Source: Limnothrix sp. CACIAM 69d
Lineage (GTDB): Bacteria > Cyanobacteriota > Cyanobacteriia > CACIAM-69d
Direction of reading: 5' to 3'
NCBI GenBank assembly: GCA_001913845.2
Contig: MKGP02000053.1
Span: 186,001 to 250,000 of the forward strand
DNA length: 64,000 nt
Each line of letters opens with the position of its first letter. Position 1 is the first letter of the stretch. The position numbers and the translations under genes were made by a program. Below the pieces are notes generated by a model. The model had not been told where the DNA came from, did no database searches, and was given only the letters and a program-made list of their open reading frames with translations. Shown in pieces: positions 1 to 64,000 of this stretch.

Positions 1-1713
<1,713 letters not shown>

Positions 1714-3429
1714 ATGCTGGTTAAAGCCAAGCCCCAGCCCCTAGCCCCCCGTTGGCAAAAACCCCGATATTCCAGTTGGGAACGGCAGAAGGACGTGACG
1801 ATCGCAATCGGGCGATTTGTCTCGGCCCTGTGGTGGGATCGCGTTCGCAAACAAAACAGCAGCGAGCAACGCAGTCGCCGGGCCCAGTGGTTGGCTCAAA
1901 CCTTGGTGAACTTGGGGCCCGCGTTTATCAAAGTGGGACAAGCCCTGTCCACCCGCCCCGATTTATTGCCGGGGGAATATATCACCGCCCTCAGCCGATT
2001 GCAGGATGCCGTGCCGCCCTTCAGCACGGATCTGGCGATCGCCACGATCGAAGCGGAGCTGGGCCAATCTGTTCAAGAACTCTTTGCGGAATTTGAACCG
2101 GAGCCGATCGCGGCGGCCAGTTTGGGGCAAGTTCACCGGGCCGTGCTGCCCGGGGGCGATCGAGTGGTGGTCAAAGTTCAGCGCCCGGGCCTGGAGCCGC
2201 TGTTTGATCTAGATTTCAAAGTGCTACGGCGTTTAATTCACTGGAGCGAGCTGCTCTTTCCCTGGACTCAGCAATACGATCTGGAGTCCATTTATCAAGA
2301 ATTTTTTCGAATTCTCTATCAAGAAATTGACTACGTTCACGAGGCCCACAACGCCGATCATTTTCGCCAAAACTTCCAGGAATTTCAAAACGTCCGGGTT
2401 CCCAAAATCCATTGGCCCTACACCACTTCCCGCGTGTTGGTGATGGAATATTTGCCGGGAATTAAGGTAGATGACTGTGAAGCGCTTGAATCCTGTGGCA
2501 TTGACACCAAAAAACTGAATCAATTGGGTGTTTGTTGCTACTTAAAACAGCTTTTGCAAGATGGCTTCTTTCAGGCAGATCCCCATCCGGGAAACCTGGC
2601 AGTGACCCAAGATGGATCACTGATTTTCTATGACTTTGGCATGTTTGTGGAGGTGAAATCCCTCGCCAAAGAACAGATGCTGCAAACCCTATTTGCGGTT
2701 TTAAAAAAAGACAGTGAATCGGTGTTGGAATCCCTAATTTCCATGGGACTGATTGAGCCAGTTTCGGATATGCGACCGGTGCGGAAACTGCTGCAATTTA
2801 CCCTGGAACGGTTTGCGGAACGGCCGGTGGATGTGAATGCATTCACGGAAATGCGCCGGGAAATTGCCACGTTATTTGAGCAGCAACCGTTCCGACTGCC
2901 GGCCCAAATGACTTACATTTTGAAGTCGATTACAACGCTGGATGGCATTGCGCGGCGACTGGATCCGGAATATAACCTGATTGCGCTGGCGAAGCCCTTT
3001 GTGAAGCAGTTTGCGGGCATTGATCCCAATCGATCGCTCGCGGAAGGGCCAGGAGCCAACAAAACCCAAAAATGGCTTGGCTTGGCTAAGTTGGCTCTGG
3101 ATACGGTGCAGGCGCAACTGAGCAAGCCGAATCCAACGGTGCTGGCAATTCAGCGACTGGAGCAACGAATTGAGCGGGGTGAGCTGGAGTTGCGGGTGCG
3201 ATCGACCGAAACCGATCGGGCCCTGAAGCGCCTGAACCTGTCAATCGAATGTTTGATGTATACCTGCTTGGCGGGCTGTTTGTTAATTAGCGGAGCGGTT
3301 TTGGTGACGGGGCCCTTGGCCCACTGGGCGGCCTTTGTGTTTGCGGGGTCGGGAGTGGCGGTGGTGTTGCTGGTGCGGGCGTTGGTGCGGCTGTCGGTGC
3401 GCAAGCGGCTCGATCGGTTCATGGAATAG
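1714..3429 (+). CDS. ABC1/AarF/UbiB-family atypical protein kinase
   Basis: About 571 residues. Family members are kinase-like ATPases tied to quinone or isoprenoid lipid metabolism in bacteria, plastids and mitochondria; cyanobacteria carry several paralogues, so the substrate is unknown. Visible family motifs in order: the KxGQ element ([16 protein letters not shown]), the Ala-rich loop ([11 protein letters not shown]) replacing the normal kinase Gly loop, the VVVKVQRPG lysine, the ExD segment ([15 protein letters not shown]), the catalytic QADPHPGNL and metal-binding YDFGM. The last ~60 residues hold two hydrophobic membrane segments ([18 protein letters not shown] and [17 protein letters not shown]) followed by basic residues, which suggests membrane anchoring. 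The open frame extends back to a TTG at 1636; the ATG at 1714 is preferred. Only 2 bases separate its stop from ruvC. Confidence 0.93.
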
Positions 3430-3431
3430 CT

Positions 3432-3995
3432 ATGGCCGATCGGGAACGGATTCTGGGTCTTGATCCAGGGCTAGCCATTTTAGGATTTGGGGCCATTAGC
3501 GTTCCCGCCGTTGGGGATCCGGCTGTTGGGGGTGATGGTTCGTTGGGTTGGCGATCGAGCGATCCGGCGGCGATCGACCCAGTGGCGATCGAATTGATCG
3601 ACTTTGGCATCATTGCCACCCCTGCCGGTCAGCCCATTGGCGATCGGTTGGTGACCCTTCATGACGATTTGCACGCGGTCATTGACCAAATTGAGCCTGA
3701 TCGGGTGGCGATCGAAAAACTCTTTTTTTATCGAATGGGCAACACGATCGCCGTAGCCCAAGCCCGTGGGGTGGTGTTGCTGGTTTTGGCCCAACGGCAA
3801 CTTCCTTGGGTAGAATTCACACCGGCCCAAATTAAGCAAGCCCTCACCGGCTACGGCAACGCCAAGAAGCCCGAAGTGCAAGCCGCCGTCGCCCGGGAGC
3901 TGAATTTGGCCACCTTGCCCAAGCCGGATGATGCGGCCGATGCGTTGGCCGTGGCGATCGCCGCTTGGGGGGCGGAGGCTGCCAATCGCGGCTAG
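3432..3995 (+). CDS. ruvC: Crossover junction endodeoxyribonuclease RuvC
   Basis: 187 residues. Resolves Holliday junctions by paired incisions with RuvA/RuvB. The RNase H-like acidic residues are visible: Asp in [14 protein letters not shown] near the N-terminus, Glu in [13 protein letters not shown], and the C-terminal pair in [13 protein letters not shown]. The Q-A-R-G-V and [17 protein letters not shown] segments match the family. An insertion of about 25 residues after GAISVP (positions ~22-48, rich in Gly, Asp and Pro) is longer than usual and overlaps HIP1-like DNA. The ATG lies two bases after the ABC1 kinase stop, so the two are probably co-transcribed, although no functional link is known. 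Confidence 0.95.
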
Positions 3996-4123
3996 GGGCC
4001 AATCGGCTCACGGGTAGAACCGTTTGGGTAGAACCAATCATGAAGGCCAGTTGGTTCGGGTCAACTGGGTAGAAGCCAGTTGGTAGCGGGTTGTTGGAGT
4101 TGCGAAGTTGCGGGGCGAGATCG

Positions 4124-4714
4124 ATGTTGCGAATCAGTCAGGGGCTGGAAACACCACAACTGATCACCTCGGGAAACGCTGCTCGCAAAAGCTGCCAAAT
4201 CGATCGCGCGCTCCTGAAGCCGGAACACCCCCAACATCAACATTGGATGGGTCAAGCCTTGCAATTGGCCGCCGCCGCCGGGGCCGCCGGGGATGTGCCC
4301 GTGGGGGCGATCGTGGTGGATGGACAAGGCCAGGCGATCGCGCAGGCCGAAAACCGCAAGCAACGGGATGGCGATCCCACGGGCCATGCGGAACTTTTGG
4401 CGCTCCAACGGGCCGGGCGATCGCGCCAAAATTGGCATCTAAACGATTGCGTTCTTTACGTCACCCTGGAGCCTTGCCCCATGTGTGCGGGGGCAATTAT
4501 TAACGCTAGACTTGGGTTGCTTGTTTTTGGGGCGATCGATCCCAAAGCGGGAGCCATTTGCTCTGTGCTAAATTTGCCCGCCAGTGCCGCTTCTAATCAC
4601 CGATTGCCGGTTATTGGAGGTGTCTTGGGCCAAGGCTGCCAGCAACAATTACAAGCCTGGTTTCAACAGAAGCGTCCCGATCGATTTTGCACCCAGCCTG
4701 CGGAAAATATCTGA
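4124..4714 (+). CDS. tadA: tRNA-specific adenosine deaminase TadA
   Basis: Deaminates the wobble adenosine to inosine in tRNA-Arg(ACG). A tRNA-Arg with anticodon ACG, its expected substrate, is present in this window at 25531. The cytidine-deaminase fold motifs are clear: zinc-ligand and proton-shuttle HAE (TGHAELLALQRA) and the second zinc motif PCPMCAGAI, followed by ARLGLLVFGA and the VLNLP region. The catalytic domain effectively begins at HWMGQALQLAAAAG, so about 40 residues precede it from the ATG at 4124; the frame is open back to a TTG at 4091, and ATG 4247 would give a minimal protein. Start choice is uncertain, function is not. Confidence 0.93.
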   Translation: MLRISQGLETPQLITSGNAARKSCQIDRALLKPEHPQHQHWMGQALQLAAAAGAAGDVPVGAIVVDGQGQAIAQAENRKQRDGDPTGHAELLALQRAGRSRQNWHLNDCVLYVTLEPCPMCAGAIINARLGLLVFGAIDPKAGAICSVLNLPASAASNHRLPVIGGVLGQGCQQQLQAWFQQKRPDRFCTQPAENI

Positions 4715-5428
4715 ATAGTATCTTGGAGTACTTGCCAAGCACCGATTGCTGTGAGAACAAGAAACTTTAGCCTTTTATTTTTGTTGCTAGATCCGTTAAT
4801 TTATAAACTTTTAACATGCCGGTTTTGATTTTTCAAATAGTCCCAATTAAAGAGGCCTAGCTTGCATCAATTCGGGATGAATTTTCCTTCACTCATTAAC
4901 TCCGAAAAACCTAAGAAAATGTCTGAAAAGCCAAAATTGCTACTCTGTACGCCCCAGTGATCGACTTAAAATCGACTTAAACAAGATGCTCAAGCCCCTT
5001 GTTCCCACGACTATTGGTGCTTGCTCGTGCCAAGGAATCCTTTTTCAACATCCCCTAAGGGGCTGATCTGGAATGAACAAAATGGAAGGGAACAGAAATC
5101 TGCTGTTGGATGATCGTGACTACTTGTGAAGAGATTAAGTGCTTTTAAGAAAACCTTATTCTGAAAATAATAAAATTATTGTTCACTGCTGAAATGGCGA
5201 AAGTTTGATGATGGCTGCCGCAAATCCCCCAACCTGTGATCAACTATGCATAGATGATCGATCGCCAACCATCTCCCCAACCTCTGAGGTATCGGAACTC
5301 CAATCGTTTGCAGGCCCCACCCGATCGTCAACAGTGCCAGACAAAACCTGAGCATCGGCCCCGACAAGCCAACAACTACAGGCTAAAAACTAAAAGATGC
5401 CCGGAATCCTTCCTGGAATCCTTCAAGG
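4715..5428. other. AT-rich intergenic region with one degenerate palindromic repeat
   Basis: No convincing gene seen over about 700 bases. AT content rises after tadA (for example around 4780-4930). At 4981-5002 lies ACAAGATGCTCAAGCCCCTTGT, followed by a cgactattggtgc stretch; both match the interior of the MITE copy near 35934 and are read as a degenerate relative of that repeat family. The 63-codon minus-strand frame at 5176-5367 has no recognisable features and is not called. Confidence 0.5.
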
Positions 5429-5434
5429 TATAAT
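5429..5434 (+). promoter_or_regulatory. Candidate -10 element for the small GTPase gene
   Basis: A perfect TATAAT lies 33 bases before the GTPase ATG at 5467. The expected -35 position (around 5406-5411) has only a weak match. Two near-direct copies of GGAATCCTTC (about 5403 and 5416) overlap the -35 region and could be an activator site. Inference from consensus only. Confidence 0.5.
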
Positions 5435-5466
5435 TTGACTTCGCTGAGACTTGTGTTGGGGGCAAA

Positions 5467-5997
5467 ATGGCGACTATTTCTAAGAAAATTTGTCTGGTTG
5501 GCGATTTTAGCGTTGGCAAAACCAGTCTAATTCGTAGGTTTGTTGATCGTCAATTTAGTGACCAATATTTGTCAACAGTTGGCGTTAAGATCTCCAAAAA
5601 ACTCATTGATTCCACTAGCCTTAAGCTACCAGAAGGCGACAAGTTTCAATTAATGGTCTGGGATATTGAAGGACGCACAGATTACAAGCCGATCGATGTG
5701 TCCTATCTCCGTGGTGCGAGTGGAATTATTATTGTTTCTGACAGCAGCCGAATGGAAACGGTAGAAAACCTCGATCGTCACCTACAAATGTTTCAGCAGG
5801 TTAATCCTAAGGGATCTGTCGTGATTGCCTTTAATAAGGCAGATCTCATTGAGCCAACAATGCTGACTAAGGTTATGGGATTGCATAGCTTTGCCCATGA
5901 GTCTCAGGTGGTGGCGACCTATGCCACTTCTGCCAAAACGGGCGATAATGTTGACAAGATGTTCCTAGAGCTATCGCAATCGATGCTCAACGGGTAA
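5467..5997 (+). CDS. Ras/Rab-like small GTPase
   Basis: 176 residues, a single G domain. G1 is GDFSVGKTS (G12-S20), a switch I Thr follows at T37, G3 is WDIEGR (65-70), G4 is NKAD (123-126) and G5 is TSAK (154-157). There is no C-terminal Cys box for lipidation. The residue at the position of Ras Gln61 is Arg70 (WDIEGR in place of WDTAGQ), which in eukaryotic Ras lowers GTP hydrolysis; whether it does so here is unknown. Bacterial Ras-like GTPases of this type are known but mostly uncharacterised. The gene has its own TATAAT and is followed after 105 bases by an adenylate cyclase on the same strand, suggesting a signalling pair. Role inferred from context only. Confidence 0.92.
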   Translation: MATISKKICLVGDFSVGKTSLIRRFVDRQFSDQYLSTVGVKISKKLIDSTSLKLPEGDKFQLMVWDIEGRTDYKPIDVSYLRGASGIIIVSDSSRMETVENLDRHLQMFQQVNPKGSVVIAFNKADLIEPTMLTKVMGLHSFAHESQVVATYATSAKTGDNVDKMFLELSQSMLNG

Positions 5998-6102
5998 CTG
6001 AAGGAGAGCTATAGTCTTCAAGGTCTTCAGGGATGCATTAGTTGGCATCCAAAGTGGGTAATTTAAAGTCAACTTTGCTGTTGCTGCGGCCCCTTGAGCA
6101 GA

Positions 6103-8178
6103 ATGAAATTATCCTTGCCTCAGCATATCCAATTGATTGTTGTGAACGAAGCCTTCCAGGTGGTTTCGGTTCAGGGCAATGTGGCCCCTCTGATCGATTC
6201 AGGATTGCTGGAAATGTTGGTGGAGTCTGCGGATGGGGGAGCGATCGCCCCGATCGAGACCCCAACGGATGGGGCTGTGGATCACGCCACAGACCACTTG
6301 GCACCCACTGCCCCGGGTCTCAGCCCTGAGCAACTGGCTGCGCAATTGCTGGGGCTGGAGATTTATGAACTGTTCCCAGAACTCTTTGGAATCGATGAAA
6401 TTTTGGTGGAGGTGGCAGCGGGCGATCGCCCAGAATTCAACATCAAGGGCATTGGCCGTGTCACCGCCGATGGCTCCCCAATTTATTTTGATATTCATAT
6501 TACGGCGCACCCCAGCCCAACTGCTGAACACTATTTAATTTTTTTCCTAGAAGATGTAACCGATCGCATGAGCTTGGAGCAAGTGTTGGTTCAAGCGACT
6601 AACGAAAAACATCTGTTGATTCGAAATTTGGAGGAAACCAAGCAGCAGATTGATCAAATTATTTCAGCCATGAGCGAAATGCTGTTTTTGGTTTCAGAAG
6701 CAGGGTTAATTCGGATGGTGAACCCGGCCACTCGTCACCTGTTGGGTTATGAAGCCGAGGAATTAATTGGTCAGCCCATGTCGGCAATTTTGGTGCGCCG
6801 AGATGCCCCATCGGCTCCAGAGTCAGGACACCTGTTGGTGGCGGAGGAAGGGGAAGCGGTTTGTCAAACCAAGACCGGTGCGATTTTGGTGATTGCCTTT
6901 TCCCGATCGCGTCTCACCAACACCCTAATGGGACAGTTGGGGCGTGCAGATATGGCTCAAGATTTTCTGTATGTGGGGCGCGATGTTACGGAAGAAAAAC
7001 GCCGCCAACGATATCAATCGGTTCAACATTTAATTACGCGAATTATTTCTGAGTCGAATATTGCCACCCAAGCTCTGTCGGCAGTGGTTCGAGCCTTATG
7101 CCAAGAATTTGATTGGCAATTGGGAGAATTTTGGCTAATCGATCGCACGGACGTTGGCAGCGGAAATCCATCTGCCCATTGCATTGATCACTGGCTTTCT
7201 CCCGTACTGGAAATTAGCCATGATTGGAAGCCAGTACGTTGCCTGCGCTTGAATGAAGATCACAGTTTTCTCTCGCAGGTTTGGCAAGCAACGAAGGCTA
7301 AATGGCAACAAAATCTCCCGAATCAGGCGGTTCCGGCGGGAACGCTGGAAATTCAGAATCTAAACTTTAAAACTGGGTTTGGATTTCCGATTAAAACCGG
7401 CGATCAAGTGTTGGGAATTTTGCTGTTTTTCAAGCAAGCCTCTCAACTGGTGAGTCCTGATCTGTTGAACTTGGGTGAAAGTTTGGGCAGCCAGTTGGGG
7501 CAATATGTGGAACGTCGCAAGGCCGAAGAGGCCCTGTTACTAGAGCAAGAAAAATCTGAGCGCTTGCTGTTGAACATTCTGCCGGAGACGATCGCCCATT
7601 GTCTGAAGCGCAATGCCAGAACGATCGCAGAACAGTTTGCCGCCGTCACCGTTTTGTTTGCGGATATTGTCGGTTTTACGGAAATTGCTTCAAATCTGAG
7701 CGCGATCGAGCTGGTGGAATTATTAAATGAAATTTTCTCGGAATTTGATCAGCTCACAGAAATTCATGGCCTAGAGAAAATTAAAACCATTGGCGATTCC
7801 TACATGGTGGTGGCGGGGTTGCCCACTCCTCGCGCTGACCACGCCCAGGCGATCGCGAATATGGCCCTGGATATGCAGTTAGTCATGAGTCGGTTTAACG
7901 ACAGACAAAAACGCGATTTTCAAATCCGCATTGGGATTCACAGTGGTTCCGTTGTGGCAGGTGTGATTGGCCTGAAGAAATTTATTTATGATCTTTGGGG
8001 AGATACGGTCAACACCGCCTCGCGGATGGAATCGCATGGCATTCCAGGGAGAATTCAAACCTCAGCCGCCACCTATGCTCTGCTCAAAACTTCTTACCAA
8101 TTTGAGCATCGTGGCTTAGTTCACATCAAAGGGAAAGGCGATATGGATACCTATTTTCTGTTGGGGCATATGCCCTGA
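6103..8178 (+). CDS. PAS/GAF-domain class III adenylate cyclase
   Basis: About 691 residues, apparently soluble. Order: an N-terminal PAS-like segment (HIQLIVVNEAFQVVSVQG onward), a second PAS-like region ending at YLIFFLEDVTDRMSL, a short coiled coil, a canonical PAS (EMLFLVSEAGLIRMVNPATR), a GAF domain (from about residue 305), a signalling helix (RRKAEEALLLEQEKSERLLL) and the C-terminal cyclase. Metal-binding D521 (FADIVGFT) and D565 (IGDSYM), purine-selecting K561 (KIKTIGD) and D630 (YDLWGD), and N637/R641 (NTASRM) are all present; the Lys/Asp pair points to ATP and cAMP. One chain has every catalytic residue, so it should work as a homodimer. ATG 6103 is chosen over an upstream TTG at 6094. 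It follows the small GTPase on the same strand. Confidence 0.93.
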   Translation: MKLSLPQHIQLIVVNEAFQVVSVQGNVAPLIDSGLLEMLVESADGGAIAPIETPTDGAVDHATDHLAPTAPGLSPEQLAAQLLGLEIYELFPELFGIDEILVEVAAGDRPEFNIKGIGRVTADGSPIYFDIHITAHPSPTAEHYLIFFLEDVTDRMSLEQVLVQATNEKHLLIRNLEETKQQIDQIISAMSEMLFLVSEAGLIRMVNPATRHLLGYEAEELIGQPMSAILVRRDAPSAPESGHLLVAEEGEAVCQTKTGAILVIAFSRSRLTNTLMGQLGRADMAQDFLYVGRDVTEEKRRQRYQSVQHLITRIISESNIATQALSAVVRALCQEFDWQLGEFWLIDRTDVGSGNPSAHCIDHWLSPVLEISHDWKPVRCLRLNEDHSFLSQVWQATKAKWQQNLPNQAVPAGTLEIQNLNFKTGFGFPIKTGDQVLGILLFFKQASQLVSPDLLNLGESLGSQLGQYVERRKAEEALLLEQEKSERLLLNILPETIAHCLKRNARTIAEQFAAVTVLFADIVGFTEIASNLSAIELVELLNEIFSEFDQLTEIHGLEKIKTIGDSYMVVAGLPTPRADHAQAIANMALDMQLVMSRFNDRQKRDFQIRIGIHSGSVVAGVIGLKKFIYDLWGDTVNTASRMESHGIPGRIQTSAATYALLKTSYQFEHRGLVHIKGKGDMDTYFLLGHMP

Positions 8179-8238
8179 AGAATGATTCGTAATGGTGATT
8201 GGTGATGGGCGATCAATTGGCCGATCGACTTGATCAAT

Positions 8239-8415
8239 AAACCTCCTGTACGAATCAGCTAACAGCCCTCATCCCCCAACCCCTTCTCCCAAGCAGGGCG
8301 AAGGGAAGCCAGAGATAGGAAGTTACGGTGATTTTGTTGCTAGTTGTCAAGTTCCTCTCCTGAATTGGGAGAGGGATTTAGGGTGAGGGTCTTGATTGAT
8401 GTAGGAGGTCTAATA
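8239..8415. repeat. MITE-like element with terminal inverted repeats
   Basis: The left end reads AACCTCCTGTACGAATCA followed by CCCTCATCCCCCAACCCC; the right end reads GGGATTTAGGGTGAGGG then TTGATTGATGTAGGAGGT. The two ends are imperfect inverted repeats, giving a ~175-base non-coding element. A second copy of both ends lies at about 63115-63350. No transposase is encoded. Similar CCCTCATCCCC/GGGTGAGGG palindromes are widespread in cyanobacterial intergenic DNA (established knowledge). It fills most of the gap between the cyclase and the DUF3143 gene. Confidence 0.75.
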
Positions 8416-8607
8416 TAACCCCAAAAATGATAGGTGTTGGCGATGCAAGCCGGTGGTGTTGGCTAGCCGCTTCCACCGAATTCCTTTACAATGCAGGGCG
8501 GCCCTCAATGGCGATTACAGCTCCCAAAATCAGAAAATTCCATCACCGCTACCGATGATTGCGATTAACGATCGCTTGATTTTCAGTCCCCAATCTCTGC
8601 TGTTGTT

Positions 8608-8880
8608 ATGACCTTGCCCTCAGAAGACTCGCCCCTTTATAACCATCCTTTGCCACAAATTGAGACGTGGCTGCTATCCCAAGGTTGCACCCAAGATCGC
8701 GAAGCATTGCATTGTTGGCATATCCAAAAGGATGCTTGGCAGGCAACGTTATATTTAGAAGAAGATCGCCTGACGGCTTATTACTTGAATGCGGATGGAT
8801 CTGGAGAGTCTACCCAGCGATCGTTTAAATATTCCTTGAGTCGGCGGGATATTGAAGATGCAATTTTCTCAGGGCCTTGA
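8608..8880 (+). CDS. DUF3143 family protein
   Basis: 90 residues, no membrane segment or signal peptide. The chain TLPSEDSPLYNHPLPQIE, the HCWHIQKDAWQATL segment and the C-terminal RSFKYSLSRRDIEDAIFSGP match what I recall of the cyanobacterial DUF3143 family, whose function is unknown. No clear ribosome-binding site precedes the ATG. It is transcribed away from uppS and stands alone between a MITE and that convergent gene. Confidence 0.85.
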   Translation: MTLPSEDSPLYNHPLPQIETWLLSQGCTQDREALHCWHIQKDAWQATLYLEEDRLTAYYLNADGSGESTQRSFKYSLSRRDIEDAIFSGP

Positions 8881-9034
8881 ATCAGATCCCTGAGCTGGGA
8901 TCTTGACCCAGAGTTTTGCACCAAAGTCTTGCACAAAATTCTTAGAAATAGCTAGCGAGCTTGAGGTTGAACCCGTCATGATTGGGGTGCGATGCTTGGG
9001 TGCAAATTTTATTGGCGAAATTTGAGCGCGAACT

Positions 9035-9793
9035 TTATTTGGTGCGCACTTTGCCGTAGCGTCGATCGCGCTTTTGATAGCTCATGAGGGCTTGATGGAA
9101 AGCGGCGCGATCGAACTCTGGCCACAGGGTTTCGGTGACGTAAAGCTCTGCGTAGGCAATTTGCCACAATAAAAAATTGCTGACCCGCATTTCACCGCTG
9201 GTGCGAATGATCAAGTCGGGATCGGTGAGTTCGCTGGTGTAAAGGTGTTGTTCAAAGAGCTGTTCATCAATGGACTCGATCGCCAGGTCACCGCTTTTGA
9301 CCTGAGCGGCGATCGCCCGGCAGGCCTGCAAAATTTCCTGTCGTCCGCCGTAATTGGTGGCTACGGTGAAATTCAGAGCGGTGTTGTGGCGCGTGAGGTC
9401 TGATGCATGGGCAATTTCTGCCTGCAAAGAATCGGGTAGCGCATGGATATTACCCACAAATCGAATGCGCACCAACTCTTCAATTAATTCTTGAAGTTCC
9501 CGCCGCAGAACTTTCTCAAAAAGCATCATCAAAAAGTCTACTTCTTCGGCGGGGCGACCCCAATTTTCTGTCGAAAAAGCGTAGACCGTGAGGGCTTGAA
9601 TTCCCCAATCTTTACAGCAACGAATTAAGTCTTTAAGGGTATCAACTCCCCGGCGATGGCCCATGATGCGTGGGAGGCCGCGCTGTTTTGCCCAGCGGCC
9701 ATTGCCATCCATAATCACAGCAACATGGCGAGGCAACAGCGCTCGATCGAGATCGGCGGGCAATTCACGCGATAGGAGTTGTTTTGCGGTCAT
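9035..9793 (-). CDS. uppS: Isoprenyl transferase (undecaprenyl diphosphate synthase)
   Basis: 252 residues. A cis-prenyltransferase that extends farnesyl diphosphate to the C55 lipid carrier used for peptidoglycan and polysaccharide export. Diagnostic motifs: [18 protein letters not shown] with the catalytic Asp and diphosphate-binding Arg, the [10 protein letters not shown] helix, [21 protein letters not shown] and the C-terminal [20 protein letters not shown]. Third gene of the minus-strand run lysA-cdaA-uppS, an arrangement I know from other cyanobacteria; about 290 bases separate it from cdaA. The start ATG at 9793 gives a normal family length. Confidence 0.97.
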
Positions 9794-10081
9794 ATGAATC
9801 GACGCAAGATAAAGTCTTCACCGCCCTTACGAATGGAGAACGCAATGGGAGGTGAATTGGAGAGCCGTTTTGCAGGAAGTCTCGTTCAGATTAGCGCGTG
9901 CCAACAAAAATTGCTGGCTTACTTCCCATGAGCATACCCGAACGATCGCAACTCAACGCTCTCTCCGGGCGGCCCCACTGGGTCGGGGTGTTGGCTGGCG
10001 AATCTAGGGGTTGGCTGGGCCGTTTGAATTGAGGGCCAGAATGGGTGGTTGAGAGGCGGAACTTGCACCGGGCACTGGCAT

Positions 10082-10918
10082 CTATCGCCGCTTGCGCCAC
10101 AGGCCCGTGAAGGATAGTAACTGTCGTCGCAAGTGCCGCAGGGACGTGACTCGCTGTTCCCGATCGCTGGGCGAGGCAAGCTTGGTTTTCAGAATTTCCC
10201 GCAGGCGGCTGCTGGCGATCGGGCGTTCCAGTTGGCCCCGCTCCGCCACGGAAATCGACCCGGTTTCTTCGGAAACGACGATGCAAAGACAGTTGGCCAT
10301 CCGTTCCGTCACGCCCATGGCGGCCCGGTGGCGAGTTCCAAGCTGGCGAGAGGCTTGGCGATCGGACAGGGGCAAAATGGCTCCCGCTGAAGTGACCCGA
10401 TCGCCCTGAATAAAAACCGCTCCGTCGTGCAACAGGGTGGAGGTTTGAAAAATGGTTTGCAGCAGCTCTTTCGAGACTTCCGCGTCCAAACGTACCCCGG
10501 GCACGGAAAAATCTCGCTCATCGATCGTGCCGCTGGTTTCTAAGACCAACAGGGCCCCCGTGCGGTTTTGGGACAGTTCCCGCACCGCGTCTACCAGTTC
10601 ATCGATCGTGTTGTCGGTGCCTGGGGCCGTGTCGGGCGATCGAGACAACAACTCCCCCACTTGGCCCCGGCCCAACTTTTCCAGCAAGCGCCGAAACTCC
10701 GACTGCAACATAACAGCCATGGCCACGGCCGCCCCAACCGTCAAATTGCCCAAGAAAAAACTCAAGAGCGACAGCCCCCAACGTTGGGCCACCGCCGTCG
10801 CCAACATCAGTACGACGAACCCACGCACCATCCACAGGGTTCGCCGTTCGCCGACGACGGCCAACAGGGCATACGTCAGGAGCAAAACTAGGCCGATATC
10901 GATCGCTTGCAGCAGCAA
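10082..10918 (-). CDS. cdaA: Diadenylate cyclase (c-di-AMP synthase) CdaA
   Basis: About 278 residues. Makes the second messenger cyclic di-AMP from two ATP. Three N-terminal membrane segments are visible (IDIGLVLLLTYALLAVVG; LWMVRGFVVLMLATAVA; the GLSLLSFFLGNLTVG / AVAMAVML region), then the DAC domain with catalytic DGA (LLHDGAVFIQGDRV) and GTRHRAAMGVTE. C-di-AMP controls osmotic, potassium and day-night responses in cyanobacteria. The start is uncertain: the frame opens shortly after a stop at about 10939 and contains no ATG before the first membrane segment, so a TTG at 10918 or another non-ATG codon must be used. It follows lysA on the same strand after about 110 bases. Confidence 0.93.
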   Translation of the reverse strand: MLLQAIDIGLVLLLTYALLAVVGERRTLWMVRGFVVLMLATAVAQRWGLSLLSFFLGNLTVGAAVAMAVMLQSEFRRLLEKLGRGQVGELLSRSPDTAPGTDNTIDELVDAVRELSQNRTGALLVLETSGTIDERDFSVPGVRLDAEVSKELLQTIFQTSTLLHDGAVFIQGDRVTSAGAILPLSDRQASRQLGTRHRAAMGVTERMANCLCIVVSEETGSISVAERGQLERPIASSRLREILKTKLASPSDREQRVTSLRHLRRQLLSFTGLWRKRR

Positions 10919-11032
10919 CAGCGGGTCTCGGACAACTCAAGAATCGGTCTACGAAATGGCGCAGGCCCCCATGCGCAGGCCCCCAGTGGACAACCGTTGA
11001 TGAACCCTGGGGGCAAAACGGGGCCGGGAGGT

Positions 11033-12463
11033 CTAGCTCAGTCCTTGCAGCCGATCGGGCAGGCGATCGAACCGCAGCAGGTCTTCATCTGTTTCTCGTT
11101 CCAGAATCAGATCTGCCTGACCATTGCGCACCAAAACCGCCGCCGGTCGGGGCACGCGGTTATAGTTCGAGGCCATGCTGGCGTTATAGGCCCCCGTGGC
11201 CAACACCACCAACACATCCCCCGTTTCCAGGGCCGGCAGTTGAGCATCGCGAATCAGCACATCGCCCGACTCACAGTGCTTACCGGCTACGGTAACCGTT
11301 TCCGTGCAAGGGGCGCTCATCCGGTTCGCCACCACCGATCGATACAAGGATTGGTATGTGATCGGTCGGGGATTGTCGGACATGCCGCCATCCACAGAAA
11401 CGTAGGTGCGGATGCTGGGAACCGTTTTTTGGCTGCCCACCCGATAGGCCGTGAGGCAGGAAGACCCCACCAGCGATCGACCTGGTTCGCACAGCAACTT
11501 GGGCAGGGGCAACCCTGCTCGATCGCAGGCTGTCGTGATCCCTTGGGCGATCGTTTGCACCCACTGCTCAATGCTCGGCGGGTCATCGGATTCCGTATAG
11601 CGAATGCCCAAACCACCGCCCACATTCAACTCCGCCACCGGCAGCCCCAACTGCTGGGCCTTCACGAACCACTGCACCAGGGTATCGGTCAAATCACTGT
11701 GGGGTTGCAGCTCAAAGATTTGAGAGCCGATGTGGGCATGTAGCCCAATGCAGTGCAAGTGGGGTTGCTGGGCCAAAAACTCCAGCACTTCATCCACTTG
11801 GGTTGGATCAAAGCCAAACTTGCTGTCAATGTGACCCGTGCGGATGTATTCATGGGTGTGGCATTCAATGCCGGGCGTGATTCGCACCATCACCCGAATT
11901 GGCTCCGAGGTGGAGAAGCTGGCCAAGGTGTGCAGGTCAAGCCAGTTGTCGGTGATGATGTTGCAGCCCGATCGCACGGCCAATTCCAGCTCAGCTCGGG
12001 ATTTGTTGTTGCCGTGCAAATAAATCTTGGTGGCCGGCGTGCCCGCTTGCAGGGCCGTGAGAATTTCGCCCGCCGACACCACATCCACGCCCAAGCCTTC
12101 CGACTGGGCGATCGCGCAAATCGCCAAACAACTCCAGGCCTTGGAGGCATAGAGCACCTGGGATTCTCCCGAATAAAACTGCTTGAATGAGTCTCGGTAT
12201 TGGCGACAGGCCGCCCGCAGTCCTTCCTCGTCCAGGATGTAGAGAGGCGAGCCAAACTGTTCCAGCAGCTCCACCACATCGCAACCGCCCACTTCCAAAT
12301 GGTCGCGATCGTTCACGCGGGCTGTCAGGGGCATCAACAGTTGGTTGGGCGATGGCTCAGGGCCGCCTTCGGATTGGGGGTGGAGATATTGCAGGCTGGA
12401 GGTTTGGGAATCCGTCTGATCAGCATGATTGGTTTGGGGGCGAGCAGCGGGCGTAGCAACCAT
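11033..12463 (-). CDS. lysA: Diaminopimelate decarboxylase
   Basis: 476 residues. PLP enzyme making L-lysine from meso-diaminopimelate, the last step of lysine synthesis and a branch from peptidoglycan precursors. The PLP lysine sits in VLYASKAWSCLAI; other landmarks are IYLHGNNKS, HAHIGSQI, ELNVGGGLGIRY, CEPGRSLVG, SVDGGMSDNPRP and the substrate-binding CESGDVL. The first ~55 residues (Thr, Gln and Ser rich) are an unconserved extension; an internal start such as the Met before PLTARV would remove most of it. First gene of the lysA-cdaA-uppS run. Confidence 0.96.
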   Translation of the reverse strand: MVATPAARPQTNHADQTDSQTSSLQYLHPQSEGGPEPSPNQLLMPLTARVNDRDHLEVGGCDVVELLEQFGSPLYILDEEGLRAACRQYRDSFKQFYSGESQVLYASKAWSCLAICAIAQSEGLGVDVVSAGEILTALQAGTPATKIYLHGNNKSRAELELAVRSGCNIITDNWLDLHTLASFSTSEPIRVMVRITPGIECHTHEYIRTGHIDSKFGFDPTQVDEVLEFLAQQPHLHCIGLHAHIGSQIFELQPHSDLTDTLVQWFVKAQQLGLPVAELNVGGGLGIRYTESDDPPSIEQWVQTIAQGITTACDRAGLPLPKLLCEPGRSLVGSSCLTAYRVGSQKTVPSIRTYVSVDGGMSDNPRPITYQSLYRSVVANRMSAPCTETVTVAGKHCESGDVLIRDAQLPALETGDVLVVLATGAYNASMASNYNRVPRPAAVLVRNGQADLILERETDEDLLRFDRLPDRLQGLS

Positions 12464-13149
12464 CGGTTTGTAGCAGTGCGGGTTGGGTGGTTATGGGGAA
12501 TTGGCAAACGTTGGCAACCACAGAACCGGCGATCTTCATCAGATGCTCTTCCGATGATCCTCTGATTCTCTGAATCCAGATCAGATGATCCTCAAAGTCA
12601 TCCGCAAGGGCGATTCCAAAGACCTCCTTTGAAGATTCGTCATCTCCAGAGACCAACAAAGACCTGCCAAGATCTGGTATCTAAGCCTGAACATGGCCTA
12701 AAAACGATCCAAACGATCTGAGGGTGAGATCAGATCTAGGGGAAATTGGGGTGCGATCGATCCAAAGAGGTCGGCTCGATTTGGTTAATTCGGTGGGCGT
12801 ATCGATCCAGAGTGACCGATCCAGGGCGATCGGGACACCACCCGATCGATCACCAACCTACCGACACCAAATCTACCGAGCTGACGAATACGAACATCAA
12901 TCCAGAGCCGATGATCATGGTTGCCAACGTTGCAAAACTCGCGATCGAGACCAGAGGCAAACCAGCGGCCAACCACAGCACCTGAAGGAGCGATCGCCGT
13001 GGATCTAACCATTTCGGCCCCCTGGCCTATCCGGTTAGTTTACTATTGCGCGGCCTGACCTGCGTGGCTCCCCAGGGTCTCAATTGATCGAGTATTGTTG
13101 AAATCAACGAGCCGATCGAACCCCCAACACAAGATCCCCACCTCTGATC
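12464..13149. other. Intergenic region upstream of lysA
   Basis: Nearly 690 bases with no confident gene. It should contain the lysA promoter. One short hydrophobic minus-strand frame (12850-12981) is listed separately at low confidence. GATC-rich segments and imperfect direct repeats occur, but no riboswitch fold was recognised by eye. Confidence 0.4.
12850..12981 (-). CDS. Possible small hydrophobic protein (43 aa), unverified
   Basis: A GTG-initiated frame would encode a strongly hydrophobic peptide containing AAGLPLVSIASFATLA and MIIGSGLMFVFVSSVDLV, enough for one or two membrane passes. The frame is open upstream for about 17 more codons (WLDPRRSLLQ) without an ATG. No Shine-Dalgarno sequence is visible and overlapping frames are also open, so this may be chance. 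Listed because the uninterrupted hydrophobicity is unusual in this GC-moderate intergenic DNA. Confidence 0.25.
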   Translation of the reverse strand: MLWLAAGLPLVSIASFATLATMIIGSGLMFVFVSSVDLVSVGW

Positions 13150-13266
13150 ATGATTTCTTTGGAAACCTATCCCGGACTCTATCTGTTTCAGTTGCTGTTT
13201 GTGCTGTCCTTCACGGGCGTGATGATTTGGCAGGCGATCGAGTCCATCAAAACGATTGATCAATAA
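13150..13266 (+). CDS. Small single-pass membrane protein (38 aa)
   Basis: The ATG at 13150 opens a 38-codon frame, MISLETYPGLYLFQLL onward, with one clear membrane helix (GLYLFQLLFVLSFTGVMIW) and a charged C-terminal tail (QAIESIKTIDQ). Size and layout are those of the small subunits of photosynthetic and NDH-1 complexes in cyanobacteria, but I cannot match it to a named subunit. No strong ribosome-binding site precedes it. The gene is isolated, upstream of a palindromic repeat. Function unknown. Confidence 0.5.
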   Translation: MISLETYPGLYLFQLLFVLSFTGVMIWQAIESIKTIDQ

Positions 13267-13340
13267 CCCAAACTGGCCGTTAATCCATCGCGGTCAATCA
13301 ACCCGAAACCACCCGTAGACAAAGGGTTGAGATAAGGGGC

Positions 13341-13380
13341 TTAGACAAGGGGTTTAGACAAGGGGTTTAAACCCCTTGTC
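13341..13380. repeat. Tandem repeat ending in a perfect palindrome
   Basis: Two copies of TTAGACAAGGGGT (13341-13353 and 13354-13366), preceded by a degenerate copy, run into a perfect 24-base palindrome at 13357-13380 whose half-site is GACAAGGGGTTT. The same core recurs in the MITE at 34189-34342 and near 40144. It could form a hairpin downstream of the 38-aa gene. Confidence 0.7.
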
Positions 13381-13534
13381 CCGATGATTTGCTTAGAGGT
13401 CGTGGCAAATCCGGTTCGATCAATTTCGATTAATCAATATTGATTTCGATCAAAATTGATCGAACCCGCAGATTGCGATCGCCAGCGGTAGCCCAAGTTC
13501 TGACTAGGGTTCCGAAGTTTTTGAAATTGCTGAA

Positions 13535-13608
13535 TCGGGATGACAGGATTTGAACCTGCGGCATCCTGCTCCCAAAGCAGGCGCGCTACCAAGCTGCGCT
13601 ACATCCCG
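13535..13608 (-). tRNA. tRNA-Pro (anticodon TGG)
   Basis: On the minus strand the sequence begins CGGGATGTAGCGCAGCTTGG, has the anticodon arm CCTGC-TTTGGGA-GCAGG, a T arm with GGTTCAAATCC and closes with CATCCCG plus discriminator A. The 74-base cloverleaf is complete with a 7-bp acceptor stem. Anticodon TGG reads proline codons. CCA is not encoded. Confidence 0.97.
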
Positions 13609-13755
13609 GTGTTGATGGCCAACGTTGATGGCCGGCGCTGGTGGCTTGCACGGGAGAAGGTTCACCCGCAGCCACAAACAAGGCCATCATATCACAGACG
13701 CTGTGAATGCTGAGGCGGAACAGACGCAGGGACTCTAACCATCGCCCGCTCAGCC

Positions 13756-14280
13756 CTAATCTGGATACCAAAACATGCCCTTAATCCCTTCCGGATCGGG
13801 CATGAACCCCAAACCCTTGTAGAAATCCACCACGTGGGGATCGGCAAAGAGCGTAATGTTGCTGATGTCTTCGCGGCGTAACTGCTCGATCGTCTGGCGC
13901 ATCAACGCCTTGCCAAAACCTCGGCCCTGAAAATCTGGATGCACCACCACATCCCACACGGTGGCGTTGAAAGCGTGATCCGACGTGGCCCGCGAAAAGC
14001 CAATCAGTCGCCGCTTTGCGCCCCGCTGTTCCCACATGGACAGCACCAAGAAGCTGTGTTGAATGGCTTTTTTCACCTTGCGCAGGGGCCGACGGGCCCA
14101 GCCCACCGCATCGCAAAGCTCTTCAAGGTCGTACAGATCAATATCGCGATCGGTACTAAAGAAAATCCGAATCTCACCCGTTTGCGGATCTCGCTCCAGG
14201 GGTTGATAGCCAGGAACCGCCTCGACCGTTGCGGCCGGGCGATCGCCCTGTGTTCCAAATAAGCTCTTCCAAAACCCCAT
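13756..14280 (-). CDS. GNAT acetyltransferase of the plastid NSI/Ycf52 type
   Basis: 174 residues. The acetyl-CoA motif A is [14 protein letters not shown], and the segments [32 protein letters not shown] and the C-terminal [13 protein letters not shown] closely match the GNAT family found in cyanobacteria, red-algal plastids (ycf52) and plant chloroplasts (NSI/GNAT2, also described as serotonin N-acetyltransferase). Plant members acetylate chloroplast protein lysines and are needed for photosynthetic state transitions; the cyanobacterial substrate is not settled. The N-terminal ~45 residues are variable. It stands alone downstream of tRNA-Pro in reading direction. Confidence 0.9.
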
Positions 14281-15100
14281 GTGAGCCTACACGATCTGTC
14301 TTAACACTTGCCAGCGACAGCCAGTACCCGAGACCAATTCGCCACAACGACGATGCAGCCATGGGGCTAATCACTCAACCGGCAAGGGGCGCGATCGCTC
14401 TGCACCCTGCGGTGATTACCACGCCATGGTTGGTTGAGGTTGGTTTAGAAAACGCTGTGATTGCGCTCTATTGTGCCATGGGTTGCGCGAAACTTGGATC
14501 ATTCCCGGCAACTGGCAATCCAAGACTGGAAAGAAGCCACAGGAACCCCGGATTCAGACCAAAATTCAGGAGCCGTTGATTAACCTCAGCGATCGATTCA
14601 GCGGCTTTGCCACTGCCCGGCCAGCCCAGCTATGGGCCGGTGTGGCGCTTCTGTGGTTCAGGGGGCGGGGTTGCCCACCGAGCCGCCAATTTCTATGCCA
14701 ATATAGGTTTTAATGGGGACTATCAGCCAAGTCCCTTGGCCTGCCATCGATTGAGATAATCAGGCGATCTAAGAAGTCCCGTTAAAGTTGCGTTGCGGAA
14801 CCGGCGATCGGGCCGTCACCCTTGCTCGCTCTGGCGCTTGCCTGCAAAGCTGGCTGGCTCTGAAGGGTGTTCCCCGTCGCGATCGCCCACCGTGGTTATG
14901 ACGCGAAAGGCGGCCGGTTGGGTTGTGTCAGCCTGTAGAGCGGATGAAGCCAACTTCACCGCCCCCCAACAGGATGTTTCCCAATTGCGGCATTTGTTAG
15001 CAAATTGCGGCAATTGTTAGTGAAATAGTGACGGAATGTCAAGATGGATTCAAAGCGCTATCAGCGGTAAAACACGGTGGCAGGTGCGGTTTCATCCGGT
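14281..15100. other. Intergenic region, no gene recognised
   Basis: About 820 bases between divergent genes. Several open frames exist on both strands but none shows family motifs, consistent codon use or a ribosome-binding site. Just before the ACT-like gene are two near copies of AATTGCGGCAWTTGTTAG (about 14983-15020), which could be an operator for that gene. Otherwise nothing specific is seen. Confidence 0.4.
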
Positions 15101-15820
15101 ATGAGTTCGGGTCTCAAGCCCTCAACGCTCGACTTGCTCAAGCGCTTCAACCGGGCCTTTCCGCAATTTTATGAGCAGTTTGTCAGCAGTGAAATTCAAC
15201 TGCAAAACCTGCGCTTGGCCTATCAACTCTACAAAACGCGCCAAGCGGTCATTGAACTGAAGCCGGAAGGGGGCAAAAGCGCACTGCATTTTGCCTATCG
15301 CAACCAATCCTTTCTGCTCAGTGACATTTTCGGGGTGCTGGCGGCCTATGGCCTGACGATCCACAGCTTGAGCCTTTACGGGCAGATTCACCCGCCGATG
15401 CTGGTGTTTATCAAGTTGGTGGTGTCGCGGGGCAGCAAGGCCCTGACGGAGAAGACTTCGGAAAATGTTTGCCGCGCCATTCGCGAAGCTCTGGCTGGCC
15501 ACTTTGAGGTGGAAGAGATGCTGGCGGTAGAGTTCAACCTGGATGCGGGGTTGGAGCAGGTGGAAACGGAGTTCTATGTGGATCCGGTGTTCCATTTGCC
15601 CGCTCTGTTGATTGAGGCGGATAACCAGCCGGGGTTGTTCTACAAGGTGATGTATGCCATCTGGCAAGAGGATTTGCTGGTGGTGAATGCCAATTTGCTG
15701 GTGTGGCGGGGACGGACAAGGCTGATTTTGTATCTACTGGGCCCCAATGAGAGCTTGATTCCGGAATATCTGGGTCAACGAATTGCGGAAGGGGTTCGTC
15801 AACGCCTGATGGGGTGCTAA
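15101..15820 (+). CDS. ACT-domain-like protein
   Basis: About 239 residues. No enzyme motif. Two segments have the beta-alpha-beta pattern of ACT domains: residues ~60-130 (FAYRNQSFLLSDIFGVLAAY, then LTIHSLSLYGQ) and ~165-230 (LPALLIEADNQPGLFYKVMY, then NANLLVWRGRTRLILYLLG). The D-x-P-G-L-F/L-x-K-V core is like the ACT repeats of GlnD, which bind small ligands such as amino acids, so a sensory or allosteric role is plausible. Cyanobacteria have conserved proteins of this kind without assigned function. The frame opens from a GTG at 15077; ATG 15101 is preferred. It is followed by hetR about 330 bases downstream on the same strand. Confidence 0.7.
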   Translation: MSSGLKPSTLDLLKRFNRAFPQFYEQFVSSEIQLQNLRLAYQLYKTRQAVIELKPEGGKSALHFAYRNQSFLLSDIFGVLAAYGLTIHSLSLYGQIHPPMLVFIKLVVSRGSKALTEKTSENVCRAIREALAGHFEVEEMLAVEFNLDAGLEQVETEFYVDPVFHLPALLIEADNQPGLFYKVMYAIWQEDLLVVNANLLVWRGRTRLILYLLGPNESLIPEYLGQRIAEGVRQRLMGC

Positions 15821-17106
<1,286 letters not shown>

Positions 17107-17154
17107 GGAGCAATTCTTGATAGATCAGCCTCTGACCATAGGTGATCGGGATCG

Positions 17155-18447
17155 TTAGGATACGGATGAGCCTTTCAGGGGCTTAATCCGGCCATTGGCA
17201 TCGGGCTTGACCGGCTCAAACAGTTGGTGGGCGGTGGCGAAGGAACCGTAGCGATCGGGATTAGCCGCAATTGCTGCTTGCAAACAACTGGCGGCGCGAT
17301 CGAGGGCCGTTTGGCGTTCCCAGTCACTGCAATCCGATCGCTGGGTTTGCAGCAGGTAGCAACAGGCTTGGCAAAATTGCAACTCCGGTAACGAGAGGCC
17401 ACGTTCGGCCGCCTTCAAGTAACTCCTCAGGGCCGCTTCCGGTTGTCGCAGCCGGAGCTGGGCCAGGCCGCGGTTATACCAAGGAGTGGGCTTGGTGGGA
17501 TCGCGCTTGATGGTTTCGTCGTAGCTGTTGATTGCCGCTTGCAGTTGCCCGATCGCGAAGAGAGCGTTGCCCCGATCGTACCAAGCATTGGGTTGTTCAG
17601 GGTTCAGGGTCAAGGAGAGGTCATAGCTGGCGATCGCCTCGCGGATGCGCCCCAATTGCCGCATCAGGCGGCCGCGATAGTACCAGGTATCCGCATCGGC
17701 CGCGTCAAAGGTAATGGCTTTTTGGTAGCTTTCGAGGGCCCCTGCCAAATCGCCTGCCCAGCGCAGGGAAATCGCGCGATTATGCCAAATGTTGTGGTCG
17801 CCATCCCGCAAGCCGAGGGCCTTGTCATAGCTGGCAATGGCTTCATCGTGGCGTTTGAGATTGTCTAGGACGATCCCGCGCTGATACCAGGTGGCGGCGC
17901 TGGCGGGTTCCAACTCCAGGGATCGCTCATAGCAGGTGAGCGCCTCGCTGTCTCGATTGAGCTTGCGTAACACCACGCCGCGATTGTGCCAGGCCCGGGG
18001 ACAGGTGGGATTCAGTTCGATCGACCGACTATAGTTATGGGCGGCCGCTTCCCAATGGCCCAGCCGAAAGTGGGTTACGCCCAAATTATTCCAAAGACGA
18101 TGATCCAGCGGTGCAAAGTTCAGCGCCTTTTGATAACTGGCTAAGGCTCCTTCCAGTTGCCCAGCACCATCAAGGGCCGTGCCCCGGTTATACCAATAGT
18201 TAGGATTTTGCGGCTCCAGCACCAGCGCCCGATCGTAGTAGGTAATGGCATCCTGGAGGCAGCCGGTGCGGGCCAGGGCATTGCCGCAATCATTCCACAG
18301 GGCGCTGCAATTGGGCGCGAGGCTAATCGCCTGGCCAAACAGCTCGATCGCCTCTGTCCATTGCCCCGATCGACAAAGCCCTAGGGCCAAGGTGTAGGAT
18401 TCCAGGGCAGCAGGCTGGAGAGCAGTGGTGGCATCGGGGGAATTCAC
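17155..18447 (-). CDS. Tetratricopeptide-repeat protein
   Basis: About 430 residues made almost entirely of some ten 34-residue TPR units from residue ~15 to ~350 (for example WYNRGTALDGAGQLEGALAS, WHNRGVVLRKLNRDSEALTC, WYQRGIVLDNLKRHDEAIAS, WYDRGNALFAIGQLQAAINS). TPR arrays form a protein-binding superhelix; no catalytic domain is attached. The C-terminal ~90 residues are helical with several Cys (FCQACCYLLQTQ) and end in a region rich in Pro, Lys and Ser. The frame is open to a TTG at 18552, but GTG 18447 (MNSPDATTAL) with a GGA-rich leader fits better. Partner and role unknown. Confidence 0.85.
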   Translation of the reverse strand: MNSPDATTALQPAALESYTLALGLCRSGQWTEAIELFGQAISLAPNCSALWNDCGNALARTGCLQDAITYYDRALVLEPQNPNYWYNRGTALDGAGQLEGALASYQKALNFAPLDHRLWNNLGVTHFRLGHWEAAAHNYSRSIELNPTCPRAWHNRGVVLRKLNRDSEALTCYERSLELEPASAATWYQRGIVLDNLKRHDEAIASYDKALGLRDGDHNIWHNRAISLRWAGDLAGALESYQKAITFDAADADTWYYRGRLMRQLGRIREAIASYDLSLTLNPEQPNAWYDRGNALFAIGQLQAAINSYDETIKRDPTKPTPWYNRGLAQLRLRQPEAALRSYLKAAERGLSLPELQFCQACCYLLQTQRSDCSDWERQTALDRAASCLQAAIAANPDRYGSFATAHQLFEPVKPDANGRIKPLKGSSVS

Positions 18448-18572
18448 AGGATTGTTTCCATCCCAAAAGCGCGTTGAGGGCAGCTTGGAGCAGGGGGGAG
18501 CGTGGCCAACCCCCGTAGGCTGGCTAAGGTATTCTGTGGCCCTTGGGGGCAATCCAAACAGAAAATTAGCTT

Positions 18573-18611
18573 CATTCTACGTGGGCATTCTACGTGGGCA
18601 TTTTACGTGGG
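18573..18611. repeat. 13-bp tandem repeat, three copies
   Basis: CATTCTACGTGGG at 18573-18585 and 18586-18598, then CATTTTACGTGGG at 18599-18611. It lies between the divergent TPR and nanE genes in a ~360-base gap with no other gene, so it could be a regulatory or replication-slippage array. Confidence 0.8.
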
Positions 18612-18805
18612 ATCTCGGAGGGGCGTTTGTTCGTGCAACGGAATTTCACAGCCATCACCCCTAGCTTGGGTTAGGTTGCCCTGGGGCTGGTGTACCCAGC
18701 AACCGAAGATTTCGGTTCGAGACGGCCGGCCGGTTCAGTCGGCTAGTTCGTCTATTGTTTCAACTGTTTCAACGATTGATAATGTTCATGTTAGGGGTTG
18801 AGCCG

Positions 18806-19486
18806 GTGATAACACAATTGCGTGGTGGTTTGGTCTTGTCTTGCCAGGCCCCGATCGATTCCCCCTTGCGGGATCCCCAAATCATTGCCACCATGGCCCA
18901 AGCGGCTGTGTTGCGGGGCGCGGTAGGTATCCGTTTAGACACTCCAGCGCATGTGATGGCTACTCGATCGCGCTTGGGAGCCGATGTACCGATTATTGGC
19001 CTTTGGAAGCAGGTGTTACCCGGCTCCTCCGTTTACATCACGCCACGTTTTGCTGATGCCGCCGCGATCGCCGCCGCCGGAGCCGACATCATCGCCATTG
19101 ATGCCACCCTGCGATCGCGTCCTGAAGGGGACACCGCCGCCCAATTGATCGATCGCATCCACCAGGAATTGGGCAAACCGGTAATGGCCGACATTGACAC
19201 CTGGGAAGCGGCCGAAGCCGCCGCCCAAGCGGGAGCCGACTTGGTGGGCACAACGCTGTATGGCTACACGGAGGCGACCCAAGATCAGACCCCGCCGGGA
19301 TGGGATCTGTTAACGCAAATGGTCACGCGCCTGACAGTGCCTTGCATTTGTGAAGGGGGCATTGCTTCGCCGGCCATGGCCCGGGCTGCGATCGATCGGG
19401 GAGCCTTTGCCGTCGTTGTGGGAACCGCCATCACGGGGATCGATCTGCAAGTGCAAGCCTATCAACGGGCGATCGCCCTGGAATAG
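18806..19486 (+). CDS. nanE: Putative N-acetylmannosamine-6-phosphate 2-epimerase
   Basis: About 226 residues with a TIM-barrel pattern. Interconverts ManNAc-6-P and GlcNAc-6-P. Landmarks are LRGGLVLSCQAP, the DSPLRDPQIIATMAQAA helix, GAVGIRLDT, PIIGLWKQ, DATLRSRP with the catalytic Arg region, MADIDTWEAAEAAAQAGAD, VGTTLYGYT and ICEGGIASPAMARAAID. GTG 18806 is chosen because AGGGG lies 8 bases upstream; ATGs at 18782 and 18788 would add a few residues without such a site. There is no sialic-acid catabolic neighbour, so it may serve amino-sugar recycling. Confidence 0.9.
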   Translation: MITQLRGGLVLSCQAPIDSPLRDPQIIATMAQAAVLRGAVGIRLDTPAHVMATRSRLGADVPIIGLWKQVLPGSSVYITPRFADAAAIAAAGADIIAIDATLRSRPEGDTAAQLIDRIHQELGKPVMADIDTWEAAEAAAQAGADLVGTTLYGYTEATQDQTPPGWDLLTQMVTRLTVPCICEGGIASPAMARAAIDRGAFAVVVGTAITGIDLQVQAYQRAIALE

Positions 19487-19616
19487 CCTGAACAATTCAC
19501 ATGGGATGGCCTGGACTTGCTTGTTTTGATCGCCTCTGAAATTCACGGAGGGATATCGGTTTCAGCCGCTGACGGATTTTCAAGACTGCATTTCCAAGAT
19601 TGCATCTTCAAGAAGA

Positions 19617-19643
19617 ATGGGGCGATCTGTTCGATCGCCCCAT
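19617..19643. terminator. Hairpin between convergent nanE and DAHP synthase genes
   Basis: An 11-bp perfect stem, ATGGGGCGATC / GATCGCCCCAT, with a 5-base loop. It lies between two converging stop codons, and the minus-strand exit is moderately T-rich (ATTCTTCTT), so a bidirectional terminator is plausible. No long U tract follows on the plus strand. Confidence 0.5.
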
Positions 19644-19770
19644 CACTTCACAACTTGATTTCAACCAAAGGTTGCATCACACCCGGCTCAGCGGGATTGA
19701 ATCAAGTCGGGCTGGACTGGGTTGAACCCCAATCACGGCCCAGCTCGATTCATCCAATTGCACCGGTTAA

Positions 19771-20835
19771 TTACACCAACGCAGGCACAGCCGCCGGAGT
19801 GGGCCACCGCTTCAGGGATCGACCAAATTCCGCCAACTCCACCATCAACGCATCGAACTGATCCGGAGTCAGGGATTGGGGCCCATCCGACAAAGCCTTC
19901 TTCGGATTCGGGTGGACTTCAATCATCAGCGAATCGCAGCCCACGGCCATCGATCCCTTGGCCATCGTGGGTACGAAGTGGGCCCAGCCCGTGCCATGGC
20001 TGGGATCCACCATAATCGGCAAGTGGGTGAGGCGGCGCAGCACCGGCACAGCAGCCAAATCCAGATGGTTGCGGGTGTATTGGCGATCGAACGTGCGAAT
20101 GCCGCGCTCACAGAGGATCACATTCGGGTTGCCCGCCGCCATGATGTATTCTGCGGCCATCAACCATTCCTCGATCGTGGCAGACATCCCCCGCTTCAGC
20201 AGCACCGGCTTATCTTGGGCCCCAATCTGCTTCAGCAGCGAGAAATTCTGCATATTGCGGGCCCCCACTTGCAGCACATCCGCCACTTCGTAGATCTTTT
20301 CGATGTCGGCCGTGTCCATCACCTCCGTGATGATCCCCAATCCGGACGCAGCCCGAGCCGCCGCCAACAGTTCCAAGGCACTTTCACCATGGCCCTGGAA
20401 CGCATAGGGCGAAGTCCGAGGCTTGAAGGCCCCACCCCGCAGGAATTGGGCCCCGGCTGCCTTGACTCGCAGGGCCGTTTCCACAATCATTTCCTCGTTT
20501 TCCACGGAGCAAGGGCCCGCCACCACCGCGATCGGGTGGTTTTCGCCAATCGTTACCGGGCCGTTGGGGGTGGGAATCGTCACCTCGCTGGCTTCCCCGT
20601 GGCGATATTCCCGGCTGGCCCGCTTGAACGGCTGTTCCACCCGCAGCACCTGTTCAATCCAGGGGCTAATTTCTTCCATCCGTTCGGGATCCATGCTGGC
20701 CGTGTCGCCCACCAGACCCAGCACCACCTTATGTTTCCCGACAATTTTTTCGGGATCCAAGCCCCAGCTCTTGAACTCGTCCGCAACGCGATCGATCTCT
20801 TCAGCGGGTGCGCCCGCACGCATCACAATGATCAT
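19771..20835 (-). CDS. aroF: 3-deoxy-7-phosphoheptulonate (DAHP) synthase, type I beta
   Basis: 354 residues. First step of the shikimate pathway: PEP + erythrose-4-P to DAHP. Residues 1-~70 (MIIVMRAGAPAEEIDRVADE onward) form the ferredoxin-like regulatory domain of the beta subclass. The barrel follows with VVAGPCSVENEEM (metal Cys), FLRGGAFKPRTSPYAFQGHG, GIITEVMDT, LQVGARNMQNF, VLLKRGMSATIEEW, ILCERGIRTF, MVDPSHGTG (metal His) and MIEVHPNPKKALSDG. All substrate and metal motifs are intact. Gene symbol conventions vary (aroF, aroG, ccmA). Transcribed alone. Confidence 0.96.
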   Translation of the reverse strand: MIIVMRAGAPAEEIDRVADEFKSWGLDPEKIVGKHKVVLGLVGDTASMDPERMEEISPWIEQVLRVEQPFKRASREYRHGEASEVTIPTPNGPVTIGENHPIAVVAGPCSVENEEMIVETALRVKAAGAQFLRGGAFKPRTSPYAFQGHGESALELLAAARAASGLGIITEVMDTADIEKIYEVADVLQVGARNMQNFSLLKQIGAQDKPVLLKRGMSATIEEWLMAAEYIMAAGNPNVILCERGIRTFDRQYTRNHLDLAAVPVLRRLTHLPIMVDPSHGTGWAHFVPTMAKGSMAVGCDSLMIEVHPNPKKALSDGPQSLTPDQFDALMVELAEFGRSLKRWPTPAAVPALV

Positions 20836-21086
20836 GATTAAGCCTCTGTTGATGGGATTTTGAGCGTTTTAGGAGTGTAGCCAGGCTAGCTGGCAGACCA
20901 AAGCCGCGATCGAAACGCCGCCAGGCCCCCCACGCGCTTGCCCAAGCCCCGCCGTCGAACTGATAACACCACCTGCGTTCCTGACACCCTTGCCCCCGCT
21001 AACCCGTTACGGATTGGATCCCACATCCCTAAAGCGCGCGGAGCCGCCAGGTATCCTGGCAGCCCCGTTCGTCCTCTCTAGTGTAA

Positions 21087-21629
21087 TTAAGATTTTTCTT
21101 GGTTTCGGGCTGACTGGGCTGCTCGCCAACCTTCAACCATTCGGCTAAAGTTCACCCGAAACTCCCCGATTCCCCACAAGCTGCCTGGCGCTGTTTCATC
21201 CCATGACGAAGACAACACCCCATAGCTCAGACCCAACACCCCCAGCACCAAGAATCCCAAACTGGACGAGAAAACCAGCACATTGGGTAAATGGACTTCT
21301 GTTTGCGTGTTGACGAAGTAGGCCCCGATGAAGCTGGCAAAGCTCAAGACCGTCGGGACACCACAAAACACCACCATCCGTTTGGCCATGCGCTTACTCA
21401 CCGAGTCGGGAATTGCCATTTCCGATCGCGTGTAGACCCGTTTGGGAGCGGAGTCTGGCTGGGTGGTTTTGGCGGGCTGGGCTTTGGTGGAAGGCGGCAG
21501 CGGGTTCAGCTTGCGCGGGGCCGGTGTCGTCGCAGGGGTTGGCTCAGATTCAGCCTTGGCCTTGCGGCGTTTTCCCGGTTCAAAGGGCAAGCGATCGCGC
21601 GGCGATGGAGAGGGAGGCTCGCCTGACAC
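21087..21629 (-). CDS. PAM68 family photosystem II assembly protein
   Basis: 180 residues. The first ~75 are disordered and rich in Pro, Lys and Ala. Then comes IPDSVSKRMAKRMVVFCG leading into two membrane helices (VPTVLSFASFIGAYFV and VLVFSSSLGFLVLGVLGLSY), and the family-specific GVLSSSWDETAPGSLWG end. PAM68 proteins help assemble early photosystem II (CP47 insertion) in plants and cyanobacteria. It starts with GTG at 21629, only 15 bases after the rpsO stop, with GGGAG overlapping that stop, so it is probably co-transcribed with rpsO. Confidence 0.9.
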   Translation of the reverse strand: MSGEPPSPSPRDRLPFEPGKRRKAKAESEPTPATTPAPRKLNPLPPSTKAQPAKTTQPDSAPKRVYTRSEMAIPDSVSKRMAKRMVVFCGVPTVLSFASFIGAYFVNTQTEVHLPNVLVFSSSLGFLVLGVLGLSYGVLSSSWDETAPGSLWGIGEFRVNFSRMVEGWRAAQSARNQEKS

Positions 21630-21644
21630 GATAAATAGCGCTCC

Positions 21645-21914
21645 CTAACCGCGAATGCCGAGTTTCTTGATCAGCGCTTGGTAACGCTCACGATCCTGCT
21701 TCAGGATGTAAGCCAGCAGGCGCTTCCGGCGACCAATGATTTGCAGCAGACCACGGCGAGAGGCGTGATCTTTCTTGTTCTTTTTCAGGTGTTCGCTGAG
21801 TTGCTCGACGCGCGCCGTCAACAACGCCACTTGCACATCCGCCGAGCCGGTATCGGTGCCGTGGGTTTGGAAGTCATTGATGACGGTTTGTTTGCGCTCT
21901 TGTTGCAGGGGCAT
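21645..21914 (-). CDS. rpsO: 30S ribosomal protein S15
   Basis: 89 residues, standard length. Binds 16S rRNA early in 30S assembly. The whole chain matches S15: the TGSADVQVALLTARVEQL helix, SEHLKKNKKDHASRRGLL with the rRNA-binding His/Ser turn, and IGRRKRLLAYILKQDRERY. It precedes the PAM68 gene by 15 bases. No self-regulatory pseudoknot was traced. Confidence 0.98.
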   Translation of the reverse strand: MPLQQERKQTVINDFQTHGTDTGSADVQVALLTARVEQLSEHLKKNKKDHASRRGLLQIIGRRKRLLAYILKQDRERYQALIKKLGIRG

Positions 21915-22094
21915 GACGAATTTGCTTGGGTGTTGCTAAGTACAGACAGCAGCTCTCTAGAATATCACGCTCAGACCGGAGTGCAAGGGGATGATCGCTT
22001 GATTGCGATCGCCCCCGAGTTCACACCAGCCGGGAAGCCCAAAGCCGCCCGGAAGTTTCCTCAAAACCCACTAGACCGTGACTTGGGAGACCCC

Positions 22095-24398
22095 CTAAAA
22101 GTCACCCTCAGCGCTAGCTGCGGCCGTGGCCGCATGATCCAACTTGAGCACCAACACGCCCAACGGAGGCAAGCAGAGGTCGATCGAGTAGGGGCGATCG
22201 TGGAACCACCATTCCTCCGCCCATTTGCCCCCTAAATTGCCCATGTTGCTGCCGCCATATTTGCGCGAATCGCTATTGAGCACTTCTCGATAGAAGCCCA
22301 GCTTGGGAACCCCCACGCGGTAATGGGAATGGGGTTGCGGCGTGAAATTACAAACCACCACCACAAAATCCTTGTAATCCTTGTCCCAGCGCACAAACGA
22401 AACCACACTGTGGTTGTTGTCGCTGCAATCAATCCACTCAAATCCTTCCTGACGGCAATCTTGGGCATAAAGGCAAGGCTCGTTGCGATAAAGCTGATTC
22501 AGATCAGCCACAAACTGCTTCAGCTTCTGATGGGGTTCGTATTGCAGCAAGTGCCACTCCAAATCACCCCAAACATTCCACTCACTCCACTGGCCAAACT
22601 CCATGCTCATGAAGAGTGTTTTCTTGCCCGGGTGCGCGAACATGTAAGCGTAAAGACAGCGCAAGTTCGCAAATTTTTGCCACTCATCACCGGGCACTTT
22701 TCCGAGCATATTGCTCTTGCCATGGACAATTTCATCGTGGGACAGAGCCAGCATGAAATTCTCGCTAAAGGCGTACCAAATGCTGAAGGTGACGTTGTTT
22801 TGGTGGAATTGGCGGAACCAGGGATCCATCGAGAAATAGTCGAGGATGTCGTGCATCCAGCCCATGTTCCACTTCAAATTGAAGCCCAAGCCTCCCACAT
22901 AGGTTGGCCAAGAAACCATCGGCCAAGCGGTGGACTCTTCCGCGATCGAGAGTACACCGGGATAGTAACTGAACAACAGATGATTGGTTTGCCGCAGAAA
23001 ATCCGCCGCTTCAATGTTTTCTCGACCACCGTATTGGTTGGGCAACCATTCCCCATCCTTGCGGCAATAATCCAGATACAACATTGAGGCCACCGCATCT
23101 ACGCGGATTCCGTCAATGTGATATTTGTCGAACCAGAAAAGGGCATTGGCAACTAGAAAATTCCGCACTTCATTGCGGCCATAGTTGAAGATTAAAGTGC
23201 CCCATTCCTTGTGTTCGCCCTTGCGGGGATCGGCATGTTCATAAAGGCAGGTGCCGTCAAACCCTGCCAAACCATGGCCATCTTTCGGGAAGTGACCGGG
23301 CACCCAATCCACAATCACACCAATACCGTTTTGGTGGCATTGATCGACAAAATACATGAAGTCCTGAGGCGTGCCATAACGCGAGGTGACGGCATAATAG
23401 CCAATCACTTGGTAGCCCCAAGATCCATCAAAGGGGTGCTCTGCGACGGGCAACAATTCCACATGGGTGAAGCCCATCTCTTTGACGTAGGGAATCAGGC
23501 GATCGGCCAGTTCTTTATAGGTCAAAAATCGCGTGCCGGGCTTCAGTTCCGCCACGGAAACCGATTCGGCCGGCGTGCCGTCGTAGTGGGTGCCGGGAAA
23601 TGCAAAGTTTTCATGCAACCAGGAGCCGAGATGGACTTCATAAACCGAAACCGGCTGTTCTAGGGGGACGGTGTGGCGGCGCTTGTCCATCCAATCGTTG
23701 TCGCTCCACTGGTAGTGATCCAGGTTGGCCACGATCGAGGCAGTTTTGGGGCGCACTTCCTGCTGGAATCCGTAGGGATCGCTCTTTTCGTAAATGTGCC
23801 CTTCCCAGTTTTTGATCTCGAACTTGTAGGGATCCCCTTCCTTTACGCCGGGAATAAACAGATCCCAAACACCGCCGTCCATCTTCCGCATTTGGTGCTT
23901 GCGGCCATCCCAATAGTTGAAATCGCCCAAGACGGAAACATTACGCGCGTTGGGGGCCCAAACGGCGAAGTAAACGCCGCTGACTCCTTCAATTTCCGTT
24001 AGGTGGGCCCCCAGTTTTTCGTAAACGCGGTGGTGATTGCCTTCGCAAAAGAGGTGAACGTCAAAATCGGTGACCAGGGGCGATCGAAAGGCGTAGGGGT
24101 CATAGAGCACCCGCTCATGCTCCCCTTCTTGGATCCGCAATTGGTAGTTAGCGATTTCGTGACGGGTGATGGTGCACTCAAAAAAGTGCGGGTGATGCAC
24201 AGAGACCATCGGCACTTCAAGACGTTCTTCGGGAAAGATCGCCCAAGCGGCGCTGGCGCTGGGCAAATAGGCCCGAATTGCCCAGGTTGTTTCACCATCT
24301 TGCTGAAGCACCAGGTGGGGGCCAAGGACTTCAAAGGGATTGTGATGATGGTTGTGAACAATCCGATCGACTTGATCTTGGGCAATGGTAGGAATCAT
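22095..24398 (-). CDS. glgB: 1,4-alpha-glucan branching enzyme
   Basis: About 767 residues. Introduces alpha-1,6 branches into glycogen. It has N-terminal CBM48-type segments ([13 protein letters not shown] and [20 protein letters not shown]) before the GH13 barrel: [14 protein letters not shown], the nucleophile in [15 protein letters not shown], acid/base Glu in SIAEESTAW and [14 protein letters not shown]; then the C-terminal beta domain. ATG 24398 ([17 protein letters not shown]) fits the family better than the upstream open extension. The gene is single, with 500 bases of leader before it. Confidence 0.96.
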
Positions 24399-24892
24399 AG
24401 GGCGATCTTTTAAAACAACAGTCGAAAACAACAGTCGAAAAAACAGCGGTGACGAACAAAAGGGCGCAGACGAAAACGGCAAACGGCCATTGAGCCTGGG
24501 GGGCTACCGAGAGCCGCTTGGGGGCCAAAACTTGGGCGATCGCGCGCCCAGTGCCAGCGGCCACCACTCACCTTCAGGAGCGTCTATGGCTGAGACCTGC
24601 ACAGTAACTGGGTTAGGGTTACCAAAAACGTTCAACAAGGGGCTATGGACAGGGAGCTTTCAATGGTTGGTTTCCGAGGGGAATTCCCAGGTTTGTTCAG
24701 GGTTAATTCGCGGGTTTAATTCGTGGGGTTGATGCTCAGGAGTTAGGTTCTAGGAAGCTGGTCAAAAACGCTTGGTCTACAAAAATGTTGGATCAAAAGG
24801 GGCATTCATCGATCACGATGAATTTTTGTCAACCATTAGCAACAGAAGTTTGCACAGGGTTGCACAGACCATAGCAAATGGTTGCTGTTGTC
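24399..24892. other. Intergenic region between moaC and glgB
   Basis: About 490 bases, no gene recognised. It should carry the glgB promoter. Two copies of AACAACAGTCGAAAA-like sequence lie at about 24415-24442, just upstream of the glgB start. Nothing else stands out. Confidence 0.4.
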
Positions 24893-25471
24893 TCAAGGGC
24901 GATCGGGAGCCTGGTAGTCGCCGGATTTGCCGCCGGTTTTGGTCAGCAGCCGCACGGCCTCAATTTGCATTGACTTTTCTAGCGCCTTTGCCATGTCATA
25001 AAGGGTTAAGGCGGCTACCGATGCGGCCGTGAGCGCTTCCATCTCTACGCCCGTTTCGGCTTTGGTTTTCACGCGGGCTTGGATGATGTAGCCCGGAAGA
25101 GCGCGATCGGGCGTGAGGGTGACCTGCACCTTGCTCAGGGGCAAGGGATGACAAAGGGGAATGAGGTTAGCCGTTTGTTTTGCGGCCATGATTCCGGCAA
25201 TGCGAGCCGTCCCCAGCACGTCTCCTTTGGGGGCATTGCCAGACTCGATCGCCGCGAGGGTGGTGGGCAGCATTCGGACACGCGCTTCGGCCAGGGCTTC
25301 CCGCGTGGTGGCCGTCTTGGCAGAAATGTCCACCATTCTGGCTTCACCGCTGCTGTTCAGGTGGGTGAGCGAGGGGGCGGCCACGGCCCGATCGCCCCCC
25401 CCAGCGGCCAAATCGTCGGCAGTGGCTGAGTTTGGCCCTCGCTCCAAAAAATTTTGGTCGAGACTTGTCAT
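24893..25471 (-). CDS. moaC: Cyclic pyranopterin monophosphate synthase MoaC
   Basis: 192 residues. Acts after MoaA in molybdenum cofactor synthesis. Motifs: [38 protein letters not shown] with the conserved His, [20 protein letters not shown], and [12 protein letters not shown]. The first ~33 residues are a variable extension. No other moa gene is near. It is divergent from the tRNA-Arg gene. Confidence 0.96.
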
Positions 25472-25530
25472 GCTCCGGATAACCTGTGCTATGATTGTTC
25501 GGCGCTAAACGGTTAACCGCCGTCGAGCTA

Positions 25531-25603
25531 GGGCGTGTAGCTCAGTGGATAGAGCACGTGACTACGGATCACGGTGTCGGGGGTTCGAATCCCTCCTCGC
25601 CCG
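25531..25603 (+). tRNA. tRNA-Arg (anticodon ACG)
   Basis: It starts GGGCGTGTAGCTCAGTGGAT, has anticodon arm CGTGA-CTACGGA-TCACG with anticodon ACG, T loop TTCGAAT, acceptor 3' strand CTCGCCC and discriminator G. One acceptor pair (T6-T67) is mismatched. A34 is the substrate of TadA, whose gene is at 4124. Confidence 0.95.
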
Positions 25604-25936
25604 TTTCAAGAAAACAATACGCTAAAAAGCTCTGATTCTAAGAACTTTTGCAGTTTTGAGTTTCGGGGTTCTCGCGATCCCGCTGAAACTGGTTGGGTCA
25701 GTCAGACCGAGTTTCTGACGAAACAGACCGAGCCTCAGCAAGCCGAGCAACTGAGTTTTGGTTGGGCTGTTCCTTGGCTTGACTCCAGGAACCGAACCAG
25801 CGCACAGCGGCATCCCAAGCCCAATGGATCAGAGATGATTCAAAATCCCTGATCGCAAAGGACTGGATTGGATCCCATTCCCGAGCCAAGGTTAGGCGAT
25901 CGAGATGCTGGAGCCATGCAAAACGCCGAAGTTAGC
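25604..25936. other. Intergenic region after tRNA-Arg
   Basis: About 330 bases. No gene, tRNA or clear terminator recognised. Short frames on both strands lack family features. Confidence 0.4.
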
Positions 25937-26392
25937 CTAGTTGCGTTCGATCCACTTTTGGGCCCGCAATCGGAGAGCCACGGCATTCACCAACAGGTCT
26001 AAGCTCGCCTTCCGCTCATCGATCAAGAAAGGTTCGAGGGTGCTGTGGGGGCCGCCTTTTTCCGTGTAGGAAAAGCCCTTGGTGGCGTTGATGTCGTCTT
26101 TGGGGAAATAAACCCGAAATTCCCGATCGCCCCAACTACCAATCACCTGAGAGCATTGGTTGTCTTCCAGCCCTTTGATGGGAACGGTGGCATTCACAAA
26201 CTGCAACGCCAAGCCGGCCACACCGCGATCGACCAGGGCCTTTTGCAGGGCCGGCAAATATTCGGTTTCAATAAATTCGCCAAAGGGCTTGTCTTCCGGT
26301 TTGGGGGCTTTTTCTTTGGCTGGGGCAGCTTTTGGGGCCGCAGCGGGGGACTTCGCTTGTACTTCCGCTTTCACTTCCGGATTGTCAGCCAT
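25937..26392 (-). CDS. DUF2996 family protein
   Basis: 151 residues. The first ~35 residues are a low-complexity Ala/Pro/Lys linker. The conserved part runs from KPFGEFIETEYLPALQKAL through SQVIGSWGDREFRVYFP to TLEPFLIDERKASLDLLV and the C-terminal RLRAQKWIERN, matching my recollection of the cyanobacterial DUF2996 family of unknown function. No membrane segment or signal peptide. The ATG at 26392 lacks a strong ribosome-binding site. Confidence 0.82.
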   Translation of the reverse strand: MADNPEVKAEVQAKSPAAAPKAAPAKEKAPKPEDKPFGEFIETEYLPALQKALVDRGVAGLALQFVNATVPIKGLEDNQCSQVIGSWGDREFRVYFPKDDINATKGFSYTEKGGPHSTLEPFLIDERKASLDLLVNAVALRLRAQKWIERN

Positions 26393-26816
26393 GATGGTTC
26401 AGCAAATATGGTGCAGAAAATAGCGGGGCGATCGGGTTGCCTAGGTTCAACCACCACCGCCGGGACGTGACCCACAACGGGCGATCGGCAATGTGGGGGT
26501 TCTTGCGGGTCTCGAAACCTAAGCAACTGAAATCTAAACAAGTATTGTACGGAGCGGCGGGAAGTTCCGGCTAGCTTTGGACTTTTGGGCTGATTATCAA
26601 ATTGATTGGCTACTGCCTAACAACACTAGTCGATCCAGTCGATCGGGTGCGGCCGATCGGCTGTGGAACGAGCGATCGGTCAATGAATCAAGGCCCAGCG
26701 ATCGGCTGCCATCAGCCCAAACCAGTTCTTGATCTGTTTTCGCCGTCCCTGATCTGTTTTCGTCGTCCTTGAATAGGTTTGCTATCGTTGGATCACCCTT
26801 TGCTCATTCCTGAATC
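26393..26816. other. Divergent promoter region with a 20-bp repeat
   Basis: About 420 bases between the divergent DUF2996 and Wzc-like genes, no gene seen. Two tandem 20-bp near-identical units based on TGATCTGTTTTCGCCGTCC occupy 26729-26768, about 50 bases before the Wzc-like start and thus in a position to affect its transcription. Confidence 0.55.
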
Positions 26817-29039
26817 ATGGCCTCGCCCCTGGTTAAGCGGTTTTCCCTAGCCCTCAAGCGCTATTTGTGGATCCTGCCCGTGGGCCCAATTTTGGGGGCC
26901 GGTGTTGGTGCGGGACTGTCGTTGCTGCCCGTGCCGCCCCCGCGCTATAGCATTTTGGGAGTTTTGTCATACCAACGGGCGGGGGTGTCGTTTTCGGAAA
27001 CGGGAGCGGCAATTGTGGAGCAAGGGCAAACCCTATCGCCAGATATCTTGACCGCGCCGGACATCATCGCGCCTGTGGCTAAGGAATTTCGGATGGATCC
27101 GGAGTTGTTGCTCAAAAGCCTGCGGGTGCGGGATCCCAACTCCGGTGATGAAAAAGACAAGAAAAAAGAAAGCGGCCCGCCAACCTTGGAAGTGCGCTTC
27201 ACGGATGAGAAAGGGGAGCGGGGCGAAAAGATTACAAATTCTCTCATGAAGTTGATGGTGGAAAAAAGCCGTCAACTGAATGCTGCGCGGGTGAAGGGAA
27301 TTATTGATGCGATTCGGGCCCGGCTGCCGCAGGTGATTGGAGAACTGCGGGCGGCGGAGCGCAATTTGGAACGATACGATCGGGTGGAAGGGGCGGCAAT
27401 TTTGGCGGCCCAAAACGGGGCCCTGATTGAGTCGATCGCCACGATCGGGAATCAGCAGCGCCAACTGCAACTGCAACTGGAAGGCGTGACCGCCCAGGTG
27501 CGCTCCCTGGAACAGCGGCTGGGCCTGTCGGTGGACGATGCCTATGTGTCTTCGGCCCTCAGTTCCGATCCGATGCTGGCCCAATTGCGGGTGCAGCTTC
27601 AGCAGGTGGAGGCGGAACGGCTGCTCCAAAGCCAACGCCTGCGGCCGGAGCATCCCCAAATGCAATTGTTGATTCAGCGGCAACAGTCCCTAGAAACCCT
27701 GTTGAATCGTCGGGCCCAAGAAGTCGTGGGCGGCAGCATGGCGGGGGCAAAACCGCTGGCGGCCACCAGTCGGATTCGATCGAGCAGCAGCCTGGATCCG
27801 GCGCGGCAACAGTTAGCCAACAGTTTGGTTTCCCTAAAAACCCAGCAGGAAACCCTTCAACGCCAACTCACCCTGTCCTTGAAGGCGGAACGGGAACTGC
27901 GTCAGGAATATGCAGCCGTGCCCAACAAACAGCTAGAGCGCGATCGCCTGGCTCAACAGGTGGCCTTGAAAAAAGCGCTCTACGATCGAATGCAGGCCAA
28001 ATTAGTCGATTCGGAAGCCGCCGAAGCGGAAACCGTCAGCAGCCTGACGATCGCCCAACCGGCCGCCATCCGCTCCGAGGAAATTGCCCAAAAGCTCTCC
28101 ATGCGCTTGACCCTGCCGGCCGGGTTTGCGGGTGGTTTGGTCTTGAGTGGGGCGTTGCTGTTGGTGTTGGGAATGCTCGATCGCCGCTACCAAGCCGACA
28201 GCGAAATTCGCAGCGCCTTGGCCGAGCGGGATATCAAACTGCTGGGCATTTTGCCGGAATTGGCCGCCCGTGCGCCGGGCCTGTTGCCGGTGTTGGTGGA
28301 ACCCTCGCCCCAGGGAGAAGCCTATGAACAATTCCGCAGCAACTTACGCCGCCTGGACAGCAGCCTGAAGGTGCTGTTGATGAGCAGTGTGGATGTGGGC
28401 GAAGGAAAATCCGTGGTGGCCTATAACTTGGCGATCGCAGCGGCGCGATCGGGTAAACGCACCCTGTTGATTGAACTGGATTTGCGCGCCCCCTCCGCCG
28501 CCAAGGCCCTGCGCGTGGCTCCGGATCCGGATGCGGTTCGTGAACCGTTCCACTACTACAGCAGTTTGAACAACTGTGCGCGGATGGTTCCCGAGGTGGA
28601 AAATCTCTACATTGCTCCCAGCCCCGGCCCCCAAAATGATTGCGCGGCGATTTTGGAATCTAGCGAAATTCGACAACTCCTGCTGGATGCCCGCAGTCGC
28701 TTTGATTACGTGATTGTGGAAGCCACGACCCTCAACAATGCCAACGATGCTTTGTTGCTGGAGTCCCAAACGGACGGGTTGATCTTGGTGGCTCGCCCTG
28801 GCCACACCGATAAGACCGCCTTCACTCAGCGGCTGGATGAGTTGACCGATGAGGAAACCAGCACCATTCGCTTAATTGGTGTTGCCATTGACAGTGCCGA
28901 TTCGCCCTTTGAGCTGCTGGAAGAAGAACTCCTGCTGGAAGAGGATGCTGAGGCGATCGATCCGATGGCGGCGGTGGATGAATGGTCGATCGTGCGGCCG
29001 TCTGCCAATTCCGTGGCCGCGCGATCGAAACAGCGCTAG
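26817..29039 (+). CDS. Wzc/GumC-type polysaccharide chain-length protein with ATPase domain
   Basis: 740 residues. Inner-membrane polysaccharide co-polymerase for exopolysaccharide export. TM1 is near residues 18-38 (ILPVGPILGAGVGAGLSLL); a long periplasmic region follows with coiled coils (~150-400, for example QRQLQLQLEGVTAQVRSLEQ); TM2 is at ~430-455 (PAGFAGGLVLSGALLLVLGM). The cytosolic BY-kinase-like domain has Walker A SSVDVGEGKSVVAYNLA and Walker A' LLIELDLRAPS. Walker B reads DYVIVEATTL, with Glu where Wzc has Asp, and there is no C-terminal Tyr cluster, so tyrosine autokinase activity is doubtful. A strong hairpin follows the gene. No glycan-assembly gene is immediately adjacent. Confidence 0.85.
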   Translation: MASPLVKRFSLALKRYLWILPVGPILGAGVGAGLSLLPVPPPRYSILGVLSYQRAGVSFSETGAAIVEQGQTLSPDILTAPDIIAPVAKEFRMDPELLLKSLRVRDPNSGDEKDKKKESGPPTLEVRFTDEKGERGEKITNSLMKLMVEKSRQLNAARVKGIIDAIRARLPQVIGELRAAERNLERYDRVEGAAILAAQNGALIESIATIGNQQRQLQLQLEGVTAQVRSLEQRLGLSVDDAYVSSALSSDPMLAQLRVQLQQVEAERLLQSQRLRPEHPQMQLLIQRQQSLETLLNRRAQEVVGGSMAGAKPLAATSRIRSSSSLDPARQQLANSLVSLKTQQETLQRQLTLSLKAERELRQEYAAVPNKQLERDRLAQQVALKKALYDRMQAKLVDSEAAEAETVSSLTIAQPAAIRSEEIAQKLSMRLTLPAGFAGGLVLSGALLLVLGMLDRRYQADSEIRSALAERDIKLLGILPELAARAPGLLPVLVEPSPQGEAYEQFRSNLRRLDSSLKVLLMSSVDVGEGKSVVAYNLAIAAARSGKRTLLIELDLRAPSAAKALRVAPDPDAVREPFHYYSSLNNCARMVPEVENLYIAPSPGPQNDCAAILESSEIRQLLLDARSRFDYVIVEATTLNNANDALLLESQTDGLILVARPGHTDKTAFTQRLDELTDEETSTIRLIGVAIDSADSPFELLEEELLLEEDAEAIDPMAAVDEWSIVRPSANSVAARSKQR

Positions 29040-29091
29040 GCACAACCGGGCGATCGTCCGGATGCACCGTCCTCACGGGCCGCCCAAACCA

Positions 29092-29136
29092 AAGCACCCA
29101 AGAGATCCCCGTGCTGGGTTGGTCTCTTGGGTGCTT
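29092..29136 (+). terminator. Strong hairpin after the Wzc-like gene
   Basis: A 14-bp perfect stem, AAGCACCCAAGAGA / TCTCTTGGGTGCTT, with a 17-base loop, 52 bases after the stop codon, followed by ATTTGAG. It probably ends transcription from both sides, since the small minus-strand gene at 29231-29431 also finishes just beyond it. Confidence 0.7.
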
Positions 29137-29230
29137 ATTTGAGCCTATGTGAATCAACTACGCTTGAAGCGATCGTTCAATTCTAGAAACGTTCAATTCT
29201 GGAAAAAAACCTGAAAAACCTGAGCCAAAC

Positions 29231-29431
29231 CTAGTAAGCGAGGGTTTCCAAGGTCTCACGCAGGTAGCGACGCACCAGCAAATCCGTGACTGTGGATTGA
29301 TTAGGCGTGCTGGGTTGTTGTTCCAGCCAGCGTTCAAAACCGGAGCTAGAGGCGATCGCTTGCACCAAGCTTTCCCAAACGGCGGCGCGATCGGGTAAGG
29401 AAGCAGTCGAAGACGCGAGTGAAGGGGCCAT
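29231..29431 (-). CDS. Small conserved cyanobacterial protein (66 aa)
   Basis: 66 residues without membrane segment: AAVWESLVQAIASSSGFERW, then a Pro/Thr linker, then VTDLLVRRYLRETLETLAY at the C-terminus. The SSGF-RW and YLRETLETLAY pattern is one I recall from small cyanobacterial proteins of unknown function. A perfect AGGAGG five bases before the ATG makes translation very likely. A 22-base palindrome lies about 190 bases upstream. Confidence 0.75.
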   Translation of the reverse strand: MAPSLASSTASLPDRAAVWESLVQAIASSSGFERWLEQQPSTPNQSTVTDLLVRRYLRETLETLAY

Positions 29432-29974
29432 GAAAACCTCCTAACGAGTGAAGCAATGCAGCAAATCCACTGCCATTGAGCAATGTTGAGAGAGCTAAAC
29501 CCACCCGAAGGGCGGCGCTAAGGCTCAATTGAGGGGGCAATTGCAATCACGCCAGGTTGAAGGTGGGCGATCGCGATATCAGAGACTAGCGAAGTTGACA
29601 TCTTCCCCTGCCTGAGGTCATTGTGACCGTGATTGGTCACAAAATCTGTCAACCATGAACCTTGCCACCGACCAATGATTGACTAGTGATTTACCAGTCA
29701 TCTACCAGGTCATTGCCCCCCGACTCTCTTACTTGTAACGCAAGATTGCAAGGGAGACAGTGCTGGCCATCACTCCCCATCCTCCAATCAGGTCGCTGAC
29801 GACGGCCCAATGAACCGGCCATTCGTCGTTTTAGCCCATTTCCCGGCATTGTTGAACTGATTGATTGAAAAAGTGGATGATTGCCCTTGCCGATTGGCAG
29901 TTGTGGTTTTCAATCCGCCAATGGAGCCTGGCGAAAGAGACGGTTTGGCGCGGAAAATTTGCGACAATTTATCC
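29432..29974. other. Intergenic region with a perfect inverted repeat
   Basis: About 540 bases with no gene recognised. The notable element is TTGTGACC-GTGATT-GGTCACAA at 29621-29642, an 8-bp perfect inverted repeat that could be the operator of the small gene at 29231-29431. The half-site spacing (TGTGA-N10-TCACA) is wrong for a CRP/SyCRP1 site, which needs N6. Confidence 0.5.
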
Positions 29975-30781
29975 CTACCCCACGCTGAGGCGCTGGAGCA
30001 TGACCGATCGCGCCCGATCGGCCAGAGAATCGTCCAGGCGGTTCAATGTACAGGATTCTCCTGTTCGCCGGGCGATCGCCGTTTGGATCATCCAATCAGC
30101 CAAAAAGGGATTTTTTGGCAACAGGGGCCCGTGGGAGTAGGTGGCGATCGCATTGCCGTGGAACGCGCCTTCGGTTTGGTCTTCGCCGTTATTGCCCAGG
30201 CCACGCACCACCCGGGCCAGCGGCTCCACCGATCCCAGCTTGGTGCGGCCTCCGTGGTTTTCAAAACCGATCAGGTAAGGCACATCCCCCAACATTAGCC
30301 GCAACTCCCGCGCCAGTCGTTCGGCGGTCACCTCCAGCACCAGATTGCCGATGCAGCGGGGTGCGTCGGGGCCCGGATGCACGGTCACCAAATCCAAAAC
30401 GCCTAACCCTTGGATGCGCTGGCCCAAACCGGGTTCGTAGTAATGGCCCAGCAACTGCGGTGCGCCACAGGTGAACACGCCGGGCACGCCGGCCTCGATC
30501 GCCCCTTTCAGGGCTGCGGCCTTGGCCCCTTGCAAATCTCGCATCACAATTTCTTGCTGGCGATCCTGTGCGCCGCCGCCCACAATTAAGTCCACCTGGG
30601 TGAACTGGCTGGGGTCTGTGTCCCGATCGAGCGGTTGAACTCGCACCGGAATGCCGCGCCATTCACAGCGCCGCTGCAAACAGGTCACATTTCCCCGATC
30701 GCCATAGGTGCTCATTAGCTTGGGATAGAGCCAGCCAATCACCAGGGGTTCAGAGAGGGTGGGCAAGGCGGAAAGACTCAC
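29975..30781 (-). CDS. gatD: GatD-like glutamine amidotransferase (lipid II isoglutaminyl synthase subunit)
   Basis: About 268 residues. With MurT it amidates the D-Glu of lipid II, supplying ammonia from glutamine (established in Gram-positive bacteria). Class I triad residues are visible: Cys in GVFTCGAPQLLGHYY (near residue 105), His in IATYSHGPLLPKNP, plus LVIGWLYPKLMSTYGDRGN and IGFENHGGRTKLG. The frame is open far upstream into the previous gene; GTG 30781 (MSLSALPTLSEPLVIGW) gives the family length. It lies 43 bases after a TPR-glycosyltransferase and, unusually, is separated from murT by two such genes. Confidence 0.9.
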   Translation of the reverse strand: MSLSALPTLSEPLVIGWLYPKLMSTYGDRGNVTCLQRRCEWRGIPVRVQPLDRDTDPSQFTQVDLIVGGGAQDRQQEIVMRDLQGAKAAALKGAIEAGVPGVFTCGAPQLLGHYYEPGLGQRIQGLGVLDLVTVHPGPDAPRCIGNLVLEVTAERLARELRLMLGDVPYLIGFENHGGRTKLGSVEPLARVVRGLGNNGEDQTEGAFHGNAIATYSHGPLLPKNPFLADWMIQTAIARRTGESCTLNRLDDSLADRARSVMLQRLSVG

Positions 30782-30824
30782 GGGCAGAAAACCTGGGCAA
30801 GGTTGCGGAAGAATCGGAGCCAGT

Positions 30825-32468
30825 CTATCGCGATTGGCGAGAGGCTGGGTTTGATCGAGAGGGTTCAGCGCCCGATCGCACCCAACCTTCCAGCGTCGAT
30901 CGCACCCGATCAAGGGGTTCCGTCCAACTGCCGGGCCGCGACTGCCGAAACAGGCGCATGGTGGGATACCAGGGCGTATCGGGGCGATCGCGTAACCAAC
31001 GCCAATCGGCCGCATAGGGCAGCAGCGTCCAAACCGGTTTACCCATGGCTCCGGCCAGGTGGCAAATGGCCGTATCCACCGTGACGAGCAAATCGATTTG
31101 CGCCAAAAAGGCGGCGGTGTCAGCAAAATCCTTGATTTGGGGAGCGAGGTCAACAATTCCCTGGGCAGCCAGGCGATCGGCTTCGGCCTCGGAGCGATCG
31201 ACCTGGAAACTGTAGAGCTGGACACCGGGGAATTGCAGGGCGATCGCCAACGGATCCAGGGCCATACACTTGCGGGCCGCATCTTTCATGTGCGGGCCGC
31301 TTTGCCAGACGATCCCCACCGCCAAGGCTTGGGAGGTTTGGCGCGGGAGCGGGCGCTGATTCACCAGCGGGGCGATCGGCCGCAGGTAAGGAATCGGGGC
31401 GGGAATTTGCTCAACGGTGGTTCTCGCCAACCGAGGCAAGCTCAACAGCGACACATGGGCACGGTAAGCAATGTGGCAATCATCGCCCGCAAAAACCTGA
31501 TCAACCCCCGCCACCGTTTCCATGAGCCGCACCAGCGATTGGGGACACCAAAGCACCACCCGATCGCATCGTTGCCGGGCCCAAGCCAGATAGCGGCTAA
31601 ATTGCAGCGTATCCCCCAGTCCCTGTTCCGTCAGCACCAGCAACGTGCCCCTGAAGGGTTGCCCATTCCATTCGGGGCCCGCCGCTTGCACCCAAGGATT
31701 TTGATCCGAATACCGCCGCCATTCGTAGGCCCGCCAACCCTCATCCCATCGCCCCAGGGAGAGTAAGCAAAGGGCATGGTTGAGGCGCAGGTGCGGATCT
31801 TCCGGCAGATGAATCAAGGCCTGTTCCGTGATGGCCAAGGCTTCCTCAAAACGGTTGTAGCGAGCGAGAAGTTGCCCCAGTTGGGCGGCAGCATTACCCA
31901 ATTCGGGATCACAGGCGAGGGCTTGCCGAAAGCATTGCTCTGCCTGCACAGGATCAGTGTCATCCCAGGCCAGTCCTTGCCAAAAGGCGATCGCGGCCTG
32001 TTGTTTGGGAGCCAGTTGCTGAATGGTTTTCGGGAGTGGGTGTTGGCGTAACCAGGCGAGCCAAGGTTCTAGGCCTGCTTGCTCTGTCCAAACTTCTCCA
32101 AGGGTGGGATAGGTTTCAGGGAGTTCCGGATCCTGGGCAAGGGCTGTTTTTAACGATCGCAGGGCCGTTTCCCGATCGCCCCGATCGAGCGCCAGCAATC
32201 CGGCGTAGTAATGGGCGATTCCCAGTTGTGGATCCAGGCGCAAAGCCAAGCCAAGGGCCCGTTCCGCCGGTTGAGTGACTTGGGTGGCTCGATAGGTGGC
32301 GCAAAGGTTCACGTACAGACCCGCCCAATGGGGATCCTGCTGAATGCCTTGCTGGTAGTGATGACGGGCGGTTGACCATTGCTCAGCCCCTTGGGCCGCC
32401 AAGCCGGCCTGAAGCTGGGCGATCGCCTCGGGAGAATGGGCCAAAAGATGGCTGTGCGAGGATTGCAT
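30825..32468 (-). CDS. TPR-glycosyltransferase fusion protein (copy A)
   Basis: About 547 residues. Residues ~1-250 are TPR-like helices (for example LYVNLCATYRATQVTQPAER, IAHYYAGLLALDRGDRETAL, AAAQLGQLLARYNRFEEALA). The C-terminal ~270 form a GT-B, GT9-like domain with GTLLVLTEQGLGDTLQFSRY, AVGIVWQSGPHMKDAARK and DTAICHLAGAMGKPVWTLLP followed by ADWRWLRDRPDTPWYPTMRL. This TPR-GT architecture is common in bacteria and may glycosylate proteins or envelope glycans; the acceptor is unknown. ATG 32468 is chosen; the frame runs back to a TTG at 32525. The C-terminus overlaps no other gene. It is a tandem paralogue of copy B. Confidence 0.88.
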   Translation of the reverse strand: MQSSHSHLLAHSPEAIAQLQAGLAAQGAEQWSTARHHYQQGIQQDPHWAGLYVNLCATYRATQVTQPAERALGLALRLDPQLGIAHYYAGLLALDRGDRETALRSLKTALAQDPELPETYPTLGEVWTEQAGLEPWLAWLRQHPLPKTIQQLAPKQQAAIAFWQGLAWDDTDPVQAEQCFRQALACDPELGNAAAQLGQLLARYNRFEEALAITEQALIHLPEDPHLRLNHALCLLSLGRWDEGWRAYEWRRYSDQNPWVQAAGPEWNGQPFRGTLLVLTEQGLGDTLQFSRYLAWARQRCDRVVLWCPQSLVRLMETVAGVDQVFAGDDCHIAYRAHVSLLSLPRLARTTVEQIPAPIPYLRPIAPLVNQRPLPRQTSQALAVGIVWQSGPHMKDAARKCMALDPLAIALQFPGVQLYSFQVDRSEAEADRLAAQGIVDLAPQIKDFADTAAFLAQIDLLVTVDTAICHLAGAMGKPVWTLLPYAADWRWLRDRPDTPWYPTMRLFRQSRPGSWTEPLDRVRSTLEGWVRSGAEPSRSNPASRQSR

Positions 32469-32528
32469 GGTTGCCAAGAGCGAGAGCTTCCCAGATGCGG
32501 AGTCTCCAAAATTCAGAGTCTCCAAGCT

Positions 32529-34205
32529 TTAGAACTGCCCGGACAGCAGGGTCGATCTCACCTGCTGCAAGGGTTCCGACCAGTCACCAGGCTCGGTTTG
32601 CCGAAAGAGCCGCATGGTGGGATACCAGGGCGTATCGGGGCGATCGAGCAGCCAGCGCCAATCGGCCGCAAAACAGAGCAACGTCCAAACCGGCTTGCCC
32701 ATGGCTCCGGCCAGATGACAGATGGCCGTGTCCACCGTGATCAGCAAGTCGAGCTGGGCCAAATAGGCCGCCGTGTCGGCAAAGTCCTTAATCTGCGGAG
32801 CCAAATCAATAATTCCAAATTGAGCCAGGTGGGCCACATCCGCATCGGCGCGATCGACCTGCAAGCTGTAGAGTTGCACACCGGGCACCGTGAGGGCCGC
32901 CGCTAACTCCGGGAGACTGCTGGATTTTTGGCGGTGGATGGTTTCCAGGCGATCGCCCGATCGAAACCCACTGGCCCAAACAATCCCGACCCGGCGTTGA
33001 TCGGGTTTCGGCAGTGGAAGCGGCGCGATCCCCTCGGTGGCGGTGGGAAACAGGTAAGGAATTGGAGCCGGGACGCGATCGACCGTGGTTTGGGTCAGTC
33101 GGGGCAGACTGGACAGGGGTAAATGGGTGTTGAAGTGGAGGGTTTCGCAAACACCATCGGTGACATATCCCGCCCCTGGAGCCGATCGCATCACCCGCAC
33201 CAGCGCTTTCGGGCACAGCAGAATCACCGTTTGGCAGCGATCGGCAACCCACTGGAGGTAGCGGGCCCATTGCAGCGAGTCCCCAAAACCTTGGTCAGCC
33301 CAAATCAGAATCGTGCGATCGGGAATGGGGGTTCCGTCCCATTCCTGACCGGGCAAGTCCTGCTTGGTCATTTGTCCCGATCGCCACTGCCACTCATTTT
33401 CCACAAACCCCTCCGCCCAGTGCCCCAGGGTGAGCCAACAAAGGGCCCGGTTGTGGCGCAACGTGCCATGATCCGGCCAACGAGCACAGGCGGCATCCAA
33501 AACGGCTAGGGCTTCCGTCAGGCGGCGCTGTTCCGCCAGGATCAAGCTGAGTTGGACGTGGGGCGGTTGGTAGGTCACCTCGTCGGCGATCGCCCGTCGT
33601 AACCAAGTTTCCGCCGTTGCCAAATCCCCATCGAAATAATGCTTGAGGCCTTGCCAATAGCCGATCGCCGCCCGATCGAAGGAGGGTAAATTGCGCCAAG
33701 TATCAGGCAGGGGGCGCGATCGCACCCAATCCATCAACTCGGGAAACTGATCCCGATTGTTTAACCGATGGGCAGCGGCTACGTAGAGGGCTGCGGACTC
33801 AGGAATTTGATCCAAAAGATGGTGGCAGGCTTGCATGGCCTGAGTGCGATCGGCCCAATCCAACAAGGCTAACCAATTGCGCACTCCGATGGCGCTGTGC
33901 GGATCCAGCCGCAGCGCTTGGGCACAGGCCTGGCGGGCGGCGGCCATCTTGCCCAATCCCTTCAGGGCTGCCGCCAGGTTGATATAAACGCCGGGAATTG
34001 CTGGATCCAACCGCAGGGCCGCCCGATAGCCGGTCAGGGCGATCGACCAGTCCGCTGCTGCCAGGGCTTGGTTTGCTTGTTGGGCCAGGGCGATCGCCTG
34101 ATCTTGGAAGCTGCCTTTCACCGCTGTGGTCTCCTGATCTTTGATGCTCTTTGATGCAACCTGTGGCGAAGCAAAACTATTTAAGGAATTAGGGTCTGTC
34201 GTCAT
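32529..34205 (-). CDS. TPR-glycosyltransferase fusion protein (copy B)
   Basis: 558 residues with the same layout as copy A: N-terminal TPR units (WSIALTGYRAALRLDPAIPG, VYINLAAALKGLGKMAAARQ), and a C-terminal GT9-like domain (RTILIWADQGFGDSLQWARY, RVGIVWASGFRSGDRL, DTAICHLAGAMGKPVWTLLC, ADWRWLLDRPDTPWYPTMRL). The last ~100 residues are nearly the same as copy A, the TPR parts much less so, consistent with duplication followed by divergence or conversion of the catalytic end. The ATG at 34205 and the first five codons (MTTDP) lie inside a MITE terminal repeat; GTG 34121 is an alternative start. Confidence 0.88.
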   Translation of the reverse strand: MTTDPNSLNSFASPQVASKSIKDQETTAVKGSFQDQAIALAQQANQALAAADWSIALTGYRAALRLDPAIPGVYINLAAALKGLGKMAAARQACAQALRLDPHSAIGVRNWLALLDWADRTQAMQACHHLLDQIPESAALYVAAAHRLNNRDQFPELMDWVRSRPLPDTWRNLPSFDRAAIGYWQGLKHYFDGDLATAETWLRRAIADEVTYQPPHVQLSLILAEQRRLTEALAVLDAACARWPDHGTLRHNRALCWLTLGHWAEGFVENEWQWRSGQMTKQDLPGQEWDGTPIPDRTILIWADQGFGDSLQWARYLQWVADRCQTVILLCPKALVRVMRSAPGAGYVTDGVCETLHFNTHLPLSSLPRLTQTTVDRVPAPIPYLFPTATEGIAPLPLPKPDQRRVGIVWASGFRSGDRLETIHRQKSSSLPELAAALTVPGVQLYSLQVDRADADVAHLAQFGIIDLAPQIKDFADTAAYLAQLDLLITVDTAICHLAGAMGKPVWTLLCFAADWRWLLDRPDTPWYPTMRLFRQTEPGDWSEPLQQVRSTLLSGQF

Positions 34206-34342
34206 TTCCTGGAGTCAAGCGAAAACAGTTGATTTTCCTTGCCCCAATCGTCTTAACAAGGGGCTTAAGCCCCTTGCCCCTCACGATCTCGCCACGGTGG
34301 AATCAGGGTTTCGGGTGAAATGACGACAGGCCCCTAAGCCCC
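34189..34342. repeat. MITE copy 1 (downstream side of murT)
   Basis: About 150 bases bounded by inverted ends TTAGGGTCTGTCGTCATTTC and GAAATGACGACAGGCCCCTA. The interior contains GATTTTCCTTGCCCCAATCG, a perfect palindrome CAAGGGGCTTAAGCCCCTTG and GGTGGAATCAGGGTTTC. It matches, in inverted orientation, the element at 35871-36024. Non-coding, but it supplies the ATG of copy B. Confidence 0.85.
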
Positions 34343-34372
34343 TAAAGTGTTTAAAGCGCAGGACGTAAAGAC

Positions 34373-35734
34373 TTAAAGAATGCCGCGACCCGTGAGAATT
34401 TCTCGAACTTCCAGCATGGCGGAATAGGTGGGCAGGACGTAGAGGGTTTCGCCGTCGGGCAGTCGATCGAGGGCGTTTTGGATCGCTGCCTTGGGGTTGG
34501 TTTCCACCGACAGGGTGGCGGGCCCAGCGGGGCGATCGGAGTCGCTGTAGGCCAACCGTAGGGCCATGTCATAGGCCCGATCGCCACTGACCACCAGTGT
34601 GGCCCCCGTCGCCACCAGCCCTTCCGTGTCCGCATCCCAGATCCAAGACACATCGGTTCCATCCGGCGTGCGATCGTTTAGCACCAGTAACACCGTGGGC
34701 GGAAAGGGGCGATCGCGCGTCAGTTCCACCACCGTTCGCAGGGTTTCGTTGGTGCCCACCGGGTTTTTGGAGAGCAAAATCTGCACTGATTTTCCCTGCA
34801 CCGTCAAGGATTCTGCCCGGCCAAAAGCCGCTTGAAAATTGCGAATGGCCGCTTGAATGGGTGCTTCCCCAATGCCTAGGGCTTGGGCGGTGGTGGCAGC
34901 AGCCATGGCGTTGTATTGGTTATAGATGCCCACCAATAATTGCGGCCAGTCGCGGCTATTCAGCAACGGGCGCGATCGAGCAAAACCGCAACTGGGACAG
35001 TGATAATCGCCCAAATGGGATAGATAAACGCCCTCATAGGTCAAAGAGTGACCACAGTTGGGGCAATAGATGGAATCAACGGCGTGGGGAATTTCCGGTA
35101 AAAAGCGCTCTGGTTCACTGAGGCCAAAGTAGCGAACGCGGGCCAGATCTTCCCACTGGGCTTCCAACTGTTGCCCAAAGTGACAAAGGGTGGGGTCATC
35201 GGCGCTCAACACGGCGATCGTGTGGGAGAGCGGGGCGATCGCCCGTTCCCAGCGGCGAGCAATCGTGTCCACCTCGCCGTAGCGATCGAGCTGGTCACGA
35301 AACAAATTCATCGCCAACAAAATCCGCGGCCGAATTTGCGGTAGCACCTTGGGCAGGACATTTTCATCCACTTCCAAGATCGCAAAGTCCCGATCGAGCC
35401 GCCCCAGCCAATTAGCATCCGCCAGCAAAGCCGCCGTCAGTCCATTTTCCAGGTTGGCCCCTGTGGCGTTGTGGGTCACCCGATAGCCCTGGTTTTCTAA
35501 AATGCTGCGCAGCAGCAGGGCCGTGGTGGTTTTGCCGTTGGTTCCAGCCACCAAAATCGCGCCCTGTTTCACTTGAGCTGCCAACAGAGCCAAGGCATTG
35601 GGCTGAATTTTGCGGGCAATGCTGCCGGGCAAAACACTTCCAGCCCCGCGCCGCAGTAACCGCACGGCTAGGGCGATCGCCCGGGCGGCCATCACTGCCG
35701 CTGCTAGTCGCAAATTGTCGATTGCGCCCGCCAT
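34373..35734 (-). CDS. murT: MurT-like Mur ligase (lipid II isoglutaminyl synthase subunit)
   Basis: 453 residues. ATP-dependent partner of GatD that activates the D-Glu carboxyl of lipid II. Features: an N-terminal hydrophobic helix (RLAAAVMAARAIALAVRLL), Mur-ligase P-loop AILVAGTNGKTTTALLL, the NATGANLENGLTAALL region, a four-Cys zinc ribbon (CPNCGHSL and CPSCGF, ~30 residues apart) typical of MurT, YNQYNAMAAATTAQALG, and the C-terminal DUF1727 domain with ILSKNPVGTNETLRTV. All look intact. It is first in a minus-strand run ending in gatD and is bracketed by two inverted MITE copies. Amidation of cyanobacterial peptidoglycan by this pair is inference. Confidence 0.93.
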   Translation of the reverse strand: MAGAIDNLRLAAAVMAARAIALAVRLLRRGAGSVLPGSIARKIQPNALALLAAQVKQGAILVAGTNGKTTTALLLRSILENQGYRVTHNATGANLENGLTAALLADANWLGRLDRDFAILEVDENVLPKVLPQIRPRILLAMNLFRDQLDRYGEVDTIARRWERAIAPLSHTIAVLSADDPTLCHFGQQLEAQWEDLARVRYFGLSEPERFLPEIPHAVDSIYCPNCGHSLTYEGVYLSHLGDYHCPSCGFARSRPLLNSRDWPQLLVGIYNQYNAMAAATTAQALGIGEAPIQAAIRNFQAAFGRAESLTVQGKSVQILLSKNPVGTNETLRTVVELTRDRPFPPTVLLVLNDRTPDGTDVSWIWDADTEGLVATGATLVVSGDRAYDMALRLAYSDSDRPAGPATLSVETNPKAAIQNALDRLPDGETLYVLPTYSAMLEVREILTGRGIL

Positions 35735-35870
35735 GAACCCCTATCCGCAAAACCCCCGCTATCCTACCACCCGGCGGCTGGGCCCCCGCGCGGGAAACTG
35801 TGAACCTGAGAGGATGCTTGAAAAGCCACCATTGAGACAACGCTTGCCCCAGCGATCAATGCAGACAAAG

Positions 35871-36024
35871 GGCTTAGGGCCTGTCGTCAAATCACTTGGA
35901 ACCCTGATTCCACCCTTCGCAGATCGTGGGGGACAAGATGCTCAAGCCCCTTGTTACGACGATTGGGGCATGGAAAATCAACCGTTGTTGTCTGATCTCA
36001 GGAAATGACGACACCCCCTAAGCC
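35871..36024. repeat. MITE copy 2 (upstream side of murT, inverted relative to copy 1)
   Basis: Ends GGGCTTAGGGCCTGTCGTCA and GAAATGACGACACCCCCTAA. Its reverse complement aligns along its whole length with 34189-34342, including GTTGATTTTCCATGCCCC, ACAAGGGGCTTGAGCATCTT and GGTGGAATCAGGGTT. Its right end carries the TAG stop of the GUN4-domain gene (36018-36020). Confidence 0.85.
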
Positions 36025-36932
36025 TCTTGCCCCCCAAGACTATTGGGGTTTGACCAGGGCTGCAAGATACTTTTCAAACAGTCTTTTAGGAAATCGTGAC
36101 CAAAGAACGAATCTTGGCTCCAGGTGTAGTAGTAGCGACCAAGCCCATAAAATCCCATTGTTGATTCGGTGTCGGGGCGATCGTACTCGGATTGAGACTC
36201 ACCGCCACCGAGGGCAAAGGTACTGGGTAAGTGACCGATCGGGGCGCTGAGATCGTAGGGAATTTTGGCTCGCCGCTTGAAGTCATAGGCCGACACATGC
36301 CGCCCATCATAGGTTTCGACTTGCCAGCCCACAGCATCCCCAAAGCAGCGACACAAATCACGGCGGGAATAATTAAAAGGCTTACAGGTTTCTGCTGTGC
36401 AAGCATTCCACAATTGGGCTTGAATGGAAAATCCAAATCGATCGCGACTGTAGATCCGCCAGAGGCGATCGATCACGATCAAACTACTCTGTGGAAAGTC
36501 CTGAAGATCACTTTTTCGTAGCCAGAGATTAGATCGATTGGCGATCGCCTTCATGAGGGAAATCGTTGAATCATCTGCTGCTTGCCATTGTTGCTTGGCT
36601 AGTAATCTTTGTAACTCGTAATAACGATCACGATCGCTTAAATCAGGCAAGTGAAAATGCTGCCACAAGGCTTCCAATGCGATCATTTCAGTGCAGCTCA
36701 AAAGTTGCTCGATCGCCGCTTGTTGCACTAATGAGTTTGGTGATTGCAAAGTACGAGCCACTAAAGCAATTCCCCCTAGACCCCGATGCATGGCAATGGC
36801 TACGGCGGAAAGTTGATCGGCTTCTGAGCCACTGACTAAGCATTGCAATAGCTCTGGCAAGCCAAACAGGACGATCGCGCTGGAAGCCTTATAAACCAAT
36901 TGATGTTCACTCAAAATATCACTCGATTCCAT
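36018..36932 (-). CDS. GUN4-domain protein with N-terminal helical domain
   Basis: About 304 residues. GUN4 proteins bind porphyrins and stimulate Mg-chelatase; cyanobacteria also carry GUN4-domain paralogues of unknown role. Residues ~1-100 are helical like the N-terminal bundle of Gun4. The GUN4 core follows: YYELQRLLAKQQWQAADDST, WLRKSDLQDFPQSSLIVIDR, LWRIYSRDRFGFSIQAQLW, CFGDAVGWQV and IPYDLSAPIGHLPSTFALGG. A ~60-residue tail rich in Tyr and Ser (ESTMGFYGLGRYYYTW) is not typical. The final residues (GGQEA) and stop lie at a MITE end, so the C-terminus may be altered. ATG 36932 is preferred over a TTG at 36947. Probably a paralogue and not the main chlorophyll regulator. Confidence 0.85.
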   Translation of the reverse strand: MESSDILSEHQLVYKASSAIVLFGLPELLQCLVSGSEADQLSAVAIAMHRGLGGIALVARTLQSPNSLVQQAAIEQLLSCTEMIALEALWQHFHLPDLSDRDRYYELQRLLAKQQWQAADDSTISLMKAIANRSNLWLRKSDLQDFPQSSLIVIDRLWRIYSRDRFGFSIQAQLWNACTAETCKPFNYSRRDLCRCFGDAVGWQVETYDGRHVSAYDFKRRAKIPYDLSAPIGHLPSTFALGGGESQSEYDRPDTESTMGFYGLGRYYYTWSQDSFFGHDFLKDCLKSILQPWSNPNSLGGQEA

Positions 36933-37260
36933 TGAGCAACTTTGCAATGATTGATTACTTCATCAAACTCAGAGAACTGTTTTATTTTGCTCGATCAAAA
37001 TATGATTCAAGTCTAGATTTGAGAAAACTTTATTAAAAAATTTATTAATAGAATATGAATAAAAACAAATTTTAATGAATACAAATATGAAATCGGGCTT
37101 TTTCTGAAAAAATTGGCTATCTTGAAATCAAGCTGACAAAGATCATCTAGTAACCTTCCAAGATTCTGTAGCCTGCCGCAGTCAGACTATGGAAAAGGTC
37201 ATGAATTACGATGATTCCAGATAAGATCCAGTTTGGTCAAATTCTCCCCAGTCAGTCAAT
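36933..37260. other. AT-rich intergenic DNA
   Basis: About 330 bases of notably AT-rich sequence (long A and T runs around 37010-37090), no gene recognised. It contrasts with the surrounding genome and may be a remnant of inserted DNA or a promoter-rich segment for the GUN4-domain gene. Confidence 0.4.
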
Positions 37261-37365
37261 AGCTATCGAAATCAAGACCTGAAAAATTTTTCATTTCGAG
37301 GCAAAAAGCTAGCTAATGCGGATTTTAGTTACTCAGGCCTCAGAGGATGTGACTTTTTCCTGTGA
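37261..37365 (+). pseudogene. Pentapeptide-repeat protein remnant
   Basis: The frame reads YRNQDLKNFSFRGKKLANAD then FSYSGLRGCDFFL and stops at TGA 37363-37365. It scans as consecutive pentapeptides (QDLKN FSFRG KKLAN ADFSY SGLRG CDF), the pattern of the A(D/N)LXX repeat family that is abundant in cyanobacteria. There is no start codon in good context (the frame is closed by a stop at 37222) and only ~6 repeats survive, so this looks like a fragment of a larger gene. Confidence 0.55.
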
Positions 37366-37560
37366 GTATCTTTTTCTAGGCGAAAATTACAGCGATCGGG
37401 AGCCAGAGTGGGCCCAGTTTGCTCCCGCAGCTTGGAGTCAGCACTGCGATCTCCTTGGCAAACCACGTCAGTCAACCTAATAACTTCAATCAACCTAATG
37501 ATTCCCGAGACAACTCTGAATCCAGATCGCAACTCAAGATAGCTCCCATCATCCCTGGCC

Positions 37561-38397
37561 ATGATCAAAATTGTAGACCAAACACCTAATCGATTACAGT
37601 TGCGCGATCGCGATTGGAATTGGCTGGGTTTAGGATTATTGGGGCTTCCTTTTGTCGCCGTAGGTTTAATTGTGGGACTGGCTGTCAGCAATCGAACTAT
37701 GCTTAATTGTCAGCGATGGGCAACCAATCCAAAATCAATGGTCTGTCAACGAATAATTGATGGCTACTTGGGTCAAAATACCCTAACAATCCGTGAACCC
37801 TTAATGCGTGCATCCGTTCGCAAAACCAGCGGCGTTGGTGTGGTTCTATATTTTTCTAAAACACCTGAATTGGAATTGGTTAATCATCGAATTATTGTTG
37901 GTTACAAGCAAGAAATTATTGCTAATCAAATTAACAGCTTCATTCAAAATCCTCAAATCAAAACACTCAGCGTTGTTCAAGATGATTATCTTGAAGGGTT
38001 AATGAGTGGTTTAATGTTTCTGCTCCCTGGACTATTTTTAATGATTCAAGGAGTGACTACCCCAAGGCTGATTACTTGCTCATTTGACAAAGCTAGCGAT
38101 CGAGTCACAATCTTCAAACAATATCTATTCAAGATTTCTAAGACTATTGAAATACCTCTTGATCAAATTGCTGAAATCAAACTTCAAGAATCATCACTCT
38201 TTACCAGGAAGCCTTGTTTTTATCTCAGTCTCCATAATCGCTCTAATGAAAACCCAAACATGCACATCCAGTTCTCTACTCAGCTCAAGCGATCATCAAT
38301 TACTATCTCTGGCTTGCATACCAACCAACATCATTTATTAGCTATTCGTCGAACCATTCAGCAATTTCTCAATGATTCATCGCCCAGCCTGCGATAG
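37561..38397 (+). CDS. Membrane protein of unknown function
   Basis: 278 residues. TM1 is at ~22-43 (WLGLGLLGLPFVAVGLIVGLAV). A region with two Cys (LNCQRW and VCQRII) follows, then TM2 at ~150-168 (GLMSGLMFLLPGLFLMIQGV). Beyond this the chain (LITCSFDKASDRVTIFKQYL, IPLDQIAEIKLQESS, ITISGLHTNQHHLLAIRRTI) looks like a beta-rich PH-like domain ending in a helix. I do not recognise a named family. The gene is flanked by AT-rich DNA and a pentapeptide-repeat remnant, but contains a HIP1 site near 37604. Confidence 0.75.
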   Translation: MIKIVDQTPNRLQLRDRDWNWLGLGLLGLPFVAVGLIVGLAVSNRTMLNCQRWATNPKSMVCQRIIDGYLGQNTLTIREPLMRASVRKTSGVGVVLYFSKTPELELVNHRIIVGYKQEIIANQINSFIQNPQIKTLSVVQDDYLEGLMSGLMFLLPGLFLMIQGVTTPRLITCSFDKASDRVTIFKQYLFKISKTIEIPLDQIAEIKLQESSLFTRKPCFYLSLHNRSNENPNMHIQFSTQLKRSSITISGLHTNQHHLLAIRRTIQQFLNDSSPSLR

Positions 38398-38512
38398 GAA
38401 TCCATAACTACGTGATCAGGCATTGAGTCGAGCGATCGGGTCGAGCAATCTGCTGGATTTTGCAAGATTTAGTGTTTGATAGACGGAACCCAACTTGCTG
38501 TGTGAGGACGTG

Positions 38513-39367
38513 ATGGCAAAACGCATTCCAGAACAAACGGTGAAAGCCGGTGACTACACCTGGGTCTATCGCGAGGTTGTGCCCGAGTCGCCCAACGATC
38601 GCCCGCCTGTGTTGTTGCTTCACGGGCTGGTGGCCTTTGGCTATAGCTGGCGGAAAGTGTTGCCCGCTCTGGCAGAACAGGGTTTCCGGGCGATCGCCCC
38701 GGACTTTCCCGGTTTTGGTGCGTCCGATCGCCCCGAGCGGCTGGATTTTGCCTACACGCCCGACGCGATGATTGGGTTGCTGGAGCAGTTTTTGGATGCA
38801 ATGGAACTCGATCGTGTCTCGATCGTGGCCCAGGGATTTTTTGGCTCCCTGGGAATTCAGTACGCCTTGCGCAATCCCGATTGCGTCGAGCGGCTGGCGA
38901 TGATCAATGCTCCAATTTTTCCCGAAGCAAAGCTGCCCTGGAAGATTTCTCAGATGGCGATTCCGCTGGTGGGCGACATGATGACCCAAGATCCGCTGCT
39001 GGTCGATCGGTTGCTGGAAGGCGGCGGCCCCTACCAAGTGGATGATGCGGACTTGGATGTGTATCGCCGGCCGTTCCTGACCAGTTCCGGGGCAGGGCGG
39101 GCGCTGCTGGCCGTGTTGCAAAATCTGCGGCTAAAACAGACTGTCCAGGAAATTACCGAAGGTCTAGCCCGCTGGGAAAAACCGACCCTCGTGGCCTGGG
39201 GCACGAGCGATCCTTGGTTGCCCGTGGAAGCCGCCCAGACCGCCGCCAAAACCATTGCCGACTGCGAGTTTGTGGAGATGAGCGAAACGGGTCACTACGC
39301 CCAAGAGGACTGGCCGGAGAAGGTGTCAGAGGCGTTGATTCCCTTCCTGCGACGCATGGCGACTTGA
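38513..39367 (+). CDS. Alpha/beta-fold hydrolase-like protein lacking the usual nucleophile
   Basis: About 284 residues. Oxyanion motif VLLLHGLVAFGYSW, DFPGFGASDRP, and the acid/His part AWGTSDPWLP and SETGHYAQEDWPEKV are typical of epoxide-hydrolase/dehalogenase-like alpha/beta hydrolases. The nucleophile elbow reads SIVAQGFFGSLG, with Gly108 where Asp or Ser is expected, so classical hydrolysis is doubtful unless another residue serves. Similar QGF/QGY variants occur in cyanobacterial and plastid relatives as I recall. ATG 38513 with GAGG upstream is preferred over the open frame from 38495. psbQ follows after ~110 bases. Confidence 0.85.
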   Translation: MAKRIPEQTVKAGDYTWVYREVVPESPNDRPPVLLLHGLVAFGYSWRKVLPALAEQGFRAIAPDFPGFGASDRPERLDFAYTPDAMIGLLEQFLDAMELDRVSIVAQGFFGSLGIQYALRNPDCVERLAMINAPIFPEAKLPWKISQMAIPLVGDMMTQDPLLVDRLLEGGGPYQVDDADLDVYRRPFLTSSGAGRALLAVLQNLRLKQTVQEITEGLARWEKPTLVAWGTSDPWLPVEAAQTAAKTIADCEFVEMSETGHYAQEDWPEKVSEALIPFLRRMAT

Positions 39368-39475
39368 CAGGTGGGTGGGATGTCGATACATATCGTTACA
39401 ATTCAATGATCTAACGAATAGGCCACAAGCCTGTTCATCACGCGATTTTTCCCGCACTTTTTTTAACGAGACCCC

Positions 39476-39913
39476 ATGATTCGACTCCGTTCGGCCCTGT
39501 TGGCCCTGGTAATGGCGGCGACGATCGCCTTTGCTGGCTTGAGCTTTGCCCCCGCTGCCCAAGCCGAAACCTACACCAGCGCCCAAAAAGCCCAAATCGA
39601 AATTTTTGTACCCGGTGTGCAAGAACTGCGCGATCGGCTCCCGGAAGTGGAACGCTTCATCGAAGGCAAGCGCTGGCGTGACATCCAAACCTTTGTCCAT
39701 GGCCCCCTGGGTGAGTTGCGCGAACGCCTGAGCCGGATCAGCCGTCGGTTAAAGGGCAGCGATCGCGCCACCGCCGAAGCCGCCGCCAAGGATTTGTCTA
39801 AGCACCTAGTCGCTCTGGATGAATTCGCGGGAAAGTTCGACTACAAGCGAGCTGGCGCAGAATATCTGGAATCGGTGCAAGCGTTCGATCGTTTCTTGAA
39901 CGTCGTGCCGTAA
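39476..39913 (+). CDS. psbQ: Photosystem II extrinsic protein PsbQ (CyanoQ)
   Basis: 145 residues. Stabilises the lumenal face of photosystem II and its oxygen-evolving complex. There is a signal peptide at 1-~30 (ALLALVMAATIAFAGLSFAP, AAQA-ET cleavage), then a four-helix domain: EIFVPGVQELRDRLPEVERF, WRDIQTFVHGPLGELRERL, AAAKDLSKHLVALDEFAG and the C-terminal ESVQAFDRFLNVVP, all matching cyanobacterial PsbQ. Unlike the lipoprotein CyanoQ of Synechocystis there is no Cys anywhere, so a soluble lumenal form is predicted. ATG 39476 follows a GAG-rich leader. Confidence 0.92.
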   Translation: MIRLRSALLALVMAATIAFAGLSFAPAAQAETYTSAQKAQIEIFVPGVQELRDRLPEVERFIEGKRWRDIQTFVHGPLGELRERLSRISRRLKGSDRATAEAAAKDLSKHLVALDEFAGKFDYKRAGAEYLESVQAFDRFLNVVP

Positions 39914-40143
39914 TTGCCAAACGATGGGCCCGATCGACCGTCAAGTGGTTATCCCAATCCCTTGAAGAGTGGATTGACTAATCGTTCGTGATTCTGGATC
40001 AACTGCCCAGTAGCTGAAGGGCGCAACTATTACGAACCTGGCTGATGGCCAAATCATGAAACGGGTTCGATCAATTCGATGCTGATCGAATACCGATTCT
40101 CACTCTCCAACCGATATTTCGTAAACTGTTGGGAGACTGTTGG

Positions 40144-40167
40144 GACAAGGGGTTTTGGCTCCTTGTC
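40144..40167 (+). terminator. Hairpin with T tract before the FAD oxidoreductase gene
   Basis: GACAAGGGGTTTTGG and CTCCTTGTC form a stem with a few mismatches, followed at once by TATTTTTTTGATT. It resembles an intrinsic terminator, perhaps for psbQ 230 bases upstream, and belongs to the same palindrome family as 13357-13380. It lies inside the spurious 5' extension of the next reading frame. Confidence 0.55.
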
Positions 40168-40210
40168 TATTTTTTTGATTATTTTTGATTGGGTTTCAAG
40201 GATTGGGCCA

Positions 40211-41329
40211 ATGAAAATCGCGATCGCGGGTGGGGGCATTGTCGGGGCAATGATTGCCTATGAACTGAGCGGGCAGCCCGACTGGCAAATTACGCTGATT
40301 GACCCCCAGGCGATCGCGTCGCCGTTGCCGCCCGATCGCCCTACTTCCACGGGAGCTGCCTTGGGGGTGCTGATGGGCGCGATCAGCAAGAAAACTAAGG
40401 GGCGGGCTTGGAACCTACGCCGCGACAGTATTCAACGCTATCCGCACCTGATTCAAGAACTAGAAACCCTGCTCGATCGCCCAATTCCCCACAATCCAAA
40501 CGGCATTCTGAAACTGATTTTTAATGGAGCCGATCGCCCCGGCTGGGAAGCTCTGGTAGAACTGCGGAAATCTCAAGGATTCTCGCTGGAGTTGCTGTCA
40601 CCTTCGGCAGTGAGCGATCACTTCCCGGCGGTGAATTTAGCCGCGATGGATGGGGTAGCTTTTGGCGTGTTTTCACCCCAGGATTGGCAAGTGCAACCGC
40701 TGGCCTTGACGATCGCCCTGCGAGAAGCAGCGGTGAAACGGGGCGCAACGATCGCCCCAGCCCAGATTATGGGAGCCACCACGGCGGGCGATCGGGTCAC
40801 ACACCTAACCACGACGGCGGGGGAGTTAGCCTGCGATCGGCTGGTGGTGGCGGCCGGGTTGGGGTCGGCAGAGTTGGCCCGGGCGATCGCGCCGGATTGG
40901 GAGCGCCCGTTGCGATTGCAGCCGGTGTTGGGTCAAGCCCAGCGATTGCGGCTGCCCCGCCCCCTGAGCGATCGCCCGGAACCCGTGCTGACCGGCAATG
41001 ACATTCACATCGTCACCCTGGGCGGCGGAGACTATTGGGTGGGGGCGACGGTGGAGTTTCCCGCCGGGGCCGAGCCGCCGATCGCTGATGGGGCCGAGTG
41101 GGCGACGGTGTGGCAAGGGGCGATCGAGCTGGTTCCCGCCCTGGTCCAGGCGGAAATCGTCGAAACCTGGTCGGGTTTGCGGCCGCGCCCGGTGGAGCGA
41201 TCGGCTCCGGTGATTGAACCGCTGAACGCCAATAGTTGGCTGGCCACCGGTCACTATCGCAACGGCGTGTTGCTGGCTCCGGCTACGGCGCAATTGATCC
41301 GCGAGGCGATCGCCCAAACCAGCCCCTAA
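40211..41329 (+). CDS. FAD-dependent amino-acid oxidase/dehydrogenase-like protein
   Basis: About 372 residues. The N-terminal Rossmann FAD motif MKIAIAGGGIVGAMIAYELS fixes the start at ATG 40211, although the frame is open back to 40079 through a hairpin. RLVVAAGLGSAELARAIAPD, GGGDYWVGATVEFPAG, WSGLRPRPVERSAPVIEPL and the C-terminal TGHYRNGVLLAPATAQLI match the DAO family (ThiO/glycine oxidase, DadA type). The GHYRNG(V/I)LLAPAT signature is typical of ThiO-like glycine oxidases involved in thiamine synthesis. Substrate not proved. No thiamine gene is adjacent. Confidence 0.88.
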   Translation: MKIAIAGGGIVGAMIAYELSGQPDWQITLIDPQAIASPLPPDRPTSTGAALGVLMGAISKKTKGRAWNLRRDSIQRYPHLIQELETLLDRPIPHNPNGILKLIFNGADRPGWEALVELRKSQGFSLELLSPSAVSDHFPAVNLAAMDGVAFGVFSPQDWQVQPLALTIALREAAVKRGATIAPAQIMGATTAGDRVTHLTTTAGELACDRLVVAAGLGSAELARAIAPDWERPLRLQPVLGQAQRLRLPRPLSDRPEPVLTGNDIHIVTLGGGDYWVGATVEFPAGAEPPIADGAEWATVWQGAIELVPALVQAEIVETWSGLRPRPVERSAPVIEPLNANSWLATGHYRNGVLLAPATAQLIREAIAQTSP

Positions 41330-41423
41330 ACCGAGCGGGTAGGGAAATCCGAAATTTCAGATCACGGGGCGATCGCGCTAGCCTAGGGCCGTCCCAATTC
41401 CCTACACCAACCAGCCGTTTCCT

Positions 41424-43400
41424 ATGAGCAGCGTGCTAAAGAAAGGCAATATCACGGTTCACACCGAAAATATTTTTCCGATTATCAAAAAGTGGCTCTA
41501 CTCGGAGCATGAAATCTTCCTGCGGGAGTTGATTTCCAACGCCGTGGATGCGATTTCTAAGCTGCGGGCGATCGCCATGATGGGCGAAACCAGCGCCGAT
41601 GTGGGTGAACCGAAAATTACGATCGCGATCGACAAAGACAACAAAAAGCTCTCGATTACCGACACCGGCATCGGCATGACCGCCGAGGAAATCGAGAAAT
41701 ATATCAACCAAGTCGCCTTCTCCAGCGCCGAAGAATTCGTCGAGAAATTCAAGAATTCTGATCAGAACATTATCGGCCACTTTGGCTTGGGTTTCTATTC
41801 GGCGTTCATGGTCTCCAGCACCGTGGAAATCGATACCCTGTCCTACCAAGAGGGCGCACAGGCTGTTCACTGGACTTGCGACGGTTCCACGGAATTTGAA
41901 ATTGACACGAGCGATCGTACCGATCGCGGCACGACGATTACCCTCACCCTGCTCGATGAAGAAGCCGAGTATTTAGAAGAAGCCCGAATTCGCGGTTTGG
42001 TGAAGAAGTTCTGCGACTTCATGCCCTACCCGATCGTGCTCGGCGAAGAACAAATCAACCGCCAGAAAGCTCCTTGGAAAGAGTCGCCCAGCAACCTGAC
42101 CAAGGAAGACTACCTCGAGTTTTATCGCTATCTTTATCCCTTCCAAGATGAGCCGCTGCTGTGGATTCATCTGAATACCGACTATCCCTTTGTGATCAAC
42201 GGGATTCTCTATTTCCCGAAACTGAAGCCAGACGTTGACCCGACCAAGGGTGATATCAAGCTGTTCTGCAATCAGGTGTTTGTCAGCGATAACTGCGAAG
42301 AAGTTATCCCCAAATTCCTGTTGCCCCTGCGCGGCGTAATCGACAGCACTGACATTCCCTTGAACGTGTCGCGTAGCTACTTGCAAGCCGATCGCACCGT
42401 TCGCCAAATCGCCAACTACATCGCCAAAAAAGTCGGCGATCAATTGAAGGATCTCTACCGCAGCGACAAGCCTGAATACATCCGTTGCTGGCAAGATCTG
42501 GGCACGTTTGTTAAGTTTGGCTCCTTGAACGATGACAAGTTCAAGAAGCAAGTGGAAGAGATCTTGATCTATCGCACCACGGCGGAATTGGGCAGTGGCA
42601 GCGACGCGGTACAAGTCGAAGTGCAAACGGAAGAAGGCGACGCTTGGTCGAACCCCACCGACACCCAAGAAGCCAAAGATGCCAATGGTTTCTACTACAC
42701 GACGCTGAAGGAATACCTGGAGCGGAACCAGGAAAAACACGAAAACCGCGTGTTCTATTGCACCGACCCGGCTTCGCAGGCCACCTATGTGGAATTGCAC
42801 AAGAGCCAGGGTCTAGAAGTGCTATTCCTCGACTCATTTATCGACACGCATTTTGTCAGTTTCCTGGAGCGGGAATATTCCGATGTGAAGTTCTCGCGGG
42901 TGGATTCAGAAATTGATGAAGCGCTGCTGGATGCTTCCAAGAAAGAGTCGGAAATTGTCGATCCAGCCACTAACGAAACCCGTAGCGATCGGATCAAGAA
43001 GCTGTTTGAAGAAGCCCTGGGCAAACCGAGCGTCACGGTGCGCGTAGAAGCTCTGAAAGCGGAAGAATCTGCACCGCCCGCCATGGTCTTGTTGCCGGAA
43101 GCGATGCGCCGCATTCAAGACATGACGGCGATGTTTGAAGGCAAGGCCGCCAGCTTCCCCGATACCCATGTGTTGCTGGTGAATTCGTCGCACCCGCTGG
43201 TGGAAAACCTACTGAACGTGAGCGGCGGCTCGATCGCCCTGGCCGATGGCAGCCAATCGCCTGCTTCGGAACTGGGCAAGATGCTTTGCAACCACATCTA
43301 CGACCTGGCGTTGATGGCCCAAAAGGGCTTTGATGCGGAGGGGATGAAGTCCTTTGTGTCGCGATCGAACCAAGTGCTAACCCAACTGACGAAGCAATAG
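41424..43400 (+). CDS. htpG: Molecular chaperone HtpG (Hsp90)
   Basis: 658 residues. ATP-driven dimeric chaperone; in cyanobacteria needed for heat, cold and light stress and for phycobilisome linker stability. The N-terminal GHKL ATPase motifs are LRELISNAVDAISKLR, ITDTGIGMTAEEI, the HFGLGFYSAFMV lid region and DRGTTITL. The middle domain has NVSRSYLQADRTVRQI, with the catalytic-loop region, and the C-terminal dimerisation part contains HPLVENLLNVSGGS. Length is family-typical. A strong hairpin follows. No heat-shock CIRCE element was seen upstream. Confidence 0.97.
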   Translation: MSSVLKKGNITVHTENIFPIIKKWLYSEHEIFLRELISNAVDAISKLRAIAMMGETSADVGEPKITIAIDKDNKKLSITDTGIGMTAEEIEKYINQVAFSSAEEFVEKFKNSDQNIIGHFGLGFYSAFMVSSTVEIDTLSYQEGAQAVHWTCDGSTEFEIDTSDRTDRGTTITLTLLDEEAEYLEEARIRGLVKKFCDFMPYPIVLGEEQINRQKAPWKESPSNLTKEDYLEFYRYLYPFQDEPLLWIHLNTDYPFVINGILYFPKLKPDVDPTKGDIKLFCNQVFVSDNCEEVIPKFLLPLRGVIDSTDIPLNVSRSYLQADRTVRQIANYIAKKVGDQLKDLYRSDKPEYIRCWQDLGTFVKFGSLNDDKFKKQVEEILIYRTTAELGSGSDAVQVEVQTEEGDAWSNPTDTQEAKDANGFYYTTLKEYLERNQEKHENRVFYCTDPASQATYVELHKSQGLEVLFLDSFIDTHFVSFLEREYSDVKFSRVDSEIDEALLDASKKESEIVDPATNETRSDRIKKLFEEALGKPSVTVRVEALKAEESAPPAMVLLPEAMRRIQDMTAMFEGKAASFPDTHVLLVNSSHPLVENLLNVSGGSIALADGSQSPASELGKMLCNHIYDLALMAQKGFDAEGMKSFVSRSNQVLTQLTKQ

Positions 43401-43421
43401 ATTCGGGTTGCTGATTGACTG

Positions 43422-43458
43422 AAACCCTCGCGATCGACTAGTGCGATCGCGGGGGTTT
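43422..43458. terminator. Bidirectional terminator between htpG and the Uma2 gene
   Basis: AAACCCTCGCGATCG (43422-43436) pairs with CGATCGCGGGGGTTT (43444-43458), a 15-bp stem with one T-G pair and a 7-base loop, followed by TG and flanked by A and T runs on both sides. It lies between converging genes, so it can end both transcripts. Confidence 0.85.
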
Positions 43459-43470
43459 TGCCGGAATTGC

Positions 43471-44187
43471 CTAGGGTTCGATCGCGTCAGGATCGATGCC
43501 CAATGCCCGCAACCGGGCCGCCAGGCGATCGAGTTGCTGTTCGGCCTGTTCGGCTCGTTTCTCAGCTTCCATTGCTCGTTGTTCGGCTTGTTCGGCTCGT
43601 TGTAATTCTGCCAGTAGCGTCGAAAAGAGCAACCCATCGGGCCGAAACAGCATCAAGGTTTCTTCGGTTAATTGAAACCGCACACCCAAGCGTGGACTGA
43701 CCCAACTGGCCGTGTTCTCAAAAACCGGCTGAAGGCTGCCCTGCTCAAACCGCAACCAAATACTCAAGTCGTTCCGATCGGGGTCATAGACGTAATATTC
43801 TTCCACGCCATAGGTGTCATAAAAGGCTTGCTTTTTGACCATTTCTCCAAAGCGATTGCCCGGTGACAAAATCTCGAACACCACTTGCGGGGCGATATTG
43901 TTTTCACGCCATTGCTGATAGGAACCCCGATCGCCCTTGGGCACACCAAACACCACCATCACATCAGGCGCTTGCCGAAGCGTGTTGTTGCCTTCCACGG
44001 GATACCAGAGCAAATCGCCCGCCACAAATACTTGCGAGTCCTGGGCAAAAATGGCGGCCAGATTACTTTGTAGGATCTGAATCCATTGGAATTGTTTGGT
44101 ATTGTCTGCCATCGGCTGGCCGTCGCTGTCGGGATAGTCGATCGGCTGGGGTGGTGCAACGGGTTCGATCGGGGTGCTAGGAGTCAT
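43471..44187 (-). CDS. Uma2 family (DUF820) endonuclease-like protein
   Basis: About 238 residues. A PD-(D/E)XK-like fold family expanded in cyanobacteria, role unsettled. Motifs: FVAGDLLWYPVEG, the acidic APDVMVVFGVPKGDR, VVFEILSPGNR with its Glu, and QAFYDTYGVEEYYVYDPDRN with the Lys/Tyr region. The C-terminal ~50 residues are an Ala/Glu/Gln/Arg coiled coil (ELQRAEQAEQRAMEAEKRAE), common in this family. It ends beside the htpG terminator. ATG 44187 is preferred over a TTG one codon upstream. Confidence 0.88.
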   Translation of the reverse strand: MTPSTPIEPVAPPQPIDYPDSDGQPMADNTKQFQWIQILQSNLAAIFAQDSQVFVAGDLLWYPVEGNNTLRQAPDVMVVFGVPKGDRGSYQQWRENNIAPQVVFEILSPGNRFGEMVKKQAFYDTYGVEEYYVYDPDRNDLSIWLRFEQGSLQPVFENTASWVSPRLGVRFQLTEETLMLFRPDGLLFSTLLAELQRAEQAEQRAMEAEKRAEQAEQQLDRLAARLRALGIDPDAIEP

Positions 44188-44344
44188 CAATGAGGCCTCG
44201 CGATCGCAATTGGTTTCATTATGGCAACAGGCGATCAGATGGGGCGGATGGGCAATCGCACCAGAATTAGTCGATCAGGTTGGTTAGGGGCGTACCGCCA
44301 TACACTCTCATTAGTTCGGGGAAATTGATCGCTTTAGATCAGCG

Positions 44345-44947
44345 TTAATCACTGGAACTCCAGCCCGAATCACTTCCAGAATCACTGCTGGAATAGTCGC
44401 TGGAACTGTCACTAGAACTCCAGCCGGAATCGCTGCTGGAATAGTCGCTAGAGCTGTCAGATTCGATCGCCCCGCCATGATCAGCCGCTGATTCCGCCGC
44501 CTCAAAAATATCTGCAAAATTGCCTGATTCCGCCGCGATCGGCTCCGGCTCGATGGTCTTCTCCTCAATCCAATCCTGAATTTGTTGGCTCGCGACTGCG
44601 GCCAACTCCTCGATCGCCTCATTCACCACAATTTCAGCCGCCTCACCCACCGCATCAATCACCTGATCCTGATTAAGGGGCAGGGAATCGATCGGGTTGT
44701 GAAGGGCCGATCGGCTCGATCCAGAAGAACTGGAACGGTAATTCAAGGGATGCGATCCGTAGCTTGCCGATCGTCGCCGCTTGATCCACCACCACAGCAA
44801 CACCAACAGCGCGATCGCCCCGCCGAAACCCGCCGCCACAATCGCCGCCGCCTGACTGCCCGCCGAGGTGGCCACCCACCACCCAACCGGGGCGATTGCC
44901 GCCGCTAATCCCATGGCCCCGTAGGTTAACCAACTTTCCAGATCCAT
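44345..44947 (-). CDS. Membrane protein with Ser/Asp-rich repeat tail
   Basis: About 200 residues, family not recognised. Two hydrophobic helices near the N-terminus (SWLTYGAMGLAAAIAPVGWW and AAAIVAAGFGGAIALLVLLWWW) are followed by KRRR, which places the tail in the cytosol by the positive-inside rule. A helical acidic region (~100-150) leads to ~35 residues of near-repeats of SSSDYSSSDSGWSSSDS at the very C-terminus. The DNA there is tandemly repetitive (CTGGAA/TCGCTGGAA units, 44345-44470) and could vary in copy number. A start at ATG 44980 would add 11 residues. Confidence 0.75.
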   Translation of the reverse strand: MDLESWLTYGAMGLAAAIAPVGWWVATSAGSQAAAIVAAGFGGAIALLVLLWWWIKRRRSASYGSHPLNYRSSSSGSSRSALHNPIDSLPLNQDQVIDAVGEAAEIVVNEAIEELAAVASQQIQDWIEEKTIEPEPIAAESGNFADIFEAAESAADHGGAIESDSSSDYSSSDSGWSSSDSSSDYSSSDSGSDSGWSSSD

Positions 44948-45079
44948 TGCGCCCCCCAACCTCAACGCGATCGCTTCCATGATGGGCGATCAAGCTCAAA
45001 ATTGCCCAAACCAAAATCGAGACCGGAGCCGGTAGGCAATGGTCTCGATCGATTGGGTTCAACCTTGTTAGATGGAAAT

Positions 45080-46375
45080 TTAGATGCCCAAACGTTGGTA
45101 AATCACATCCAAGTTGCGCAAGTGCTGTTGCGGATCAAAGCACTCATCAATTTCCTCTTGGGACAGGAGAGATTTCACCGTGGCATCTTGGCAAATAAGC
45201 TTATAGAAATCACCACTTTCATTGTTCCAAGCTTGGTGCGCACAACCCTGCACGGCCGCGTAGGCATCCTCGCGGGTCAAGCCTTTTTTCACCAGGGCCA
45301 ACAGCACCTTTTGGCTGAAAACCACACCGCCATAGCAGTTCATGTTGCGCTTCATGTTTTCGGGATAAACCAACAGGTTTTTCACCAAGTTGGTCATTTC
45401 CACCACCATAAAGTGCAGCAGAATTGACGAGTCGGGCAGAATTGTCCGCTCCACGGAACTGTGGGAAATGTCCCGCTCATGCCAGAGGGCCACGTTTTCC
45501 AGGGCCGCCACGGCATGGCCGCGAATCACCCGTGCCATCCCGGTAATTCGCTCCGATCGCACCGGGTTGCGTTTGTGGGGCATGGCCGAGGAGCCTTTTT
45601 GACCCTTGGCGAAAAATTCCTCCACTTCCAGCACGTCGGTGCGTTGCAGGTTGCGAATTTCCACGGCGAACCGCTCCAGGGAAGCGGCCACCAGCGCGAA
45701 GGTCTGCACATATTCCGCATGGCGATCGCGCGAAATCACCTGGGTGGAAGCCGTGTCCGGTTCCAGGCTCAGCAGCTTACAGGCCAAGGATTCCACACGC
45801 GGATCGATGTTGGCATAGGTTCCCACTGCGCCGGAAATTTTGCCCACAGCCACCCGATCGCGCAATTGCACGAGCCGATCGCGGTTGCGCAACATTTCCG
45901 CCAGCCAGCCCGCCAACTTGAAGCCAAAGGTCATCGGCTCCGCGTGAATTCCGTGGCTGCGACCAATGCAAATTGTGTTGCGGTGTTCCTGGGCTTGGTA
46001 GCGCAGGGCTTGGATCAGCGATTCCACCCGCTTCAGCAGCGTATCGATACTGGCCACCAATTGCAGGGCCAACGCCGTGTCCAACACGTCGGAACTGGTC
46101 AAGCCCAAGTGAATGTAGCGACCCGCATCGCCCACGTACTCATTCACATTGGTCAGGAAGGCGATCATGTCGTGATGCACTTCCGCTTCAATTTCCAGAA
46201 CGCGCTGGGGGTCAAAGTTAGCTTTCGCTTTGATCTCTTCGACGGCTTCGGCAGGGATATATCCCAGTTCTGCTTGGGCTTCGCAAACCGCAATTTCCAC
46301 TTGCAGCCAGGTTTGCAGCTTATATGCGTCCGTCCAGAGATTGCCCATCTCAGGCAGCGTGTAGCGGTCGATCAT
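45080..46375 (-). CDS. purB: Adenylosuccinate lyase
   Basis: 431 residues. Two steps of purine synthesis: SAICAR to AICAR and adenylosuccinate to AMP. It carries the fumarase/aspartase signature GSSAMPHKRNPVRSE with the mobile-loop Ser, and conserved blocks VHHDMIAFLTNVNEYVG, HLGLTSSDVLDTALALQL, GRSHGIHAEPMTFGFKLA and WHERDISHSSVERTILPDS. The start at 46375 (MIDRYTLPEMGNLWTDAYK) is the family consensus. Transcribed alone. Confidence 0.97.
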   Translation of the reverse strand: MIDRYTLPEMGNLWTDAYKLQTWLQVEIAVCEAQAELGYIPAEAVEEIKAKANFDPQRVLEIEAEVHHDMIAFLTNVNEYVGDAGRYIHLGLTSSDVLDTALALQLVASIDTLLKRVESLIQALRYQAQEHRNTICIGRSHGIHAEPMTFGFKLAGWLAEMLRNRDRLVQLRDRVAVGKISGAVGTYANIDPRVESLACKLLSLEPDTASTQVISRDRHAEYVQTFALVAASLERFAVEIRNLQRTDVLEVEEFFAKGQKGSSAMPHKRNPVRSERITGMARVIRGHAVAALENVALWHERDISHSSVERTILPDSSILLHFMVVEMTNLVKNLLVYPENMKRNMNCYGGVVFSQKVLLALVKKGLTREDAYAAVQGCAHQAWNNESGDFYKLICQDATVKSLLSQEEIDECFDPQQHLRNLDVIYQRLGI

Positions 46376-46518
46376 GCCTGTCTTGTCGATGTTGCCAGAA
46401 CACCGTGAAGAGATTAACCGAGCTATTGTACCGGGTTTTGGCGATCGCCCCGAGGCCCCTTGCTCGATCGATCCGGTGGGACATAGCGTGGTGGATCAAC
46501 TTCCCCCGAGCCAACCCT

Positions 46519-47513
46519 GTAGAGGCGTACGGCCGTCACTGGCTTCAACTTAAGGAAGTTAGGCTGTAGCCATCGATCCTGGAAACTGTGGAGCTATGGC
46601 TCGTAGTCGCCCCTACTCAGATGCCAATCCTGATTTGCGTCGGTGCTGCCATATGGCAGCGCCCGCCATCGAAGAAATTGAACAACTGATGTTGAGCTAC
46701 CTGACCCCCGGGAGCTTTAATCCTCTGAAGTCAGAGGTGAGTCAACAAGGAAAACGACTGCGTGACCGATTACTGACGTTGCCCGTAATGGTGGCCATCA
46801 TCTTGGGCTTAGGGTATCGACAACTACCGAGCCTGAGCGAGTTGAGGCGGCTATTGGAACGGGAAGGACTGTTATGGGTCGAACCGATGAAAATCAGTGT
46901 GGAAGCGCTGAGCAAGCGGCTGCGATTGTTCCCAGCGAGTCTGTTTCGGCAACTGCTGGTGGAAGCGCAAGAGCGACTCCCCTGTCATCAGTCAGTCAGC
47001 ACCCCGCCTTGGATGAAATTACCAAAGGAGTTCACGGCTTGGTAGATTGCTGATGGCTCCACTTTGGAAGAACTGCGTCGAACCCTAAACTTCCCTGGTT
47101 TGACGAATTTCGCGAACAAGGGAAGTTCTTCGTGACGCGGCTACGCGAAAAAACGGCTTATCGCTCGGTGCGATTACTGTCGGAGGGCCAGTCCTACCGA
47201 GATGAAATCATTCAGATGGGTCAGTATCGGTCGAATCCTTGTCAGCACCCAGTGCGCTTGGTGTCTGTAACGTTGGTCAAATGTTTGGGATCACTACCTG
47301 ACCAATGTCCTAGACCCACAACGCTTGACTCCGGAGCAAGTCTGCGAACTGTGGTGAAGCTGGTTAAGTCGTTGACTTTTTCCTAAAGCATCATCAGTTA
47401 CTGGGATTAGTCAAAAATATCCGTCAGCGACATCGATCGCGAGAGGCCCAACTCAAGGAGATTTGGGATCCTTCTCCTTAAGTTGAAGCCAGTGTCCGGC
47501 GGTGCCCCCCTAC
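46519..47513. mobile_element. Degenerate IS element (IS4-like)
   Basis: About 995 bases bounded by imperfect inverted repeats. The left inner arm is CACTGGCTTCAACTTAAGG (from GTAGAGGCG at 46519) and the right is CCTTAAGTTGAAGCCAGTG ending CCCCCCTAC at 47513. The enclosed transposase is broken. The right end directly abuts the acnB 3'-end duplicate. No clear target duplication was identified. Confidence 0.8.
46596..47482 (+). pseudogene. Broken IS4-family transposase
   Basis: Recognisable pieces lie in order but in different frames. N-terminal part: LTPGSFNPLKSEVSQQGKRL, LLTLPVMVAIILGLGYRQLP, SLSELRRLLEREGLLWVEPM. Then IADGSTLEELRRTLNFPG near 47045, GKFFVTRLREKTAYRSVRLL and YRDEIIQMGQYRSNPCQHPV, then HYLTNVLDPQRLTPEQVCEL near 47290, ending near NIRQRHRSREAQLKEIWDPS. 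At least two frameshifts and in-frame stops (first at 47043-47045) rule out function. The DDE catalytic region is partly deleted. Confidence 0.8.
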
Positions 47514-47517
47514 CAGA

Positions 47518-47683
47518 AATTAACGACCGGCGCTGACCAGGACTTTTTCTTGATCGTCCTTCGAGACCGATCGCCCTTGATCCTCAAAGCCATCGATTTG
47601 ATCGAAGTTGAGGTAGCGGTACAAATCGCCCGCCAGCGGATCGATCTTGCCCTTCACCACTTTCAGATATTTCTCTGGGATCA
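47518..47683 (-). repeat. Duplicate of the acnB 3' end (about 166 bases)
   Basis: From AATTAACGACCGGCGCTGAC to CCACTTTCAGATATT this segment is the same as 50570-50735 except for about five substitutions, in the same orientation. It represents the last ~54 codons plus stop of acnB without the rest of the gene. The left side touches the decayed IS; the right side cuts into a truncated gene. With the true acnB end it forms direct repeats around 47684-50569. Confidence 0.93.
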
Positions 47684-47946
47684 ATATCAACATCAATCCC
47701 CGAAAACAAACTAATTCGCCCCGCCAGTTGTCGCCGCAGCTCCACTAAAATCGGCGCAATAATCCACTCCGATCGCGCCTTTTCGGTGTTGCTAGCCAAC
47801 GCTAAGGGCACATTTTCTTGCAGTAGTTCCCGCAGGCGATCGCTCGGGTCGATCGGCGGCACGGGGGCAAAGTGGTGGGGGCGATCGTATAGGACTAAGG
47901 AAAACTGGGCGATCGCCTGCGCCAAACTGAAATCACTGTAGGGCAT
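47684..47946 (-). pseudogene. Truncated cyanobacterial hypothetical gene (N-terminal part only)
   Basis: The ~87 codons from ATG 47946 (MPYSDFSLAQAIAQFSLVLY) through LLQENVPLALASNTEKARSE, WIIAPILVELRRQLAGRISL and FSGIDVDIDP match the start of a conserved cyanobacterial protein type, usually 180-200 residues, that I know only as hypothetical. The frame then runs into the acnB 3'-end duplicate and is out of family. It is therefore the 5' remnant of a gene cut by the rearrangement. The DNA contains HIP1-like GATCGC sites, so it is native-like. Confidence 0.75.
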
Positions 47947-48059
47947 ATAAAATCACCCTTCGTTGACGGGTAGCCCAGGCCAGAATGCTCGATCGCAAAC
48001 TTGCTCTACGGAATAGGGACAATCGATTACTTTAATTGATTTCAACTTAGTTATATCGC

Positions 48060-49502
48060 TTACAGGATCAGACTATTTTGCTGATTTTCAATTTTTTTCA
48101 ACGCCTGCCTCATTTCTTTGCCCAATGAAGCTACGATTGTTCCATCATCTTTAACTAGACTGCGAAACCAACAACTTTGCCCAACATCAAAGTTGATTTT
48201 GACAATTTGGGCACTATAGCCCTTTTGATCTAGTACGCTGGGTCGCGATTTTTGTTCAATAGTGCCCGAACCTAGTATTGGATGAGCGACTCGAGAACCC
48301 TGAGACAGAGCATCCCAGAACATATCATGGAGACCAATCTCCCATGCAAGTGATCTCAGTAAGCTATCACGCCTATTAAAATCTTCCTCAGTAACTACAT
48401 TGTTGGACTTAGTGTAGACAGTTTCAAACAAGCTTAGAGAAATTTTAGATATGTACTTTGCATCTTGGAGATTACTTTTGAATTGGTCAGGAATAGCATT
48501 CAAACCATACAATAACCCCCAAATTGCTCCAGCTAAATTAGCCAAAGTGTCAGTGTCTGAACCAAGGAGATTGACTATTTTCAAAAGTCCTTGGGCAGGA
48601 TCAGATTGATACTTGTAGGCCATTCCTATTGCGGTAGCAAGAGAAACTGTTCCTGCTCCTCTTGTAGCTCTCTCCAGAGCACCATTGATTTTATAAAATT
48701 CAAAATCACCTTGATTTAAAATTTTTATATTGCCAAATAAAGACTTGCATTCACGAACTGCGTTTAACCAAGCATGGCTGAATGCTTGGTTGTTAATTCT
48801 TTGCCACTTCTCTTTCCAAGAACGTAATCGGTGATCTAGGTCTAGAAACTCAAATGATTGTTCTTGAAGATTGTTTAATACTTCAGAAATTGTTGCAAGG
48901 TCTAGTCGTTGATGCTGAATTACGCTTCTTAGAAAGTATGCATACCCAATAGATCCTAAAATTGCTCGGATATGGCCATGTGTACATATCGTATTTTGGA
49001 AAACATCAATAATCATTCTCTGAACGTCTTGCCAGGAAGCAAGAACAATGGGCATGATTCTCATCATTGCACCATTGCCACCCGCTTCAACATATCTAAA
49101 TTTATTTCTACTTCTATCACTGGTGAAATTATCAAACCAATTTGCACCAGCGGCGAACCTGTGGGCTGACTGCTTAGTTGCAGCACCACCTCCTTGCTCA
49201 TATGCTAGCCATAGAGGTAGCTCCTCGTAGGCAAAACTTTCAACATCAAATTTTCCATTGAGTCTTATTGACCTAGCAGTACTCAAGAGTAATTGAGTAT
49301 CATCAGAATAAGCTCCTTCCTTTATTTCTTGCTTAAATCCCCAGTATTTACCTCCAATTACTTTTTTCCATGAACAGAATGTTTTTACGCTTCTTCTGTG
49401 ACCAAACTCCGTTGGCCATCCTAACGCGTCCCCAATAGCAGCCATCAAAAATGCTCCTTCATACTTACTTCTATAATTTGTTAAATAGTTGGTATCACTC
49501 AT
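48060..49502 (-). CDS. ADP-ribosylglycohydrolase (DraG/ARH fold), probable antitoxin of the DarT-like gene
   Basis: 480 residues. ARH enzymes remove ADP-ribose from proteins or nucleic acids using two Mg ions. Family motifs: YEGAFLMAAIGDALGWPTEF (14-33), metal-binding YSDDTQLLLS (65-74), AGGNGAMMRIMPIVLA (140-155), CTHGHIRAILGS, and the second metal motif LLGSDTDTLANLAGAIWG (~312-329). All key acidic residues are present. About 100 extra C-terminal residues (including GSGTIEQKSRPSVLDQKGYS) form an uncharacterised domain. Its ATG overlaps the TGA of the DarT-like gene by 4 bases, so the two are translationally coupled. AT-rich, no HIP1 site seen. The antitoxin role is inferred from the pairing. 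Confidence 0.88.
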   Translation of the reverse strand: MSDTNYLTNYRSKYEGAFLMAAIGDALGWPTEFGHRRSVKTFCSWKKVIGGKYWGFKQEIKEGAYSDDTQLLLSTARSIRLNGKFDVESFAYEELPLWLAYEQGGGAATKQSAHRFAAGANWFDNFTSDRSRNKFRYVEAGGNGAMMRIMPIVLASWQDVQRMIIDVFQNTICTHGHIRAILGSIGYAYFLRSVIQHQRLDLATISEVLNNLQEQSFEFLDLDHRLRSWKEKWQRINNQAFSHAWLNAVRECKSLFGNIKILNQGDFEFYKINGALERATRGAGTVSLATAIGMAYKYQSDPAQGLLKIVNLLGSDTDTLANLAGAIWGLLYGLNAIPDQFKSNLQDAKYISKISLSLFETVYTKSNNVVTEEDFNRRDSLLRSLAWEIGLHDMFWDALSQGSRVAHPILGSGTIEQKSRPSVLDQKGYSAQIVKINFDVGQSCWFRSLVKDDGTIVASLGKEMRQALKKIENQQNSLIL

Positions 49503-50461
49503 TGGCTGATTCTCAGTTTTTCTCGAAATTGGAGGATTGGCTTTCCGATCCCTTGACGCAAGAATACATCAAGAATTTGATAGTTTTCCACACATTCTTT
49601 TTTTATAGATACCTTTAAAGAACTGGCTGTACGAGATAACTCATAACTGTCTTTCAAAGAAGGCATATTTGGTTTTTGATTTTGAAACTCTAATATAATT
49701 TCAACATTACCAGAAATTTCACGAATCCTCAACTCTAGAATCAGATCTTGCGAAGCCTCACTTTTTATCAACTTGATTTCGTGTCGTTCAATGTAAGCAT
49801 GTGAACCACAGAAAAGGGATTCATCAACTTCCAATTTTTCAAATATTCCCTGTATCGACTTATGCCGATTATCCAGTTGCAGATGCTTGATTAAATTTTC
49901 TAAGCGGTGCCTTGCATAGCATAAACTAGACTTACTCCTAAAGCTTAAGGCATCAAACCAGTCAATATCGACAGGTCTCGGAATCAAAACCTCGGCCTGT
50001 TTTTTAATCTTTACTATTTTATTTGGGTAAGGATGATCACTTCTAATTGCTTCAAAATCTAAAAGCTCCAAGCCCATTAAACCAAAGCCTCGTTTTTGAT
50101 CATTTGCCGTGGCATTTCTATCTACAAAGACTACTTCATCTACGGTGCACAATTCAATCTTTGCCTTGATATAGAATATGTGCATCTCCATTTCTCGGTA
50201 ATATGCCATAGGCAATTTAGGACACAAGGAGAATGATATTTTATTCCAGTTGTCATATCTGACATCCAACTCCTTTGAGCGTGGATTGCCACCAGTTACA
50301 ACTTTATCTAAGAAGCCTCGTTCCTCAAGAATTGATTTCGGCAGAAGTCCATACTTAACAATTGTCGGGAGATTGTAAATATCTGTAAAATGATATAAAT
50401 GATTGATTCTATTTTTGCGTATTAAGGAAAGTATTTTTTGATTACTTGACAAATCTTGCAT
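49499..50461 (-). CDS. DarT-like (DUF4433) ADP-ribosyltransferase, probable toxin
   Basis: 320 residues. DarT toxins transfer ADP-ribose from NAD to bases in single-stranded DNA. Matching elements: NAD-binding HLYHFTDIYNLPTIV (HFT at 24-26), the conserved FSLCPKLPMAYY block (77-88), VVFVDRNATANDQK (110-123), and KKQAEVLIPRPVDIDWF (153-169) with E157 at the expected catalytic Glu. Residues ~190-320 are an added helical and beta-rich region that standard DarT lacks. It starts at 50461 after AGAGAA, ~110 bases beyond the end of acnB, with a hairpin between, and overlaps the glycohydrolase by 4 bases. Strongly AT-rich with no HIP1 site. Target base unknown. Confidence 0.82.
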   Translation of the reverse strand: MQDLSSNQKILSLIRKNRINHLYHFTDIYNLPTIVKYGLLPKSILEERGFLDKVVTGGNPRSKELDVRYDNWNKISFSLCPKLPMAYYREMEMHIFYIKAKIELCTVDEVVFVDRNATANDQKRGFGLMGLELLDFEAIRSDHPYPNKIVKIKKQAEVLIPRPVDIDWFDALSFRSKSSLCYARHRLENLIKHLQLDNRHKSIQGIFEKLEVDESLFCGSHAYIERHEIKLIKSEASQDLILELRIREISGNVEIILEFQNQKPNMPSLKDSYELSRTASSLKVSIKKECVENYQILDVFLRQGIGKPILQFREKLRISQ

Positions 50462-50528
50462 TTCTCTATTAGTTAAGAGCCTGCCAACTTAGATTTGGCC
50501 AGATTTACATCGTATTTAGTATAAGGAA

Positions 50529-50550
50529 GGGGTGCAATACTTTGCACCCC
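50529..50550 (-). terminator. Hairpin terminator after acnB
   Basis: GGGGTGCAA-tact-TTGCACCCC, a 9-bp perfect stem, lies 22 bases after the acnB stop in reading direction, followed on the minus strand by TTCCTTATAC. It separates acnB from the DarT-like gene, so that gene probably uses its own promoter between 50462 and 50528. Confidence 0.65.
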
Positions 50551-50571
50551 TGCAAGCAACAATTGTCCTAA

Positions 50572-53163
50572 TTAACGACCGGCGCTGACCAGGACTTTTT
50601 CTTGGTCTTCCTTCGAGACCGATCGCCCTTGATCCTCAAAGCCATCGATTTGGTCGAAGTTGAGGTAGCGGTACAAATCGCCCGCCAGCGGATCGATCTT
50701 GCCCTTCACCACTTCCAGGTATTCCTCGCGGCTGGGAATCCGACCCAACAGGGCACAGACCGCCGCCAACTCCGCCGAGCCGAGGTAGACCTGCGCCCCC
50801 TTACCCATCCGGTTGTTGAAGTTGCGGGTTGAGGTCGAAAACACGGTGGTGTTGTCTTCCACGCGGGCTTGGTTGCCCATGCAGAGCGAACAACCGGGCA
50901 TTTCCAACCGACAGCCGGCCGCCTCAAAGATCTCGTAGTAGCCTTCCTGACGCAGCATTTCTTCGTCCATCCGCGTCGGCGGGCAGATCCAGAGGCGGGC
51001 CTTGGCTTTGCCGGCCCCTTCCAGGACTTTGGCGGCGGCGCGGAAGTGACCGATGTTGGTCATGCAGGAACCGATGAACACCTCTTGCACCGGGTCGCCG
51101 ACGCAATCGGACAGGGTTTTGATGTTGTCCGGGTCGTTGGGCGCAGCCACCAGGGGTTCCACCAGTTGATCGAGATCCACTTCGATGATGTCGGCATATT
51201 CCGCATCCGCATCGGCGGTCATCAGCGAGGGATTCGCCAACCAGGCTTCCATCTGGGCAATCCGACGGGCGATCGTCCGGGCATCTTCATAACCGCGCGC
51301 GATCATGTTCTTCAGCAGGGTGACGTTCGATCGCAGGTATTCCGACACGGTTTCCACGCTCAGGGCGATCGTGCAACCGGCAGCCGATCGCTCGGCGGTC
51401 GCGTCGGTCAGCTCAAAGGCCTGCTCCAGCTTCAGATCCGGCAGCCCTTCCATTTCGATGATCTTGCCGGAATAGATGTTCTGCTTGTTCTCCTTCGCAA
51501 CGGTCAGCTTGCCTTGCTGAATTGCCACGTAGGGAATCGCGTTCACCACATCCCGCAGGGTCACACCCGGTTGCAGGCTGCCCTTGAACCGCACCAAAAT
51601 CGACTCGGGCATATCCAACGGCATCACGCCCAAGGCCGCCGCAAAGGCCACCAATCCAGAACCCGCCGGGAAGGAAATGCCCAGGGGGAAACGGGTGTGG
51701 GAATCGCCGCCCGTGCCCACCGTGTCCGGCATCAGCATCCGGTTCAGCCAGGAGTGGATGATCCCATCGCCGGGGCGCAGGGCCACGCCGCCACGCTGGG
51801 CGATGAAGTCCGGCAATTCCGCGTGGGTTTTCAGATCCACCGGCTTCGGATAGGCCGCCGTGTGGCAGAAGCTTTGCATCACCAAGTCAGCGCTGAACCC
51901 GAGGCAAGCCAATTCTTTCAGCTCGTCGCGGGTCATGGGGCCAGTGGTGTCCTGGGAACCCACGGTGGTCATGCGCGGCTCGCAGGAGGTGCCGGGGCGC
52001 ACACCGGGCAGACCGCAGGCCTTGCCAACCATCTTTTGGGCCAGCGTGAAGCCTTTGCCGGTGTCGGCGGGAGCGGTGGGGCGCACAAACAGGGTGCTGG
52101 GTTCCATCCCGAGGGCTTCGCGGGTTTTGTCCGTCAAGCTGCGACCGATCAGCAGGGGAATCCGACCGCCGGCCCGCACTTCATCCACGATCGTGTCGGG
52201 CTTCAGGCTGAAGGTGCTGATCACCTCGCCCGCTGCGTTGGTGATTTCGCCCTTGTAGGGATAGATCGTGATTACGTCGCCCGTGTTCATTTGGGATACG
52301 TCGCACTCGATCGGCAGGGCCCCCGAATCTTCGGCCGTGTTGAAGAAAATCGGCGCAATCTTGCCGCCCAAAATCACGCCACCGGCCCGCTTATTGGGGA
52401 TGTGGGGAATGTCGTCGCCGATGTGCCACAGCACGGAGTTGATCGCCGATTTGCGCGAAGACCCCGTACCGACCACATCGCCCACATAGGCGATCGGGTG
52501 GCCCTTAGCCTTCAGCTCCGGCAACAAACCCAAAGCTTCCGGCATCTTGGTTTCCAGCATGGCCAAGGCGTGCAGCGGAATATCGGGGCGGGTGGTGGCG
52601 TGGGTGGCTGGCGAAAGGTCGTCGGTGTTGGTTTCGCCGGGCACTTTCAGCACCGTGACGGTAATCGCTTCGGCCAGCTTCGGTTTGGCCAAAAACCATT
52701 CGGCGGCCGCCCAGGAGTCGATCACCTGTTTGGCGTAGGGGGTGCGCTCCGACAATTCCAGCACGTCGTTGAACGCATCGAAGGCCAGCGTGATTTTGCT
52801 GAGGGCGGTGGCGGCGGCTTGGGCAATGCCCGCATCCTTGGATTTCAGCAGGCTGACCAGGGATTGCACGTTGTAGCCGCCGACCATTTGCCCCAGGATG
52901 GCGACTGCGCCTTGGGGGGTGATCAGGGGGCTGGTGGTTTCCCCTTGGGCGATCGCGGTCAGGAAGGACGCTTTCACATAGGCCGCCTCATCCACACCGG
53001 GGGGCACGCGATCGCACAGCAAGTGCATCAAAAATTCTTCTTCCCCAGCGGGCGGGGTTTCCAGCAGCTTACACAGGTCGCTGGTTTGGGCGGCATCGAG
53101 GGGCAAGGGGGGGATGCCCAGTTGACCGCGTTCTTCGACCTGTTGGCGATAAGCTTCGAGCAT
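50572..53163 (-). CDS. acnB: Bifunctional aconitate hydratase 2 / 2-methylisocitrate dehydratase
   Basis: 863 residues, full length. TCA-cycle aconitase of the AcnB type, with its HEAT-like N-terminal region (1-~155) followed by the swivel domain (VPGETNTDDLSPATHATTRP) and the 4Fe-4S domains. Cluster Cys residues are in VFIGSCMTNIGHF and EMPGCSLCMGNQARV; TVGSQDTTGPMTRDEL and GTGGDSHTRFPLGIS are also typical. GC and HIP1 content look native. Both flanks carry foreign-looking cassettes, and its last ~54 codons are duplicated at 47518-47683. The long open frame on the opposite strand is a shadow. Confidence 0.97.
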   Translation of the reverse strand: MLEAYRQQVEERGQLGIPPLPLDAAQTSDLCKLLETPPAGEEEFLMHLLCDRVPPGVDEAAYVKASFLTAIAQGETTSPLITPQGAVAILGQMVGGYNVQSLVSLLKSKDAGIAQAAATALSKITLAFDAFNDVLELSERTPYAKQVIDSWAAAEWFLAKPKLAEAITVTVLKVPGETNTDDLSPATHATTRPDIPLHALAMLETKMPEALGLLPELKAKGHPIAYVGDVVGTGSSRKSAINSVLWHIGDDIPHIPNKRAGGVILGGKIAPIFFNTAEDSGALPIECDVSQMNTGDVITIYPYKGEITNAAGEVISTFSLKPDTIVDEVRAGGRIPLLIGRSLTDKTREALGMEPSTLFVRPTAPADTGKGFTLAQKMVGKACGLPGVRPGTSCEPRMTTVGSQDTTGPMTRDELKELACLGFSADLVMQSFCHTAAYPKPVDLKTHAELPDFIAQRGGVALRPGDGIIHSWLNRMLMPDTVGTGGDSHTRFPLGISFPAGSGLVAFAAALGVMPLDMPESILVRFKGSLQPGVTLRDVVNAIPYVAIQQGKLTVAKENKQNIYSGKIIEMEGLPDLKLEQAFELTDATAERSAAGCTIALSVETVSEYLRSNVTLLKNMIARGYEDARTIARRIAQMEAWLANPSLMTADADAEYADIIEVDLDQLVEPLVAAPNDPDNIKTLSDCVGDPVQEVFIGSCMTNIGHFRAAAKVLEGAGKAKARLWICPPTRMDEEMLRQEGYYEIFEAAGCRLEMPGCSLCMGNQARVEDNTTVFSTSTRNFNNRMGKGAQVYLGSAELAAVCALLGRIPSREEYLEVVKGKIDPLAGDLYRYLNFDQIDGFEDQGRSVSKEDQEKVLVSAGR

Positions 53164-53336
53164 GGTGTGTTCTGTCTCCTGCGAGCGCTGTAGCGGTGAT
53201 GCCGAGCATCGGCGATCGTGCTTAACAGTCTAGGATCGCAGGGGTCAGTTGCAAGCGGGCGATCGTCGTGAACGCTTGAGGTCAGGTATGTTAATTTGAA
53301 TAGAGATCAAAAATCAATTGCTTAGGTCAAGTAATC

Positions 53337-54587
53337 ATGAGCCAGTCTGAGTGGAGTAGTGATGGTAAGTCCTTACCTATCATTGAGCCCCATACAAAGG
53401 CAAAGCACAAAATTCTAGAAGAGTATGTGGAAAATCTCATACTCACTCTTTATAAAAAAGGACGCTATGGCTTGAAAACTTTTACATTCATTGATGGATT
53501 TTGTGGAGGAGGAATGTATCATGATCCCTCTACCAATGAGCTATGGGAAGGCTCGCCATTACGTATTATGAAAGCAGTGGAGAGGGGGTGTCAGAAATCA
53601 CGTAGAAAATATCCACAGCCACTAGATGTTAAATATATTTTTATTGATAGCAAGACCAGTCATTTGGAATGCTTGAAGAACTTTTCCATGCATCAGGCTG
53701 GATTTAGTGAAGAATTTATTCGTGAAAACTGTCAATTTGAGAAAGGAGAGTTTGAGAATGTCATAAACTCTGTACTTCTAAATCTTGGATTAAGAAAAGG
53801 TCATTCACTATTCTTCCTGGATCCGTTTGGCTGGTCTCATGTATCAATGTCGACCATACGAAAGATCAACAGTCTTTCAAAATCGGAAATTATTTACACT
53901 TACATGATTGATCCTATCGCACGGTTCATTGAACAGCGAAATGACGCACAGCTTTCTAACTTTCAAAATATTCTAGAAGCTGATGGTTACTATCTACAAG
54001 CAAAACCATCTATGATTAAAAGTCCTGAGTATCAATGCTACCTTAGAAACGAAACGATGCGTCTGTTTCGCGACAAGGGAAGATTCAACTATATCTTTAC
54101 ATTCTCGCTTATTTCTAGAGGCTTTACGCGAGTCATATATTACTTGATTCATATGTCAAACAACTTGACAGCCCTTGAAGTCATGAAAGAGAGTTTTTGG
54201 AAGGAGAATACGCTGGACTATGAATACTACTTTGAACTTTATGGATATGGTTTTAGATCCATCGATTTTTATCAAGAAAATCAGATTGACCTGAAATTTG
54301 ACATTAATCAAGGGAATGAATCATTCTGTATCAGCAAACTAGACAACGAAGTTGGTGCATTGGTTGAGGGTAGTCAAGATGGTATTTCATTTCAAGAAAT
54401 CTCTGAGCAGACTATGCAGACAAATCCTGCAAGTCGAAAGCACTACCTTGAATATCTAAAGCAAAGACGCGAAGCTGGGGATTTTGAAATCATTAGAGAT
54501 GGAAAAATAACCAACTCTCGAGATCTTAAACGAACTGATATTGTTCGTATTCAACGCAACAAGCAGCTTTTTCTATTTCGTTTTTAA
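53337..54587 (+). CDS. tcmP: Three-Cys-motif partner protein TcmP
   Basis: 416 residues. TcmP proteins occur next to Gp37/Gp68 (DUF5131) three-Cys proteins; their function is unknown. Visible family features: IEPHTKAKHKILEEYVENLI (16-35), then TFTFIDGFCGGGMY (48-61), which resembles a SAM-binding loop, and SLFFLDPFGWSHVSM (~155-170), a DPFG element like methyltransferase motif IV. A C-terminal winged-helix-like region follows (YLKQRREAGDFEIIRDGKIT). A Rossmann methyltransferase fold is inferred. AT-rich with no HIP1 site seen; it begins 173 bases from the acnB start, divergent from it. Confidence 0.9.
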   Translation: MSQSEWSSDGKSLPIIEPHTKAKHKILEEYVENLILTLYKKGRYGLKTFTFIDGFCGGGMYHDPSTNELWEGSPLRIMKAVERGCQKSRRKYPQPLDVKYIFIDSKTSHLECLKNFSMHQAGFSEEFIRENCQFEKGEFENVINSVLLNLGLRKGHSLFFLDPFGWSHVSMSTIRKINSLSKSEIIYTYMIDPIARFIEQRNDAQLSNFQNILEADGYYLQAKPSMIKSPEYQCYLRNETMRLFRDKGRFNYIFTFSLISRGFTRVIYYLIHMSNNLTALEVMKESFWKENTLDYEYYFELYGYGFRSIDFYQENQIDLKFDINQGNESFCISKLDNEVGALVEGSQDGISFQEISEQTMQTNPASRKHYLEYLKQRREAGDFEIIRDGKITNSRDLKRTDIVRIQRNKQLFLFRF

Positions 54588-54636
54588 AAGTCTGATCTTG
54601 GCATCGTTATTCATCACTTATCTGATTTTTAAAACC

Positions 54637-55509
54637 ATGAAAGAGCCAAATTCTGTAGAAGTCAATCAAGATAGTTCAAACTTTGAAATCATCACATTGG
54701 ATGATGGTAAGAAAATTTACATTGCAAGAAATTCTCCCAAGAAGTCAGTTTTTAACACAACCAATGAGATGGTTGACTGGGCTTGGTGGACATGGAACCC
54801 AGTCACCGGATGCTGGCATGGTTGCCCGTATTGCTACGCTCGTGACATTGCCAATCGGTTCTATGAAACAAAGTTTGAACCCACGTTTTACCCCGATCGT
54901 CTGAATGCTCCTAAAAATACACGTCCCTTTTCTCCAGAAAAGATCAAGATTGAAGCTAAGAAAAGACGGGTCAAGCTAGAAGATGCTCAAATCTTTGCTA
55001 AGAACGTTTTCACCTGCTCCATGGCTGATCTATTCGGCAAATGGGTTCCTGAAGAGTGGATTCTCAAAGTTTTCGATTCAGTCCGCTCTGCACCAGAGTG
55101 GAATTTTCTGTTCCTGACCAAATTTCCCCAACGATTACAAGAAATCAATGATCTCTTGGGAGGATTCCCGGAAAACGTTTGGGTTGGTACAACTGTGGAT
55201 ACCCAAGCCAGGGTTGCCTTAGCCGAAAAATCGTTTAGAAATATTGAAGCAACGGTGAAATGGCTATCAATTGAGCCAATGCTTGAACCTTTGCAATTCA
55301 GTAGCCTAGAAATGTTCGACATGATTGCTGTTGGCGGTCAAAGCAGAACAACTCATCAACCTGAATTCCAGCCTGAATGGGAATGGGTTGAAAGTTTACT
55401 TTTGCAAGCGCGTCAATCAGGCACGTCTGTCTATTTCAAGGAAAATCTCAGGGCACGTCCTAAAGAAGCACCCTGGCAAGGAAATAAGGTGTGCGCACTG
55501 TCGAGCTAG
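54637..55509 (+). CDS. DUF5131 / phage Gp37-Gp68 family three-Cys protein
   Basis: About 290 residues. The cluster motif CWHGCPYCYAR (C59, C63, C66 in a CX3CX2C pattern) follows WWTWNPVTGCW, the family hallmark; it suggests a radical-SAM-like 4Fe-4S enzyme. Barrel-like segments follow: VFTCSMADLFGKWVPEEW, NFLFLTKFPQRLQEI, VWVGTTVDTQARV, WLSIEPMLEPL and MIAVGGQSRTTHQPEF. The end is KENLRARPKEAPW. Some relatives act in DNA modification or phage contexts, but no reaction is established. ATG 54637 is preferred over the open upstream extension. It lies 49 bases after tcmP and forms a two-gene cassette with it. Confidence 0.9.
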   Translation: MKEPNSVEVNQDSSNFEIITLDDGKKIYIARNSPKKSVFNTTNEMVDWAWWTWNPVTGCWHGCPYCYARDIANRFYETKFEPTFYPDRLNAPKNTRPFSPEKIKIEAKKRRVKLEDAQIFAKNVFTCSMADLFGKWVPEEWILKVFDSVRSAPEWNFLFLTKFPQRLQEINDLLGGFPENVWVGTTVDTQARVALAEKSFRNIEATVKWLSIEPMLEPLQFSSLEMFDMIAVGGQSRTTHQPEFQPEWEWVESLLLQARQSGTSVYFKENLRARPKEAPWQGNKVCALSS

Positions 55510-55550
55510 CAGCAAAGAGACCTCCAACAATAATTGGATTAAGGCACTAG

Positions 55551-55665
55551 GAGGCGATCGAGCATGGTGACGTGGCAAAGTCTGAGCAAACAAGCCGAGC
55601 AACTTTCCTGGCGCGATCGCCTCGCCCTGATTTGGCAGCTAGTGCGATCGCTCTTAGGGCGATCG
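55551..55665 (+). repeat. Direct repeat copy 1 (5' module of an antitoxin gene)
   Basis: About 113 bases, from AGGAGGCGATCGAGCATGGT through the codons for the first ~34 residues, repeated at 56278-56391 with only scattered substitutions. The unit includes the ribosome-binding site AGGAGG, a GCGATCG half-HIP1 and the start codon, so whole expression signals were copied along with the coding module. Confidence 0.9.
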
Positions 55666-55797
55666 GCTCAACCTGTTCCTACCTTCTGGGAACGTCTCCA
55701 CCAATGGCGCAGCACCATTGATTGGGACTCTTGGAGTGATGATGATCCCTGGGCTGACGTGCGCGATCGCGACCCAGGACGAGATATCACCTTGTGA
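55564..55797 (+). CDS. Putative antitoxin 1 (VapB-like)
   Basis: 77 residues. Residues 1-34 (MVTWQSLSKQAEQLSWRDRL then ALIWQLVRSLLGRS) are identical at protein level to the start of antitoxin 2 at 56292. The C-terminal part (TFWERLHQWRSTIDWDSWSD, then DDPWADVRDRDPGRDITL) is acidic and Trp-rich, like toxin-binding tails. Its TGA overlaps the ATG of the following PIN-domain gene by one base. AGGAGG precedes the ATG. The family of the N-terminal module is not recognised. Confidence 0.75.
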   Translation: MVTWQSLSKQAEQLSWRDRLALIWQLVRSLLGRSAQPVPTFWERLHQWRSTIDWDSWSDDDPWADVRDRDPGRDITL

Positions 55798-56210
55798 TGC
55801 TGCGTTTTTTACTCGACACCAATATTATTTCTGAGCTACAACGCCCCAACCCTAATTGTGGCGTTGTTGATTGCGTAGCAAAATATCATCATCAATCCGC
55901 TATTTCTGCGATTACTTGGCATGAGCTGAACTTTGGTTGCGATCGACTGCCACCCTCTAACCGCCGTAATCAGTTGCGATCGTATCTTGCACAAATTGCC
56001 GAAACCCTGCCAATTTTGCCCTACGATCAAGCTGCCGCATACTGACACGCCCAAGAGCGATCACGATTGGCAAGACTCGGTTTAACACCCGCATTTGCTG
56101 ATGGACAAATTGCAGCGATCGCCACAACCTATCAACTTGTACTGGTTACCAGGAATTTGCAGGATTTCCAGAATTTTAATAACCTGACTCTTGAAAATTG
56201 GTTTGATTAG
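55797..56210 (+). pseudogene. vapC: VapC-type PIN-domain toxin broken by an in-frame TGA
   Basis: The frame opens MLRFLLDTNIISELQRPNP and ITWHELNFGCDRLP, typical of VapC ribonucleases, then stops at TGA 56043-56045 after DQAAAY. Read through, the same frame gives HAQERSRLARLGLTPAFADG, QIAAIATTYQLVLVTRNLQD and ENWF, ending at TAG 56208-56210, completing a normal PIN domain of ~138 residues with the third acidic residue in ADGQIAA. A single TGG-to-TGA change (Trp at that site is usual) explains it. The truncated 82-residue product lacks a catalytic Asp. Confidence 0.85.
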
Positions 56211-56277
56211 CTATTACCCTTTGACACTTTCTGAATTTCTTGTTCTTATTATTGTGAAATTACTAAACCAGAGACCA

Positions 56278-56391
56278 GGAGGCGATCGAACATGGTGACG
56301 TGGCAAAGCCTGAGCAAACAAGCTGAACAACTTTCCTGGCGCGATCGCCTCGCTTTGATTTGGCAGCTAGTGCGATCGCTCCTGGGGCGAT
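56278..56391 (+). repeat. Direct repeat copy 2 (5' module of an antitoxin gene)
   Basis: Second copy of the unit at 55551-55665, beginning AGGAGGCGATCGAACATGGT. Downstream of about codon 34 the two antitoxin genes become unrelated. Confidence 0.9.
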
Positions 56392-56588
56392 CGTCCAACA
56401 TAAAAAGCTCAACTATCGCAGAGTCAGTCGATAGTCTCTCTGAGATAGAAGACTATCAATCAACAATTTCGGGCGTGCCTGGTCAACAGTTAGTGAAATT
56501 CGCTGGAATAATTTCCCCAGAGGATTTGCAGGATATTTCAGAAGCCATTGCAACGGACTGTCGCCGGGTCAATCCCAATGATTGGTAA
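56292..56588 (+). CDS. Putative antitoxin 2 with shared N-terminal module
   Basis: 98 residues. The N-terminal 34 match antitoxin 1. The C-terminal part, GVPGQQLVKFAGIISPEDLQ then DISEAIATDCRRVNPNDW, is the tail found in another cyanobacterial antitoxin type partnered with PIN toxins. The protein therefore looks like a chimera of two antitoxin families. Its stop overlaps the following vapC start by 11 bases, the usual coupled arrangement. Confidence 0.8.
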   Translation: MVTWQSLSKQAEQLSWRDRLALIWQLVRSLLGRSSNIKSSTIAESVDSLSEIEDYQSTISGVPGQQLVKFAGIISPEDLQDISEAIATDCRRVNPNDW

Positions 56589-56967
56589 ATACTTGTTAGA
56601 CACCAACATCATCATTGCTCTCATCAACCAAGAGCCAGCCGTGATTCAGCGCATTTCAGAAAGTTCTGAAACTGCCATTAGCAGCATTACTGTTGGTGAG
56701 CTATGCTATGGAGCAAGACAATCAAAGAAAACTATAGAAAATTTGGCAAAGCTAGACTCTTTCTTTGCAGAAACTTTGATTCTTGACTGCACCGAAGTCA
56801 CTGGCAAGATTTATGGCGCAATCAAAAGTCAACTACGCAAAAAAGGGAGACCCATTCCAGAAAATGATATTTGGATTGCTGCAACTGCCCTTCAGTATGA
56901 TCTGATTCTCGTAACCCGCGATTCCGATTTTGAAGCTGTTGATAATCTAATCTTAGAGTCATGGTAG
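56578..56967 (+). CDS. vapC: VapC-type PIN-domain ribonuclease toxin, apparently intact
   Basis: 129 residues. Metal-binding acidic residues are all present: Asp in KYLLDTNIIIAL, Glu in ITVGELCYGARQS, Asp in IPENDIWIAATALQ and Asp in LVTRDSDFEAV. PIN toxins cleave tRNA or rRNA when released from their antitoxin. ATG 56578 lies inside the end of antitoxin 2. Unlike the preceding paralogous locus, no stop or frameshift is seen. The two PIN domains are only distantly similar, so this is not a simple duplication. Confidence 0.9.
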   Translation: MIGKYLLDTNIIIALINQEPAVIQRISESSETAISSITVGELCYGARQSKKTIENLAKLDSFFAETLILDCTEVTGKIYGAIKSQLRKKGRPIPENDIWIAATALQYDLILVTRDSDFEAVDNLILESW

Positions 56968-57022
56968 CTAACAGCCTTAAGTTTGACCAAAACTAGCTGC
57001 GTATTAGTTTCTAACTAACTTT

Positions 57023-57328
57023 GTGATCCTTATCTCTACTCCTTCCCGTGGCCTCACGCTTATTGTCCCCGAACCGATCGCCGAGCGCCTTGCTCAACTC
57101 GGTTGGACGAGCGATCGCTCACTCGTTTTGGGTGAGCATTGGCAGTGGCTCGCCAATGGATTGCTATGGTTACTGACGCGAGTGCTGGGCAAGATAGAAC
57201 CCAAAGCGATCGCCGAGCCAGAAAACCTGGAATTTTCCGCTGATAGCTTCCGACAATCCTGGGAACAAGCCCAAACCGGAAAAACTCTACCGTTGTCTGA
57301 GCTGTGGGAAGGAATTGAGGGTGACTAG
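57023..57328 (+). CDS. Putative antitoxin 3 of a degraded RelE/ParE module
   Basis: 101 residues from a GTG start. The C-terminal end, SADSFRQSWEQAQTGKTLPL then SELWEGIEGD, resembles the tail of cyanobacterial RelB-like antitoxins that precede RelE/ParE toxins. The first ~70 residues (STPSRGLTLIVPEPIAERLA, LVLGEHWQWLANGLLWLLTR) are an unfamiliar module, again suggesting that an antitoxin tail has been joined to a different head. The following toxin fragment overlaps its stop by 8 bases. Confidence 0.65.
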   Translation: MILISTPSRGLTLIVPEPIAERLAQLGWTSDRSLVLGEHWQWLANGLLWLLTRVLGKIEPKAIAEPENLEFSADSFRQSWEQAQTGKTLPLSELWEGIEGD

Positions 57329-57419
57329 CAGCAATCCCATTGAGATTCGGTTTACCCCCGAATTTCAGAGAAAATTAAAATTTCTGTTCAAAAAATGGGG
57401 AAACCAAGTTCAGCTTTAG
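57321..57419 (+). pseudogene. RelE/ParE toxin fragment (N-terminal 32 codons)
   Basis: GTG 57321 opens SSNPIEIRFTPEFQRKLKFL and stops after 32 codons at TAG 57417-57419. IEIRFTPEFQRKLK is the typical first strand and helix of RelE/ParE toxins (~85-100 residues), but the rest is gone: the next gene, on the opposite strand, ends 9 bases later. Truncated and presumably inactive. Confidence 0.7.
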
Positions 57420-57427
57420 TGTAAGTA

Positions 57428-58372
57428 TTAATTCGATTCAGAGGCTTCAGAGTCCCGAGATTCAGATTCCCCAGCCCAAATTTGTTCGGCAGGCGGCGTT
57501 AACCACCAGGCCAAGCCGCCCAAGCCAGTTTCCGCCAGTACACTCACCAATCGATAGCTAGCCACGCTGGCCAACAGAGCCGCTGGATTGACGATCGACC
57601 CCAACAGGGCGATCGCCGCCGCTTCAAAAACCCCAACCCCGCCGGGCGCACCGGGCACGACCAATCCCAACAACCAGGCCAACCCAAACCCACTGGCCAA
57701 CCGAGGCAAATCCAGAGGACTAATGGCACTAAAGGCCGCCAGAGCTGCCAAGAACCCTGCGCCCCGCCACAGCAAAAAGCCCGTTTCTCCCAACAACGGT
57801 CCGATCGGGTATTGGCTCAGTTGGGCCGGTTGGTGGTGAGGGTTGCTGTCGGTGGTTTGCAGTTTGCGGCGGCCTAACCGTTGCAATAGGGGATTCAAAA
57901 TGCGGGGATGCACCGCTCCCAACACCCCGATCGCCAGGGCCAACTGCACTCCCCACCAAGCCCGATCGCTCGCCAAAACCCCCAACAACAGAGCCGCCAC
58001 CGCCATCAGCAACGGCTCCAGCAATACACTGGCCGCCGCCACTGGCCAAGCCACGCCCACCCGGCCCGCCGCCCGAATTCGACCGTAGAAATGCCACACA
58101 TTCCCCGGCAAATACTTGGCCACATTGGTCACCAGATAGGTGCGCAACACCCAGCCACGTGGGGCCGATCGCCCAAAGGCCTGCAACAGCCAACCCCACA
58201 CCACCGCTGACCACAGATGCGCCGCCGCCGTCAGCCCCAATGACAGGGCCAGCCAGCCCCACCCTTGGATGGTTAACTGCAAGGTGGCAACTTCCGCCGC
58301 CCGATCGAGCAGTGTTTTCAGCAAAAAAGCAAGGACTAGTCCCAAGACCAGCCAGCGGCCAAATTTTTTCAA
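57428..58372 (-). CDS. Lysylphosphatidylglycerol synthase TM-region family membrane protein
   Basis: 314 residues, 7-8 membrane segments (WLVLGLVLAFLLKTLLD; LALSLGLTAAAHLWSAVVWG; VAAASVLLEPLLMAVAALLL; LASGFGLAWLLGLVVPGAPG; AAAIALLGSIVNPAALLASV). The motifs TNVAKYLPGNVWHFYGR and VVPGAPGGVGVFEAAAIALL are hallmarks of the UPF0104 / LPG-synthase TM family, a flippase-like membrane domain. There is no aminoacyl-transferase domain, so no phosphatidylglycerol lysylation is predicted. The C-terminus ends in a Ser/Glu-rich tail. It bounds the toxin-antitoxin cluster; GC and HIP1 content look native. Confidence 0.85.
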   Translation of the reverse strand: MKKFGRWLVLGLVLAFLLKTLLDRAAEVATLQLTIQGWGWLALSLGLTAAAHLWSAVVWGWLLQAFGRSAPRGWVLRTYLVTNVAKYLPGNVWHFYGRIRAAGRVGVAWPVAAASVLLEPLLMAVAALLLGVLASDRAWWGVQLALAIGVLGAVHPRILNPLLQRLGRRKLQTTDSNPHHQPAQLSQYPIGPLLGETGFLLWRGAGFLAALAAFSAISPLDLPRLASGFGLAWLLGLVVPGAPGGVGVFEAAAIALLGSIVNPAALLASVASYRLVSVLAETGLGGLAWWLTPPAEQIWAGESESRDSEASESN

Positions 58373-58557
58373 AGGGGTTCAACCAAAACTTGAGATTGCC
58401 ATCAACAAGATAGCCACCAAGTAGCCCTCAAATGGCCCCCAATCAGACTTTCATGGACAAGAACAACCCGATCGCAATCCTTGAGGCATTTGATCGCCAT
58501 ACCCAATGAAACACTGCCTGAAGCATGGCGGGCTAGGCCCTGAGGGTTAATCAACGG

Positions 58558-59004
58558 TTACGCGCTGCGGGCCAGGAGTGCCGCCAACAATGGAAGACCC
58601 ATCCAACCCACCAGCTCAATCCGAATTAGCCAAGAGAGCCACTGAAATTGCGTTTGACCCAGTTGGGGAACCTTGCCTTCCCGCAAACTGCCAATCCAAG
58701 ACACAAAGGAAATCGTTGGGTAAATGGACAAAGCCCCAACCAAGAGAAATAGACCAACCTTGGTATAGAAAATGGGGTTGCCAAGGTAATAGTCAGCACC
58801 TTTGCCAAAATAAATGACCCGCAACGCTCCGGTGAATAAAACCAGAGAAGCGGAGATGCCATAGATCACATCAGCAATCAGAATTCGCCAAGCTTCCGCG
58901 ATCGAGAGTTCTTTTCTGAGAGTCAGCAGTTCCACGGCCACAGCCCCAAAGGCCAACATGAAGCTGAGGTAATGGAAATAGGCAGTAATTGCGCTGGGCC
59001 ACAT
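58558..59004 (-). CDS. DUF2214 family membrane protein
   Basis: 148 residues with four membrane segments (ITAYFHYLSFMLAFGAVAVE; IADVIYGISASLVLFTGALR; PIFYTKVGLFLLVGALSIYP; WLIRIELVGWMGLPLLAALL). The YFHYLS-E-TLRKELS start and LRVIYFGKGADYYLGNPIF segment match what I recall of DUF2214, function unknown. The frame is open ~77 codons upstream without family content, so ATG 59004 (MWPSAITAYFHYLS) is the likely start. Confidence 0.85.
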   Translation of the reverse strand: MWPSAITAYFHYLSFMLAFGAVAVELLTLRKELSIAEAWRILIADVIYGISASLVLFTGALRVIYFGKGADYYLGNPIFYTKVGLFLLVGALSIYPTISFVSWIGSLREGKVPQLGQTQFQWLSWLIRIELVGWMGLPLLAALLARSA

Positions 59005-59332
59005 GGTGATTGGGGGAGTTTTTAGTGAAGGGCAAGTGAAGGGCAAATACAATGTAATGGACTTAAACCGCTTTAAACCGCCCCCTTGAAAATGCGGCTT
59101 TGAAACCGCCATTGATAGTAATTGATCATTTTGCTGGCGTTCGCCGGAAGCTGAATTGCCCGATGACGACAAGGGGGAACAGGTGTCGGATCGGGTAGGG
59201 CTGTTCCAAAATGGGATTTTCTGGGTGTTCCGCATGGGTTGCGGGGCCGGAAAAATCAGAAACCGAGGCCGATCGCGCCTTGGTAACCCTCATTTGCGGC
59301 CAGTTTCGACTCCAATTTTCCCCACGTTTTAA

Positions 59333-60304
<972 letters not shown>

Positions 60305-60437
60305 GGGGCGATCGGGGGGCAATTGCTGAACTGGCTGAGGGGTGCGGGTTTCGCGATCGAGCGGTGGGGTCGTCACCCTCGACGCTGCCCGATCGCCCCT
60401 GTCAAGATGAGAGGCAATCACGCGGCAGGATAGCGCC

Positions 60438-60740
60438 ATGAATATCTCCCCCAGCGCCCTTTACGGTTGGTATCGCGACACGATTCGGAACCCGAAATAT
60501 CGCCTCTGGATTGTGGCGGGCACGCTGGTGTATCTCCTCAGCCCGATCGATATTGCGCCGGACTTTCTGCCGATCGCGGGCCAACTGGATGATTTGGCGA
60601 TCGTGACCTTGCTGATTGCAGAGTTGTCGCAAATCGCGATCGAGTGGTTTAAAAATCGCCCCACGGTCAAGTCCGCTCCAGCGGCCACGGTGGCTGACTC
60701 CACGGTGGATGTGAACGCCGTCAAAATGGACGGCCAATAA
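60438..60740 (+). CDS. YkvA/DUF1232 family small membrane protein
   Basis: 100 residues. The core YRLWIVAGTLVYLLSPIDIA then PDFLPIAGQLDDLAIVTLLI is the DUF1232 signature (SPIDxxPDxxP-GxxDD), with one or two membrane-associated helices. A low-complexity Ala/Val/Thr tail follows. Function unknown. ATG 60438 follows the fcl stop by ~130 bases. Confidence 0.9.
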   Translation: MNISPSALYGWYRDTIRNPKYRLWIVAGTLVYLLSPIDIAPDFLPIAGQLDDLAIVTLLIAELSQIAIEWFKNRPTVKSAPAATVADSTVDVNAVKMDGQ

Positions 60741-60779
60741 TGATCAGTAATGATCGGTGGCCGTAGGTTTGCTTGATTG

Positions 60780-60821
60780 ATGTGGCTTAGTTAATGTGGC
60801 TTAGTTAATGTGGCTTGGCTG
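60780..60821. repeat. 14-bp tandem repeat, three copies
   Basis: ATGTGGCTTAGTTA at 60780-60793 and 60794-60807, then a diverged ATGTGGCTTGGCTG at 60808-60821. Intergenic, between the converging DUF1232 and NUDIX genes. Confidence 0.8.
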
Positions 60822-60866
60822 ATTTGCTGGGTTGATTAAGATGGCGGTGGACTGCCTCAGGTTGCC

Positions 60867-61412
60867 TTAGTCATCAAGCCAGAGGGCTGGATCTTGATGC
60901 AGGGCCAACAGGATCGATCGATGGGGTGTGCCGATCGGGCGCATCTGTTGCAAACGGGGCGACCAACATTCCCCCGCTTCCAAGTCGGCGATCGTGCCCC
61001 AAGCCAAATCCTGCCCTTCGTTGAGTTCCAACTCCGTGAGCGGCACGGTCAGCAACCCATGGAAGAAAAAATGCTGGCGGCCGCTGTCTTGCAGGGTCGA
61101 TCGAAACGGACTTAACCGGGGCGGCACAAAGCCAATTTCCTCTTGCAATTCCCGCCGCAGACCCGCTTCGGGCGCTTCGCCGGCCTCCAGGTGTCCGCCA
61201 AACAGGCCCCAGTGACCGGGATAGAGAATGTGGGGAAAATCATCCCGCAGTTGCAACAGGAATCGATCGCGCGAGGGAGGATAGAGCAAAGCAAGGGCCA
61301 CGGCTTCCATTCCTGATCTCGTTCCTGTTTCGGCATCTGGGGATGAACTGTCCCCGTTTGACTCAGATCCTGATGGGAATCTGGGACTTGGGCTGGGGTC
61401 TGATGGACGCAT
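60867..61412 (-). CDS. NUDIX hydrolase
   Basis: 181 residues. The Nudix box GHLEAGEAPEAGLRRELQEE then IGF fits GX5EX7REUXEEXGU exactly, so a nucleoside-diphosphate-linked substrate is hydrolysed with Mg. The strand before it (HILYPGHWGLFGGHLE) and the C-terminal helix look complete. The first ~34 residues are Ser/Pro rich and unconserved; an internal ATG (MEAVALALLYPP, 61310) with AGGA just upstream may be the true start. Substrate cannot be told from sequence. Only 7 bases separate its start from the end of the putative lipoprotein gene at 61420, on the same strand. Confidence 0.92.
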   Translation of the reverse strand: MRPSDPSPSPRFPSGSESNGDSSSPDAETGTRSGMEAVALALLYPPSRDRFLLQLRDDFPHILYPGHWGLFGGHLEAGEAPEAGLRRELQEEIGFVPPRLSPFRSTLQDSGRQHFFFHGLLTVPLTELELNEGQDLAWGTIADLEAGECWSPRLQQMRPIGTPHRSILLALHQDPALWLDD

Positions 61413-61419
61413 GGCTAAC

Positions 61420-61830
61420 TTAAGGCTCCTCGATCGCGTAAATTTCGCCCATCTCCTGCTGTCCCACTTGGATTGGTTGATAGCGAAGAGAGGTCTTGAG
61501 TTTCACCACTTGCCCTAGCTCAAGCTCGGTTCGATCGCCCTGAGACAGCACCCAAATCCAGCCCGTTGGATCTTCAATTCGGTAAATGCGGCCGTCGAGC
61601 AGGGGGACCCGTTCGACGGCTTTGCCTTGGATGTAAACCGATCGCCCATTGAGCGACGAAGCCGGTTGTTGTTTTAACTCCCCGATCGCAACGGTTGGCG
61701 TGCAGCCCACCATTAACCAGGTGAACCCCAGAACTAACCCATGCCACCCCTTGTTTTTTTGTCCTTTTGGCCGTGGTGGGACGGGTGGAGCCAAACGCCG
61801 CAACATCTGAGACATGAGCTGCTGAGACAT
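61420..61830 (-). CDS. Putative lipoprotein with OB-fold-like domain
   Basis: About 136 residues. An N-terminal basic stretch (RRLAPPVPPRPKGQKNKGW) precedes a hydrophobic segment LVLGFTWLMVGCTPTVAIG, whose LMVGC resembles a lipobox with the Cys to be lipidated. The rest (GRSVYIQGKAVERVPLLDGR, IYRIEDPTGWIWVLSQGD, LELGQVVKLKTSLRYQPIQV) reads as the beta-strands of an OB-fold nucleic-acid- or ligand-binding module of the type found in periplasmic proteins. Family name not recognised. ATG 61830 is chosen over a TTG at 61851. It lies just upstream of the NUDIX gene in the reading direction. Confidence 0.7.
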   Translation of the reverse strand: MSQQLMSQMLRRLAPPVPPRPKGQKNKGWHGLVLGFTWLMVGCTPTVAIGELKQQPASSLNGRSVYIQGKAVERVPLLDGRIYRIEDPTGWIWVLSQGDRTELELGQVVKLKTSLRYQPIQVGQQEMGEIYAIEEP

Positions 61831-62064
61831 TGCCGGTATGGTGATTTTCAATCAGATCCTGTTGCTCGTTATGGTTGCGCAAGCGGGCGCTCAGTGACCA
61901 CGATTCTTAACCTTAACTTTTGCATTGGCTGCTTCATGGGTTTTCACATGGGTTGACGAAATCGTTGAGGTGCGGAAAATCCTTTAGATTTTGACGCTGA
62001 AATGCTCAAAACGCATGATCAATTCTTTACAGTTTGAAGCGTTCTTCCTAGAATTTCTCCCCTC

Positions 62065-62931
62065 ATGACTGCGCGCCTGCTGGACGGAAAAGCCCTTGCC
62101 GAGAAAATTCAAGATCGCCTGAAGGTGGAGATTGCGGAACTCCAACCCGATCGGGGCCGTGCGCCTGGCCTAGCTGTGTTGATGGTTGGGGACAATCCCG
62201 CCAGCGCCGCCTATGTTCGCAACAAAGAACGGGCCTGCGAGCGTTTGGGTATGGTCTCCTTTGGTCAGCATCTGCCCGCCACGGCCACCCAAGCCGAACT
62301 AACCGCTATCATTCATCAGCTCAATGCCGATCCGAACGTGGACGGCATTTTGGTGCAATTGCCTTTGCCGGACGGGCTGGATGGCAACGCCCTGCTGTTG
62401 GAAATTGACCCCGATAAGGATGCCGATGGGTTGCATCCGGCTAATTTGGGACGATTGGTGCGGGGTGAGCCTTGTCTGCGGAGTTGCACCCCGGCCGGCG
62501 TGATGGAAATTTTGCGAGATGGGGGCATTGATCCGGCTGGCAAAAAGGCCGTGGTGGTCGGCCGCAGCATTTTGGTGGGCAAGCCGATCGCCCTGATGCT
62601 GTTGGAAGCCAACGCCACGGTTACGATCGCCCATTCGCGCACTCCGGACTTGGCGGCCGTTTGCCGAGAAGCCGATATTTTGGTGGCGGCGGTGGGACGG
62701 CCCCTGATGATTGGCCCCGACTACATCAAGCCTGGCGCGACGGTGATTGATGTGGGAATTAATCGGATTACCGATCAGACCGGCAAGAGCAAGCTGGTGG
62801 GGGATGTGGATTTTGATCGCCTGTTGGACGTGGCCGGCGCAATCACACCGGTTCCGGGTGGTGTGGGGCCCATGACGGTGACCATGCTGCTGGCCAACAC
62901 CGTGGAGAGCTATCGTCGCCGCCTGGCCTAG
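62065..62931 (+). CDS. folD: Bifunctional methylenetetrahydrofolate dehydrogenase / methenyl-THF cyclohydrolase FolD
   Basis: 288 residues. Interconverts 5,10-methylene-THF and 10-formyl-THF with NADP, feeding purine and fMet synthesis. Motifs: [20 protein letters not shown] with the catalytic Lys, [29 protein letters not shown], the NADP-binding [19 protein letters not shown] and [20 protein letters not shown]. Full length. It is followed by crtE on the same strand, a neighbourhood I know from other cyanobacteria, here with a ~770-base repeat-filled gap. Confidence 0.97.
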
Positions 62932-62981
62932 CTGTCCCGACTAATTGTCCCGAGCATGTTTAGGGAATTTTCTGCATCTGA

Positions 62982-63026
62982 ATGCCCTGGGTCGGGATGC
63001 CCTGGATCGGGATGCCCTGGATCGGG
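62982..63026. repeat. 15-bp tandem repeat, three copies
   Basis: Units ATGCCCTGGGTCGGG (62982-62996), ATGCCCTGGATCGGG (62997-63011) and ATGCCCTGGATCGGG (63012-63026). Because 15 is a multiple of three, the covering open frame repeats a five-residue motif, but that frame (62945-63148) shows no other gene feature. Confidence 0.85.
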
Positions 63027-63114
63027 GCTTTCTTCAATCAACCGGCTGGGTTGAGATTCCCTTTGTCCAGTCGGCTGGATTGAACCGGCTGAGGATCTTG
63101 AGGAATGGGTCAGA

Positions 63115-63350
63115 GATTAGACCTCTTGCACGAATTAACCCCCTCTGATCAAGATGGGCTAATTAACGATCATTTCGTAGGTTGGGTTGAGGTACGAAAC
63201 CCAACAGCAACAAGGCTTGCAGTGATCGAGTTGGGTTTCGCAAAGCTCAACCCAACCTACGGAACAACCCAGTGTTTGAGTGTTTTTTCAGTCGATCAGG
63301 GATCTGGGAGCGGGATTTGGGATGAGGTTCTTGATTGATGCAGGAGGTCT
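63115..63350. repeat. MITE-like element, second copy, interrupted by another repeat
   Basis: The left end TTAGACCTCTTGCACGAATT and right end GGGATTTGGGATGAGGTTC with TTGATTGATGCAGGAGGTC match the two ends of the element at 8239-8415. Between them sits the unrelated palindromic element 63176-63261, so the copy looks nested. Confidence 0.7.
63176..63261. repeat. Palindromic GTAGGTTGGGTTGAG element
   Basis: 86 bases with perfect 16-base ends CGTAGGTTGGGTTGAG and CTCAACCCAACCTACG, plus inner arms CGAAACCCAAC (63194-63204) and GTTGGGTTTCG (63230-63240). This repeat type is common in cyanobacterial genomes as non-autonomous elements. It is inserted within the MITE copy at 63115-63350. Confidence 0.88.
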
Positions 63351-63622
63351 ATCCTCTCGATCGCTGCGGTGGATCCAGACGGAATGGGTTGATGAGTCTC
63401 AGTTCAAGGATGGTTTGCAAAGGTTCACAAAACCTCTGGGGTTGGTTGGAAATTCGCTCGAAATCAGCCCTAAATTCACTCAAAATCTGACTAAATCTGA
63501 TCAGAATCCGATCTGTCCCCTCGGGGCGATCCCCTCAGGCGGTACAATGCCCCTCAAACCAACTTCTGACGGTGGTGGTTGTGGTTCAGCGGTTGTTTTG
63601 CTAGGCCAAAAGCGCACCGTAA

Positions 63623-64000
<378 letters not shown>

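Follow-up and report, generated by a model that had tools for sequence, protein, structure and literature searches.

The main result of our computational analysis is that a TcmP-family gene and the DUF5131 gene next to it (Table 1) belong to a partnership that is near-obligate and in which the partners are interchangeable. The folds computed for the two proteins are those of a SAM-dependent methyltransferase and of a radical-SAM enzyme (hereafter rSAM), pairs of this kind are carried by mobile elements, and in three species of one genus a module comprising TcmP and the beginning of the rSAM gene has been swapped at the same chromosomal site. The best explanation would be a two-component SAM-dependent modification module, with protection of the host against phages as its most likely role. 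The window mentioned throughout is the whole stretch of DNA that was analysed (64,000 nucleotides).

Table 1. Features of the TcmP-DUF5131 locus and its flank (positions in the window).
Feature	Coordinates	Strand	Description
TcmP-family gene	53337..54587	+	416 aa, intact frame; SAM-methyltransferase-like domain and C-terminal winged-helix-like region
DUF5131 radical-SAM-like gene	54637..55509	+	290 aa, intact frame; CX3CX2C; phage-type subclass without ParB domain
acnB	50572..53163	-	Flanking housekeeping gene, conserved; anchor of the locus, outside the system
Exchanged module (TcmP gene and first ~36 rSAM codons)	53277..54745	+	From the three-species comparison
rSAM N-terminal ~36 codons	54637..54744	+	Diverged between congeners; proposed (inferred) docking element

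An earlier note, made from the sequence, had described the two genes with a 49-base gap between them, the motifs FIDGFCGGG and CX3CX2C, acnB, and an ADP-ribosylation pair on the other side of acnB. Open reading frame inspection and family profiles bore out the coordinates, the gap and both motifs, and the neighbours are as described. The DUF5131 frame also has a longer TTG start at 54541, which we rejected because the homologues in both congeners begin at the residue matching the ATG at 54637; the intergenic gap is therefore 49 bp. The pair is AT-rich, as had been claimed (GC content of 37% in TcmP and 44% in DUF5131, vs. 54% in the window). It also lacks HIP1 sites (GCGATCGC; none in its 2173 bp vs. 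72 in the 64 kb), which taken alone is weak since only ~2.4 would be expected at the local rate (Poisson probability of zero ~0.09), and we rejected it as proof of a foreign origin of the pair. The gap in HIP1 becomes stronger once the equally HIP1-free ADP-ribosylation block (48060-50461) is added, with ~5 sites expected over both and none seen. Scans for Rfam families, tRNAs, promoters and terminators around the pair gave nothing above chance. Neither the pair nor the adjoining genes of the window include a restriction nuclease, so that it does not qualify as a restriction-modification system.

The TcmP protein matches TIGR04474 (tcm_partner) over residues 18-290 (1.1e-45, 156.6 bits vs. a cut-off of 53), a family that calls for a neighbouring three-Cys-motif protein, here the DUF5131 protein encoded 49 bp downstream. 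FIDGFCGGG (motif I) occupies residues 51-59 and LDPFG, which we take to resemble the DPFG-type motif IV of Trm1, residues 161-165; D53, G57, G59 and D162, within the SAM and catalytic motifs, were invariant across 30 homologues. In the AF2 model, computed with the alignment of 30 homologues (pLDDT 87, pTM 0.88), the top Foldseek match was Trm1 (3axs, E 1e-5), a remote one with 11% identity and a TM-score of ~0.37; other class I SAM methyltransferases came next, and the list includes some small-molecule and peptide methyltransferases. The C-terminal region (~313-384) is winged-helix-like, and a GMT-wHTH match in the protein (1.1e-4) was under the cut-off. A Rossmann-like methyltransferase fold, a glycine-rich motif I and an acidic motif IV are those expected of class I, and the model thus supports a class I SAM-methyltransferase fold with a predicted methyl-transfer activity. 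A fold search of BFVD returned only generic methyltransferases, PHROGs gave no match for TcmP, and a sequence search of the PDB gave no convincing relative of either protein.

The DUF5131 protein matches PF07505 (1.3e-42, 146.5 bits vs. a gathering cut-off of 28.9) and carries the cluster motif C59-x3-C63-x2-C66, whose three cysteines were invariant in 72 homologues, with the spacing CX6CX2C in some of them. Its AF2 model (72 homologues, pLDDT 90, pTM 0.87) is a partial TIM barrel whose top PDB matches are radical-SAM enzymes; spore photoproduct lyase (SPL) accounted for four of the five best solved structures found by Foldseek, and RlmN came next. The TM-scores are modest (0.37–0.47), so that they support the fold class and not a substrate. 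As PF04055 stayed under its cut-off (21.3 vs. 29.5 bits), the assignment to the radical-SAM superfamily is drawn from fold and motif; the equivalog cut-off of the radical SAM mobile pair A/B (TIGR04471/TIGR04470) was missed widely (75.5 vs. 355 bits), and the PHROGs match is to a family of unknown function. A radical-SAM fold is thus supported by the model, and an Fe-S cluster and SAM cleavage are predicted. Structure prediction had been proposed in the earlier note as a check for a SAM pocket in TcmP and an Fe-S barrel in its partner: both folds found support, and we infer the two pockets from motifs and fold.

That the two families co-occur had been given as known in the earlier note, and the loci confirm it and reveal a second type of partner. 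TcmP was present in 45 of the 291 genomes of a phylum sample, and all 40 loci inspected with their flanks had a radical-SAM-like neighbour (31 DUF5131 and 9 SPL-like). A scan of genome contigs found 41 paired TcmP loci out of 43 (15 with DUF5131, 26 with the SPL-like protein). Three genomes are common to both sets (L052/L090, L053/L078 and L056/L095), which leaves 78 of 80 distinct loci with an adjacent radical-SAM gene; the other two, both from the contig scan, are cut by contig ends. The alternative partner is an SPL-like radical-SAM protein of ~330 aa, well conserved across loci, that matches PF04055 and the PA0069/Rv2578c models and has no PADLOC match; in a profile comparison it proved to be a remote homologue of DUF5131 (hhalign 92%, E 5.6e-7). 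Mapped on a tree built from 72 TcmPs, the type of partner has to change four times, and strongly supported branches enforce three or more of these changes; the window TcmP and its genus mate sit within a mostly SPL-partnered clade. A single switch to DUF5131 common to the window and L074, L075, L079 and L084 is not favoured, as the DUF5131 proteins of these loci have CX6CX2C and are distant from that of the window (35% identity for L075). The order of the genes varies (same strand in either order, or convergent with overlapping ends), and in most loci they overlap or nearly so. We also observed TcmP frames that were fragmented beside an intact DUF5131 (L061, L112 and L113), as happens in costly or decaying systems.

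Among the sets compared, the nearest relatives of the window DUF5131 outside the genus were two cyanobacterial proteins (L260 and L261, 75–76% identity), and phage proteins followed at 56–41%. Most of these phage relatives carry some 150–350 extra N-terminal residues, in which ParB_N was matched in three of the four proteins tested; L114, the fourth, has matches to ParB-like families of phages. Directly upstream of the extended phage proteins examined is a short methyltransferase resembling TcmP, in which DPN mostly takes the place of DPF; it is related to TcmP with an hhalign probability of 97.6%. These phage TcmPs were detected only by way of DUF5131, and a scan of viral contigs with the window-type TcmP found no relatives. 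The cysteine spacing of the phage relatives and of the window DUF5131 is CX3CX2C; that of the remaining DUF5131 partners of TcmP that we inspected is CX6CX2C. Judged by sequence, the window pair is then a hybrid, in which a TcmP of the SPL-partnered clade stands next to a phage-type DUF5131. As far as the tools used can show, three variants are new here: the form with the SPL-like partner, the phage form fused to ParB and the hybrid of the window. DUF5131 is not always part of a pair, since the three mycobacteriophages inspected, Typha, Squirty and Phayonce (L222, L223 and L224), carry it amid other blocks of genes and have no TcmP with it; HNH endonuclease or replication genes were seen near the DUF5131 gene of two of these phages.

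The locus beside acnB could be compared in three species of the genus of the window, and the claim of a swap is based on these three genomes. Codons 37–290 of the rSAM gene are 97–99.6% identical between congeners, with dS of 0.26–0.51 and dN of 0.003–0.016, values that indicate strong purifying selection on the body of the enzyme; for acnB the identity is 97–99% at the amino acid level and dS ~0.19–0.20. The first ~36 codons, in contrast, are merely 36–47% identical, and together with TcmP they differ in each of the three species. One congener (G033) has a TcmP 66% identical to that of the window with saturated dS, and the other (G291) a 279-aa TcmP-family methyltransferase of DPNG type that hardly aligns with the window protein, with 23% identity over 168 residues. 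The breakpoints are approximate: the flank on the acnB side is common up to ~53277, in the gap between acnB and TcmP, and similarity resumes at ~54742-54745. Since the loci L260 and L261, from relatives in another family, carry the same rSAM type with a DPNG-type methyltransferase, the DPNG arrangement is probably the older one and the window TcmP probably the replacement. The exchange of the rSAM N-terminus in parallel with TcmP suggests that this part contacts the partner as a docking element; in the model it has short beta-strands at residues 9–30, and residues 1–12 are mostly of low confidence.

Duplicated stretches were also observed around the locus. A 158-bp segment that matches the 3′ end of acnB occurs twice (96% identity; 47518-47675 and 50570-50727), the second copy of this end lying on the far side of the ADP-ribosylation pair, which consists of a DarT-like ADP-ribosyltransferase and an ADP-ribosylglycohydrolase (PF03747) instead of the usual macrodomain antitoxin DarG. 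The ADP-ribosylation pair is absent there in both congeners, and the insert looks bounded by the copy of the acnB end. In the G291 locus (L231, reverse complement, 5401-5525 and 6140-6263) it is the 5′ flank of acnB that occurs in two copies (84%, ~125 bp), with an inserted gene of 148 aa between them, and with duplications flanking inserts at both ends of acnB, both seem insertion-prone. Downstream of the pair, a direct repeat of ~120 bp (92.5%; 55546-55665 and 56274-56393) makes the first ~34 residues encoded by two small antitoxin-like genes (at 55564 and 56292) alike; their C-termini differ, and so do the PIN-like toxin frames next to them.

The earlier note had taken the function of the pair as unsolved and its neighbours as a hint of defence. 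The former stands, in that the literature searched held no functional study of TcmP, DUF5131 or any member of such pairs, although the kind of pair is already catalogued by PADLOC as the predicted defence candidates PDC-M30/M41. For PDC-M30 the window TcmP scores 1.1e-21 (M30A) and DUF5131 1.2e-35 (M30B), side by side as the system requires, and for PDC-M41 the values are 9e-12 (A) and 4e-39 (M41B). The neighbourhood argument failed: near 20 cyanobacterial pairs, PADLOC-matching genes were not above matched controls from the same genomes, a comparison of 140 genes on each side, in which only a large enrichment would be visible. The pair also comes without a nuclease or any other obvious effector. 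What speaks for defence is found elsewhere, in the prophage repressor slot, Hna and the swapping of alleles. In the four Gordonia temperate phages inspected (Easley, Bosnia, Fairfaxidum and BaxterFox) the pair lies between the immunity repressor and the integrase, a repressor-linked position like that of the tested defence pair CarolAnn 43/44, which is co-expressed with the repressor (PMC6426606). The same slot of Bosnia also holds a ShosA-like gene (1e-58). In Sinorhizobium meliloti 1021 a DUF5131-TcmP pair lies directly beside hna and another TcmP, which are arranged like an operon and convergent with the pair; we identified as hna the helicase-like frame at 8286-10823 of L225, an unannotated record, from its position and size, and PMC12445080 lists hna together with SMa2243, a TcmP, as responding to NolR. 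PDC-M30 was found in 32 of 100 strains of Pseudomonas aeruginosa, 68.8% of them phage-resistant, and is commoner in phage-resistant strains, a correlational finding (PMC10855318). On pSymA of S. meliloti (L217, 6292-10079) a DUF5131-TcmP pair is followed by genes for an HD-domain protein, an AAA ATPase, a 3′-5′ exonuclease and another radical-SAM protein, possibly a larger system and worth a check.

We propose that TcmP, a Trm1-like methyltransferase with a winged-helix-like C-terminus, would act on nucleic acid and that DUF5131, of the same class as SPL, would perform or complete the reaction on that target. The exchangeable and probably target-choosing part would be TcmP and the retained catalytic one the rSAM body, in a module that travels on phages, plasmids and islands and would most likely protect the host through modification of the invader's nucleic acid or of an RNA that infection requires. 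That the two enzymes form an obligate unit is almost certain, and we infer a physical complex between them. Nucleic acid is a probable substrate and the anti-phage role somewhat less so, if still the better bet; for all three to hold jointly the balance is about even. Of the targets proposed in the earlier note, nucleic acid or peptide, the nearest folds (Trm1, SPL and RlmN) and the ParB fusions of phages point to the former, and the latter is disfavoured. Some peptide and small-molecule methyltransferases do appear among the structural matches of TcmP, and RiPP and small-molecule clusters commonly contain radical-SAM enzymes and methyltransferases, yet the ParB and winged-helix context speaks against such a product, and a gap of 49 bp here, with overlapping or almost overlapping genes in most loci, leaves no room for an intergenic precursor peptide; we consider this reading very unlikely. 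An ordinary tRNA or rRNA modification or nucleic-acid repair pair, spread horizontally and free of any role in conflict, would fit the same three folds, the lack of defence enrichment in cyanobacterial neighbourhoods and the precedent of wybutosine synthesis, where enzymes of these two kinds work successively on a single nucleotide. It is nevertheless improbable, given that a patchy distribution (45/291 genomes) is atypical of housekeeping genes, as are carriage by phages and plasmids, allele swapping and a prophage immunity slot.

The pair might also protect mobile DNA itself, by modifying a nucleobase of its carrier against host nucleases, with the chromosomal copies as remnants or bystanders. 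Its frequency on phages and plasmids, the fusion of the phage rSAM to a DNA-linked domain (ParB_N), the action of SPL on DNA and the absence of a cognate nuclease, as in orphan modification, all agree with this. However, in the Gordonia temperate phages the pair adjoins the repressor and not the lytic genes, and three species kept the rSAM at a constant position in the chromosome while TcmP was replaced; we consider self-protection an unlikely explanation. As for the window pair being a non-functional hybrid left by recombination, its members do stem from different partnerships and the N-terminus of the rSAM is within the exchanged part, but both frames are intact with their catalytic motifs, the substitution rates of the rSAM body are those of a constrained protein, and a second species holds the same type of hybrid with a different TcmP allele; we regard it as highly improbable. 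Within the preferred reading, that of an anti-phage modification module, one can go further to a new class in which methyltransferase and radical-SAM enzyme jointly install a nucleobase modification on the invader, TcmP being a specificity cassette swapped like HsdS, with at least two interchangeable rSAM families and a ParB-fused phage form. This is possible and we put it forward tentatively, as rather doubtful. Should the pair serve in defence, it would do so through base modification by a radical-SAM enzyme and with no nuclease, a kind of system that to our knowledge has not been described so far. Phages, plasmids and chromosomes commonly carry DUF5131/TcmP pairs, and the Gordonia phages Easley, Bosnia and Fairfaxidum are cultivable carriers of the pair for direct tests of its role and product.

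The likeness to known systems is partial in each case. SPL is the best match of the DUF5131 model, yet a remote one, and the PA0069/Rv2578c radical-SAM family, which the alternative SPL-like partner matches, has equivalog cut-offs far above the score of DUF5131. Trm1, a tRNA m2,2G26 methyltransferase, is the top structural match of TcmP, but at 11% identity and with no tRNA-binding domain recognised in TcmP. CarolAnn 43/44 and RexAB of lambda are likewise two lysogenically placed genes beside a phage repressor; their proteins are unrelated to ours (a membrane protein and a DUF4747 match), and genomic position alone is common. With the exchangeable specificity subunits of the HsdS type the pair has in common that one subunit is swapped as a cassette and the other conserved, an analogy only, as the window pair has neither a nuclease nor HsdS homology. 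Both window proteins are above the cut-offs of TIGR04474 and PF07505 ("phage Gp37/Gp68") and adjacent, as the family name says, the descriptions of these families being silent on fold, partner exchange and function. In PDC-M30/M41, whose catalogue entries are predictions and leave the SPL-like variant outside PADLOC, the combination is the same, a TcmP-like A and a DUF5131-like B protein; the rSAM of the window differs from the other TcmP-partner DUF5131s inspected in its phage-type CX3CX2C instead of CX6CX2C, and both window proteins match both models.
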